From Diphasiastrum complanatum (lineage: Eukaryota; Streptophyta; Lycopodiopsida; Lycopodiales; Lycopodiaceae), in NCBI GenBank assembly GCA_029204225.1, contig CM055100.1, positions 20,533,589 through 20,597,588 on the forward strand: a stretch of 64,000 bases of DNA. The letters run 5' to 3'. Numbering within the stretch: position 1 is the stretch's first letter; the number at the start of each line of letters is the position of its first letter. Below are positions 1-64,000 of the stretch, piece by piece. The notes beneath the pieces are model-generated. The model did not search any database and was not told the DNA's origin. It saw only the letters and a list, made by a program, of their open reading frames with translations. A program made the position numbers and the translations under genes.

Positions 1-1500
1 GAGTGTGTATTCGAGCAAAGAAAATTGAAAAATTATCCGTGATCCCTCCATCCGCCATCTCCGCTTGTGCATAAGTCTTTCGAAGCCAATATAAAAATGA
101 CTTTGGGAGATTGTCACTGGCAAGGAGCTCACATGTGAAGGGAAAAATTCTAACAATGTCAAGAAGTTTTTGGCACGAGGGAGGAAGAGTTACTTCAAGC
201 TGAGGTTGAACACGTCATTATTGAACCAGCTAAGTGGATTCATTCAAGTACAACCACCAAGGGAGTCTTTGGTAAATCTATCATCTGTTTATCAAACAAA
301 AAACCAATTCTTCTGAGAGGGATAGATGAAAGAGGATGAAGATAAACTAAAATTGACCAATTGCATCAACTGGGAGACTAGTTGGGAGTGAGGATATTTT
401 GGTTGTGGAATGTCTGAAACATATAAAAATCTTGTTGTCAACATCCTCTGAATGAAGGAAGAAGAAATCACATTGGCTGTTGTTGTTGCAAGTGTGCAAC
501 ATGAGGATACAAGTGAAAGAAGACTCTTCTGCAACAACAAGTTGAATTTGCCATTGTAGCAGAAGGATCTATGACTATCCTAAAATTGTTAAGCGACAAA
601 GAACATAATTTTTGGTTTACGCTTAAGCAATAAATCCAATTCGCACTTCTATTATGTATGGCTGTTTGGAAAGCAAGCTAATAACGCCTTTTGTAAGATA
701 AGATAGATTAAACAAATCATACTCCATATCAATCTTTGTAGTCATATTTTTTTCTTCAAAAATGTATTTCCTTCAGTAGGGGTTGCATTCATTCTTTGAT
801 CTTTCAGACCGCAACAGAACCTATTTGATTCCAAGCACAATATCACAACACTTGATATCTAATGCATCTCAAGTGGATTATTCAGGAGTCTTTTATTAGA
901 CTCACTTGGTCTCAAGGCCTTGCATGAGATATTTGTACTCTCTGTATCCTCTTCACCTTGTAAAAATGAAGGAAATGGGACATGACTCTCTTATTTATAG
1001 TTTTGTGGCCTGAGGTACTGATGTACTTGCAGAGTACATAACTTTCTCTAGGAATTTCGGTATGATAGCAGTGCAGTGCCTCCAAAAGTTGCTAGCTAAC
1101 AACAACAAGTTCACATATACTTGCGACATTCAACTATCTCGTGGATGATGGATTCAATAAGTTTTCTTTCTCATGATGCTCTTAATATTTGCTTTTGACC
1201 TTTTTGAATTCCATGAGGATGTTTTCAGCTTGTCTACAACGAGCTAAATTTCTCACCCATGCAACTCATAAAATATGTAGAGTGCCTCTTTGTTCACATC
1301 ATTAACTTATTTTTGAAAAGAGATAGGTTATTTGATTCATCTCCACGCTATTTTCACTTTTTGTATAAATATCTTCCAAATTTACAAATTCGCATCATAA
1401 GCTTTAAATTGCACTATTTGTGTTATGTTATGTTTGTGCCAATTGTAAAAGTCATCTATCTTGATGTTTGGGGGTCCTCTATCAAAACCACTCATTGTAC
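1..1500. other. No gene recognised; AT-rich sequence
   Basis: I see no open frame with recognisable protein character, no RNA gene and no clear repeat in this stretch. The few open frames are under 90 codons and biased to Leu, Phe and Ser, as expected from AT-rich noncoding DNA. It may belong to the decayed retrotransposon that follows, but nothing here shows that directly. Confidence 0.5.
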
Positions 1501-1539
1501 ACTTGTAAATAAATGATTAGGCCAAATTTAGAGTTGGAT

Positions 1540-2121
1540 TAGCTCATGATAGTGTAGGCTACTTACACTTGGCTTGATGGTAGAGGTCTAGTGACATAGC
1601 AACTCTTGATTTCATTTGTCAATTTGGACCAATCATATTGTAAGACGCACCAAAACGGTCCAATCTGTGTAAGAGGTGGCATGTAAGTGGTCCAATCATA
1701 GTAAGAGGTGATATTAGAGAGGTCCAATCATTGAGCTCCATTTTCACTCTTCATGGATCTCGAACTACTATGAGTGAGAGTGAGATGGAGTCCACACTTA
1801 GTTTTTTTATGAGATATTTGGAGTTTGCATGCTCCAACACTTAGATTATTTTCTAGACTCTCTCTCTACCTGAGAGCTTGATGTAGCATTCTCTATCTAT
1901 CCAAGAGCAAGCCAATTTTATACTTAGCTTTTTTCATCCAAATTTGCCTCTCATTATGTGTGATAAATGGTAAGTGATAGATGCATGTGTTGAGTGCTCT
2001 TGCCTTAAATTTTGGAGCTAGATTTCTTGTATCTTGTGAAAGGTAGATCTATGTGTATCACACACATCTTAGGAGATCATTCACATTGTTTGAGATGTCT
2101 TCACACATGTGAAAAGTACAC
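1540..2121 (+). mobile_element. Probable 5' LTR of a Ty1/copia element
   Basis: The segment ends in CA directly before a tRNA-Met-type primer binding site at 2123-2134 and carries short internal direct repeats built on GGTCCAATCAT (about 1620-1735). Copia RNase H coding sequence follows a few hundred bases downstream. The left LTR edge is not defined because no partner LTR or target duplication is visible. The PBS position is seen; the LTR extent is inferred. Confidence 0.45.
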
Positions 2122-2122
2122 A

Positions 2123-2136
2123 TGGTATCAAAGGCA
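2123..2136 (+). other. Primer binding site (initiator tRNA-Met type)
   Basis: TGGTATCAAAGGCA closely matches the canonical copia primer binding site TGGTATCAGAGC, complementary to the 3' end of plant initiator tRNA-Met, with one G-to-A change early on. It marks the boundary between LTR and internal region. Confidence 0.6.
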
Positions 2137-2394
2137 ACTAATATTGGATTGTTTTCATCAAAGATTTTTGGCTTAAAATCTAGTTTTGAAGAGTGTAGTT
2201 GAATCTTGATAGCTATCAAAGGGTTGTTTTGGATCAAAATGGATTTAAAAGACAATGCTAGACCTGTATGAACTATACTACTCAGACACATGTGGGATAA
2301 TCAAACTTTGTTTGGTTGGTGTATCTCCAAGGTAGATCCAAATCTAGTGTGTCATGATAGTGGGATGAAAGATCCTTCGAGGACATCACCCTTT

Positions 2395-2756
2395 ACATGA
2401 GTCTTATTGGCTCCCTTATATGGTTGAAAATTACTAGGCCAGATTTGAGCTTTGATGTGCATAAATTGAGTCAATTCATGCAAGATCCAAAGGTTTTTCC
2501 ATTGGAAATCGGCCAAAAGGATCTTGAGATATGTAACTTCCACACTTGATTATGTATTGATCTATAAAAGTGAAAATCTATCAATGGTTACCTACTCGAA
2601 TTCAGACTTTGCAAGTGACAAAGTGGATAGAAAGTCTACTAGTGCTTTACTATCTTTATTGGAGACAATCTTGTGTCTTGGTTATCCAAGAAACAAGACA
2701 CTATATCTTTATCTTCATGTGAAGTCAAGTACAAGGCCTTACAACCACTACTAAAG
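2395..2756 (+). pseudogene. Copia reverse transcriptase end / RNase H fragment
   Basis: Translation gives the copia hallmark order: an SLIGSL-like stretch, a TRPDLSFDV block, SQFMQDPK, an RY..STLDYVL block (around 2524), then SNSDFASDKVDRKSTSA (about 2600-2650), the conserved copia RNase H segment. Everything between the primer binding site at 2123 and this point (gag, protease, integrase and most of the RT) is missing, so this is an internally deleted copy. A frameshift near 2520 separates the two blocks. It abuts a gypsy fragment at about 2760, so two retrotransposon classes are fused here. Confidence 0.8.
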
Positions 2757-2762
2757 AGGTAT

Positions 2763-4363
2763 TATGGATCAAGATAGTTGTTGATTGGCCGATCCCACAA
2801 ACTGTCAAGCAAGTTAAATCATTTCTAAGATTCATGGTTTTCATTTGGAGATATATTGAGGATTATGCCAAAGTGGCGGCACCACTCAATAATTTGACAA
2901 AAGGCTGTTAACAAGAAGAAAAAGAGAAAATCAATCTAGGCCACTTGTTGTATGGAATGAGAAATTGAATCAGAAATTTGAAAAACTTAAAGCCCTGATT
3001 GTTTCGGCTCCTATCTTACAGATTGCAGATCTAGATGAATCTTATGTCATGAGAACTGACGCAATTGATATTGCAATTGGAGCCGTTCTATTATAGAATG
3101 ATAGGCCACTAGCGTTTGAAAGCAAGAAATTTATTGGTCCTCAGTTGTGTTATACTACGCAGGAAAATGAATTATTTGTAGTTATCCATGCACTTAAAAC
3201 TTGGGGACACCACTTGTATGATAGTAAGTTTATAGCATATACTAAACACCAGCCTCTTAAGTACTTTTGTAATCAGCATGATCTTTGGAGTAGAAAAGCC
3301 CAATGGGCCAAATTGATGCAACAATTTGTTCATGAAATCTATTATATAAGAGACAACTCTAATCCGTGGATGCTCTTAGTCGGATTGGTGAATTAAATGA
3401 ATTGTCTTTCACTTAGATTTCTACGGATCTATATCTTTCATTCAGAGGATGATATGAAAGTGATTCTCATTTTGGTTGTAATTGGGGCATTATTCGAACC
3501 AGAAGAAATGATGAAAATGTTGGGATGAGTTCACAAGGGTTTCAGTCAACAATGAAAGATAAGAAAACTGTGGAACCATTTACCATTCAAGATGGATTGC
3601 TATTTCGGAATGAGAAAGTTTGTGTACTAGAGGACGATGAGCTCAAACGTAAGATTTTGTTTGAATGTCATGCCATACAATGTGCAGGACATTTTGGTAG
3701 ACACAAGACTCTTGACTTGGTCAAAAGAGAGTTTTATTGGCCTAAACTCAAGCCATATGTTGAGTCATATGTGATATAATGCAAGCCCTATCAACTAGCT
3801 AAGGTTGAGTGTATTAAAGCTGGTGGTTTGCTGCATCCATTGGATATCCCTAATAAGGGATGAGAGAGTATATCAATGGACTTTGTAGTTGGGCTTCCAA
3901 AGACCCAACGACAAAATGATTCTATTTGGTGTAATGGACACGTTAACTAAGTTAGCTGCCTTCATACAAATTAAGTCAAATATAAAAACTTCTGAATTAG
4001 CCAGATCTTTGTTGAAAGATTATTTGGGTCGTATGGATTGCCGAGTGACATTGTTAGTGATAGAGATCCCAAGTTCAAAACCACTTCTGGTCATCAATAT
4101 TTCGTAAGTTGGAAACTTCCCTTAGTTTTGGTTCTTTTAATCATCATGAATCAGATGGCCAAACATAAAAGGCTAATCAGACTGTGGAAGATATGTTGAG
4201 GACATATGTTTCTCATAGACAATCTCATTGAGAAGATTACATTCCTTTGATTGAGTTTGCATACTATATAGTAGAATGCGCTTATGCATGGCTGTCAACC
4301 TAGATCTTTCGTTAATGTGGAGACGAAATCTGTTAAGATCTAGAAGGTTGTAGATTTCTAGCA

Positions 4364-4413
<50 letters not shown>

Positions 4414-4947
4414 CAATTGGCTAAGGATAGTATCCATAGTACTTAAGAAAGAGCTATGTACTATGCTGATCTGAAGAGATATTCCATAAGTTTTAAAGTT
4501 GATGACTAGGTATATCTTAGAATTCCAAAAGATTATAGGACATTATGTACATGCAAGCATTATAAACTATCTACCTGATATTGTGGACTATTCAGGATTT
4601 TACGAAAATTGGTTCTTTAGCTTACAAACTAGATCTTCAAGAAAGATCTACTACACACCCAATATTTCATGTGAGCTGGTTCAAATTAAGTTTATATAAA
4701 TGTGATATAGTTGGATCTAATGAGGATGTATCCCATTTAGAACATTTTTCGCTTAATGTACCTTTGGAACTTGAGAGAGTACTCAAAACTAGAATAAACA
4801 ATTTAGAAATCATTCTATCTTTGAGTGCTTGATTAGGTGGAAAGGTCAAACTGAGGATGACGATTCGTGAGAGAAAGTTGAAAGCATAAAGAAGAACATC
4901 CTCAGTAAGTTCCATTATGAGGACATAAGCAGTTCAGGGGGGAAGAG
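2763..4947 (+). pseudogene. Ty3/gypsy pol remnant (RT thumb, RNase H, integrase)
   Basis: The order is that of a gypsy polyprotein: RT end with a DWPIPQTVKQVKSFL block (about 2785), RNase H with the ESKKFIGPQ and ENELFVVIHALKTW blocks (3115-3210), the integrase HHCC zinc-binding region with GHFGRHKTLDLVKREFYWP (3690-3740), the integrase core start with SMDFVVGLPKTQ (about 3875), and a C-terminal PIFHVSWFKLSL block (about 4660). Stops and frameshifts break it at many points, for example after GAVLL near 3095, after the HHCC block at 3777, and around 3900-4100. It ends at a polypurine tract. A second copy of the same family lies at 28.9-31.5 kb on the other strand. Gag, protease and the catalytic RT palm are absent. 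Confidence 0.85.
4366..4411. repeat. (AT)n microsatellite
   Basis: About 23 uninterrupted TA/AT dinucleotides lie inside the gypsy integrase remnant, so the repeat arose or expanded within a dead element. Confidence 0.95.
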
Positions 4948-5165
4948 TGTTATGTCCATGTCTTATATACTGAATTTGGCACAATTCTAGACTTGGATAC
5001 ATGGATACTCCAGGACGCAAGATTATTAATCACATCTCGTTATTCCAGACTAGGCCAAAATTGTAATTAATAACCTTGTGAGGGCCCAGTTACATATGTG
5101 GAGCTAGTGCATGGGTTAGGACGATTATTGGCACGTGTAGAGTATCAATAGTAATAAAAACTACT
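4936..5165 (+). mobile_element. Gypsy polypurine tract and 3' LTR start
   Basis: AGGGGGGAAGAG (4936-4947) is a polypurine tract, followed by TGTTATGTCC at 4948, the expected 5' TG of an LTR. The next about 200 bases align by eye with the reverse strand of 28862-29049, including a GTGAGGGCCCAG block and a GGAGCTAGTGCATGG block, so the two are LTRs of one family. The right edge is uncertain; similarity is clear to about 5130. Confidence 0.75.
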
Positions 5166-5169
5166 TCTA

Positions 5170-6900
5170 GAAATATTTTTGGCTTTCATGGTAGTGTGTA
5201 AAGAAAAAGTTAGACTATATATCTTGGTGGGAACTCGCCCTACTACCATTAAAGTTTGTGGCTTTTCTCTACTAGTTTTTCTCTCTCTAAGCTTGCATCC
5301 CATCTTGTGGCTTGGGGGTGATGCTACTTGGAGAATAATCGGTGGCTTCTCATTGGTTGGGTGGTTTTGCTCTACAATTGTTCCTTGAGGTGCTTCCCCT
5401 TAAAATGATTGAAGTCCAAACGCTTGTTATATAGGGCTTTTATTTTATGTTAAATAAGATTGACAAATGAAGCCTACTCTTGGTAGCTTAGATCATATTG
5501 ACAAGCCTTTGGCTCGAGACTCTAAAAAAGATGCTCTTAGAAGACTCACATTTGACCTTGGTCTCTTAAAGTGTACATATTTAGAGCAAGTCTAAGCAAA
5601 CACAACTAAGTCTCAAACATTTGAATTAGCTATGAAAATAAATTTTTTGACTGAGTCTCCGATTTGTGGATGAGTTAATCACTTAGTTGTAGTCCAACTA
5701 GCTCTAAAGCTTGACTATGAATTGTGATGACTCCTATTACAATGTGCATATAGGAGCCACAATGACTCTTGGCCAAACTCACGATTTGCGATCTAAGCCC
5801 CAAAAGATATTCTTAGTTTAAAAAATTGTGCAATAACTAAATGCACTTGGTCACTCTGCGAGGAGAGGGATTGGATCACATAATAACTACCATGGAAGAC
5901 ATGTAATCAATAACTTAGCAACTAGAGAAATTCTAAGATTCACCCACTCTCCTTACCAAGATAAGCCAAGCTCAATGCCCACCTCATGACGATGGTCTCG
6001 AAGACCAATTGATGTCAATTTGACTTTACATTCTCAGAATTGATTAGTAAAGACAAATTTGGGGCTAATTACCATTTCGGTTTCTCCTTTGAGCTAGGTC
6101 CAATTGACAAGGACCAGTCGCAATTTTTTCTTAGCAATTTGAGTCAGATAAGATGCATCAACACTAGGCTCGACAATATGCTAATTAGTTGGGTTGGCTC
6201 CAATTTTTATTTCGTTGATTGGCATTTTAACTTGATTGGTTATTGAAAAGACTCATGGTATGTTGGCCTGTGCTGGTTAGCTTGCTTGAATACTTTGAGG
6301 CTAGCTCTATGGAGCTCATCTAGTGTGGTGCCAAGGTAGATCTTGATTTTTGTTGAAATCGTAAGGATTGATTCAATTGATTACGTAGCCATATACAAAT
6401 TCATTTAATGCGTAGAAGTAGAAACAACAGACAGTTCAGACGAAACGATACAAGAGCCACATTACAAAAGAGATGAATTAGACAAGCATTCATTCATTAC
6501 TGACATTAATGCATTAAGAAATTAGGATTGAATCCAGCAAGTACCATGTACAAATCGACAGAAAATGATAATGAGCACAATACAATCACAGTGATAACCG
6601 CATGCCCAAAGCTTATTTTGATTTACAATTGCCAAGATGACATGAAGGTCATACGATGGCTTTACACTTGCTATCTCTGTCTAGATGTGCTGCATAGAAG
6701 TGTGCTACATCAAGTTATTTACATCTTTGTTGCATCATTTGCATCTTCGACACATCTCTCTTTTATAGACAAAAGTCTTATTACAAGAAATGATTATAAG
6801 AATGAATTAGTTTTTAATGCAAGTCGTAAGCCTTGTTCCAGTTATTTATCAACATCTACCAAGTTGTCCGTAGGATCTTCGTTAGACACGCCATCTTATG
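5170..6900. other. No gene recognised
   Basis: Short open frames at 5179-5388, 6040-6246 and 6528-6914 have no family signature and no coding-like composition. I see no RNA gene or clear transposon motif here. Confidence 0.5.
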
Positions 6901-6905
6901 GTGGT

Positions 6906-7335
6906 TGCTTGTAATCTGTTCGTAATGCCTTGTAGAAAGTTCCATTACGTGCTCCTAATGGGCAGTAGTCGTATTGACTCGTAATAGGTTTTTTTACAGG
7001 CTTGTTACGGTGATGATCATAGTGCCTCGTAACCTGCTTCCCTATGGGCTTGTTACGGGCAACGTCGTAGTGCCCTCGTAACAGCCTTCCTTACGAGTTA
7101 CGAGTTCTTCATGACACTTACGAGTTCCTTATGACTCACTTACGAGTTATGAGTTGCGGGCTCCTTATGTCTTACAAGCAACGACCGTCATGCCTCGTAA
7201 GGAGAAGCCTTACAGGCTCCTTATGTCTTACAACTAGCAACATTCATGTCTCGTAAGAGGAAGCGTTACGGGTTCCTTACGTCTTACTTACGGGCAATGA
7301 CGAAGTTCGAATGCTTCAGTTCGTAAGGTTGCACT
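6906..7335. repeat. Degenerate array rich in CGTAA / TTACG motifs
   Basis: In roughly 420 bases I count about seven CGTAA and ten TTACG occurrences, many extended to CTCGTAA or TTACGAG, in both orientations. They sit in loosely repeated units containing GGGCTTGTTACGGGCAACG or GCTCCTTATGTCTTAC (for example around 7046, 7160 and 7217). No protein or RNA gene explains it. It could be a subterminal repeat region of a DNA transposon, where transposases bind short repeated motifs, but no terminal inverted repeat is visible. Confidence 0.7.
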
Positions 7336-7530
7336 TTGGCGGCATGAATGAAACTAGATTAACTTACTTGTATTTAGGAAGAGAATAGAATATCCAATGT
7401 ACATTAGGTTAGTCTCATGGGACACTCATTGAGGAAAGTTAGTGCTAGTTTGCATATTACGTGTGCCCTTTGTTGATGACTAGCTTGGTAGGAAAAGAGG
7501 TTGAAGTGGACATTGAGTATGGTTGATGCT

Positions 7531-7690
7531 GGTAAGGGAAGACACTTGGTAACCAGACAAGCTCCATGTAAGCGAAGACAAGAAGTCTCTTGAACTTGGT
7601 AACTAGACAAGATGCTTGGTAAGGGAAGACACTTGGTATGTAAAGGAAGACAAGAAGTCTCTTGAACTTGGTAACTATACAAGCTCCATG
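7531..7690. repeat. 87-bp direct tandem duplication upstream of RAP
   Basis: The unit beginning GGTAAGGGAAGACACTTGGT occurs at 7531 and 7618, each followed by GAAGACAAGAAGTCTCTTGA and AACTTGGTAACTA. It lies about 290-450 bases before the RAP start codon, so it may fall in the promoter or 5' untranslated region of that gene. Confidence 0.85.
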
Positions 7691-7981
7691 ATTCAAGCAT
7701 TGGGTGATCTTGAGCACCATGAAATTCTTGAGAGATAGCCGCTTGAAACAGAGTTGAAAGCATTAGCAACATCTTCTTGTAAAACTACCTAATCAAGATG
7801 AAATTGCAGGTAAAGCATGAAGGACCGTCTCACAGCCAGGAGGAGTAGCACACCCAAAAAAAACCCAAATTCAAAAGGAAACGGATGAGCATGAAAAGCT
7901 CATGGTGGTGGTGGAGGAGGGGATTGGTTTCACTTCCATGCTAAGTCCAATTGACTCTTCACTCTTTGATTTCAGAAGAAC

Positions 7982-10410
7982 ATGAGGCTCTCTTCTGCTG
8001 CTGCTGCTGCTGGATGGGACGATGCCGTGCTGCTAACAGGCCCATCTTCATCGTCTTTGCAGCGATTCATCCATGGCGTGAGAATCAGCACGCGAGCTGC
8101 GCACTTGTGTTACAGAAATGGATCAGGAGGAGGAGGAGGAGCAGCAGCAGCAGCAAGAGGGAAGTCCTGTAGGTTATTGTCAGTGTGTGCTGCTGTTGGT
8201 GGGATGACGAGGGAGGTGGGGATTGATGATGAGAATGATTGGGAAGCTGAGCTGATTGGTGAAATTAGTCCTGTGCCGCAGAGAAGGCGGCCTACTGTTC
8301 AAACCTTAAAACAAAGCTTCTGCAAAACTGAAGTGCGCAGCAGAGATGAAGGCGATGAGCAGGAATGGGCAGTGAGGGCAAGAAAATTAGGGCTTGAAAC
8401 GCTGCAGTCCAGAGCTTTTTGTGCTGAGGATCTTGAGCGTCTTTTATTGTGCAGCCGAAGGAGGAAGAAGAAATTCAGGAATGCTAAAGGAAATGAAAAT
8501 AATTCGGAACAAAAGGTTGCAGGCGCGAAGTCCACTGGATTAGTGACTGGTGGTCAGGAAAAGGTTCATTGTTCAGAAGATACTCTGTGTATTTCTGCAG
8601 AGCCTAAATTTGAAAGAGTAAGTATGCAAACTAGGGACGATCCAGGTAGCATAGGAGACATTGCGGAGGATTTTAATTTCCAACACGAGGAGAGCCGTGG
8701 AAAGGAGAGGAAGAAGACGGAGTTTGCTTTTAGAGGATCGCCATCAGGATTTGCACAATTGAGTTTGCAACAGCAATGGAGAGACGAGAAAAGTCTTCAT
8801 CGAGCGTTGGTAGAAGCAGGGGATGTACAAGAGCTGCTCAGACTCGTAGCTTCACAAAACCCTTCAATTCTGACGGCAAAAAACGTGGCAACAGCTATCC
8901 ACAGGATCGCCAGGCACATGGAAAGATTTTCCTCCACTGAAAGTGAGCGGCTTATTATCGCAAGGCGAAGGGAAATGTGTGAGCTTGTTACCTTGGCCAT
9001 GGAGATTCTGCCTGAATGCTCTGCACAAGGTTTGTCTAATATCGCTTGGGCACTGTCAAAGCTTGGAGGAAGACTATTGTACGAAGCAGAGATGGACACT
9101 GTTGCTGAGGCCGTGATTGACAAAGTGGATCAGCTTAATGCACAAAATGTTGCCAATACCGCCGGCGCCTTTGCTTCAATGCAACATTCAGCACCCGCTG
9201 TTTTTGATAATTTAGCTCTGAGGGCTAGTTCTCTTGTTCAAAGTTTCAAAGCACAAGAACTGGCTCAAGTTATTTGGTCCTTTGCTTCGTTAAACCACCC
9301 GGCACATCCTCTGCTGGACTCTCTGGACACAATTTTTAATGGCCAAATGATGAGAAATGTTTTTAGTTCTGACTTTCAGTCAGTCAAGGTAGGAGAGAAG
9401 CGAACCGGTAATCTTTGCAACACTGATTCTGAGTTTCAAAGTGGTACGATGTTTTCCAAACGGTTTAATGTAGAAGACGCGCAGAGAATGGATGGTGGTG
9501 GCAGTGTCTTAGATTTTTATTCTTTTGAGCAGCTTGCTAACATTGCATGGTCTTATGCTGTACTGGGGGAACTACAAAGGCCATTTTTCTCCCTTCTTTT
9601 GAGTACAATTTCAGGCAGAGCTTCTGAATTGCAAACCACGTCGGGGCATCTATCTATGCAGCGTTGCCAGCAACCGAGATTGCTAGGGCAGATTCATCAA
9701 GTGTGCACTTGCCTTAAGCTTGAGTATTCACATCTCAGGTTGTCGGTAGGCAAAATTCTAGAAGAACTGGCACATAAGGTGTGGGAAGAAGACAAAAGAT
9801 CTGGTAAAATCACCTCTGTGCTGCAAAAGAATTTGCAATATTTGCTTGTAAGCACGGGTAAAAACTGGGTGTATGAGTACACAGGTGCAGAGTATTCTCT
9901 GGATGCTGCTCTGGTGGAGGAAAAAATTGCCATTGAGGTGGATGGGCCGAGTCATTTCACTAGAAATACAGGTTGAAGTTTATTTAGACCTTGCCATGGT
10001 GTAGCTTTTGAAAGCACAGACAGCATTTCCCTTTTGGATAAATATTTGTAATGTGTAGCAATAAAAGCATATTCAAGATTGTCGTATGCATTCCTATTTC
10101 TGGGGTGCAGCATTGAAAATGTTTTCGTATTCTGGTGACTATGTTTAAAATAAAGGTTGCGTGTTCCAAAACTGCACCTGCTTTAGCTTTGCGCAATTTC
10201 TGGCATGTTACTTTTTGAGAAAATCTTTACACAAAAGTTCTGAATCATGTTGGATCAGGCATTAGATTTCTCAATTGTTAAAGGCAATTCAGAATATTTT
10301 ACAACTAGCTGATTCAGATGTTTTCAGGTCTTCCACTTGGTCATACTGTGCTGAAACGTAGACTTCTGAAGGCATCTGGATGGAATATTTTGCCAGTCTC
10401 TTATCACCAG
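7982..10410 (+). CDS. RAP: RAP-domain octotricopeptide-repeat protein (chloroplast rRNA maturation), 3' end incomplete
   Basis: Exon 1 is 7982-9971 and exon 2 is 10328-10410. The join GG|T restores RNTGLPLGHTVLKRRLL, the RAP domain, read through in phase. The 691 visible residues run: a Ser/Ala/Arg-rich N-terminus with a poly-Gly/Ala run (about 43-55) that looks like a plastid transit peptide; a DWEAELIGEI block near residue 84; EWAVRARKLGLETLQSRA near 125; helical repeats with AQ.L..I.WAL..LG pattern near 345, 384, 421 and 513; and the RAP domain from about 635 with IAIEVDGPSHF. Block order matches Arabidopsis RAP, known to act in chloroplast 16S rRNA trimming; the same role is inferred here. 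The start gives the full transit-like region. After SYHQ a GT donor follows at 10411 and the expected EW... end is not found nearby. A weak terminal-exon candidate is 12836-12904, behind a good acceptor but lacking the expected Trp. Confidence 0.9.
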
Positions 10411-12555
10411 GTGACTTTCTCATTCAACTTTCAAAATGCTTGGATATAAAAGCGGGTTCATGTTCCACTTACATAGTAACATAAGTGTCTAGTTTAAGAG
10501 ACCTAGTTAAGGATATGTGATTATTTTTTTTGGTTGGGCCGTTATTTATCATGTTTGGGCTTGAACCTTTTGTCTATGCTATTTGTATTAAGGCCATCAA
10601 ATCACAGGGTCAAAAGAGGTAAGTGCGTTTTGAAGAAGGGATGTAATGTTCAGGTTCTTTACTCTAGGAGTTGAGAAGTCCTTGACTGCTATCCTTGAAT
10701 TTGTTAGCTTTTTTTAATACAGAATGCGAGTGTTTACGAGGAGGGACTCAAAGAGTGGTTCATTGTTGAGTGTTATTGGTATCTTAGCTGGAGAGTTGTA
10801 ATGAATTTCTATTACTCTTTTGCATGAATCTATAATTTGGTTTTGGAGCACTTTCTAGGAGCTATAAACAAGGTCAATTACATTAAGAGCTATATGTAAT
10901 AAGATATGCAAGAACTATTGAATTATATGTCTATCTCTTTAAAATATCATGATACAATGATCGTCAATCAATGAGCAACAGAAAACTAGTTGTAGATTCG
11001 AATATTTGCAACATGAGTCTCCTACAAATAATTCGCGAAGAATGAAAATGATCAATGTCATAATGACATATTTAGGGAAGTGTGGACTATGTGCACTTTT
11101 TAAAACATTGCCCTCAATGTGGGCTTCAATATCACTTTTGTACCGTTGTTTGTAGTTTTCTTCAATGGGTTATATTTTGTGTGTTTGTGGTATCAGTCCA
11201 AGAATAGATTCCCCTGCAATCTATTAAAGTTAGAGAGGTACTTGAAGGTGAATAAAAAATTTAAAGGTTTGATAAAATGTCCAACTTGTATATTCAAAAG
11301 GACAACTTTGAATTATTGTGGAGACTTCTCTTTTTAAATGATCTGATTTTGAAAATTTGATCTGGTCATTACAGTGGGAAAGTGTACAAGGAGAAGCTCA
11401 ACAAAGACAAGTTTTGCAACGACTTCTTGATGGTTCTTGATGACACATAAAAGACTACTCTCTCTTTTGTTTGAATAGCAAAGAGAAACCATACTTGCTA
11501 AAGGGACTTCTAAAAGCTTCAAGGTATAAAAAATCAAATTTGGAAATGTTTTGTTGTAAACTAGAAATGGGGATTCTCATGTGAGAGACCTTGTCTAGTC
11601 TCAAAGTCCTCCCTACGGTATCTGTAGTATAGCTCAAAGTACAAGATAATTGTAATAAAAAAACTAGCAACAACATATCTATGCATTGGAAAAGAAGATC
11701 TTTTGTAAGCTTTTGACAACATTACAAACTCAATAAAATTTAATGTGGATATGGCTTGAGGTGTGCTTCAAATTATTTCTTCAAATTGTTTTTGTAGAGT
11801 TACTCAATTCAAGCCTTGATCTTGGTGTAAACTAGCTTTTCATTTTCTCATATTAGATAATGTACTTGCTGAAAAGAGTATGAGAATACAATCTATTTCA
11901 ATTGATATTTGAACTTGTATATCTATTCAGAAAGAATTGAAACCAAATCCAAATTTTCAAAGTTCGAGTGTGTAAGTAGTTTGTTATTTATGTGATGTTT
12001 GAGGAAAGTAATTACCATCTTGTGAACCACAAATGGCTTGAGAGTTTAGTGAAACTATGCAAAAGGCAAGAGAGAGGAACAAACATGGAGTTACAAGGTT
12101 AAGAAGTAATGTCACATGATACATCTCACAATAATTGCAACATCTATGGCAACACAATAATATACTTTTAGGCTTTAAGGGTTGGTATTGGCATTGGATC
12201 ATTAATCAATGTTGCGCTTGACAAGCAAGACTGATGCATCTTTGTTGATACCTCATTCAAGTGAAAATCAGATATAGAGAATGAGGCATCAATGAGATAG
12301 TAAAGCTTGATGTTTAATATTGATATTGCTTACTTTATGACATTACTGACTTCTCTATATAAATTTGTGACATTGGATATATTCTAGTTTCACAAATGGA
12401 TTTATATATATGCTTAAGAATATGCAAAAAATATCAAGGATACATCAGAGGAAGTCATTTGTTTGTTTTTTGCTACAGCTTGAGCATTGTAAACTAGTCA
12501 TGAGGACATGTGAAAAATTCCAACATATTCAGACATTAGATATGATGAATAATGA

Positions 12556-12557
<2 letters not shown>
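10411..12557. other. No feature recognised; likely RAP intron or downstream DNA
   Basis: AT-rich sequence without a recognisable exon. If the RAP terminal exon lies further right, this is intronic. The short frames at 11119-11337 and 11334-11676 show no family signature. Confidence 0.45.

Positions 12558-12558
<1 letters not shown>

Positions 12559-12613
<55 letters not shown>
12559..12613. repeat. (CT)n microsatellite
   Basis: About 27 uninterrupted CT units. Unlike the repeats at 52.3, 52.6 and 54.8 kb, it is not preceded by the LINE 3'-end consensus. Confidence 0.95.
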
Positions 12614-12615
<2 letters not shown>

Positions 12616-12835
12616 GGACTTTACCGTGTGCATGAATTTTCCCGTTATGCTTTTATACAACATGTTGCTATAGCTTTTTTATCGGGCTTTAACGATGATA
12701 TCAAGTGAGTACCATTGTTCGAGCACCACAGCTTTTACCATATGGTTATTACATTTGAAATATGGATTTTTCGTAGTTTGCAGTAGCTTGCTACACAATT
12801 TTCCTATCTATGGTTAGGATTGTTCTGTTTTTTAG

Positions 12836-12904
12836 GATTCGAATCGAACGATGTTGGGCAGTGCAATGAGTATGGTGCTTTCTCATGTCAGAAGAAAGCT
12901 ATAA
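12836..12904 (+). other. Weak candidate for the terminal RAP exon
   Basis: A pyrimidine-rich acceptor (TTCTGTTTTTTAG, ending 12835) precedes 23 codons in the required phase 0, ending with HVRRKL and TAA. RAP domains normally close with an EW...L...YLR pattern; here the Trp is missing and only the basic tail resembles it. Recorded only because it is the one phase-compatible open segment with a good acceptor that I found downstream. Confidence 0.12.
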
Positions 12905-13514
12905 TGCATCCATGGGCCAGCGAATTTATACACCTTCCTCTTGTTGGAAAATTTTACTTTTTCTTTGCCTCTTTCTCTTTCTTGCAATTTGCTGCCTTCT
13001 ATCTTGAATTTTCAATGCTAAACTGAGGAAAGTTGGTCCTCAGCTTACTTTAGCATTCATTCCACAATTCGCAGGCTTGATACATGTAATTTTTAACTTG
13101 CTGGCCAACGATCTACCTCTGCTAGATTATTGCCGATTCGCTTTTGACAAAAATCAGCACTTTCATTGCAGCTTTGCTTTGACGTTTGTCAGCTTTTAAT
13201 GTGGCTTTTCTGAGACAGATTCCAGGCTTTTTACAAGAGGTATTGGTTGTGGATTGTAGTGCACTGATTAGTAGTGCTTCAATGCCTATTTTGGAGGTAA
13301 TCTCATTGCTTGTTTGTACCATAGTTTGATGTAGGCAATCGCTGGCCTAATAGGCTGGAAATGCACCCTACTAACACAGTCTTTTAGGGTTTTTGCTGAC
13401 TTTCAATAGCAGTATACTTCAGATCCATGTATTGCATACTTGAATATCCTTTTGGCTATAACATTAATGCTTTTGGACTAAGGAATCATGTTGAAATCAA
13501 TTTGTTGTTCGTAT

Positions 13515-14293
13515 CATAGATGCACTGCGATTTTGAATCACGATTCAGAAACGCGTTTCAAGATTTTCCCAAAATCGCGCAGAATCGTTTTTTTTTTTTT
13601 GAATTTTTTTTAGGCAATATGGATGTCAAATGAAAGCTTTGATTGAGAGCATTATGACTGTGTAGTTTGTTGACTGTTTCGGATGCGAAACACCAAAAAG
13701 TGTGTTTTCATCAGGGTGTTGGAAGGCCAAATCATGAAGAGGCCTTACCTTCGGTGCCGGGGTCTACCGGCAGCCCCCGGACCCCGCCATTGGGGGGAGT
13801 TGCCCCCCAAACCCGCCACCGGGTGGCTACCGCCCCCCGGACCCCCTAGAGCTTCCTGCTATATAGACACTATAGATAAAAATGCTACCACCCCCCTGTA
13901 GATAAAAATGGGGTCCAAATGCGCGCTGAGAAGGGCCCAATATTTATGCCCCCAACTGTATGTACATTGCACTCACATCTCCAGTGAAACGATTGCAAAA
14001 GTGATCATCATCCATACAATTGATAGTCCAAACTGTAGCATTAACATTTACTGGAAACCAGAGCAAATGACAACCGAATAGCTACTGAAAATAAGATCTG
14101 TTTGTGCCTCATCTACTGCACTTCTGAGAGGCAAAACGTTGGTTTGACCATTGATCCCCTAAAAAAACTTCAGCCATAAGCTATTTTTCCAATTTTTTTT
14201 TTTTTTTTTGCGATTCTGGGTCGTGAATCGTTATTCGTAGAATTGCGATTCGCGAATTGCAGACCCAGCGAATCGCGATTCGGTGCATCTATG
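13515..14293. mobile_element. Non-autonomous hAT-like element with TIRs and 8-bp target duplication
   Basis: The left end reads CATAGATGCAC and the right end GTGCATCTATG, an 11-bp perfect terminal inverted repeat. Flanks are GTTCGTAT (13507-13514) and GTTCATAT (14294-14301), an 8-bp target duplication with one change, as expected for hAT. Subterminal regions are rich in GAATCGCGATTC-type palindromes next to T/A tracts. No transposase is inside. The core holds a strikingly GC-rich patch (about 13740-13850) and otherwise nothing recognised. The left 150 bases resemble the outer end of the decayed hAT at 58495 (poly-T, then TTTTAGGCAATATGG...TCAAAT). Confidence 0.85.
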
Positions 14294-14301
14294 GTTCATA
14301 T

Positions 14302-17042
14302 TTTGCATAAACGACATGTTTTTGGATCACGTTATGTCATAGACGATGCATGCTTGATGTATGACAAGCTTTTACTTTGCTGAATCAAAATACGTCCTTT
14401 TATAAGCTTGTGGTTAACCCTAGAAAGTTTGATAGATCATTCAAACCAAGTATGGCATGGGGTAAAGCCATACAGAAATGGCTTTTTTGGTTTGAATGCA
14501 TATTTGCACAAGTGTTTATCTTTTCTACCACTGCATTCTCAACTTGTATCGCTATCACTAGACGGGTGTACTCTTTACGTACACCTAGTTCTCGAACACT
14601 TTCTCACCAGGCATTTGAATATGATACTAAACGAGCTTTCCTACATGTATTTTGGGTTGTATTTGTTTTTTCGAAACTAAAGCACTTAGATGGAGATGTT
14701 TTGGGGTTTTGAAACATGGACTGCATTCATGAAAAACAAACGGACGTTAGTTCCATGATTACACTTTTGCAAATAGTAAAACAAATATAAATCTAGGGTT
14801 TCATTCCCAATCAACGGATTTGTCCTGATACCCAAAACTATATTCAAACCTAACCTATTCTCCTATGGGTGATTGATTATAGTACTTTCTTGTAAATTAA
14901 GTGAAAATATGATACGTTTTTCTGCTCTAATGCTGATCAGTATTGCTTTTGCCCTGATATGGTTTTTTCAAGACAGACTGTATTGCTATTAATGTTTTTG
15001 GTAGGGAAGATTGCACGATTACTATTGAACTCAATTTTAGCTGTTATGTAGCGAATCTTGTTTCAAACATGAATCACAACTAATGCTCAACTATGACACC
15101 TGTCTTCTTTAATATACTAACTCATGCAGGTTTATCTAGTGGGATGGTGGCAGTTAACAATTGGGTGTTCTAAAATTGGCTTCGCTTTATAGTATTTTTT
15201 GTACTGTAAGATCTATTTCAGCTTTGTTTAAACCTGTTAAGCTATAAAATGAAAGGTTTCAAAAGGTTTGATCTTGACGTGTCAAGAGAAACCGTGTGAA
15301 ATGTTTTTACTCTCCAATGGATAGTGCCTAACGATATCTCGATACATATTGCATGACTATACACGAACTACAAAAACTTCACATTATAAGGTGAAACACT
15401 TAAAACCTTTTCTAGCTTATATGTTAACAAGACACCTTGCAAATTGCTTGCTTATTATGCAAGGCATACAGTCGACGATAAAGATTGATTCATAATGATC
15501 TAATGGATAGGGAGGATTGCTTCTTTTCCAAGCTTTTTTGTTGCTTCTTCACTAAGCTATCTCTATCATGGTAGTGGATATAGTGGTTATTTATACATTA
15601 TTGGATGCTACGTGCACTATCCTACCAACGATGGAGAAGAAAGACATAGCTGACTCTGAGCCTTCAACGCCCAATTGTTAACTAATCTGATGCTTTTCAA
15701 GTAAGGTCATACATTGCTCTTGCATAGTGGTTGATTACAATACAGTTTTTGAATGCTAGTTCTTGGTCAGATGTTCAAATTCCCCTTGCCATTTTGTCCT
15801 TATTTTTGAGGGATCTGAGGCTTTCACATAAGCACTGCTTTCTAGGCAAATTCTGCACTTGTGTTCATAGTTCATCTCTTGCTTTACATGTATTCTCTTT
15901 TGCATTACGAAAGGAATGTCTGAGATACGATTGTTGATCAATAAAGAGCTGATTTGATAGTTGTCCTACCAATGATCTAGATCAAGAATTGTTGTAAATA
16001 GTTGGCAGTTGTTTTCTACCACTTTGCAACTTGTTTTTCGTAGGTTGGGTCGTACATTTAGGTAGCTAATTCGCTAGAATAGCATACTTATCTTGTTGAT
16101 TTTTTTTAAGCAAACTAAGTTTCATGGTTTGTCACTTGTCTCGGTGATATTGTTTTGCTAACGCTTGAATGTCATACGATTATCAATTGGTATTACAAAA
16201 GACTTGTTTTTGACATCTGTCTATTTTTGAGACATCATTTAGTTCGATTTTTTTTTCTAATTCTTGATTCACATACATGTAAGTCTTTTAAGTATGCTTA
16301 AGTATTGAATGAGTTGTATTTTTTTAATACAAATGTATGTGCTTTAGTCTTGAAATCATGGCATTATGGTCTAATTGTTGTTTGTTAAATGAAATTATGT
16401 TTTGGAAACAAACAGTTAACCGTTGGCTCGTAAAGAATATGGAATTTGTGGAAGAACCATGACATTATCACAAGAAAATGATTGAGTTGTTAAGTTTCAG
16501 ATACTTTTTAGAAATAGAAGATGATAGGAAATGTGTATTCACGTATTCGACTTTTCTAACCTTGTAAAATGGAAAACTTGATGCTGTATCACATATTGTT
16601 TCACACCAATTTGCCAAACCTTTAACCAATATACAAATTAGGTCTACTGATATGAGACACCCACCTTCGACTCTAATATACTATAGTATACCATGTTTAG
16701 TGTATAATTTAACGGTTTAGCAAAACTTTAGCATATGCAAGAAGATAAACAACATCAGCCAAACCTTCATGGGATAAAAACTGATACAATCATAATAGCA
16801 ACATTGAACATTGTCAAAAACGATTCATACAAGACCTAAAACATTGTATCACTCTACATTTATAGATCCTTGAATATGCAATGGATTTGGTCAAGATAAC
16901 AAACAACTCACCAACATTATTGACTTGCTTGCTGACTGGATTCAATGTTCAGAGTTTGTCATCAAATAAGGTGCAAATATAAATCCCGACAAACCTTCCT
17001 TGCAGACCGCTCCCAAATTACGTCTGTTTGTTGTGTAACACG
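14302..17042. other. No feature recognised
   Basis: AT-rich, apparently single-copy sequence. The longest frame (14377-14712, 111 codons) is rich in Phe, Ser and Thr without any motif. No exon, RNA gene or transposon end is supported. Confidence 0.5.
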
Positions 17043-17275
17043 GGCTATGCTACAACTTCCACCTAGGAGAATGCAAAACCTTTAAATTGGGATAGATTCT
17101 AGTTGGTTTAGGGTTTTCACCACAGGCCTCTACAATTGTACATATATTTTTAACTTTGGCATTCACCAAAGTGATCATGTACAGTTGCAGATGCCTACAT
17201 CTAAATGTTTGCAACAATAGGAGCCTTTCCAAATTTAAAGGTTACATTCTCCTAGGTGGAAGGTGTAGCAAAGCC
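17043..17275. mobile_element. Foldback (MITE-like) element with about 110-base arms
   Basis: The left arm beginning GGCTATGCTACAACTTCCAC is mirrored by the right arm ending in TAGCAAAGCC. Both outer arms contain CCACCTAGGAGAATG or its complement plus CCTTTAAATT. The inner arms pair through GGCCTCTACAATTGTACAT and its imperfect complement, and the centre is ACTTTGGcattcaCCAAAGT. The whole 233 bases could form a long imperfect hairpin. No target duplication is obvious. It could also be a small-RNA hairpin locus. Confidence 0.75.
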
Positions 17276-17335
17276 TATCTCAAACAAACAATAATATTCA
17301 CCGACTGCAAAAAAACATTTACGTTTATAGGAATG

Positions 17336-17336
17336 T

Positions 17337-17410
<74 letters not shown>
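17336..17410. repeat. (CA)n microsatellite
   Basis: About 35 uninterrupted AC units, then degenerate ACATAC/ATATAC repeats to about 17540. The open frames across it on both strands are repeat artefacts. Confidence 0.95.
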
Positions 17411-17413
<3 letters not shown>

Positions 17414-17579
17414 AATACATATATACAGATACACATACATACACATATACACAAATATACACACATATATATACACAGAAAAGCACATTTATACATACAT
17501 ACATACACAAACATGCATACATATACACACATACATACATGAAGGCACGCTCTAAAAGTCCAAACATAGTCTTCGACAC

Positions 17580-17850
17580 TACTCCTAAAGTCTACAGACT
17601 AACCTAACCTTCACTCTACCATACTTAAACGTAACCATAATCCTAATCTAACTTTAAATCTCAAATCTAATCGTGACTCTAGCCTAACCCAAAACCCCAT
17701 CCTAATCTTTCCTAAAATCTAACCATAAACCTATTGCATGTCCAAAATCCATAAATCTAACTCTGAAATTTAACTCATAATCCTAAAATCTAAAATCCTA
17801 ACTCTAACCCTTACCTTTACTCCAAACGAACTACTAAAACACTTTCGAAT
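17580..17850. repeat. Degenerate CCTAA/TCTAA-rich tract
   Basis: Dense CTAACC, CCTAATC, CTAACCC, CTAACTCTAACCC and similar pentamer/heptamer-like units in one orientation. It resembles a decayed relative of the plant telomere repeat CCCTAAA but has no perfect heptamer run. It lies between the CA microsatellite and the Helitron remnant. Confidence 0.6.
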
Positions 17851-17879
17851 ATACAATGTTTTAAGTGCACCTAGCCACT

Positions 17880-20052
17880 CTTGCCACATCGGTAAACCGA
17901 TTGTCACTGTCACTAATCAACATTCGTATACTTGTTGCATTTCGCACTCTCGAAGTGCCACATACAATTGACCATGACTAAATACGGAACGTGGCAAATA
18001 CAATCCAATAGTGTCCACAATCTGCCCTTGCACCTTGTTTATTGTCATGGCTACTCCCTATATTCTTTTCAATCACTATCTCTGACTCTATGACCTGTCT
18101 GCCTAGTCTACGAATGAAAAGTCTTGTACCATTGCATAATCCCTTGTGCGACGCTATCGACTGCAACAACATCACTATCATGCCAACCTTCGACACCAAC
18201 TTATGTGGAGGGCATCCACTTGATTGTAAGCTATTTAAAAACTCTACTGGTGGGTACACATCAGAGTCATCACGCTCAACCACGCTATCATCACTATAAA
18301 TAATGCAAGCATCACCAAGAAGTTGCTCAACAACTTTCGAATCGATCTCGTCCACGTTTTCATTCAACGGTGTCAATATTGCACGACTTCTTAAAAAATC
18401 GACATCCCTGTAATGTCGTGCAATATCAAGAAAAGTGAAAGAAATCAATTCACACACATCGCACGTCCTTCGACACATACACTTTGGCAAAGAAATCAAA
18501 TCCAAACCACGTTGCACGAATGTGGGCTCATGACCACCTCCAATACTCAACAAATAATTTGCGAACCTCGGTTGTTCATTCTTACCGGCTGCCTCCACAC
18601 CCATAATGCACATGTTCCTTGACAGTTTGTGCACCTCCATATATTTCCACAAACGCGAACACTTCAGTGAAGCGCTCACAATCTATGCATGACTGCCCCA
18701 TCGTACTACCGAGACACCTGGTAGAAATCACCACAAAAAATGATCGAAACTCCTCCAAATGGAGTATCAATACCCAATATGTCCCGTAGAGACCGATCCA
18801 CATACTCGATGACATACTTTTGTATCATGAACCCAACGGAGACTGTTTCGAGATGTTGCATGTCGAGCATTCATTAAGTCCGTCGAAGAATCCTAAATCT
18901 AGAGTGCGCGGTCCTAGCACCTTTCATTAACAATGCAGCGATCGCTGATGATGCAACTGCCAGTGCTATCCAACCTTGTGCACGCACGTATGACAACATG
19001 ACACTATAAAAAAATGTCTTACTCATACCACCCGGACCATCTACAAAGAACACTTTACCCACTCTCGTACCACATGCTCATGTATCACATGGTCAAAAAT
19101 CACGCGCTGATCCACATTCAATCTCTCAATGCTAGCCTCTACCTTTGAAAGGGTCTCATCGAGAAATATCTCTTCGCAAAATAGTGGAGAAAACTCGACA
19201 TCGCTATCGAGAAGTGTGAAGCCAAAATTTGTCAACAACTTTTTCGGTGCTTCTCCACGTCTAGAAGAGCCCTATCTATCATAATCTGACTCACAGTAAC
19301 GGTCTCGCACGATACTGACTGTCCTAGCTCCTCCACGTAATTCTCTACTAAATGAGGCTCTGTAATCATGGGTCAGAAAGGGCACATGTCAAAAGAAGTA
19401 CAATGACCATGAGCCGAAGTTGCGACGGAGTCCCCCATGACACCGCCTCTAGCAGACAGTTACTCCATTCCATCACGTCATTTATTAAAAGTCTACGCTT
19501 GCAAGCATTTCTGAACGACGAAAACAACTCACCGTCAATTGTGTGCAAGTCCTCAAAACTTGTTGCACCTTTGACTTGAGCCAAAAGAACTTGCAAATAA
19601 AATCGCTCTCCTTCAGATGGATGGACCAAATACACACATCCAATGGTCAGAATGGACTATGCATTGATTCTATGGGTCCATCTTTGCACTCTCTTGTTGT
19701 AAACGTAAAATCGTGGCAAGTCTTGGTACAACTCCTCTCGGGCTCCGAATTGCCACTTCTATTCAACTCAAAAAAAGCTGTCAAAGTGGCACTTAAATGA
19801 CCTTCTGTGACCTCTTCTAAGGCCACCACCCTCCACAGCCTTTGCCGTAATCATATCTAGCCCCTTGTACATGTACTTGTACAGATACTTCACATTATGT
19901 ATACATACACATATCTCTACGTTGATGGGACACTGAAAATGTAGTGTCAACCATATGTTGTACGGTACTATCCACATGTTATCTAATTCTATTCCATACG
20001 ACTGCACCTTCTCTCCGTTGTCTCTACGTCTACACGAAAGATACCCATTCAC
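17880..20052 (-). pseudogene. Helitron Rep/helicase remnant (Pif1-like helicase part)
   Basis: On the minus strand the blocks follow Helitron order: VPYNIWLTLHFQCPINVE and KYLYKYMYKG (about 19970-19870), EGERFYLQVLL..VKGATSFEDL (about 19610-19540), LNVDQRVIFDHVI (about 19120), a Walker A region VDGPGGMSKTFF (about 19045) with AVASSAIAALL, a helicase block with FGGVSIIFCGDF (about 18755), DVDFLRSRAILTP, YPPVEFLNSL, SGCPPHKL and GLCNGTRLFI (18420-18120), and [17 protein letters not shown] at about 17990-17940 in another frame. Frameshifts and stops divide it. The Walker A lysine stays but the usual GTGKT reads GMSKT. The HUH Rep nickase part is missing. Dead element. Confidence 0.85.
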
Positions 20053-20370
20053 TACCGTTGTTTCATCAATGAAATTGATTCATCAAAAATTGGTGGTAGG
20101 AGCAGTTTTAGATGGATGGTTTGGTAATGGTAAGGAAACATGATGAAGGCTTGGTGGTAGGGTGATGGAACTGATAATAATGATAGGTTTGCATATATAT
20201 GGCTCTAGAGGAAGTTCCCACAAATGATTATGGGATAATTCTTGGGTTGCCTGATGATGTGGCGCACCCGGCAACCTTTTAAAAAAAAAAAATGTGTGGC
20301 ACACACAGGCCGCCGGGCCTAGACCAATGCGTGCCTGGGAGATATGAGGATCCCCTACAAGGAAAAGCAA

Positions 20371-20775
20371 TGAGTTTTTTATAAACCACTCCAAAAAATT
20401 TGATTCAGAGGTTATTGAAGTGAATAAAAAAGTCTTCGTACTTGTATGGACACCCTCAAGGTGGTGTGGTTTCACATGGAGTGGGGCGTGTAAGTTCAAA
20501 AGGACCAAATACTCTACTTTGATTGGTGGAGTCATTTCAAGAGGCCTTCTCCCCATTTCCAAAGGGCCAAAGGGGGTGAGGTGAGAGTTGCCCCTGTGTG
20601 GCATTAACTCTTTTGATAAAAAAAAAACATCTATTCGATATTTAGTTGATCCCCCCTACAAACAGCTCAATAAATTTTGATTCATAGGTTTGAAGTGAGT
20701 AAAAAAAATCCTTGTATGCACACCCCTCGAGGTGGTTTCACAAAGAGTGGGGGGTAAGTTCAAAAGGAATGTGGG
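20371..20775. repeat. Pair of diverged direct repeats
   Basis: About 20371-20510 and 20655-20775 share the order CAATGAG/CTCAATAA, TTTGATTCA.AGGTT, GAAGTGA.TAAAAAA, CTTGTATG.ACACCC, GAGGTGG, GAGTGGGG and TAAGTTCAAAAGGA. They are diverged with small indels. No coding role is apparent; the minus-strand frame over 20083-20604 lacks family motifs. Confidence 0.7.
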
Positions 20776-20796
20776 GGGGGGGGGGGGGGGGGGGGA
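20773..20796. repeat. Poly-G tract
   Basis: An uninterrupted run of about 23 G residues, unusual in this AT-rich region. Its exact length may be affected by sequencing error. Confidence 0.9.
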
Positions 20797-21240
20797 GGGA
20801 GTGTAAGGGAAGGGGCTCTTTCCATGTCCACCCCCTGACCCATTCTGTGCGTCAACTCATCCTTTCACCCGTTCTCTCCAGCTGCTAATTTTGAAAAACC
20901 TGCAAACCCCCTTCACTCGTTGACTTGCCCTCCAAATGAAAGCGGCACACAAAATGACATGGAAGATAAGATATGGGGGCATAAGTGCAAGGGGAACTTT
21001 CCAAAAAGCTATCGCTTAGGCTCAAGTAAGAAGGCATTGGTGAGTTGTCAAATTAGGGATGATGAATACTCTTTTTAAAGGAAAGTATGCAAGTGATAAA
21101 GCAAACAACTACCAATTTTGGAATGTCATACCATCAACTGTTTGAAGAACCCAAATTTTTATTTCCACCATACTATCGATACCTGGTTGGGGCGCCACCG
21201 ATAAAAATTTCTTATATCCTGAAATTTAGACTATTAGGCG

Positions 21241-21840
21241 AAATGTACTATCAAATTTGATACCTACAATTTTGAGTATCAATATGAGAGTATTGTGTCC
21301 TAGTTATAAAGGTAAAATTCCCAAGGGTTTGTTTTGTTTTTCAACATTGGTATCACAAAAACATATACCTGGGTGGTTCCTTGATAGCCTGGTTTCAACA
21401 AGGTATATAATCTTGTCATCATCACCCAGACACTTTGCTAAGTGCCAAGCTCTAAGAAAATCCAGAGAAAAGATGCATGACAGATCTGTAGTCTGGTCTG
21501 CAGCTGTTGTGTGTCATTTGATATTTATTAACAAAATGTACTATCAAATTTGATACCTACAATTTTGAGTATCAATATGAGAGTATTGTGTCCTAGTTAT
21601 AAAGGTAAATTCCCAAGGGTTTGTTTTGTTTTTCAACATTAGTATCACAAAAACATATACCTGGGTGGTTCCTTGATAGCCTGGTTTCAACAAGGTATAT
21701 AATCTTGTCATCATCACCCATCATCACCCAGACACTTTGCTAAGTTAAGTGCCAAGCTCTAAGAAAATCCAGAGAAAAGATGCATGACAGATCTGTAGTC
21801 TGGTCTGCAGCTGTTGTGTGTCATTTGATATTTATTAACA
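21241..21840. repeat. Two-copy tandem repeat, units of 293 and 307 bp
   Basis: AAATGTACTATCAAATTTGA starts both units (21241 and 21534), which end in TTTATTAACA. The copies are nearly identical; the second has an extra TCATCACCCA and an extra TTAAG-type 5-base insertion and loses one A. The high identity indicates a recent duplication. It lies downstream of the GH3 gene, which ends at 22557 on the minus strand. Confidence 0.95.
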
Positions 21841-21865
21841 AAATGGTGTGGATTGATATCAAACA

Positions 21866-22520
21866 AGTATTTTTCTCAACTCAGGCAGTTGTGGTATCTG
21901 TTTTTAATTTCTGATGAATGGGATGTGATGTTGTTCTGATAGCAGTAGTGTTGATAATCAGAAGCATACATCATGAACACATCAAAGAAAGTTGACACAT
22001 ATTTTGTATCTTTTCTCAATTCAGGCAGTTGTGGTATCTGTTTTTAATTTCTGATGAATGGGATGATGTTGTTCTGATAGTAGTAGTGTTGATCATTAGA
22101 AGCATACATCATGAACACATCAAAGAAAGTTGACACATATTTTGTATCTTTTCTCAATTCAGGCAGTTGTGGTATCTGTTTTGGGATGATGTTGTTCTGA
22201 TAGCGATAGAGTTGATCATTAGAAGCATACATCATGAACACATCAGAGAAAGTTGACACATCTAGGTGGCCCAGGCCGACACAAAGGTGTGTCTTTACTC
22301 AAAAAGCTTTGGGTTCTGTGGATTATCAAACAAGTATATATCTTTTCTGTGGAATTTGTTTTTTAATTTCCGATGAATGCGATGATGTTGTTCTGATAGC
22401 GGTAGTGTTGATCATTAGAAGCATACATCATGAACACATCAAAGAAAGTTGACACATCTAGGTGGTCAAGGCCGACGCATAGCTTGTCTTTACTCAAAAA
22501 GCTTTGGGTTCTGTGTAGAT
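21866..22520. repeat. Four-copy tandem repeat, about 140-200 bp units
   Basis: Units carry CAGGCAGTTGTGGTATCTG (first three), GATGTTGTTCTGATAG, GAAGCATACATCATGAACAC and AAAGTTGACACAT. Copies three and four extend with TCTAGGTGG..AGGCCGAC and CTCAAAAAGCTTTGGGTTCT. The block ends 36 bases before the GH3 stop codon, so on the minus strand it would be the 3' untranslated or immediate downstream region of that gene. Confidence 0.9.
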
Positions 22521-22556
22521 ACACAGAAGATGATTTTATGACCGAAAATCCACTTT

Positions 22557-25472
22557 TCAGTGAAACGAACTGCTCCTTGTAAATTTTGCAGTAGTCAACC
22601 TTCGACTAACTCCAGTTCTCAACCCAAATCCGTAGGGGAAAAGTGGATCGTAGTGTTTGTCCCCAACATTCAAAGGTAGCTGCTCAACAGTTCTAAACCA
22701 TGTGCGTGGCAATTTGCCTTCAAAATTGTAGTCTCCAAAAATCACATCAGTTACTCCTTGACCTTCCGTTCCCGGAAGCCAAGCTGCAACCAAGGCATCA
22801 ATAATGGGAAGATACGGTTCCACTACAACTGGTCTTCCAGATATTATAACTACTACACATTTCACAGTACTACATACATTCTCAATTGTTTGAACTCCTT
22901 GTGAGGTGATCGTCAAGTTTGTACTGTCACCAAATGTTTCTGCATAAGGTGGCTCCCCCACAACCACAATTGCATAGCTAAAACCTCCTCCTTTGGCAAA
23001 GTTGACATCAGGGGATTCCTCATATACCACCTGGGTGGAAGCGCTGACAGTGCCAGTGATTGCCTGAAAAATCGTCGTTCCTGCAAGCCAAAGCAAGATT
23101 TCTATGCTAATCAATCAATCAGATTTTTGCTAATCACAGGAGGAAGAAGAGACAGCAGCAGATTAATCGCATATAATGACACCAGATTTGAAAATAAAGT
23201 CATAAATGACAGGACTTGTGTTTGTTCACCCTTATAATCATAGTTTTTGGAATGACCGAAAAACATAACAGAAGAAAGTAAAGCTGAATGGTTACCTATG
23301 GTTGTGTTGCCGCTTCCTCCTTGCCAAGTGATTGTCCAACCTCCAGCTTGATAGCCCAGATTGTTGGCATGAGATCCAGCGACAAGTATCTTAGGAGCCG
23401 TCTTACTCAAAGGCAACAACGGTGAGTGCAGGTCTTTACCATTTTTTAGAAGAACGAGAGATTTGCGCACTGCTTCTCTCGCCAAGCTTCTGTGGGACTG
23501 TAACACCGTACATGGCACGTTTATAAGATTAATGTTATACATAAACAGAAGGATCAGCATGCAACATCTTCTAGCATCATATACATACCGCCTCTCCCAG
23601 AACACTGCCAGGAACAGAATTACTGAATGGTAGATCAAAAAGACCAGCTGTAAATTTAACTCCCAGTATCCGTTTGACAGCATCGTCTATCCTGTTCTGC
23701 TGGATGTATCCAGTCTTCACTAATGTGGTCAGATTGTTGATGAAATTCACATAGTCGTATGGCACCATCACCTACGTACAATCAAGAGCAAGTGCACTAG
23801 CATCCGTTAATCTGTCAAGTTTAAATGCATCTAACAAGGCTAACGATATTCTTGGGTTAAGCTAAAGATGATATTACCTACAGTGAAATGCTTAAATATT
23901 CAATATTTTGATGACGCAAAGAAAAGGGGCTCACCATGTCAATGCCGGCATTGATAGACGTAAGAACAGAATAAGTGTAATTGCTGAATGGTGGAGTTGA
24001 GATTTTGTCAATACCTTGCCAGTCAGAAATCACAAACCCCTGCAACCCCCAAATCACAATTGCGATGATGACCCAGAGACCTCTGTGAAATAACGATAAC
24101 AATAGAATCTTTAGAGGATGGGTTACCTTAAACTTGAGATGAGTTTTGAGCATTCTCGTGATGAGAAAGTGGTTGGCGTGCATCTTCTCCCCGTTAAAAC
24201 TTGAATAAGAAACCATGACAGTGGAGACTCCCTTAGCCAGGGCATCAATGTAAGGAGCAAGGTGGATCCGCTTTAAGTCTCTGTAGCTGATCACAGTGTT
24301 ACCCTCGTTGATCCCATTTTGTGTTCCTCCATCCCCTACATAGTGCTTTGCACATGCTGCGACATGCGACCTGAGCAGCATGGTGAAACTAATTTCAGCA
24401 AGGCTCCATCTATAGCTTCAAGGTAAAATCGATACTCATCAACAAAGTACGTCAATTGAAGCTCAGCTCAGCTTACCCGTCTTTGACAAAGGGCTGTCCT
24501 GCTTTATGCTCTGCAGGAGGAGTGCCCTGAAGGCCTAATATGACGTCCGTTAGACTTTTTACCAATATGGGATCTTCACTGTAGCTTTCATAGCACCGAC
24601 CCCATCGAGGATCACGGCAGACCTGCAGACAACGAATAAAACCTCCCGTCAATCTCTCACAACCCCCGTCACTAAGTAAATAAACAAGTCTGCAACTACT
24701 AAAGCAGCTTACCGCAATGCAGGGAGCAAAGACGTAAGGAATGCCTGTGGCACGAACTTCCAGGGCCGTTGCTTCTCCGATTCTCCTCACCAAGTCAGGA
24801 TCTCTGCTAGCAACGTAACACAGGTAGGAAATTAATGAAGAAGTTAAGTTCTTGAACAAGATCTTCAGCTCTTGATCGGAAAACTACCGAGGATTGAGAC
24901 AATTGCAGGTAGTCTCTACTTACCTTGTTGCCCCCAAACCAACGTTGTGCGGGAAAATGGTAGCTCCGTAGACATTGTTATGGCCGTGGACAGCATCAAT
25001 CCCGTAGATGATGGGTATTCCCAAACGTGTGGCTAAAGCCCCGTTCTGAAAGCTAGACACTGTACTTTGCCACAGGCCAACCGATGCCTGTGGTGCTGGA
25101 ACACTACCCCCACCGCTCAGAACACTTCCTGCAAAGCATAACCCCAGCACTGCTAAGCATTCTCCAATCTTCTCAATAAAATGAATGAAGGTGCTAGCAG
25201 TTCACAATGTGAAAGAGAAAAAGGGATTTACCAATAAGATACTTCTGAACAACTGCTGTTGAAGCATTTTCTCGCTCAATCTGAGTCATCTGGCCAATTT
25301 TTTCCTCAAGGGTCATTCGAGCTAAGAGATCTTTCACTCTTGCCTCCACTGAGTAATGAGGGTTTTTGTAGATCGGAGCTGATCCATCAGCACTGGAAGC
25401 CCAGATCTGATTTACTTGCAGAGCAACCAAGAGAGCTACAGCAATAGTAGCTACAGGGATTTGGAGCTCCAT
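22557..25472 (-). CDS. GH3-family beta-glucosidase / beta-glucan exohydrolase, complete
   Basis: Nine exons join in phase with GT-AG introns: 25472-25232, 25128-24924, 24803-24713, 24622-24477, 24370-24127, 24039-23935, 23771-23589, 23497-23296 and 23080-22557, giving 1941 nt and 646 residues, the usual family length. Residues 1-25 form a secretion signal ending near IWA, so the enzyme should act in the apoplast or wall. GH3 landmarks: [13 protein letters not shown] near 53, GIDAVHG with D125, DPRWGRCYE near 183-190, CAKHY with K236 and H237, the nucleophile D315 in GFVISDW, and GEPPYAE near 514-520 with E515 as likely acid/base. The fold is the two-domain plant exohydrolase type that releases glucose from beta-glucans or other beta-glucosides; exact substrate cannot be read. 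No frame damage. All catalytic-site blocks are intact, so I judge it functional. Confidence 0.95.
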
Positions 25473-25563
25473 CTCTACTCCTTCCTTCCTTCTTTCCTTT
25501 GAAGTGCAGATCCGATCAATGGAACTATACTCAGGAGTAGATCAAACACTCACCTCACATGGG

Positions 25564-25570
25564 TTTTATA
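25564..25570 (-). promoter_or_regulatory. TATA box of the GH3 beta-glucosidase gene
   Basis: On the minus strand TATAAAA lies about 92 bases before the ATG at 25472, giving a predicted transcription start near 25535-25540 and a 5' leader of about 65 bases containing GAAGGAAGGAAGGA-type purine repeats just before the ATG. Position and context are seen; promoter function is inferred. Confidence 0.6.
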
Positions 25571-26195
25571 CAGGACTGAACATTTGTGCAAAAAAAGCTG
25601 AGGAAATTTGACAAAGTCTTTCGTTTGAATACCCAATCGAGCTAATATCTTTACTTGGACAATTGAGGCTGGAGTAAATTGACTATAGACTGACATGACA
25701 CTGACTGTATTTTATAAGGTTCTGATAATGGACTGGAATATGAGTATTCATATGAAATCCTATGAAAAAAGGTGACGTGCATTTTTCAAATTGTCATTTG
25801 AGATAAGAATGGGACTGGGCCCTTCAATATTGTCCTTAGGAAGATTTTATCCTTTAGGGCTTGAAACAAGCTCAAAGTGGGCTTGGATGTCTAAAAGAAT
25901 TTCAACACTTCGGTTTGACAAAATCGACAATGTCGTTGTGAACGTTCCCTTCCCTATCGCAAACGAGATAAGGCCAGAAGGAGGCCTGGAGGCTGGTACC
26001 TCTTGTGGGCACACGAGGATTCTATCATCAGCGTTGGATTTTTTCATAAACGTTCGAATGTTGCCACGTCTACATAAATAACCGTTGGGGGGGTTGGAAG
26101 TGAGAATTGTGTGTCAGTCGTGGGTAACATGTAAGTGGGCAGGTCAGGCAGGGCAGCTATGTGTATTCCACAGTGAAATCCACACCACCACTCCT

Positions 26196-26400
26196 GGCCC
26201 ACAGATCAAGGGTGGGCAATGCTACCACTGTTTTTTCAACAGTGCTGCCATTGACTATCTCCATTATATGGGCACAGCATTGGTGGTGGCCCACAGATCC
26301 AAGGGTGGGCAATGCCAAATGGTACAGTAACCGTTGTTTTGAAAAGCAGTGCTGCCATTGCCCATCCTGTGCCATCTCCATTAGATGGGCACTGCACGAG
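26196..26400. repeat. 92-bp tandem duplication upstream of GH3
   Basis: GGCCCACAGATC.AAGGGTGGGC starts both copies (26196 and 26288). Each continues with AGTGCTGCCATTG and ATCTCCATTA.ATGGGCAC. The second copy has small insertions. No gene is seen between 25600 and 28860; further loose duplications occur at 26872-26990 versus 27235-27370 (both with TTTTGTCGTC.TTGTA and GTTGAATATGGG) and at 27095-27160. Confidence 0.8.
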
Positions 26401-28860
26401 CAAAATACGCTGCTGTGCAGCTTGGCCTAAAACTCATGATGGGCCACGGGCCACGGTGCTGCCAATGTGCGAGCTACATACATCATTGACTGTCTGTCAT
26501 AGACTGCAAAACAAAAAAATATTGTTTAAAGATGATGAAGCAATAGGCAAAGACAGAAAGAGAGACTGAGAGAGTAAGAGAAAGAAATGAGATCACCACC
26601 CGGCTGTCCTGGCACCGGCAAAGACAAAGAGAGAGAGTGAGAGAGGGAGATTAATTTGTATTAATAAATAGAACTGTGCTAATTGTGCCGTGCAGTGCAC
26701 AGAATCCTGAGCGATTCAAATCATTGAGCTTTGAACGCCGAAGCGAAGATAAAACATCAGCATCATTGGCTGAATTGGGCTATATCTGATCACGAATCAA
26801 GATTCAAGAAAAAAGAAAAGGCTGGGCTGCTGGGCTGGTGGCCTGGTGAGTGACAGCGAATCCTGGTCATGAACGTTTGACTTTTGTCGTCGTTGTAACA
26901 CGATGACAGTTACCGTTGAATATGGGCTGCTATGTACGGAGGCTGAGCAATGGAATAATCACTAACAATTGTACGGAAGGATGAATTCCTAGGTAACCTT
27001 GTACTAGATCATGCTTATTTCAAAGCCCATTGTTCTCATATAATGATTCTCTCGAACTTGGGATGTCAACCTGAACCAAACCTCCCAAAGAAACTTTGGA
27101 TGTCAAGCTGATCAACTCAAAGCTGATCAACTCAAACCTGGGACCAAAGAAACTTTGGATGTCACGTTGATCAACCGAGCCAAAACTCCTTGAGTTTGTC
27201 ATGATATAATGGCAAGTCTTTCGGTATCATCGCTAAGAACTTTTGATTTTTGTCGTCATTGTAGGTGATAGTACCATGATGACACTTGAATGACAGCTAT
27301 AGTTGAATATGGGTTGATACTCTTATGTATGGACTTTGGAGGAATGGATTTATCGCTAACCTTTGTATGGTGAAAGCCTCGTGCCTTCATTGCAGGGAGG
27401 GCCCTTGCTAGAGGGCAAGGCCGCGACCTATACGGAAGGCCCGAGGCCCGCAGGCCTTCCACAACATAATGTAAGGTGAGAAGGTGAAAAGAGAATGTAT
27501 ATTCCGCAGAGAGAACGACAAATTTTGGAGGAGAGAGTAAGGTGAATGGATATTTCACTCATGGAGGTGCTTCCAAACTACACACAAAACCTGAGCACCT
27601 AGCATTACTTATGGAGGAATGAATTCCTCGGTAACGTTTGTAACTTCAAATTTTATGGACTAAATAAGGGTCGTTTGGAGGTCCATGGAAAGTCTTTCTG
27701 TAAACCCATGGTAGTAGTGAGACAAAAAGACGAGCCATTATATCCTTACGATCAGTCGACAAACAGCCATATCGTACATAATGTGTGTCACGAAAATCTA
27801 AAAAAAGTTATGAACATGATTTTCAAGTTTTGACTGCGTACGTGAGAGCTGCATATTTTCAAGACTCCATCCATGAGGCTTCTGTATTTTCAAGAATCCA
27901 TTCATGAGGACTTTCTATTTTGAGGGTTGAAATTTACAAAGGTTTATAGAAAAAAATGAGGTCTCATTCCAAGCTTAATGTTTATTCATGTAAGATTTGA
28001 ACATATAACACATCATAAAAATTATTATAGCATGACTTAACTATTCATTTCTTTTCTTTTTTTCTCTCCAAGACTTACCTTGGATTAAGAATTGTTTAGA
28101 AGCACATGGTAAAAACATCAAAGTGTAAAAAGTTTACTGGCCTTTTTGACGAGCATCATAGGGGGAATGAAAAAAATATCACTCCCAAATCCTCTAATGT
28201 TCCTATCTAACCAAATATTCAAAACACTCAAAGCTCGAAGGCATTGTCAATATATGTTAACATTCTTATCTGAAAAACCTAAATCAATTAGCAAGAGAGA
28301 TGAACAATTAAAGTTTTTGAACTTATAGAGAAAGATAACAAGAATAGAAAAGGTGGATCACATTTTCATTGGCTAATTTAAATTTCAAACGCATGTGAAT
28401 GTTGTTGCCTTAGTACTTAGCTTTAACAAGCACAAATTGTTGCAATATTCTGAGAGCAAAGACTCTATGTTTGGAAAGCTTGATCAATCGCAAGCGACAG
28501 AATCTAGCTTCCCAAAGGGAGGAGGGTCACAAGGGAGCCACTTAGCATTAAACTAGGAGAAGGTGAAGTTCAGTTCTTTGATGGCAGAGTAGACCGATGA
28601 ATAAGAAATATTACCAAATTTTTCATAGGCTTTAAAGAACCATTAACCACCCAACCAACAGGAAACAACAAGTCAAGTTCCTAACCGCTTCACCCACGAG
28701 CCACAGTGACTAAGTGCAAGAAAGGAGAGGATCCTGGCTTTTGGAGTCAAGAAAAATGAGCGAGTTTCTACAAAGATATAGACCCCAAAAGTTGAGGAAT
28801 ATTTTCTCTAGGATACCCCAAGACCATGCAAAAGCAACTTGATCTCCTATTCTTACACAA
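26400..28860. other. No gene recognised
   Basis: Low-complexity, partly duplicated sequence with a short GC-rich patch at about 27377-27470. No coding, RNA or transposon hallmark is supported. Confidence 0.5.
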
Positions 28861-28861
28861 A

Positions 28862-29060
28862 AAGCTGTCAATCACCATGCACTAGCTCCATAGGTCCAAT
28901 TAGAGCACCTGGGCCCTCACAAGATTTTTAATTACATTACTGGCCTCGTCTGGAATGACGTGGCATAACTAATAATCTCGTACACTGGAGCACCAGCTAT
29001 CCATGTCAAAGACTATTCCGAATTCTTCATGCAAGACATGGACGTAACATTCTTCCCCCC
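28862..29060 (-). mobile_element. Gypsy polypurine tract and 3' LTR (second copy)
   Basis: Read on the minus strand, GGGGGGAAGAA (29060-29050) precedes TGTTACGTCC at 29049, then about 190 bases matching the LTR at 4948 (shared CATGTCTT, ATTCCAGAC.AGGCCA, CTTGTGAGGGCCCAG, GGAGCTAGTGCATGG). The outer LTR edge is not clear. Confidence 0.75.
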
Positions 29061-31545
29061 TTGAACTACTTCTATTTTCAGAAGTGGAAACTAGAGAATT
29101 TCTTCTTTATGTTTCAACTCTTTCTCATGAATCATCATCCTCAATCTGACCTTTCCACCTAATCAAGCACTCAGAGATAGAACGATTTCTCAATTGTTTA
29201 TCTCTGGTTCTGAGTAGTATTCTTTTTGGTTCCAAAAGTACACTAAGTGATAAATGCTCCAAATGGTTAAGATCTTCATTAGATCCAACTTTATCACCTT
29301 CATGTAAACTTAATTTTAACCAACTTACATGAAACACTAGGTGAGCAGTCGATTTATCCTAAAGATCAAGTTCGTAAGCTAAAGAACCATTTTTCTTTAT
29401 AATTCAAAACAGTCCACAATATTTGGTAGACAACTTATAGTGCTTCCCTATACACATAGTCTTAGAATCTTTTTGGAATTCTAAGATAGACCCAATCATC
29501 AACTTTAAAGTCTCTGGGAGACCTCTTAAGATCGACATAATGCTTAGCTCTATTTTGATCACTATAGATACTAATACGTGCCACTTGCAACATTTCTTGC
29601 ATATCATGTAGAAAATCCGCAACTTTCTAGATCTTAACAAGCTTTATCTCCACATTTATCGAAGATCTAGGTTGAAAATTATACATAAGCATAAACGGAC
29701 TGTAACTTGTAGCAGAATGTTTTCTACTATTGTAAGCAAACTCAATTATATGAATGTAATCTTTCCACTGAGATTATTCGCGAGACACATGAGTCCTCAA
29801 CATATTATCCATAGCTTGATTAGTTCTTTATGTCTATCGATCTGATTCAAAACAATCAATAGAACTAAAACTAAGTGAAGTTTCTAGCTTATGGAATACA
29901 GCTGACCAAAAGTGACTTGGTAAACTTGAGATTTTTTGTCACTAACATCATCAATTGGCAATCCATAAAGCCTGAGTAATCTTTCAACAGAGATCTAGGT
30001 ACTGGTATGAACATAGATAACTTAGTTAACCTGTCCACTACAACCCAAATAGAATCATTTTGATGTTGGGTCTTTGGAAGTCCAACTACAAAATCCATAG
30101 ATATGCTTTTCCATAATTTTTGAGGGATATCTAAATGATGTAACAACCCTCCAGCCTTTAAGTGTTCTGCTTGGCTAGCTGATAGGGTGACCAAGTCCAA
30201 AGTCATGTGTATACCTGGATGACCTGGGTACATCATGACATTCATAAAGAATTCTCTTCTTTAATTCATCATCCGTGGGTACACAAACTTTTCCATTTCG
30301 AAATAGCAAACCACCTCGAATGGAAAACCGTTCCATTATCTTCTTATCTTTCTTAGGAACCTGAGATCCTTGTGAGTTTATCTCTATCCCATTCTCTTGT
30401 TCTCCAGTCTCAACCAGTTTTCAAATGCGACCAAAATGAGAATCTGTTTCACACTTTCCTCTCAATGAAAGATATATATCAATCAAAATTTAAGTGAATG
30501 AAAGTTCATTTAATTCCTCAATCCAACTAAGAGTGTTTGCAACCTGGTTAGAGCTTCTTTCGACATATCAAATCTCATGATCAAATTCTTGCATTAGCGA
30601 GCTTTATGACTCAGATCATGTAAAAATTAATTTAGAGGCTAGTGATTTGTATACACTATAAACTGACTACCATAAAGGTAATGCCTCCAAATTTTTAGTG
30701 CATGTATCACAACAAATAACTCCTTCTCATGAATTGTATAACGCAATTGAAGTCCAATAAGTTTCTTGCTTTCAAACGCTATCAGCCTATCATTTTGTAA
30801 AAAAACTGCTCCTATCGCCGAATTGCTTGCGTCAGTTCGTACAATGTAAGGTAAATCTAAATTTGCGATCTGTAGAACTAGAGCTAAAGCAACCATATGT
30901 TTGAGTTTCTCAAAACATTGATTCAGTTCTTCATTCCACTCAATAGGCAGATTGACCTCTCTTCTTTTTCTTGTTAACTCTACCTTCACATAATCCTCAA
31001 TTGACTTATGAAAGAAAACAATAAAATTGAAAAAATATATAACTTTTCTAACTGTCTTCGGTATTGGCCACTCAAGCAATGTCTTGACCTTACTTTCGTC
31101 TATCTTCAACCCTTCTGTGGTGATCTTATGACCAAGGTATACTAACTCATGCTTAAAGAACTCACACTTGGATTCTTTACCAAATAGTTTTTCTCTTCTA
31201 AAAATCCTCAAGACAGTCGTAAGATGATTTAAATACTCCTTAAGAGTCTTATTGTAGATGAGAATATCATTTCAAAATATAACTATGACAGTGGCCCAGA
31301 TATGGACGAAAAATATGGTTCATCATCTGTTGAAATGTTGCATGTACATTTGTCAACCCAAAACGAAGCACAAGAAATTCACAATGATTGATCTCATCTG
31401 AAAACCAATCTTTTGCATACTATTCAGATGAATTCTAATTTGATGATACCCGGTTCTAAGATCTATTTTTGTGTACTTCTTTTGAAACATCTGCTTGTTT
31501 TGCTTAAATTTTGATGCCATTTGATCTAGTTCATCAAAATATTTG
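29061..31545 (-). pseudogene. Ty3/gypsy pol remnant, second copy of the 2.8-kb family
   Basis: Minus-strand order: RT palm with KIDLRTGYHQIRIHL (about 31450), the FxDD active-site region (about 31270), RT thumb and RNase H in one open frame 31211-30639 (KTVRKVIYFFNF, VRTDASNSAIGAVF, ELFVVIHALKIWRHYLYG), integrase core with SMDFVVGLPKTQHQNDSIWVVVDRLTKL in 30245-29889, then a PETLKLMIGSILEFQ block and the terminal HVSWLKLSLHEGDKVGSNED block (29337-29125) with LIRWKG resembling a chromodomain-like end. The catalytic YLDD equivalent reads F, stop, N, D, so the polymerase is dead. Frameshifts separate the blocks. Same family as 2763-4947, opposite orientation. Confidence 0.87.
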
Positions 31546-31570
31546 ACTTGTTTTTTGTCACGAACTCATC

Positions 31571-31598
31571 TTTTTTTTTTTTTTTTTTTTTTTTTTTT
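31571..31598. repeat. Poly-T tract
   Basis: A run of about 28 T residues directly beyond the truncated 5' end of the minus-strand gypsy RT fragment. It could be the poly(A) end of a retroposed piece on the minus strand, but no partner structure is visible. Confidence 0.8.
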
Positions 31599-32078
31599 CT
31601 TTCTGGTTGGAAGTTTGTTCCATAAATCCATAAATTCTAGAAAACGTTGTTTTTTTGACATTTTTCAACTTTTTTGGCATAAATTTGTGGATCAAAACCA
31701 CATGCAAGTGCAATCAGACCTGATCTACTATAGTTTGGCTGCATGCAAGCACTAAAAGTTTTGATTCAATCAAATATTGGTTCATATAGCCCATTTCTAG
31801 CTTAAAGTTGTCTAATTTTGACTAAAAATCACTATTTAGATCCATTACTACCAGCATGCAATCATTAGATATTGGCATAATGACTATAAAACAACAAGTA
31901 AAAACCTGAAAAATGTTTATGAACAGTAGCTTTGACAAATTTCAAGCTAAAACATTGAATACTAACCCAAAAACTACAAAAAAACAGTAAAATATCCATA
32001 GATTTCCATCATTTTCTATGGAAAATCTCCATAATAATGATCATTAGGTTCAAAGCAAATCAAAATCAGAGAATCCAC

Positions 32079-32790
32079 TTACTTGGAGGCCAATTCAGTT
32101 TTGGAGCTCAGGATGGAAATCCACGACAATGGCCCAATTAGTCTTGGCATCGAATGTAATACGGATCCACTTTGACGTGGACTAGTCGCATAAGTTCTGA
32201 TCGCTTTAGGAGTCTTTTTAAAAACAGATTGACACCACTTGGGTTGTTCACCAAGCATGGGTATTTTTTTCACTTGCCTTGAACAAACTCTGACATCTTG
32301 CCTAGCCGCAATCATGATGACACATATACCCCACTGTGTAATCGATTGTTGGCAATGCCTCATTCCAATTGACATTGTCATTTTGTGCATCATAATGAAT
32401 TCCCAATGCTTTATCTTCACGATCTACTATGTGAGCTGTTGTTGAGAAATTGTCATCACCTTTTGGTGAAACCGGTTTAATTGTCCATGTAATTGGATCA
32501 ACTTTGACTGCTTGTTCCTTATTTTCAAAGTGATTTTACCCATTATTTTCAAAGTGCTTTTATGAATCATTTGAGAAACTCGTAACCAAGGACAACCCAA
32601 AAAAACCCGATAAACTAATGGTGCATCTGGTAAATCCATTACCACAAAGGTAATGACAAATTGAACACCTACTATTTTTATCGGTGTGTCTTCTATTACA
32701 CATTTTGGTTTGACGATCTACCATCTTTATTGCAAAGCTTGGAGGTTTCCACCAATTGAATTGAGATAAATCTTTTGAAAGACTAGCATC
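32079..32790 (-). pseudogene. Gypsy gag-protease fragment (aspartic protease region)
   Basis: On the minus strand FAIKMVDRQTK, VQFVITFVVMDLPDAPLVYR and LGCPWLRVSQMIH (32760-32570) match, block for block, the protease part of the plus-strand element at 37361-38419. A frameshift lies near 32690. Downstream frames (32420-32079) correspond loosely to the region after the protease. Inverted relative to the fuller copy 5 kb away. Confidence 0.75.
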
Positions 32791-32799
32791 TCACCTCTG

Positions 32800-33910
32800 A
32801 CCCATGACTTGTGAAAGCATAATGAAACAAAAAAGATAGGTAATATAAATCTAGACTCTAATGATACAAAAGGGTGAGTTTCTACCAATATACATAGGTT
32901 ATGATAATTTGTGCATGTGCCTAATGCAACCTTCATGCCTTATACAACTCTTATGCAAAGATCATGCATAAAACTGCCACAAGTCATGCATTGCTCCACA
33001 TGTCTCTCAATAGAGTTTGAGTCCTCGCATATTAATCAATTATCCATGGGTGTCTATAAGGTCCTACTTAACACTATGTCATTGAAGGTCTCACTACCTT
33101 ACCTAAGGACACTCTTATATTCCATAACAAATTTGTTCATGGTTGGTGCCATAAACAAAGGTGAATTTTTTTGAAAAAGATAATATCATACAACAAGTTT
33201 GGCAAAGTCGGTTCTATTGTTGACTTGTGCCAATAATGACTATCTATGGTTGGTGTACCTAACAAATGGAGATGTCATTTCTATGAGTCAATATTGGAAC
33301 AAATTTACATTACTTTGGATTTGAGCACAATGGTGGGCCCTTATTAATTTTACTTTTTTGGGAGAAATGTCTAAATTGAGTTCCAAGTATTTATTACTAG
33401 GGGATTATGAGCATAATTGTTGTGGTTATGATTATCAATTGGACTTCATTAAAATTGATCTCTTCTAGCCATCCACAGATGAATCTTTGTCCAAATCTAG
33501 AATTATATTTTGGTTAATAACACACCCAAAGAAAAGCAGTTAAGTACATCTGAGTTGCATTTTTAACATTAAGTCCTTGTATGGAGCAATTATATATGAT
33601 CAACAATTCATAATTGCAAGTGGTGATGGATCACTTGTAGTTCTACTAATTAAGATGGTTGATCAGCATGGATTTCTTAACTTAGCAAACGAACCATATG
33701 CATGTCTACAAAAGAATGCAATGGGCATTGATTAACTAATCAGACTATATTCATGCTAAAGAAGTTGTGAACTAGGATATTGTAGTTTTTTATTTATCCT
33801 TATTAAATTGGATGCAACTCTAAGCAATATTGCACATCGTCCAATGCTTATCTAGTGAACTTCAAATTGTCAAGGGCAACAACTTGTGGATTGGAGGCTA
33901 TTTGATGAAG
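32800..33910. other. No gene recognised; probable retrotransposon debris
   Basis: AT-rich sequence with scattered short frames. Because it runs into a duplicated polypurine-tract/LTR start at 33990, it is probably the decayed 3' part of an LTR element, but no coding block is readable. Confidence 0.4.
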
Positions 33911-33911
33911 A

Positions 33912-34207
33912 ATTTTTGACTACTTGGTTCTACAAGAACTGACACCATATAATTTCAACACAAGGACTCTTTTTTTAGAGCAAAATCTTTAAGTAGGGGG
34001 AGTGTCATGTATCTTAGATAAACAACTGCTCAAAAGTGCATAATATTATCCATTGAATGAAAGTTTGACAATTTGGTTCTACAAGAACTGACACCATATC
34101 ATTTCAACACAAGGACTCCCTTTTCAGAACAAATCTTTAAGTAGGGGGATTGTCATGTATCTTAGATACACAAGTGCTCAAAAGTACATAATATTATCCA
34201 TTGAATA
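33912..34207 (+). mobile_element. 148-bp tandem duplication carrying a polypurine tract and LTR start
   Basis: Two copies contain TTGGTTCTACAAGAACTGAC, TCAACACAAGGACTC, AAGTAGGGGGA(G/T), TGTCATGTATCTTAGATA and ATAATATTATCCATTGAAT. The AGTAGGGGGAG/TGTCATG junctions (34003 and 34151) look like polypurine tract plus LTR 5' end, typical of plant copia elements. The duplication spans the end of the internal region and the LTR start. Confidence 0.7.
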
Positions 34208-34786
34208 TAGAAAATAGGCATTCCTAGTTTCTTCTTCTTCTTGTTACAAGAGTGATCATATTTCAACTCAATTTGAAGATTTTTTCACTATACAATAGGG
34301 CTTGCATTACTATGAAATCTATATACCTTTTTGCTTATTCTAAGACTTTGATCGTAGTAATTTAAATACATGATAAATGACTAGGTTTATAGATTGTGGT
34401 TGAGCCATGAATTGTGTTTTTTTATAAGGACTTATTTGTGTTGGAAGTTTGATTTCTTTAGGTTTACATAATACAAATGTCTATAGATTATGGTTGTAGT
34501 TATAACATCAATTTACAACTCACTTTTTAAGTATAAAAGCTGAAAAAAAATTCAAATATATTGAAGCCATATGGTATGTCGCACATGTCAAGATAATATG
34601 TTGTAACATATGCTTGAAGGATATGTTTAGCATATTCTATGTTTAAGGCACATGTTTTAAACATAATGTACAAACATAATCAATAAAATAAACATTTGCT
34701 TTACCCCATGGCATGATCCACGATGGGGTATTGAACTTTTGACCAAGTCGAAGGCTCCGTACCCACACCATCATGTGAACAATGAC

Positions 34787-35087
34787 GTGGATAAAACACT
34801 TTCTTCAAATATATAAATGTTGTGTGTGTGTGTGTGCTCAAAAATATTAAATTTATGATTGCTTTTCCCAAGGCTTCAAATATCTGGAACCGCAATTTAT
34901 TGCCAAGCTGTAGTGGTCCCAAATATTGTCGTACCCCTTGTATAAATCCGAACTCCTGGCCGTCTTCAATCATCGTGAAATATTGTGAACACATAAATGC
35001 CGCTCTATAGTAGAGTCGACCATCATACGGTGGTCTTCTTCTAACTTGTTGGAGGGTTTGCGGATCCCAAGGCAACCCTAACCCTAG
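34787..35087 (-). other. Unrecognised coding-like open frame (possible exon or captured gene fragment)
   Basis: From the stop at 35090 the minus frame stays open past 34787 and, for about 70 codons, looks strongly protein-like: PPYDGRLYYRAAFMCSQYFT, then MIEDGQEFGFIQGVRQYLG, PLQLGNKLRFQIFEALGKAI. After that it runs into ATATTTTTGAGCACACACAC, noncoding in character. There is no in-frame ATG at its start (the frame opens LGLGLPWDP), so it would need an upstream splice. I do not recognise the family. It may be an exon of a plant gene, or a fragment captured by the flanking transposons. The clean frame amid decayed DNA is the reason to list it. Confidence 0.45.
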
Positions 35088-35089
35088 TT

Positions 35090-35460
35090 AATTAGTGAGA
35101 GGGATTTGGCACCCTGCGTGCGTAAGTCCAACCCGATGATCACCTAGTTATTTGATTAGTTAGAAAGTTAATAAAAGGACTTTAGGCCTTTTTGCAGGAC
35201 TTTTAATGTCGCAGGGCCTAAATGTCAAGTTAGTGAATAAAGTTGGGTTTCCTTCCAATTTGGATGGTTCCCACTCTTTTTTAAATTTGAATAGTTAGGG
35301 AGGCAAAAATGGACCAATAGGATTCAGAGGCTAGGGTCCTCCTCTTTACTATAAAAAGAGGCCAACTCGAGTTTGCTACACATGTACATATCTTCATTTC
35401 AATAAAGCAAATTGGTTCTCTTGTGAAATGGATTTATGAATGTCCTTGCTCTCTATCACT
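35090..35460 (+). mobile_element. LTR-like promoter region
   Basis: ACTATAAAAAGAGGCC (about 35350) is a strong TATA element, followed about 50 bases later by TTCATTTCAATAAAGCAAATTG (35392-35413), as in LTR R regions with a polyadenylation signal. No partner LTR or coding region is linked with certainty. Confidence 0.4.
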
Positions 35461-35984
35461 TTTCTTCCATCTCTCATGCTTTTATTGTGTTTTACTAATT
35501 GTTATTGGTGACGAAGGTTCTTTTTCTGTATTTTTAGAATTTTGGTGATTTTTTGGTGTATTTTGATGTTTTTTTTATGATTCTGAAAATCTGCTGGGAA
35601 GGATTGTTCGCTTTCAAACTGAAGGTTTTGTGATCAAAACCGAAGGTGTCTGCAACTCGGTGAACGTTTTCTGAAAGAGGACAAAAAGTTATCAGCTCTG
35701 ATGACGATTTTTGTCTCCTTTTGACCAAAATCTGGCAGATTTGATCAATTTTTGTTGTTTTTTCTGATATCTCAGATCCAAATGGATCTTAAGATTGGTG
35801 ATCTGAATAGATTTTCATGTTCCATAATCAGATTAGATTCAAACAAGCAAATCCACTCAAATCAGGCAAAATCACTTCCAAACTAACCCTAAATGCAAAT
35901 TTAACACTATCCATGCCACAACAAGATGCCTAATGCAAGCTAACCATCAAACAAACATGCTGCAGACTAAAAAATTGGCGTAGC

Positions 35985-36005
35985 TCCCCGGCAACGGTGC
36001 CAAAA
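35985..36005 (-). other. Gypsy primer binding site (minus orientation)
   Basis: On the minus strand it reads TTTTGGCACCGTTGCCGGGGA, a variant of the common plant gypsy primer binding site TGGCGCCGTTGCCGGGGA, also seen at 63326. An LTR end should therefore lie just to its right (about 36006 onward), with ACTACA before the site on the minus strand. Confidence 0.65.
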
Positions 36006-36540
36006 TTGTAGTGGATTTCTTTCCTTGCCTATCCTCAACCCAAGATCTAATCAATCTAGCATCGAGGAGATGAAGTTAGTTGTCATGCATAGATTCGTTC
36101 CCATGAGAGCTATAGCATAGTTTAGATTTCAGCATGAATGGAAGATTTACATCTAACTCTAGAATAATATAAAAAATAGAAGGTTTCTCAGAGGATCAGT
36201 TGTCATATTGTCATATTTTTGCCAAAAAAGTCTCTTTTTTGCAAAAATACCAGTATTACCCTTGATTCTTCGCCAAAACCTTCGCCGAGTTTCTAGATTA
36301 TTCTATTTAAAGTAATTTACTATTTTTGAGTTCGACGAACATTCATCCTATCTAGATCATAGAAAACCTTTATTTTTACCCTCGCCAAACTATAGAAACT
36401 ATGTTTTTGTGTGCCAAAAACCTTCGCCAGTTCTACCCTAGCTTTATCTGTGTCAGATTATGAGTCTGAGAGTTCGACGAAGGTTATTTCCATAGAATTT
36501 GTCAAAAAAACCTGATTAGAGAGTTTTTTTTTTCTCCAGT
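36006..36540 (-). mobile_element. Putative minus-strand gypsy LTR with CTTCGCC/TTCGACGAA motifs
   Basis: Placement next to the primer binding site suggests an LTR. Between 36265 and 36500 it contains repeated ACCTTCGCC (twice) and related CCCTCGCC, plus GTTCGACGAA (twice), unusual CpG motifs in an AT-rich setting. The far boundary is unmarked and a plus-strand gag begins at 36545. Confidence 0.35.
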
Positions 36541-36544
36541 TAGA

Positions 36545-37189
36545 TTGGCCTTAACATGCGCAGCACAAGGTTGGTACTATAATCAAGATGGAACTGAGCG
36601 TACAGATTGGGAGACTGTTAAACGAGCCCTTATCACATGGTTCAAACCTCAGAAGTTTATGGAAGACCCTTTTCTACTTGTAAAAAAAATTAAAATGGGA
36701 AAGCGGGAAATGGTTCGAAATTACATTAAACGGGTAAAACGCCTCAGATCTGAGTGCGAACCTGAGCTGATTAACAAAAATGCCATGATTATGTGATTTT
36801 TGTCAAGTTTACCTAAAAGGATCAGACGTGAGCTGAAATGCCATAATGAGTACGCACTTTTGCAAAATGCTATGGATGATGCAATTTAAGAGGAGGATGA
36901 AGATTCAGATGATGAGCCGAATATCGTTATGTTGCCTCATACAACAGGGCAGATCACTACGACATCCACCACTATTGCATCAACGAATGTCAACGCTACT
37001 GCAGAAATGATGCTTATCGAGAAACTCGAGAAGAACCAGCAGAAACTGATGGAAAAGTTGCAGTCGCAATTTGATGAGAAGATCAAAGCATTGGAAGATT
37101 TCCATGGACAAGCGAACAAGAAACTTGAGAAGTTTGCAAAGACTTTTCCTACTAGAAAAAATGTTTTTGTACAAGAAATCACACAGTGA
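36545..37189 (+). pseudogene. Gypsy gag (retrotransposon gag domain) with internal stops
   Basis: Blocks such as AAQGWYYNQDG, DWETVKRALITWF, KMGKREMVRNYIKRVKRLRSECE and FLSSLPKRIRRELK match the plant retrotransposon gag domain, which forms the virus-like particle in this transposon class. Stops occur after NAMIM (36796) and in the acidic region (36888). A coiled-coil-like stretch (EKLEKNQQKLMEKLQSQF...) spans 37015-37150. It is followed by the zinc-knuckle/protease frame. Confidence 0.8.
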
Positions 37190-37281
37190 ATGAGTGTTCT
37201 CAATTGAAAAAACGAATGGAAATCAGTATAATTTGTGTAATTCGCCTGATCATGAGACTGCTTTTTGCAACTTCAATCCTC

Positions 37282-37307
37282 AACCCTAAACACTAAACCC
37301 TAAACCC
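37282..37307. repeat. Short CCCTAAA-like (telomere-type) run
   Basis: AACCCTAAACACTAAACCCTAAACCC contains two full plant telomere-type heptamers and one variant, inside the gag-protease spacer. Too short for telomere origin to be asserted. Confidence 0.6.
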
Positions 37308-37360
37308 ACCAAAGCACCCCGCTCCTCTTGCCAATTTCATGGAACTAGAACCTTATAGAA

Positions 37361-38419
37361 GTGTCGAGCAATGGAACTATGGTAATGATTAAGAAGGTGG
37401 ATTTTTCAGAACAATATGCTATTTATGCTACCGCACAACAACAAGCATCTAGAAACTGGACCAGAGTACCACTTGGATGCTTTGCATGCGGAGAAAATCA
37501 CAGAGTTGCAGAATGTCCAAATAAAAATAGATTTGTACCATTATGTCGTGACTGTGGTTATATGATAGATGGCGGTTTGGGAGGTAACCTGATTTCTACA
37601 AAGCTATGTGCAAAATGGGGCCTTACAAAGATAAAACCTACGACTTTTGCCATTAAGCTAGTTGATCAAATGACAGTTCGTCCACGAGGAATGGTTGAAA
37701 ATATACTTGTCAGAATTGCCAGAGTACAGTTCGTCATTACTTTCGCAGTAATGGACTTACCAGAAACACCAAATGTCTACCGACGAGTCCTATTGGGACG
37801 CCCATGGTTACGAGTTGCGCAAGTAATTCATAACTGGGGTACGGGAAAAATCACTTTTAAAAATTGTAAACGTGCAGTCAAGGTTGATCCTACAACTTGG
37901 ACTATCAAACCAATGGTTCAAAAAAAGGATGATGATTCATCAACAACAGATCATACTTGTGATCGACCAGTAAAAAATTTGGGAGTTCATTACGATTCTC
38001 AAACCGATATTGTCAATTGGAATCAAGCTCTTGCAACGATTGACTGTACAGCAGGATATATGTGTCAACAAGATAATCAGTTAGATTTGAACGAAATTTC
38101 ATTATTGGATCGAACCTTGGATACACTGATCACTTTTCCATTAAATATGATGAATGTAGCTTGGATATCAACGGAGCCTATACCAGATCCGATTAAAGAT
38201 GAACTCATTCCTGTGAGTCATGCCTTGACTTATGATGACAATGCAAAACTTATTGATGAGCAGATTCTAAATCATATGGATCCGACCAGATTTGGAGTGC
38301 GTAATATTCTTGATGAACCAACAATAAAACCGCCAAAAGCAGTTATATTGAAGAGAGACAGGATCACATGGTCAATGACGAAGAAACAAGCCAAGCAACA
38401 TTATAATACGGTCCTATAA
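37361..38419 (+). CDS. Gypsy zinc knuckle and aspartic protease polyprotein segment
   Basis: A 352-codon open frame downstream of gag. It holds a zinc knuckle CFACGENHRVAEC with CX2CX3HX4C spacing, one residue shorter than the canonical CX2CX4HX4C, then a retropepsin-like region starting DGGLGGNLISTKLC (about residue 70; the usual plant form is DGGSG..N), VQFVITFAVMDLPETP and LLGRPWLRVAQVIH. The C-terminal half (after about 200) is the protease-RT linker, ending before any RT. It is open but has no continuing pol, so a remnant with one intact frame. The same family is inverted at 32079-32790. Confidence 0.8.
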   Translation: MSSNGTMVMIKKVDFSEQYAIYATAQQQASRNWTRVPLGCFACGENHRVAECPNKNRFVPLCRDCGYMIDGGLGGNLISTKLCAKWGLTKIKPTTFAIKLVDQMTVRPRGMVENILVRIARVQFVITFAVMDLPETPNVYRRVLLGRPWLRVAQVIHNWGTGKITFKNCKRAVKVDPTTWTIKPMVQKKDDDSSTTDHTCDRPVKNLGVHYDSQTDIVNWNQALATIDCTAGYMCQQDNQLDLNEISLLDRTLDTLITFPLNMMNVAWISTEPIPDPIKDELIPVSHALTYDDNAKLIDEQILNHMDPTRFGVRNILDEPTIKPPKAVILKRDRITWSMTKKQAKQHYNTVL

Positions 38420-39860
38420 AATCACCATATGGTTCTAATGCATGTTATACACCTATACTATAACTATCGCTATGGCATATGATGTTTTAACCTTTGTTTG
38501 CTTAATTACCCTTATTAGATGATCTAAAGGTCTCCAATAAAAGTTGTTTAGCACTTCGTGCCACCATGTTGTGAATTAATTAGATGAGCTGCCTTTATCT
38601 TCTGAGACTTCTTCATCTTTCATACAATTAGTGATCCATATGTCTTTCAAAAAGCAAAGTGTGCACATGCTCTAGAAAAATATGTACATGACAAGTACTA
38701 ATGAAGTCTCTTAGAAAATATATTCGCAATTTCTTTCCAAGGCATTCCATTTTGTCACAAAGCAAGATACATTCTTTTTTGTCATAACCTTATATATTAA
38801 AGAAACATCCTCTCTAGTATCATGACACATGCAAAACTTCGCATAGATTCATCATCTCCTTCAGGCAACCATATTAGACTCTCTAATATTAACGAATCTT
38901 TCCAAATATCAAAAGTATGAAATATAAGACAAAACATCATACAACACACCTTGCTTGACATTTTGAGCTAAAACAAGCCAAACCAAGAGTCCACACAGAG
39001 CTCTCCTTCATACTAGTTCATACTTTGAGTGTTTGTTGATACATGGAGACCAATGTATTTGCTTGCATCCAATCTAAGATGCAAACATCCTTGCTTGCTA
39101 CAAAAATGACATTTTTGTTTGCTACTACCAAAAAAATCATTCCAACTTTGATCTAAAAAAATCCAATAAAAGATACAAGACAAGACATGTTATCGCTAAT
39201 TATTTTCTAACCACAACCATATGTTGTCTATCTATGTCCCATGAGGCAATCACTTGCATAATGAACAAATTTAACACATTCAATTATAGATTTTTTTTTT
39301 CTTGTTGTCGTCATGTGAGGAAGTATGCCCTTCGATAATAAGTTTCAATCTTTCCTTGCTACCTCTTTTTTATTCTTACATTCTCTTCCCTTTGATGAAG
39401 AAGGCTTCTTCATTCTCCTTTAAGTTGATTGGTTGAGGCTTTTTACACTACCACCTTTGGATCATGAAGGTAATTTGGTTCTGGAACTAGCCAAAGGGTG
39501 GCACACACATGCCCTAGAGTTAGGCCACGACGACCACATGCACCTACACAAGACAGGGTGGGCAGATATCGACAGACCACAGTGCCTAGAGGGTGGCAGC
39601 GGATACACCATGAGGCAACCACTAGACTTACACGCCAGTTTTTTTTTATAGTGGGTACCTTGCATTTGCCTGATTGACACCACCATCTTCCATGACACAA
39701 TGAGGGTGATTGCAACTTATGATGCCAGTTGGAAACCCCCACCCACGAGGCTCTCCGTAATCGACATTTAAGAGGACCATGTTTGCATCATGAGAGAGCT
39801 CAGCCCCACAGAACATGCCTGGGTCACAAGTGGTTGCTCTATTCTATCAATTGAGTGGAC
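38420..39860. other. No gene recognised
   Basis: Region between the gypsy protease and an integrase fragment. Short frames at 39433-39742 show no family signature. Probably decayed retrotransposon DNA. Confidence 0.45.
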
Positions 39861-40140
39861 TAATAATTAGGCGTAGACTGATTTTTAACATCTTGAAACC
39901 ACAACCTCTGACAAAAATCCACACTAATGGGCTGTAATGGTTCATGGCCATATAATGAAAAGAAGGGCGTCATACCATTTGACACATGGGGAGTGCTGTT
40001 ATAACAATTTTCAGCTACGTACAACCTCTTTATCCACCTTGTCTGATGATCTGAAACAAAATGCCACAAATGGCACTCCGACCACTGGTTGACCCTTTCC
40101 GTTTGTCCATCAGTTGATGTGGAAGAATAACATTAGATGA
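39860..40140 (-). pseudogene. Gypsy integrase core fragment
   Basis: Minus strand: STDGQTERVNQW (about 40115), then HFVSDHQTRWIKRLYVAENCYN and MTPFFSLYGHEP (39935), the end of the gypsy integrase core with its conserved DGQTERVN and LYG.P motifs. Neighbouring pol parts are absent. Confidence 0.8.
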
Positions 40141-40789
40141 ACCTTTAAGGACATTTTCCCATTATTGGAAAGTAGTATAAAATTGTTTCACTTGATTTTT
40201 GAGCTACTGGATTTTAGTTGCGGTAGCTACTCAGAAAGACACTTCACTTTTGAAAATTGCAATTTCTGTTATGTTCTTCAATGGACATATCCAGCTTTTG
40301 GAGGTGCATTTTCACAGCCAGGATCATAGATTTGTGAGAAGCAAGTCTTTTTCGGTGGTCGTTAGAAAATTGATAGGATTTGATCGGTCTTTGATAGAAT
40401 CTCATCTAATTTTTATTTCATCTTTGTGAGGGAGTGTAAGAACCATGGATAGAAGTCCATTGAGAGGGCTAGAAGCCAAATTTTAAATAATCAAGACTAG
40501 TGAAACCTTTGTGAGTTTCTAGGATCAAATCAATTCCAATTTTCTTGAGCCCTGTTTTCTAGAATCCTTCCTAAGTGTTATTTTAAATCAAGATCAAGGG
40601 TATCTTGCCACTTGTGTCTTTGTGAACATCAAGTGATTTGCTAGTGAGGCAAATTTTGGAAAAGAATTTAGGGAGAGTCGAGAAGTACAATTGAGTACAG
40701 GTCATTAGGTCATTAGGAAGATGAGAACTAGTGGAGCTTTCATTGGACCTAGTGAGAGGTTAAATTCTACAAACTACTCAATATGAAAA

Positions 40790-42160
40790 GCGAGGATGGA
40801 GTCACTCTTAGTGCTCCAAAACCTCTTTGATATTGTCCTAGAAGAGTTTTGTGGAAAAAAGGGGCATTTTGCATCTGAGTGCTATAAGAGGCAAAGAGCA
40901 CAAGAGGAGTAGAACAAACAAGAAACCTTGCACATAAAGAGGAGGATGAAGGAAATCTATTATTGATGACATCAACATTCTCACCAACAGGCCATGGCAA
41001 TTCAAGAGACACTTGGTGGATTGATAGTGGGGCTAGCTCCCACATGACTTATGAAAATGACTTCTTCTCAACTTTACACTCTTTCAATGATGCTAAAAAA
41101 AATTTCTTTAGCAAGTGATGAAGAGTGTAGGATAAATGGTGTTGGTACCATCTCTTTGTGTCTAGAATCCTCAAAAAGTAAGGATCTAGAAAATGTTCTT
41201 TATGTACCATCAATCACCAAAAATATGCTAAGTGCTGGTCAACTTGTGAAAAGTGGTTTGGATATTCAATTCAAGCATGGTGTTTGTTCCATTTTGAAAA
41301 ATGATAATTGCACAACAAAAGGATTTAAACATGGAAGCTTGTTTAAATTGGATGCTTGTGTTGCTATTGAGGATGCAACTAACAATCTTGGTGACAAGAA
41401 GCTTGCAAGGATTGAGGATGAGCATCAAAGAAAAGAATATTTTGAGGATCAACCTCAAAACCCGAGAGCTCCAAGGAGGACCTCAAAGACAAAGGCCAAG
41501 TCATCAAATTGCATGCAATTTTTCCATTCAAGTGTGCATCTTGCAAGGGTGAAGAGCACTAAAGAGTACTATATCTTTGAATCCTTCTTGGATAGTATTA
41601 GTAGACATGAAGTGGCTTGTTTCTTATCTTTAAGATTGATGATGTTTAGCACTTTATGTAGATAAGACAAAACAATGAAGTTGAATGCTTTCCAATCTAC
41701 ATTTGTTGTTAGTAAAGCAATTTCATTGGATAACTATTTTTGTAATTTTTTGAATAGTGTCATAGAAGAAAAAACATCATTTGTTTTGAAAATCCTTGTG
41801 TCCACATGCTTTGTGCATGATCATTCCAATGTAAGGACCAAAGAAAATCTTACATCAATGATAGGAGTAATAGTAGTTTGTTGCTCTTCAAGTGGAGATT
41901 GTAGAATCTACATGTTTTCTACCAAAGAAGTTGTAAATGGTGGAAATACGATCTTTCAAGTGTGGAAGATTTGAAAAATTGAAGAAGCACCTTTGGATCA
42001 ACACCTTATTCAAATTATTGGTGAATTGGACTCAAGTCAAGAGGAGGAGCAAGCTCAAGGCCCTCCAAAAAAAACCTTGAGAAACAATATGGAACCATCA
42101 ATGAATCAAACAAGGCAAGTTGTCTTTGACAACATTATTTATGCACTTAATAACTATAAT
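40790..42160 (+). pseudogene. Ty1/copia gag-protease-linker remnant
   Basis: FCGKKGHFASECYKR (about 40846-40890) is the zinc-knuckle end of gag. TWWIDSGASSHM (about 41016-41046) is the copia protease active site. The frame then gives ECRINGVGTI, DLENVLYVPSITKNMLSAGQL and HGSLFKLDA (GAG-pre-integrase lead-in). At about 41400 it jumps to an EDQPQNPRAPRR segment belonging between integrase and RT, so integrase is deleted. A later linker piece (about 41970-42110) carries EEEQAQGPPKK. RT is absent. It shares family blocks with the minus-strand copy at 43.4-45.6 kb. Confidence 0.8.
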
Positions 42161-43375
42161 TGATGTATCATCAAGTGCACAAAATGCTCTTTTGAAGATC
42201 AGCTATTTATACTAATTAGGAATGTCGTTTAGGCTTATCCAATTAGGGCAACTAGTTAGGTCATAGGTCACAATCGAAGCTTAGCCACAATGCATTATTA
42301 TCCATATAGTTAGGATTTTCCAAAAATTTACTTGCTAACCAATTAGGACAAGTCGTTAGCTTCATAACAGACGAAAACATAATTGTCAACCTTCGACTCC
42401 TTTGATAGTTCGCCGTTGTCGAAGCCACATGTTGAGCGATTCTTGTGTATTTATGACTATATAAAAACATGAAATAAACTGCAAAATTGAATAATTGAAT
42501 AGATGGATATTAAAGATCAATTATTCGGTTGAATCACTCCCCGATAGTAGAATAATCCAACACCAACATCCACAACCATTGACGTTACTAGCACCTCCAC
42601 GTCAACAAGAACCTTAGATTAATATGGTGAACTAGAAGTATCCTCAAGTTAGCATGCTTATCAATGGATAAGACCACCTAATGACAAAATTTTACAGCAA
42701 AATGAATCCCAATCAATCCTAAAAGTGATGGAGGATGGACAAATCGAAGATCTAGATCCATACTATGAGCTAGAATCAAGACTAGTTACCAAAACTAGCA
42801 AATTTGGCATTTAACTCCACATTAGGCACATAGATTTGATCAAATGAACCAAAGTAAAATACAACAAGCTTCTGAGACCTGTAAACAGTTTCAGTACCTT
42901 CCAAACCAAGCAATTAATGCATAAGAACACTCACATCCAATAGCTAGAACTCGCCACCAAAAGACAATGATGATAGAAGTGAAAAAACTTGATTTTTTAT
43001 TTGGATGAAAATCCCATCATACATTTATACTTTTCAAGCTCGGATCTGAGCATATTAGGGCACCTATGAACTTATCATACCCTAACCCTAACATATACCC
43101 TAATAGGTCATTGGATCCACTCTAACTTGGGGTCAAGATCTCGAGATCCAAAAACAATGTAAAACATGCTATTTTTAGATCCTAGAATTTCTCTAGCCTA
43201 CCCAAACACTATTTGGACTCATTCCAAAGGTGCCACTCCTATGCTAGGTTAGGAATGAGACTTAAAAAGAGTATTCTATGCTATTTGGCACGTGTGACAA
43301 GCCACAACATGACCATAATACAATTTACAAGTAATATGACCAAAATTGGTCAAGCTAGATTTGTGAAATTTTAAC
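42160..43375. other. Retrotransposon LTR and flanking DNA, no gene
   Basis: No coding block is readable. The right end (about 42960-43375, minus strand) is probably the LTR of the minus-strand copia element, because a polypurine-like GTGAGGAG precedes TGTTAAAATTTCAC at about 43376. Confidence 0.4.
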
Positions 43376-44488
43376 ACTCCTCACAATTTAGCTTGATGAG
43401 ACTATCCTGGATCAATAATTAATACATGGATAAAAACAACATAATTTTGCTTTGTTGAGTGAGTATGATCACTCATCATGATAAGAATATGATTTGAGCT
43501 CCAAGTTCTCAAATGTAGTGAGAGCTCAATAAAGGTTGTCTTCAAGATCCAAGCTTTGTCTTTGGTAGGTTGTTGAATGATCACCTTGGGCTGCAAAATG
43601 TGTCTACTCCTCAAAATAAACATGAAAAACAATAGCTTTCCATAAGATCCAACTTTTGTATGAAACACATACAATCAAAGCTTGAGATATCACCATCTTG
43701 ACTTTATCCACCAAAACAATGAACTCCAACTTGGCATCCTTCCAATGAAGGTCTTCTTTCCTTGGAAATTCAAGAGTGAATGGATCACAAGATGAGACCT
43801 TTGAATACATATTTGGAACTCCCATCAAAGTAGTAATGATCACTATTTCATCATCATAAGATATAGGATGAAAAACAATGTTCATACTAGCATCAAAGGA
43901 CTTTGTCAAATACATGACATCAAACACAAAATAAGATGAGTAAAGAGAGATATGGATAAACTTCCTTGCTGCTCCTTTCTCTTTACCCAAACCTTCATAT
44001 TGATGTAGATTCAGGTCTCTTTTGCCTTGAGACAAGTGCTCCTTCTCGGGTCCGTTCTTGATGTCTTTTATCTTCATCATGCTCACTCCCTCTTGGTGTT
44101 GATGATGAAAACGGATCCAAACCATGATCTTCTTCAAGACTCTCAAGGACTTTATTTTCAAGTCTCCAAACTTGAATGTTCTCCTTCTCAATATGATCTT
44201 TCAAGTCAACAAAACAATCAATAAGATTATTTATACCAAATTTACTAGTCCACAATTGCTTACCACTAGCAATTTGCATTACATACTTGTTGAACTTGAA
44301 ACTAATGAGGCCAAATACTCTTCTATGGATATAAGTGTCCTTCAAGGATGTCACTTATTCTCATACAAGGTTCAGAATATGCCTCTTTGAAAATGAAGTC
44401 AAATTCTTTCAATGAATGTCATGCTTACTTCTAGCACACTCAAGAGTAAGTAGATATGACAAACACCTTTCATTCCATACTTTAGAAT
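43376..44488 (-). pseudogene. 3' part of minus-strand copia element, unrecognised frames
   Basis: Two overlapping minus frames (44354-43995 and 44191-43604) contain acidic and basic tracts and segments such as SFDASMNIVFHPISYDDE that I cannot assign. They lie between the copia protease/integrase part and a polypurine tract (about 43383), so they most likely belong to that element or to DNA it carries. RT and RNase H motifs are not seen. Confidence 0.4.
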
Positions 44489-45631
44489 TCAAAGAGACTT
44501 CATTACAAAACTCAGCAAATGAATACAAAATATACCCCCCTTTCCAACTTGCCTTTCCTTGTCCACAAAAATGAGCATTGATAGCTCCATCTTTGCTCTT
44601 GTGGCTCTCCTTGGAATAGTTGAAGCTCTCGGATTTTGCTCCTCCTCTTGATCAAGTTGCTCCTTGATCTCAACCATATCTTTGCCAATATGATTCTTAG
44701 AGGATTCATCATTCAAGATTACAAACATTGTGGCTCTACCATTGCTCTTTGTGCTAGCAAAATGTACATCCAAATGAATCAACTTAAGAGGGTGAGTAGT
44801 CTTAGTGATAGTGTTAGAGAAAGACAACCTATGTGCTTTAGTCAAAGCACATCCTTCACAAACCTTTTCCTCCTTTTCCATGGATATTGGAAGGCCTAGA
44901 GCAAGTTCCTCCTTGCACATGACTTCCATAGACTTGATGTTGATGTGACCAAGCCTCTTGTGCCACAAATCATTTGTGGTCATCTTGTCCTCCTTGGCTA
45001 CTATCATAGATTGGTTAGGATCTACAAGAGCATCAAGCTTAAACAACCTCCCAAACCTTCTTCCTCTTGCTATGATCTTCCCATTCTTCTTGATGTTGCA
45101 TACATTAGTAGAGAACTCCACAATGAAACCATGATATAAAAGTTGACCAGCACTAAGCCAATTCTTAGTGATGCTAGGAATGAAGAGAACACCATCTATC
45201 TTAGTCTTCTTGGAAGATCCTAAGCATAAGGGAATGGATCCCACACCTTCAACTTTACATTCATGATCATCTGCTGTAAAAATGGACTTTATAGGTCCTA
45301 TATAAGGTGTGAGTTGAGAAAAATATTCCCTTTTACCCGGCATGTGGGAGCTAGCCCCACTATCTATCCACCAAGTATCTTTACCTTTGACATTTGATGA
45401 TGAAAAGGTTGACATCATGAGTGAGTCCTCATCATGATCCACCACATATGAAATCAATACCAGTGAATGATCAACCTTCAACATCCGAGGTTTACCCAAA
45501 TCTGGAATCGAAAAAGAAGAAAAACAATAACATGAGACAATGGATCGAATATTTTCAAGCAAAAAAGCATTGGAAGCTACTAGATTGGCTGCTTTAAGTC
45601 CACATGTGCCATTGCTGACCTCGACAACCAA
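44489..45631 (-). pseudogene. Ty1/copia protease and integrase N-terminal part, internally deleted
   Basis: A 380-codon minus-strand frame. It has WWIDSGASSHMPG (protease active site, near residue 90), GVLFIPSITKNWLSAGQL, then the GAG-pre-integrase HHCC set LWHKRLGHINIKSM ... CEGCALTKAHRLSF, and the first part of the integrase core LKLIHLDVHFASTKSNGRATMF. At about residue 310 it switches to EEEQNPRASTIPRRATR, a linker normally far downstream, so most of integrase is deleted while the frame stays open. The plus copy at 40.8 kb reaches the same QNPRA linker by a different junction. Confidence 0.85.
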
Positions 45632-45639
45632 CCCCTAGA

Positions 45640-46354
<715 letters not shown>

Positions 46355-46378
46355 ACCCTAAGCCCTAAACCCTAAACT
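46355..46378. repeat. Short CCCTAAA-like run
   Basis: ACCCTAAGCCCTAAACCCTAAACTC holds two telomere-type heptamers between a CG/CT microsatellite and a CA run. Probably replication-slippage or simple-sequence clustering rather than a telomeric insertion. Confidence 0.6.
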
Positions 46379-46402
46379 CACACACACACACATCATGTCA
46401 CA

Positions 46403-46446
46403 CACTCTCTCTCTCTCTCTCACCATATCTCTCCCTCTCTCTCTCA

Positions 46447-46507
<61 letters not shown>
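46403..46507. repeat. Interrupted (CT)n microsatellite
   Basis: CT tracts 46405-46420 and 46451-46507 are separated by CACCATATCTCTCCC-type interruptions. Confidence 0.9.
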
Positions 46508-46510
<3 letters not shown>

Positions 46511-46711
46511 CGCAAGATCCAAGAGTAGGAGTAGGAGGCTCAGATGATCAGCGGAAGTTGTGGCATGCATGCGAAGGGGGAATGGTGCAGCTGCCTGTTG
46601 TAATAGCGAAGATGATCTAATTCCCTCAGGGACATGGGGAGCAATCTGCCACACCTCTTGACTTCCCTCGCACTCTCCTGACTTCCGCAAAGATAATTTC
46701 TATTCAGAACA

Positions 46712-46856
46712 GGCCATTTTCGAGGTATTTTCAGGCCTTTTCTTCGAGGTCCTTTTGGGCCATTTTCGAGGTGTTTTCGGGCCTTTTTCGAGGTGTTTTC
46801 AGGCCATTTTCGAGGTATTTTCGAGCCATTTTCGGGCCTTTTTCGAGATATTTTTG
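46712..46856. repeat. 22-bp tandem array with alternating units (44-bp higher order)
   Basis: Units start at 46712, 46734, 46758, 46780, 46802, then a half unit at 46824 and another full unit at 46835. Odd copies read GGCCATTTTCGAGGTATTTTC and even ones GGCCTTTTTCGAGGTGTTTT with small changes, so a 44-bp dimer is repeated. All carry TTTTCGAGG. The minus-strand frame over it is a repeat artefact. Confidence 0.9.
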
Positions 46857-47245
46857 GAGTGGTTTTCTCGAGATTTTCAAAAATTTCGTAGGGTTTTCGA
46901 GCTATTTTCACGAAGGAGGCTAGTGTCGCATTTTTTCGAGGGTCAGTGTCGCATTCTTTGAGGGCCGATTTCGCGAAATTTTTGAGGCCCCCCCTCCAGA
47001 AAATTATTTCGAGGTATTTTCAAGTTTCGAGGTATTTTCGTGAAGCCATCGGGATATTGCAAAATTTTTGCGAAGCCTTTAGTGATTTTCGCGAAATTTT
47101 TGTGACACTGGCCTTCCCCCTCAAGTGTTGGATTTTGTTTTGAGGGTCAGTGTCGCGAAAATAAATGAAGCCTTCTCGAAAATTTCGCGAAAATCCCCTG
47201 AAGGTTCGAGGTATTTTCGCGAATGCATCGGGATTTTCACCAAGG
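46857..47245. repeat. TTTCGCGAAA / TTTTCGAGG motif-rich region
   Basis: Continues the CpG motif theme of the 22-bp array: TTTCGCGAAATTTTTG.GG occurs at about 46968 and 47086 (CGCGAAATTTTTGTG), AATTTCGCGAAAATCCCC at 47189, GAGGTATTTTCG(C/T)GAA at 47029 and 47210, and GGGTCAGTGTCGC at 46929 and 47145. Palindromic TCGCGA in an AT-rich background suggests a protein-binding or transposon subterminal region. Confidence 0.65.
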
Positions 47246-47259
47246 AGAGGAAAAAAATG

Positions 47260-50200
47260 CATATTGAGAGGAAATGATGGAGGATTATCACGTGTGAAAG
47301 TTCGGCATCCATCTATTCGTTGTTTCAGAGGCAGCGCTCACAGGCTTTATGGGATCAGGGTTGTGTATTGAACAAAATCGAAGAACGGAGATTTTTCGTA
47401 AGTGTAGGCTTCATTTTTTCAATGTGGTCAGATTGAGCTATAGGCAACAAAATCGCTTGGTTTTATATGGAAGGTTTGTATGGTTGCATCAAGCATGGCC
47501 TTCTAGTTGGCAGTTGGTATTTGTGGCACATGTAGGTATTCATGTTTTTTTTAATTCATTTGTTGTTGTCCTTTCAAAGTCCATTCAACAGGACTGATTT
47601 TAGTGGCAGTTAAAACCCACTTGGTGTGAAATCATTCTGAAGTTGGCTTGGAGTAAGATAGACTGGTTATAGTCTACAATTACACAGTGTGCCCTTGGGT
47701 TGAATAATAAATAGGTATCATCTTGGGCAAAAATGTTCTATTGCCACATTGTTTTGCACTAGTTCACTGCTGTAGTGGCATTTTTTGGTCTATAAACTTG
47801 GCATGGTACATTAGTGTATGCAACATAGTTCTCCTTGACAACAAATGCATTGGCTTTCTTGGCATATAGTCTTTTTGTATACTATTTCTGCTTCAGCGAA
47901 TGTGTGTTCGTAGCTACTAGTATATATGCTGTCAATAGTATTTCTGTTCATGGTGGCTTCTAGTTTGGCAGCAGGCACATTGTCCATCTGAAAACTCTCA
48001 TAAAGATCACTGGGAACTTGTCACTTCTTCACACTACTGTCCCACTTAACTCGTACCCACTACCCAGACCTCTAAGCCTCAAACTTCTATATTAGCTCAC
48101 ATGTCCACTCAACATGAAGATGAGACTTGTACGCCCATGGTGGAGCTTGCAGAAGTTCACATGAAAGACAACAGGGCAGTAGCCCCTCATGCCAGTGTGG
48201 GAGAAACTCCATGAAAAGTGATGATCTGGACACTAACGGTCCAAGTCGCTGTGAATACAATCAATGATCCAGATGCCAATCCAAGCATTATATCTAATCT
48301 CAGAGAAGCTAGGAAGGAATCCAAGCATAAATAGCGCCTAGTACAAAAAATAATTCATGGTACAGTTTTTAGAAAAAAGCTCTCATCGTGATTTGCTAAA
48401 ACTTTTTGTAATTTTCAATGTTTTTCAAGGTCTCAGAAGGGCATGTAGGATCTAGATGTAGAAAAACAAAAACACGAGGTTGAATTGGGTACTTTAAGCA
48501 AAGACTAAGCTTAAAGACCAATCTGTCAAAGTGGTTAAGCTCCTGAATTGTAAGCTTTACCAAGATTAAGTTTGTCCGCTGGCCCGAAAATAGATTTTCA
48601 ACCCAGCCAATCCATTTCCTCAGATTCTTTTGTTACACTTGTAGCTAGGGGTTGACAAAGGTTCCTATCTCCCTTCCAACCCATCGACATACAACCACTT
48701 TGAGCAACACTCATTAGGATGCGACAATTCATCAACCTATTGTTTGAAAGAAGGTTTTAGATGCTTAAGAATCAAAGTATACGACTGGAAGGTTGGGCTA
48801 CAAGTATGAAGTAAGAAAAAATTACATTTTGAAAATTGAATCCTGGTCACCTAGCCCTTTTAAAGAAAACTGCCTCTTTCACAATCATTGTTCCTACCAT
48901 CCAAGCCTTGGCTGTTACGTTTGGTTCAAGGCTCAAGCAAATCACAAAGATTGATGTTAATTAGATACTATAGAATCTAGATTTATGACCATAGATACCA
49001 TAAAGCTTCAAATTCTAATCCACTAGGTGCTCTGAAGTTGCACAATCTCACTCCGAATCTCAGCATTCCAGAACAAATTTCTGCATATGTTCAAACTTCA
49101 TAGGCATGGGCTTATTTTAACTTTTGTGCTTGTTAGAAGCCACTCAAGGTGCGCATTAGTATTGTATGTGTTGATTGATTTTTTATAACAGCGTATGCTA
49201 CTAGTATATGCCAGTTTTGATGTAGTTTTTATTGCAAGTTCACAATATGTACGGAGGCACGTACTTGCTGACTGGCCATAATCAACACCAAATCTCAAAG
49301 TAGTGAAAGTCAATCCAGCATTTTTTGATGCTGGTTACGTTCTATTTAGCCGAAGAAAAGTCGTACATCAAGTATTTTTCTGTTCTAATGGTAAACTGAT
49401 CCATCCTGATTTATAAGGAGTTCAACTGTAGGAGAGTCTGATTTACCAGCATTTGTAGGGCTGTGGCAGCCGGTAGAAGAAAGTCTAGTATTCATTTATC
49501 AATGTTGAAGTTTGTTTGGAAAAAAGCATAAATACATATGATCGAATTGGTATTATAACCTATGTGCTTCAATTGGTATTCCAAAACTTTCAAATATCCA
49601 ATTTATGTAACTCTGGAATATTAGTCTAACTGGATAAAGACCAAATAAACCTTTTTCAACAGTTTCTGTAACAGGCAAAACCCATGTATCTGCATAGCTT
49701 TTATAACACTATAGCTAGCTGGTGAGGATAAAGCTTGTTCTTGAACAAAGGAGTTACCCTATATCATCAAAGACTCTTTTTTCACTTCTATCTTTTAGAT
49801 TTTGAAAACACTCCCACCCATCACATATGTTGTCTTTTTAACATTAAGAAAATACGTATAACTTTTTCTTTCCACCTAAATTACTCGTTTGATATTTCAA
49901 ATGAAGCCCGATTATCACGTTAATTATCTGTTTATCATCTAAGTTGATCCACCTAATTCTTCTGGTGCAGTAAGCAAGTTTATCCTGATGGTGAAAGATT
50001 ACCAAGCATTCAAATGTTTTCGCCAAAGTTCTTCCAAGCCAACTACAATTGTATCCATTCATTATCATGCTATAAATTGTAAAAAGTGTGATTTCAACAG
50101 ATTTCATGTATTTAATCTTCCTCGATAAGTCCACATATTTCAAGCCTAGAATGTATGCACTTTATAGAACAAAACATGTAAAACCTACTCGTGTTCAAAA

Positions 50201-50590
50201 GTAGACTTACTCCCAAATACCCCATCCTTCTGATACCATATCAAATGAAGTTCCATGGCAACAAACCTGCAAATTGCAAAAGAAGAAGATCAATTGTTAA
50301 AACGACACAAGGGTGATAATCGTAGTAATTTTTCATTGACACATCTGTACGGCTCACGTTTTCAAAAATCTACATATCGCTATCTGACTTTTCATCTTGC
50401 AAATGTTCTCCTAAATAAATCAACAAATGTTGGCACTTAGGTAAGGTGCAGAAGAGAGTATGCATTGGTAACTCAGTAAGATATTCTAAAAATTTCATTG
50501 CTATGCAAGCCATATGAACATCTCATAACTAATCTGACACATTCTATATCAGGTTCATGATGGTGATGGCAAGAAAAAACTCACCTCAAT
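47260..50590. other. No gene recognised; downstream of 6-phosphogluconolactonase
   Basis: AT-rich DNA with no coding block or transposon hallmark I can support. The right end probably includes the 3' untranslated region of the minus-strand 6-phosphogluconolactonase gene. Confidence 0.45.
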
Positions 50591-50591
50591 C

Positions 50592-52322
50592 CTACTGAAA
50601 TGGTCCAAAGTTGAAGTATGAAAACTTCTTTGAGTCATTCCACTGCTCTATAGAAAGATACGATGCAGCCTCCTTATCAGAAAACCATGAAAGTACTCCA
50701 TCTGAGAGCCTGACCAGTTGTGCGGGGAGAGCTCCTGGAAGGGCAGCTCTTTCTAAAACACGTTGCAATATTTCTGCCTTTTCAGTTCCAAAAACAACAA
50801 AGGCAACCTACACCTCAACAGACAAAATGAACTCTTAAAATCTCTTAACATAGGTGTTGAAAGCATCAACACGAACCACAATACTCAACCATATTTCAAT
50901 GCAAGGGTTCTAGCTTAGGTTTCTTATAGTATCCCTTTCAGCAGTGCAAGAGAGCTCGGAGTGTTTAATTAAAGTATATAGTAGGCTTTGTGACTGATTG
51001 AGAGACATATAGCTGATTGTTGCTGTACAAGATAAATTTTGACAAAATCCTAAGAATTATTTTTCCAAGACAAATGAGGGTAGGAAAGGTAGGAAAGTGA
51101 GATTTCTATGAAGAATAATTCCCATGCAAATATAAATGCTTGGTGGTTAATCAGTAGTATTATTGCTGCAGAAGGTAGCTGTAATGGAGACAAATTTGAT
51201 ATGTGGCATAATATTAAGAAGTCAGCAGTTTCTCTATCTCCATGCAGGTATTTATATTGATAGTAATGGTACACTTAGCGTGTAACATTTCAGATCATTT
51301 TAATGGACCATATACTTGGTAAATTGATTGTGCTTTCCGCCTCCAGCTAGATATCTAAGAAAGAATGGAGGCTATATCATTCTGGATTAAGCATTATAGT
51401 TGGACTTTGTAATGGCAGAAACGATTAACTAGATAGAAATTTGTCTCAATAATGATGTTCATTGGTTTTTACAGCAAGAGTTTTCATAACTGAAGGAATT
51501 AACAGCTTAATCAATCAAAGGGAAGCAGATGGGAGCATTTCTATTTGAGTAATAATATGGTATTGCTCTTGGATGTTGTACCCTCAATATCTGGGTGAGA
51601 TGACTGACTAATTTCAATTTTGTCCACATGGTTACTGGAAGATACAAGGTTAGGTAGTATCTAGCACACAAGAGGAAGAATGCAAAAGAAGGGAGATGAC
51701 ACTAGTCGTCACCTCAACGTAGGGTCTAATCAACATGCAAACATCAATGGGAAAAGACCACGAAGCAAGTAAGTGTTGGAACAATCACCATGAAAGAGAG
51801 CACCAAGGAAGGAAGTAAGCTGCCCAAATGTGACAGAAAATCCAGCAAGTGATAGGCGGTGAAGAAGTTCCCAAAATGTCCACGAAGTAAGTAAGGTGCC
51901 CAAGTGTGACAAAAAATCCAGCAAGGGATAGCTCATGGAGAAGTTGCCAAACTATCCACCAAATCGTGCGCCAAGCATGAAGAAATGCTGCCCAATAGTA
52001 GTAGCAAATCCAGTAGGAGACCACAGACGAATCCAGATTCAGACGATGATGACGACACTCATGCACATAGAGATCAAAGATAGCGTATCACCCAACATCA
52101 TGTTGCAGTTAGGCTACCTATCCTACCACATGCACATCACCATCCTTCTTCAGCAGCAGCAAGATGCGATGACAGCATATTAGACCATTTCATGATTTTG
52201 TCACTACTTTGTATGTATTTCCTATACTGTTTTGCAGACGTTTCATATGCTCCCATTGATACGACACACTTGACATCTACTTTTTCGTCTTATATGACTT
52301 TTGGCATGAAAAAGACATTAAT

Positions 52323-52388
<66 letters not shown>

Positions 52389-52597
52389 CTTCTTCAGCAG
52401 CAGCAAGATGCAATGACAGCGTGCTATACCTTCTCATGATTTTGTCACTACTTTGTAGAGGGGATTCTTAGCAATTAGATTTATATGTATTTCCTTTACT
52501 GTTGTGGAAACGTTTCATATGCTCCCATTGATACGACACATTTGACATGTACTTTTTGTCTTACATGCCTTTTGGCATGAATTTTTTTTTAATAAAA

Positions 52598-52629
<32 letters not shown>

Positions 52630-54745
52630 AGACTCTAGATGTGTAGGTCTTCTGTTGAGGGAGATGTATACTCTGCGAGCTTCACTTTTACCTAAGCACT
52701 CAGATATGGATACAGTCAGGCTCATATTACCCAGTTCTTCTAGAAGCAAGACAGAGAGGATATTTCAGTTGAGGATTTTGAAATTCCCGTTCGAAGACCG
52801 AAGACACAGAGTCTATCACATGCATCTAGTAGATCCAGTACTACCAAGTCTTCACGTGCTTCCTGCCAGCCTGCAGCACGCTCCACTACTACCATCAAAA
52901 GCAAGATGATCAGGAGGTACTTTACGTACCAAGTTTGAAGAAAAATCTACTTTCCGTTGGCGTCATTACTGATCAAAAGTTGAAAGTAGAATTTGCCCAT
53001 GATCGTTGCTTTGTGAAAGATGTGAACCAAAAGTTCACAGTCATTGCGGATGGTATAAGAGAGCCCAACACTAAATTGTACAGGTTGAATGCTACAATCA
53101 AGGGGCAACATGGACTTATCTCATCCATTCAACTGAACTGTGGCATAAGAGGCTTGGTCATTGAACTTAGGAAGCCTCAGTTTGATGAGGAAATTGGAAA
53201 TGGTGAGAGGATTGCCTATGATAGAAGACCACTTGAAGTCGCTGAGCAAATCATGTGTGTATGGGAAGCAACATCGAGACAAGTTCAATAAAGGTGGTGT
53301 TGCAAGGGCAAAGAACATCTTGGATTTGATCCACACATATCTATGCGGGCCTATGAGGACTATGTCCTTAGGTAAAGCCTTATATTTCATGACTTTCATT
53401 GGTGATATGTCATGTAAGACGTGGATTTACTTCTTGAAGAAGAAATCAGATGCATTTGACAATTTTAAGAGCTTCAAAACATTGGTCGAAAATCAGACAG
53501 GTAGGAAGATCAAAGTTCTAAGATCAAATAGTGGAGGTGAGTATAAGTCTAATGACTTCAATGATCTTTGTGATAAATGTGGGATCAAAAGACAATTTAT
53601 GCTAGATCATACTCCTGCACTCAATGCAAATGATGATGTGTGCAAGATCAAGGGGATAGGCACCGTTTCAATCCAACTACCTGATGGCAAATCTATGCTA
53701 CAGCAGCTTTGTCATCATCCCGACACTTACATTCTAAGGGACACTCCTTCTCATGGTATTCCCAGGCTCGCCATCTCCTTTCTACATTGGGTATTCAAAT
53801 TATTGACTTACCTGCTGGCACTCCTCAGTGTATTCGTGGCCATCTGTAGAGAGAGTATCTTCAGAGCACATGGCAAGGTCCACTGAGGACGAAGACTGAG
53901 TTTTATCATACACATTTTCTATCTCAATTCTCGGGATCCGGCTGGGTGTCCTATAGTACCTGGATATTTGGTGGAGAGTATCTCACATAGACTGCGGATT
54001 GAGATGGGTCAGTTTCGGATTTCCTCACACCAGCTAGCCATTGAGACTGCAGATATAGTAGCACACCGCGAGAGGCTTGGATTTGTGGTATGTGAGATAG
54101 AGGATGAGTTCCATTTTCTCTTCAGATGTCCGGCTTATTATGAGATCTGTGGGAGATATTACTGCTTGTTCTGAGATCACCCAGCCACACTCTCTACCTT
54201 GATATCATATGAGGATCCCAAATGCGTTGCACTGATGATTCGGGAGATGTCAGATTTGAGGACAGTGAGACTAGACACGGACACCCCCCCCCCCCCTTGT
54301 TACAGCTGAGCATCAGGGAGTGCTTATCTCATCGGAGACAGAGACAGGAGAGCAGTGATTCTGATGGAGAGGCTGAGATTCCAGATGCTTCCATACATAG
54401 ACGTCAAAGATAGTGTAGATGCCCAAAGAGACGACCAGCCCATAGGCCACAGCCCACAGCTCCACGGCAGCAGAGACGACACCGACACTTCACTCAGAGA
54501 CAGATATCTACAACCTGCCGTCCAGTAACAGTTTCACAGCATACTATACACCATTATTTTACCGGTGGAGGGACATCTACTTTATCATGATGATGGACTG
54601 TGACTTTGCTAGCCATCTTCTAGCTTTTTTTAGCAGTTATTGTTTCTATAGATGTTTGAGCTTTTACGCTCCTATTGTGCATACTTGACATGTACCTTTT
54701 ATTAGTCTTATATACCTTAGGGTATTTCAAGGACATTAATAAAGA

Positions 54746-54812
<67 letters not shown>

Positions 54813-57800
54813 TTGTAAGTTACAACCCTCTTTTACATCTTTGTGGATCAAAAGGTCAAACTATCAACATGCCAGCATTGTAATGACCTAACTTACCACT
54901 AGAATTGATTTTTTTCCATATTATGACAAACAGGAGAATACAATATGAGAAAAGAAAGAATATGTTGGACATTAAGACCTCAATAAGCAATCTCACATTG
55001 ACTAAACTTACATGGGCTGCAGAGTTGATGCAAGGTAAGGTCATGGTGACTCCTTGGTGAATAGGCTTTTGAAATTTGGAGAAAGGCACGACCCATCGTC
55101 TTTCTTCCACTAGCAAAGAGCTATTTGGAAATAAAGATGCAATATGGCCATCTAAACCCAAATCCAGCAAGATCTACATGTAATCCATAGAAGAATCAGA
55201 ACTTAAATTTATGCTCTTTGAAAGCTTGAAACAATATAATCCAAATTGACGGAATAGATTAGGAATGTAAATCATCAAATTACCAAGTTCTAATCCCAAA
55301 GTTCCAAATAACTTTGGCCTTGTAGTTTGATGTTGATATTGGTGTTGCCCTTATAGATGCTAAAGTATATTATCAGAGTATGTAATTTACACAACCTTAT
55401 AGAAGAAAACATGGTACTTAGTTATGCTTTATGTAAGCCAACACCTATCAAAGCTTCCCTATATGGGTTCTTGTGGAATTGATGTCCTATAGCAAATATA
55501 AAAGGCCACATAAATGCATAAATGATTTTGATGTCGGAATCTACTTCTGAGCTTTTATCTTCTTAATAAGAGAAGACAAAATGTATGTATAATTGTCCTG
55601 GGTGCCAAAATAGGTATGCACAAACATGACAGTATTAAACAACATCACATGAGAATCTCAAGAAATTTAAGCTTACTCATATGTATGGTAGCAAGTTTGA
55701 AGCCTTAAAGAGCATTCAGCTGAAACTAGAGTTAAGCTAGTGATAGAAATGATGTCTTGAGTATCTTGGTAGGAGATGCTTTGTATTATTCCTTTGTAGG
55801 ACCTTTGCTGAATAGAAAGTGATCAGGAATGCCTCTAGGCTCTCTCTAGAGTCAAATCTGAAATAAAGGGATCTTCTTGAAGAAATGTTGACTCTTCAGC
55901 AATGCACATGCCTGAGGAGTATATCTCTCAGAAGGCTGCTGGTATGCCTTATTTGAAAAGCCAATAAAATTGCCCTGAAAATTAGCAGCATCAATATTCT
56001 TTGACTCTTGTACAAAACAAATGCAACCAAAACAATCTAGGTCCTTGACATCAGGCTTTATGCCTGTCTAGACCTCTTTAGGAGTCTTCATGTTGACTGC
56101 ATAGGAACTTGAAATGTTTGCAAGAATGATCTTGTAGAAATGGCTTCAACCCAAAATTTGTTGGGCATTGGCATTCAATAACATGGATGCATTGCCTCTA
56201 CTAATAAAATATCTTTGCATTTAGCCACTCAATTAGACTGGGAGTTGTGAATAGATGTGACCTGCATCTTAATCCCATGCTACTTCAAGAAATCAAAAAC
56301 TCATCAGAAATAAGCTCTCCTCCTGAATCGAAAGGAAGGGTCTCAATTTGTTGACCAATCTGTTCTTCTGCAAGATCCTGAATGAAGTTAATGCTTCTGA
56401 CTCTTGCTTGAAGAACAAGACTCCTACCTTTCTAGCAAAAATTTGTCAAGAAAGGATATAACATAGAAAGCACCTCCTATGGAAGGTGTCTACATCGGGC
56501 CATAGAGATGACAATGTATGAGGTCAAAAAATTTATTGGACTTGGAAGATTTACCTCTTCAGTGATTTTACCTTGCATGCTTGCCAAGCATACAAGAATC
56601 ACATACATTGTTGGCATGTGCTAAAAATAAATTCAAGCCAAAAACAGATTTGTGCTTATTATATCAGCTAGAGTTTATGTTCAAGTGGCCACAACAAGTT
56701 TATCAAGTGGAGATGCATCAGAAGATAAAAGCAAATTAATGACATAGAGTATAAAGATATTGATCCCTGACTACTCTGACGAAGATATTTGAAGAGTTTT
56801 CTACGATCAGGCATTCTTTGAAGTCGAATTTGATCCTGGAGTTGGAACCAAAAATGTGAAACTGGGCAGGTGTAGCCTATTCGCTTGGCCCTTTAAGAAC
56901 TTAAAGAATAGTAATATCAGGTTGAATGCAATTTTACATTTAATCACAAGATAGTTTTGCTAAAGTAAGGACTATTGTTTCGTATAATCTCAAAGACAAT
57001 CAAAAAAAGTATAGAGCAAACCAGCAGATGTATATGTTGAACAAATGATGAAATTATGAGGTGATAAAGAATGAAAAAATAATGCCACAAAAATGAAGAT
57101 CGCAATCTTGCTTTTGTTTAGCAACAAAAACTCCTAAGAACCATCTGGCTTCAAACTTCAAAGACAACAAAATTCGTAAAGGAAATTATGAATCTGATAG
57201 TCAGCAATGTACATGGACAAAACATAGAATAGAAGGCTATTGGAGAAGAAATAGCACGTAATGAATCAAGTAGTGTATTGCACTACAATTCGATGAATGT
57301 AATGACATCAAATGTCTATAGCAACAACATTCATACATATTTCAAGGAAAACTTGGACTAGATTAAAGTACTTAAGTTATAGTATATTCCTCTCTGTGTT
57401 GCACTACTTGCACAATTTGCATCAAATTAAGCATTCACTTACCAAATCAAATCGGGGATGCTTGTTCAGTTTCTCAAGAGGTAGCAATTTCTTCCTCACT
57501 AGAATCCTGCAAAGAAAAGTCAAAAAGTAAGGTCCTTCTGATACACCATGTAGTACGAAAGGACAAAGCAAGTATTTTTTCAGTTCAAAGAGTCTATACA
57601 ATGTTTTCTTTTCCAAGAAAAAAACTCATTAGGTACAACTTATCAAACCATATGACGATGGACTAGAAATCTGACTCTGTATGGGAACACAATCCACAAT
57701 ATAAGATTTGGAATCACCTGAGCTTGTCCTCATATGCTTGTGCAGCAGCTTTTGCTTCTTCAAATTCCTCAATGGCATGTACTTGATTCCTCGGAATGTG

Positions 57801-57821
57801 AACTTTAGGCAAAAACTCATC
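50592..57821 (-). CDS. PGL: 6-phosphogluconolactonase, four C-terminal exons (5' part not found)
   Basis: Exons 57821-57718, 57506-57443, 55173-55012 and 50807-50592 (stop included) join in phase across GT-AG introns to 181 residues. Blocks in order: DEFLPKVHIP, EAKAAAQAYEDKL, KHPRFDL|ILLDLGLDGHIASLFPNSSLL (the lactonase G-x-DGH..SLFP signature), RWVVPFS, TMTLPCINSAAH|VAFVVFGTEKAEIL, LPAQLVRLSDGVLSWFSD. The enzyme hydrolyses 6-phosphogluconolactone to 6-phosphogluconate in the oxidative pentose phosphate pathway, in cytosol or plastid. About 90-120 N-terminal residues, including the usual ...WHVFW.DER region, are missing; they lie beyond the window or were displaced. The introns are 211, 2269 and 4204 bases; the last two hold copia and LINE insertions. 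Family ILLGMG reads ILLDLG here, a possible weakening change. The compartment cannot be inferred without the N-terminus. Confidence 0.85.
51811..51965. repeat. 76-bp tandem duplication in PGL intron
   Basis: AAGTAAGCTGCCCAAATGTG (51813) and AAGTAAGGTGCCCAAGTGTG (51889) start two copies that also share AAAATCCAGCAAG.GATAG, GAAGTT.CCAAA and TGTCCAC/TATCCAC. A third weaker copy may precede at 51735. Confidence 0.8.
51985..52326 (+). mobile_element. LINE 3' end, copy A (5'-truncated)
   Basis: A short C-terminal coding stretch (acidic DDDD/AHRDQ-like region near 52040-52080, matching 61455-61510) is followed by CATCCTTCTTCAGCAGCAGC, GTTTCATATGCTCCCATTGATACG, CACTTGACATCTAC and ATTAATAAAA, then a CT microsatellite. 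The same order recurs in copies B, C and D. Confidence 0.75.
52327..52385. repeat. (CT)n tail of LINE copy A
   Basis: About 29 CT units directly after ATTAATAAAA. Confidence 0.95.
52386..52598 (+). mobile_element. LINE 3' end, copy B, tandem with copy A
   Basis: Begins with CATCCTTCTTCAGCAGCAGC directly after copy A's CT tail, and repeats TTTCATATGCTCCCATTG, ACACATTTGACATGTAC and TTAATAAAA before its own CT tract. The A-B arrangement is a head-to-tail dimer of about 250-bp units. Confidence 0.8.
52599..52629. repeat. (CT)n tail of LINE copy B
   Basis: CT tract with one CG interruption, after TTAATAAAA. Confidence 0.9.
52630..52905 (+). mobile_element. Probable LINE C-terminal/3' fragment
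   Basis: Frame 52547-52909 gives residues such as SKTERIFQLRILKFPFEDRR that I assign only by position; it runs from the CT tail of copy B into the copia segment at about 52910, the sequence ending AGCAAGATGATCAGGAGG. Weak assignment. Confidence 0.3.
52910..53720 (+). pseudogene. Ty1/copia integrase segment with permuted internal order
   Basis: VLYVPSLKKNLLSVGVI (about 52920) leads through the GAG-pre-integrase region (CVYGKQHRDKF near 53250) to integrase core blocks NILDLIHTYLCGPM, KIKVLRSNSGGEY (with the D and GGEY catalytic neighbourhood) and RQFM. It then jumps at about 53625 to NANDDVCKIKGIGTVSIQLPDGKSML, a segment that normally stands immediately before VLYVPSL. Frames are broken, e.g. 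near 53150. It sits within PGL intron 3 between LINE pieces. Confidence 0.75.
53740..54749 (+). mobile_element. LINE C-terminal region and 3' end, copy C
   Basis: FRISSHQLAIET, then EDEFHFLFRCPAYYEICGRYYCLFRD (about 54100-54175) corresponds to the C-terminal cysteine-histidine motif of LINE polyproteins; the first CxxC pair is degraded here. The 3' part has TTTTACGCTCCTATTGTG, TACTTGACATGTACC and CATTAATAAAG before the CT tail. The RT domain is not present (5'-truncated). Antisense to PGL. Confidence 0.78.
54750..54810. repeat. (CT)n tail of LINE copy C
   Basis: About 30 CT units right after ATTAATAAAGATC. Confidence 0.95.
55950..56720 (-). pseudogene. Ty1/copia integrase remnant in PGL intron 2
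   Basis: Minus strand: NNVCDSCMLGKHAR (about 56610, zinc-binding end), NKFFDLIHCHLYGP (56520), TLPFDSGGELISDEF (56335, the GGE neighbourhood of the catalytic core) and PDVKDLDCFGCICF-like sequence near 56030. Stops are frequent (for example after HAR). Copia class is clear; no LTR edges found. Confidence 0.75.
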
Positions 57822-57884
57822 CTAAAAAGCATCCATTGCATAGAAAAGCAACTCATGTTATTTCATGTCTTCGGAAAGATAAAC

Positions 57885-58046
57885 TTATTCATGTGTTTGG
57901 CACCATTACTGCTAGATAAGGCAAAGCATAGAACATATACTAACAATGACAAATATGCGATAAAGTTATTCATGTGTTTGGCACCATTACTGCTAGATAA
58001 GGCAAAGCATAGAACATATACTAACAATGCCAAATATGCGTGGCAA
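57885..58046. repeat. 81-bp tandem duplication
   Basis: TTATTCATGTGTTTGGCACC starts copies at 57885 and 57966, both with CAAAGCATAGAACATATACT and a final CAAATATGCG. Nearly identical, so recent. It lies 60 bases upstream of the first visible PGL exon. Confidence 0.95.
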
Positions 58047-58494
58047 AAGCAATCTCTTACTAACATTATCTCACTATATCATTCAGATGTTCAAAGTTTG
58101 GAACTTTGGAAATTTCAAACACATTTCAATAGAAAGCTTCACACGTTTGAAACATTTCCTGGTTTTTAATAGTCTTGATGCATGGATGCGTTAATAAAGG
58201 TCTTAGAGAGCTAAATTTAATTTAAAGTGGAGGAACTAGCATGTCAAATCATCAACAAGATTATGCAATCCATTGTGAATAACACTAAAGATATAATCTT
58301 TCATGCAGCAAACCTTGTAATTTTCTCATAAGGGGCCATAATACATGAAGATTGGCGCCTTGGACAACCACCCACAAACATGAAGCGAATGCTAGATAAG
58401 ATAAGTTAGATCAATCATCAACAACAGATGGAAGTGCCCATTTCTCAATTGCCTATATAAACGAAATTAAAAGAGGCTCATGTAATGTCTTGCC

Positions 58495-60349
<1,855 letters not shown>

Positions 60350-60350
<1 letters not shown>

Positions 60351-61845
60351 TTTGACCAGAGAGGGGTTACAGAGGCACCTGGATTGCTTACAAGGCTTTT
60401 GTACTAGATGGGGACTAGGGGTGAACATTGTGAAGACCAAGGTTATGGTCTTCAACACTTCTCGAGCTTTCATGGAGCGTCAGGATCTCACTCTCGATGG
60501 ACAGACCCTAGAGGTAGTTTCTTCTTACACTTATTTGGGGATACTTTTCTCTGGACCTTTAGCATGCGAAAGGAAGCTACCACTCGACTTGGGAAGGGGC
60601 ATGCCTCCCTTGTTCAGCTAGAGCGGTTTTGCTTCAGGAAGTCCATTCGTTATGCTCGAAGTGTAGACTTTTTGATACTATTGTCACCCCCACAGCCTTG
60701 TATGTAGCAGAGACATGGTGTAGAGGTCTTCCCCATCACACTAGGCCAGTATCTCGTGACTATAGACCACCATGTTAGTTCGTATGATTCGGGCGAAGCC
60801 CTCTGTTCCACACGAGATCCTCCTTGCAAAGTTTGTCGTTCCACCTATTACTGCGTTTATTCAGAGAGTTTAGGCTCTTCCAGATGCAAATGGGAGATAT
60901 ACACAAATAGCACTTGCTTCCTCACATACATTACCTTCATAATCTAGGATACAGGTTGTCGTGGTTCTCTCATGCATCCCACTTCCTCCTTGAGTCATTT
61001 GATGTCTCCATTACAGAGCTCCCCTTAGGTACTCATCAGTATATCAGACGCTTCCCATGTCGGGTATATCTCGATCGTTCTTGGAGGCGACAACTTGGGG
61101 GTTAAGCCTGACGGACTCATTTCATTGAGCTAGACATAGCAGGGTTCCCAGTTTTGCCACACTATTTGGACTTGAGATTATCACACAACCTTAGATTTAC
61201 ATTGGGATAGCTCCGCGTATCATCACATCAGCTGCCTATTGAGACTGGGAGGTTCCATAGTATCACGAGAGAGGAGTGGATTTGCCAATTATGTTCCTTG
61301 GATGAGGTGGAGTCAGAGGAGCACTTTATCTTTAGGTGCCCTGTATACTATGAGATCAGAGGGAGATACCACTGTCTGTTTCGCGACACGCCCGTCACAC
61401 AATCACTCAGCCTATGAGGACTCCCGCTGCTCCTTCTCTAGAAGAAGACGACGGGACCAAGCATTTGGTGATGATGATGACGACTTACCCGCTCATAGAG
61501 ATCAGAAACAACGTCCCACTCATACTCATGTTGTAGCACGACTACTCAACCTATCATGAGGAGACCTCATCCTCCTAGACGACATCAACGACCACTAGCG
61601 GTCTGCCATGTTGCAACTTGTATTACATCTTTCTATAGCATCAGCAAGACAGGACTGGATGATAGTGTCATACATCATTCATGACATTTAGTCGTATCTA
61701 TGCTCCCACATATTTCATATTTCATATCTCATCACATTTATTTCAGTTCATAGTATTTAAATATGTTATTCCTGTTACTGTTTCAGAGATGTTTCATACG
61801 CTCCCACTGTTAGCACTTACTTGACATGTACATTTACTAGTCCGC
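60350..61845 (+). pseudogene. LINE reverse transcriptase C-terminal part and 3' end, copy D
   Basis: GLQRHLDCLQGFCTRWGLG, VNIVKTKVMVFNTSR and SYTYLGILFSGP (60380-60560) are the post-palm thumb blocks of a LINE RT. After damaged frames, SHQLPIET and WICQLC...EEHFIFRCPVYYEI (61225-61360) form the C-terminal CX2C...HX4C motif. The 3' end shows TTTCATACGCTCCCACTG and ACTTGACATGTACATTTACTAG (61790-61840) but stops before the TTAATAAA/CT tail. It is truncated at the left where it joins the hAT remnant. Confidence 0.8.
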
Positions 61846-61849
61846 CCTA

Positions 61850-62453
61850 CCCTGGTCCACGATGGCTGAATATTGATTGTCGGGTGTCCTACTGCCAGCG
61901 CCCAGCGCTCCATTTCTACCACATGGCTCCACGCAAGCGGGGGGGAGGTAACTCCCCCCACTCTCCATCGCGCCCTGCTGGCCCGAAAACCAACATCTCC
62001 ATCGCATCTAATCCACGCCATGCTGGCCCGGAATCCATCTCCATCGCGGGTCTGCCTGTTGTACTTGCTCCTACCATCATACCTACCCCAGGTGGAACCA
62101 TTGCGATTCACATCTGCATCTGGACAGTCCATCGCACCTACCTTTGATCCACCTTCACCTTCACGTTCTATTCCAGTTTGCAATCCCTATCTCTCCGTCA
62201 AATCCTATTCTTGCTAATAGTGAATGTTAGCGGATTCTAGAGAATCCCCAGATGTCGAGCCAAGCTGAGTATCTCTCACCCATGAACGAGGAGGTTTCAG
62301 AAGCAGGTGAGCAGAAGAAGCTGAGAGCCGAGCATGAGAGCCGAGGATTACTAGCTAGGATTACAATTATTTTCTATGTGAGCCTACATGGCGTATCTCA
62401 AAGAAGGAACGACCATGTAGGAGCTAATAATGTTCCTAAGCATTGTAAATAAG
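61850..62453. other. GC-rich segment of unknown origin
   Basis: Locally GC-rich, with Pro/Ser/Thr-rich frames on both strands (e.g. 61821-62147, 61794-62183) and no recognised motif. An ATG at about 61923 opens APRKRGGG..., which might be the start of a LINE or gag-like leader, but this is unsupported. Confidence 0.35.
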
Positions 62454-63323
62454 TGTAGACCCCCTTAAATAATTTAGAGTGAGCCACCTTTTCATGGTGA
62501 CCTCTAGTGGAAGGGCTATTTCCACTTGTAATTTCTAAATTATTGGAATTACCACTTAGGCTCCACATGGGCAGCCCTCTTGCTTATTTAAGGGCCCCCC
62601 TCTCTTGTGAGGGAGCTTATATTGTATTGTCATCTCTCTTGATTGAACAAAGAAGATCCTCCACGAGTTCTTGGCAATTGAGAAGCTCCTTGTTCATGGC
62701 TATCTTCTTGAGTGAATTCCTATGAACATGTTTTGATTTCTTGTTGTGAATGTGGATTAATTAGATTTCTTGCTTACTTTCTTGCAATGTGGAATGTAGA
62801 TGTGGATTAATTTCCTTGTTTGTTGATTTTGTAGTTTCAGCATGCATGTAAACTATATAGGCTGAGATTGTGGATCTGATCTTGCATATTCACTAACAAT
62901 CCTGTCCTTGATTGTTCTTGGGTATTCCAAGCATCAAGAAATGGGTGTTTCTTGATTCTTGGGTTGTAAGAATGCTGTTAGGAAGTTAGCTTTCTTGATT
63001 CTTGTTTCTCGTTGTGTAGCTTAATCATGTTATTGTATTGTTCCCTGATTTCTTAGGATAGTTTGGTTACATGGCTTGTAAATGCATGTAGTTGAGTGAA
63101 CGTAACCGTTTCATCCCACTGACAGGCTGGGAATACACATTGCAAACTGAGAAACATTTCTGCCTGAAAACCGTTCTAAACAAGAGGATTTAACTGTAAA
63201 GAACTAGCTTCTAGAAACTGGCAAAAACACCCGGTTTCCAGAGCGGTAACCACCTGAGACGTAACAAAGAAGAAGAAGAGAAGAGAAACCGTGTTCACAG
63301 ATTCTGGCTGGAATCTGTGAACA
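62454..63323 (+). mobile_element. Gypsy 5' LTR
   Basis: It starts TGTAGAC (left edge tentative) and ends TGTGAACA at 63323, immediately before the primer binding site. TATTTAAGGGCC (62583) is a possible TATA element, with a transcript start expected shortly after. The partner LTR would lie beyond the window. Confidence 0.6.
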
Positions 63324-63325
63324 TT

Positions 63326-63343
63326 TGGCGCCATTGCCGGGGA
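63326..63343 (+). other. Gypsy primer binding site
   Basis: TGGCGCCATTGCCGGGGA, differing by one base from the common plant gypsy site TGGCGCCGTTGCCGGGGA. It fixes the end of the LTR at 63323. Confidence 0.8.
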
Positions 63344-63344
63344 C

Positions 63345-63706
63345 CTCAACAAAGCCCCAATTATCTGCAGCAAGTCTTGGACAAGGTGAACCAATTATGG
63401 GACACGGCGTGCAAGGCCCAAGCAGGTGCTCCTACAAAGAAACCACGGGACGATGATGGAGCAGACAATAAGGACGGGCAAACCCGACCATCCGATGGTA
63501 GCTCGGGATCGGGTGGCCAGAGAGCCGAAGTTGCTTCCGGAGCTTTTCCCCTTCTCCCTCAGACTTTTAACCCCAAAAAGAAAGGGAGAGATTTGCCGCG
63601 GGTACGGGCTGTTAGAATCAATTGTGGTCCTGCTACAGCTGTATCTGCAGATTTAAAGACGTTGGGGAGGGGGGGGGGCATAATTCCCTTCCCTGCTCTT
63701 TGGTAG
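63345..63706 (+). pseudogene. Gypsy leader / gag N-terminal region (partial)
   Basis: The plus frame gives PNYLQQVLDKVNQLWDTACK followed by a basic/acidic linker and a Gly-Ser-rich stretch. Position after the primer binding site argues for gag, but no gag-domain motif is present. A run of G residues at 63668 and a stop at 63706 end it. Confidence 0.4.
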
Positions 63707-63749
63707 GGTACGGTTTGCTTTCTCCGCGAATTGGTTGTCGGAAGAGAAA

Positions 63750-64000
63750 GGGGGGGAAGTTACGAATGGAGCCACAGCTGATCTAGAGCTAAGTTATGAA
63801 AGCATCACATAAGCAAGACTTAAGCTATGAAGGCAGCACATAAGCAAGACTTAGCCCTAGAAAGCAGGAAAGAGAGAGATTAAGGAGACTAAAGAGAGAG
63901 ATCAATATCATCAGCTGAATAACAAATGACACAGTTTCCCTACTTATAGCCAAGAGGAAGCCCTAAAAGGAAGCTTCCGGTGGCTAGGGCCCAACTGGGA
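63750..64000 (-). mobile_element. Possible minus-strand LTR fragment at window edge
   Basis: On the minus strand GGCTATAAGTAGGGAAACTG (63956-63937) looks like an LTR TATA region, followed by a leader with AGCTGATGATATTGATCTCTC. The plus strand shows a direct repeat with GCATAAGCAAGACTTA-type units near 63806 and 63840. The remainder lies outside the window. Confidence 0.3.

Follow-up and report, generated by a model that had tools for sequence, protein, structure and literature searches.

CT microsatellites stand directly behind the 3′ ends of three decayed LINE copies in the 64-kb stretch of DNA analysed here (the window), which raises the question of whether such a tract belongs to the retroelement or to the site where the element landed. 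A search of the window with a four-sequence nucleotide profile (nhmmer) gave four LINE 3′ ends, starting at 52228 (copy A), 52500 (copy B), 54644 (copy C), and 61779 (copy D), with E values from 1.8e-27 (best, A) to 4.1e-17 (weakest, D). Beyond A–D, no match of this profile in the window was better than E 2.5. Leave-one-out profiles run against the CT-masked window recovered A at E 2.3e-22, B at 1.1e-17, C at 1.9e-08, and D at 3.8e-10. Self-comparison of the window by blastn with simple repeats masked linked A–B, A–D, B–D, C–D, and A–C, and the B–C pair was absent from this comparison. The similarity of A and B was 76 percent over 214 columns and that of A and C was 68 percent over 110 blastn columns; judged by their sequences, A/B and C are two divergent subtypes.

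The complete 3′ ends contain an ordered segment, as the earlier note had described: TTTCATA.GCTCCCATTG or a variant of it, then TTGACATGTAC, then TTAATAAA, then CT. This order was confirmed both by direct reading and by the search. The motifs of A are TTTCATATGCTCCCATTG, TTGACATCTAC (one change from the TTGACATGTAC of the earlier note), and TTAATAAA at 52318-52325. Copy B carries TTTCATATGCTCCCATTG, TTGACATGTAC, and TTAATAAA at 52589-52596, and C carries the more divergent variant TTTTACGCTCCTATTG followed by TTGACATGTAC and TTAATAAA at 54736-54743. Copy D, a fourth copy that had been said to share the consensus and to be cut before the tail, has TTTCATACGCTCCCACTG and then TTGACATGTAC; its match indeed stops at 61842 (..TTTACTAGTC), so that AATAAA and the tail are both missing. 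The features are summarized in Table 1.

Table 1. LINE copies, CT tails, and predicted hairpins in the window.
Feature	Position	Strand	Description	Basis
LINE copy A	52009..52326	+	5′-truncated 3′ part, ends in TTAATAAAA; 5′ boundary approximate	blastn to D 61437-61576 and 61762-61835; MAFFT alignment; nhmmer 52228-52326, E 1.8e-27
CT tail of A	52327..52385	+	59 bp, perfect; one A after TTAATAAA	
LINE copy B	52386..52597	+	5′-truncated 3′ part	nhmmer 52500-52597, E 5.9e-25
CT tail of B	52598..52629	+	32 bp; one A after TTAATAAA	
LINE copy C	53704..54745	+	5′-truncated, decayed coding end and 3′ end; 5′ boundary approximate	blastn 53965-54190 to D 61163-61400; nhmmer 54644-54743, E 1e-20
CT tail of C	54746..54810	+	65 bp, regular from 54750; GA, then TC after TTAATAAA	
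LINE copy D	60337..61842	+	reverse transcriptase end 60337-60618, zf-RVT 61211-61414, 3′ core to 61842	nhmmer of 3′ core 61779-61842, E 4.1e-17
Predicted hairpin, copy A	52287..52316	+	GTCTT/AAGAC outer stem	RNAfold -5.6 kcal/mol, z -1.99
Predicted hairpin, copy B	52564..52579	+	inner stem only	RNAfold -9.6 kcal/mol, z -3.13
Predicted hairpin, copy C	54705..54734	+	GTCTT/AGGAC outer stem, ATACC/GGTAT inner stem	RNAfold -11.9 kcal/mol, z -1.65

In regards to the coding region, the reverse transcriptase end of D matched Pfam RVT_1 at E 0.0028 and its zf-RVT region matched at E 0.0022, both under the curated cut-offs, and the 94 residues of the reverse transcriptase end gave no match in PDB. Positions 53893-54171 of C are homologous to the zf-RVT region of D (BLASTP 31/57 identical, E 5e-17), and the region of C alone gave no zf-RVT match in Pfam. 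Copies A, B, and C start at different points (~52009, 52386, and ~53704) and have the 3′ end in common, a pattern of 5′ truncation at a constant 3′ end. In the self-comparison of the window the copies were not flanked by a long repeat pair, and no intact LINE copy was found within its 64 kb. On these sequence features A–D are classed as a non-LTR retrotransposon (LINE), whose coding region is preserved only at its end, with weak domain matches. Plant L1s carry a zf-RVT-like region after the reverse transcriptase, and the copies described here are similar to them in this respect, by a weak match.

All three complete 3′ ends (A, B, and C) run into CT, and each is followed by at least 31 CT-type bases. 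The spacing between AATAAA and CT is 1 base in A, 1 base in B, and 2–6 bases in C. A (CT)4+ run was found within 10 bases of AATAAA at 3 of the 46 occurrences on the + strand, namely A, B, and C, and at 0 of 30 on the - strand; the corresponding counts for TTAATAAA in the window were 3/6 and 0/3. As background, 0.26 percent of the + strand positions have a (CT)4+ start within 10 bases, and chance placement at three independent ends would have a probability of about 1.7e-8. With the stricter (CT)8+, 2 of the 46 + strand AATAAA (A and C) were retained against a background of 0.137 percent of positions, which gives about 1.9e-6 for two independent ends (0.00137 squared). Copy B drops out of the stricter count because a G at 52607 interrupts its tract, splitting the CT into 9 bp and 22 bp. 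These results indicate that the association of AATAAA with CT is far from chance.

The number of independent tails depends on the relation of A and B. Copy B starts exactly at the end of the CT tract of A (52386), 163 of the 185 gap-free aligned positions are identical between the two, and B contains a 28-base stretch that is missing from A, part of which resembles D in the alignment by eye. Copy B in the tail of A could be a nested insertion or the product of a tandem duplication, and since both are possible, we counted two to three independent tails. Should A and B derive from the duplication of a single copy, two would remain. Both the position of B at the point where the tract of A stops and the identity of the two copies would be expected if A/B were one insertion that was later duplicated and if its tract and that of C had arisen independently, by coincidence, in a window that is rich in CT, with eight (CT)8+ tracts in six loci, all reading CT on the + strand. 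Even so, two independent ends still give the probability of about 1.9e-6 calculated above, and we regard such a coincidence as highly improbable.

A CT tract at the 3′ end could also be target DNA, if the LINE inserts into pre-existing CT microsatellites. Kibi is a microsatellite-specific LINE in (TC)n. The copies in the window are similar to Togen, some HERO families, and Kibi in that a LINE stands beside a dinucleotide microsatellite; they differ from these microsatellite-targeting LINEs in that A and C have CT at the 3′ side alone. Microsatellite-specific LINEs include Togen in (TG)n and some HERO families (PMC4640811), and B has CT on both sides, its 5′ CT being the tail of A. Insertion into CT would predict CT on the 5′ side as well. 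The longest CT run in the 5′ flanks, which are approximate, was 2 bases in A (69 bases) and 3 bases in C (66 bases), and the 5′ flank of C is Copia-like coding sequence; the lack of 5′ CT in A and C therefore argues against CT as the target. After the CT tracts, the longest A run was 2, 1, and 4 bases in 35, 61, and 60 bases (A, B, and C, respectively), and no poly(A) was found in these 35–61 bases. With no CT run in the 5′ flanks of A and C and no poly(A) behind the tracts, the copies are better explained by a 3′ tail than by a CT target site, and we consider insertion into pre-existing CT decidedly unlikely.

We compared the flanks for target duplications in five combinations, and none exceeded random flanks, the copies being old and their 5′ boundaries approximate. 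Tested after CT, random flanks scored as well in 186/300 cases for C, 297/300 for A and B together (after the CT of B), and 287/300 for A; tested after AATAAA, they scored as well in 132/300 cases for C and 300/300 for A. A target duplication between AATAAA and the CT tract, the arrangement that the earlier note had set against its own proposal, would have to fit into 1 base in A and B, where there is no room, and into at most 6 bases in C. The proposal itself, that the CT tail is part of the element, is partly supported, in that 3/3 complete ends from two subtypes have the tail at a spacing of 1, 1, and 2–6 bases. Duplications enclosing the whole unit together with its CT tract were not found with the approximate 5′ boundaries, and A and B are perhaps not independent. 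These observations support the view that the CT tract behaves like a part of the element.

The sequence just upstream of TTAATAAA can be folded into a hairpin in 3/3 ends by RNAfold. The predicted inner stems are ATGAC-TTTT-GGCAT in A (one mismatch), ATGCC-TTTT-GGCAT in B, and ATACC-TTAG-GGTAT in C. The outer stem is mostly lost in B, where a T run replaces the 3′ side of the outer stem of A, and one pair of C is changed on both sides in comparison with A and B (G-C to A-U). The aligned stems were paired in 81.8 percent of cells, compared with 30.3–48.5 percent for slid versions. Covariation in the three sequences was not significant: 107 to 336 of 500 shuffles reached the observed values in the five measures, including 151/500 for paired cells and 107/500 for the covariation score. 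The hairpin can form in these predictions and is a lead, not proof. No RNA family matched at the gathering thresholds, no tRNA genes were found, and an exact pattern for part of the 3′ core gave 0 viral and 0 prokaryote matches in the collections, as expected for a eukaryotic element. A contrast in conservation between the 3′ core and the coding region (Fisher p 0.004 and 0.008 for C–D; p 1.0 for the core against the spacer in A–D) was dropped, since shuffled sequence reached 72–73 percent gap-free identity under the same scoring.

The probable explanation, in our judgement, is that A–D are decayed copies of one LINE family whose RNA ends in the 3′ core, a probable short hairpin, AAUAAA, and a CU repeat. 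If this family behaves like the stringent-type LINEs, its own reverse transcriptase would bind both the 3′ core and the hairpin and would begin first-strand synthesis inside the CU repeat at the nicked target. Priming in the CU repeat would leave out the poly(A) directed by AAUAAA, and every new copy would have (CT)n at its 3′ end without poly(A). Replication slippage after insertion would then alter the length of the tract and keep it regular. The regular tracts sit on decayed bodies, which suggests that such slippage set part of the present tract length. By simple arithmetic, in the absence of slippage the probability that a tract of this length stays perfect is 9 to 0.16 percent at assumed divergences of 4 to 10 percent.

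The same observation would also be accounted for if the element carried a very short CT end (e.g. ACTCT) and the long tracts were the product of later growth by slippage. No substitution is seen in the regular tracts of A (59 bp) and C (61 bp), although their bodies are decayed, so that later regularisation is likely, although the percentages above do not strongly force it, and long CT tracts without a LINE end occur at 12559, 46255, and 58774. Against this reading, a short seed need not always expand, and 31 or more CT-type bases follow 3/3 complete ends; simple-repeat ends are also common in green-algal LINEs and plant RTE LINEs (PMC3747384). We rate growth from a short seed as unlikely. If it were the case, the LINE would remain a source of microsatellites, but its reverse transcriptase would not make use of the tail as a repeat.

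Simple-repeat 3′ ends of other kinds have already been tabulated for LINEs (PMC3747384). In Table 3 of that work, the 3′ repeats of flowering-plant L1 are (A)n in 224 of 233 families and none in 9, and those of seven flowering-plant RTE families are (TTG)n or (TTGATG)n. The green-algal LINEs in the same table have (CATA)n, (CA)n, (CAA)n, (TAA)n, (ATT)n, (CTATTT)n, (CCAT)n, (ACAATG)n, (CTTGTAA)n, and (A)n (PMC3747384). Table 3, which dates from 2012–2013 and covers flowering plants and green algae only, does not include (CT)n and has no entry for LINEs of ferns, mosses, or gymnosperms (PMC3747384). The LINE described here is similar to the plant RTE-clade and green-algal LINEs (RandI, RTEX, and algal L1) in that a simple 3′ repeat replaces poly(A), whereas theirs is (TTG)n, (CA)n, and so on, and here it is (CT)n (PMC3747384). 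It differs from the plant L1 clade, the ends of which are mostly (A)n (the 224/233 flowering-plant families of PMC3747384), in having no poly(A). A 3′ hairpin is conserved in one L1 lineage, which comes mainly from maize and sorghum (PMC3747384).

In regards to the stringent-type LINEs, the proteins of two zebrafish elements bind their RNA at a stem-loop in the 3′ tail, and the repeat units of ZfL2-1 and ZfL2-2 appear in a figure legend of the same paper (PMC4176376). Our copies are similar to UnaL2, ZfL2-1, and ZfL2-2 in the conserved 3′ end, the possible stem-loop near the end, and the terminal short repeat, and they differ in the repeat unit, which is CT. A search of one open-access library returned nothing relevant on a CT-tailed LINE or on microsatellite genesis; (CT)n cannot be searched as a term, and the result does not prove that such reports are absent. 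Judged from one window, the CT-tailed LINE would add a new repeat unit to the known LINEs that end in simple repeats. If the tail belongs to the family, (CT)n would join the listed 3′ repeats of plant and algal LINEs, and such a tail without poly(A) would allow one to ask what the reverse transcriptase recognises.

The CT/GA tracts of at least 16 bp in the window lie at 12559, 46255-46507, 52327, 52608, 54750, and 58774, and none reads GA on the + strand. LINE ends account for 3/6 CT loci in the 64 kb. The loci at 12559, 46255-46507, and 58774-59009 were rejected as LINE ends, as the 3′-end profile gave nothing there. The locus at 58774-59009 is a perfect (TC)118 of 236 bp without a LINE end. 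The LINE thus accounts for half of these loci and not for all of them. Extrapolating from one window with 3/6 CT loci at LINE ends, the LINE may seed a share of the CT microsatellites of the genome. Provided that the tail is characteristic of the family, a part of the CT/GA microsatellites of the genome would have a known birth event instead of growth by chance out of short repeats, and their ages would be readable from the attached LINE bodies. A further possibility, which we consider unlikely, is that a LINE whose RNA ends in a CU repeat spreads CT microsatellites and in turn prefers to land in them, with a mutual increase of the two in the genome. The nicked GA ends would in that case pair with the CU tail, for which B in the tail of A may be compared.

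The piece on the 5′ side of C (53281-53886) matched Pfam rve at E 2.3e-7, just under the cut-off, and Pol_BBD at E 0.0092. It has translated matches in the window at 41111-41293 and 45280-45023, the latter within a piece bearing Pol_BBD and gag_pre-integrs, and its element type is probably Copia. The Copia-like fragment between B and C (52903-53704) looks circularly permuted: VLYVPSLKK lies near the left end (from ~52917) and DGKSML closes the fragment on the right (to 53700), and the matching stretches are adjacent at 41111-41293.

Several other repeats and gene remnants were observed in the window; by the resemblance of its gene and element remnants, the DNA is probably of plant origin. One repeat occurs twice in opposite orientation, at 2769-5366 and 28645-31087, with 67 percent identity; it may be an LTR element, since reverse transcriptase RNase H domains lie at 30642-31211. 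A remnant of a Pif1-like helicase at 17981-18679 on the - strand (Pif1_2B_dom, E 2.4e-15) possibly belongs to a Helitron. A common repeat of ~115 bp is present at 13539-13651 and 58508-58619 in the same orientation with 71 percent identity, and a 76-bp unit occurs in two copies at 51808-51959, upstream of LINE copy A. A tandem repeat with three copies of a 138-bp unit lies at 21867-22261, and a match to glycosyl hydrolase family 3 was found at 23881-24381, in a stretch ~1.6 kb from this tandem repeat.
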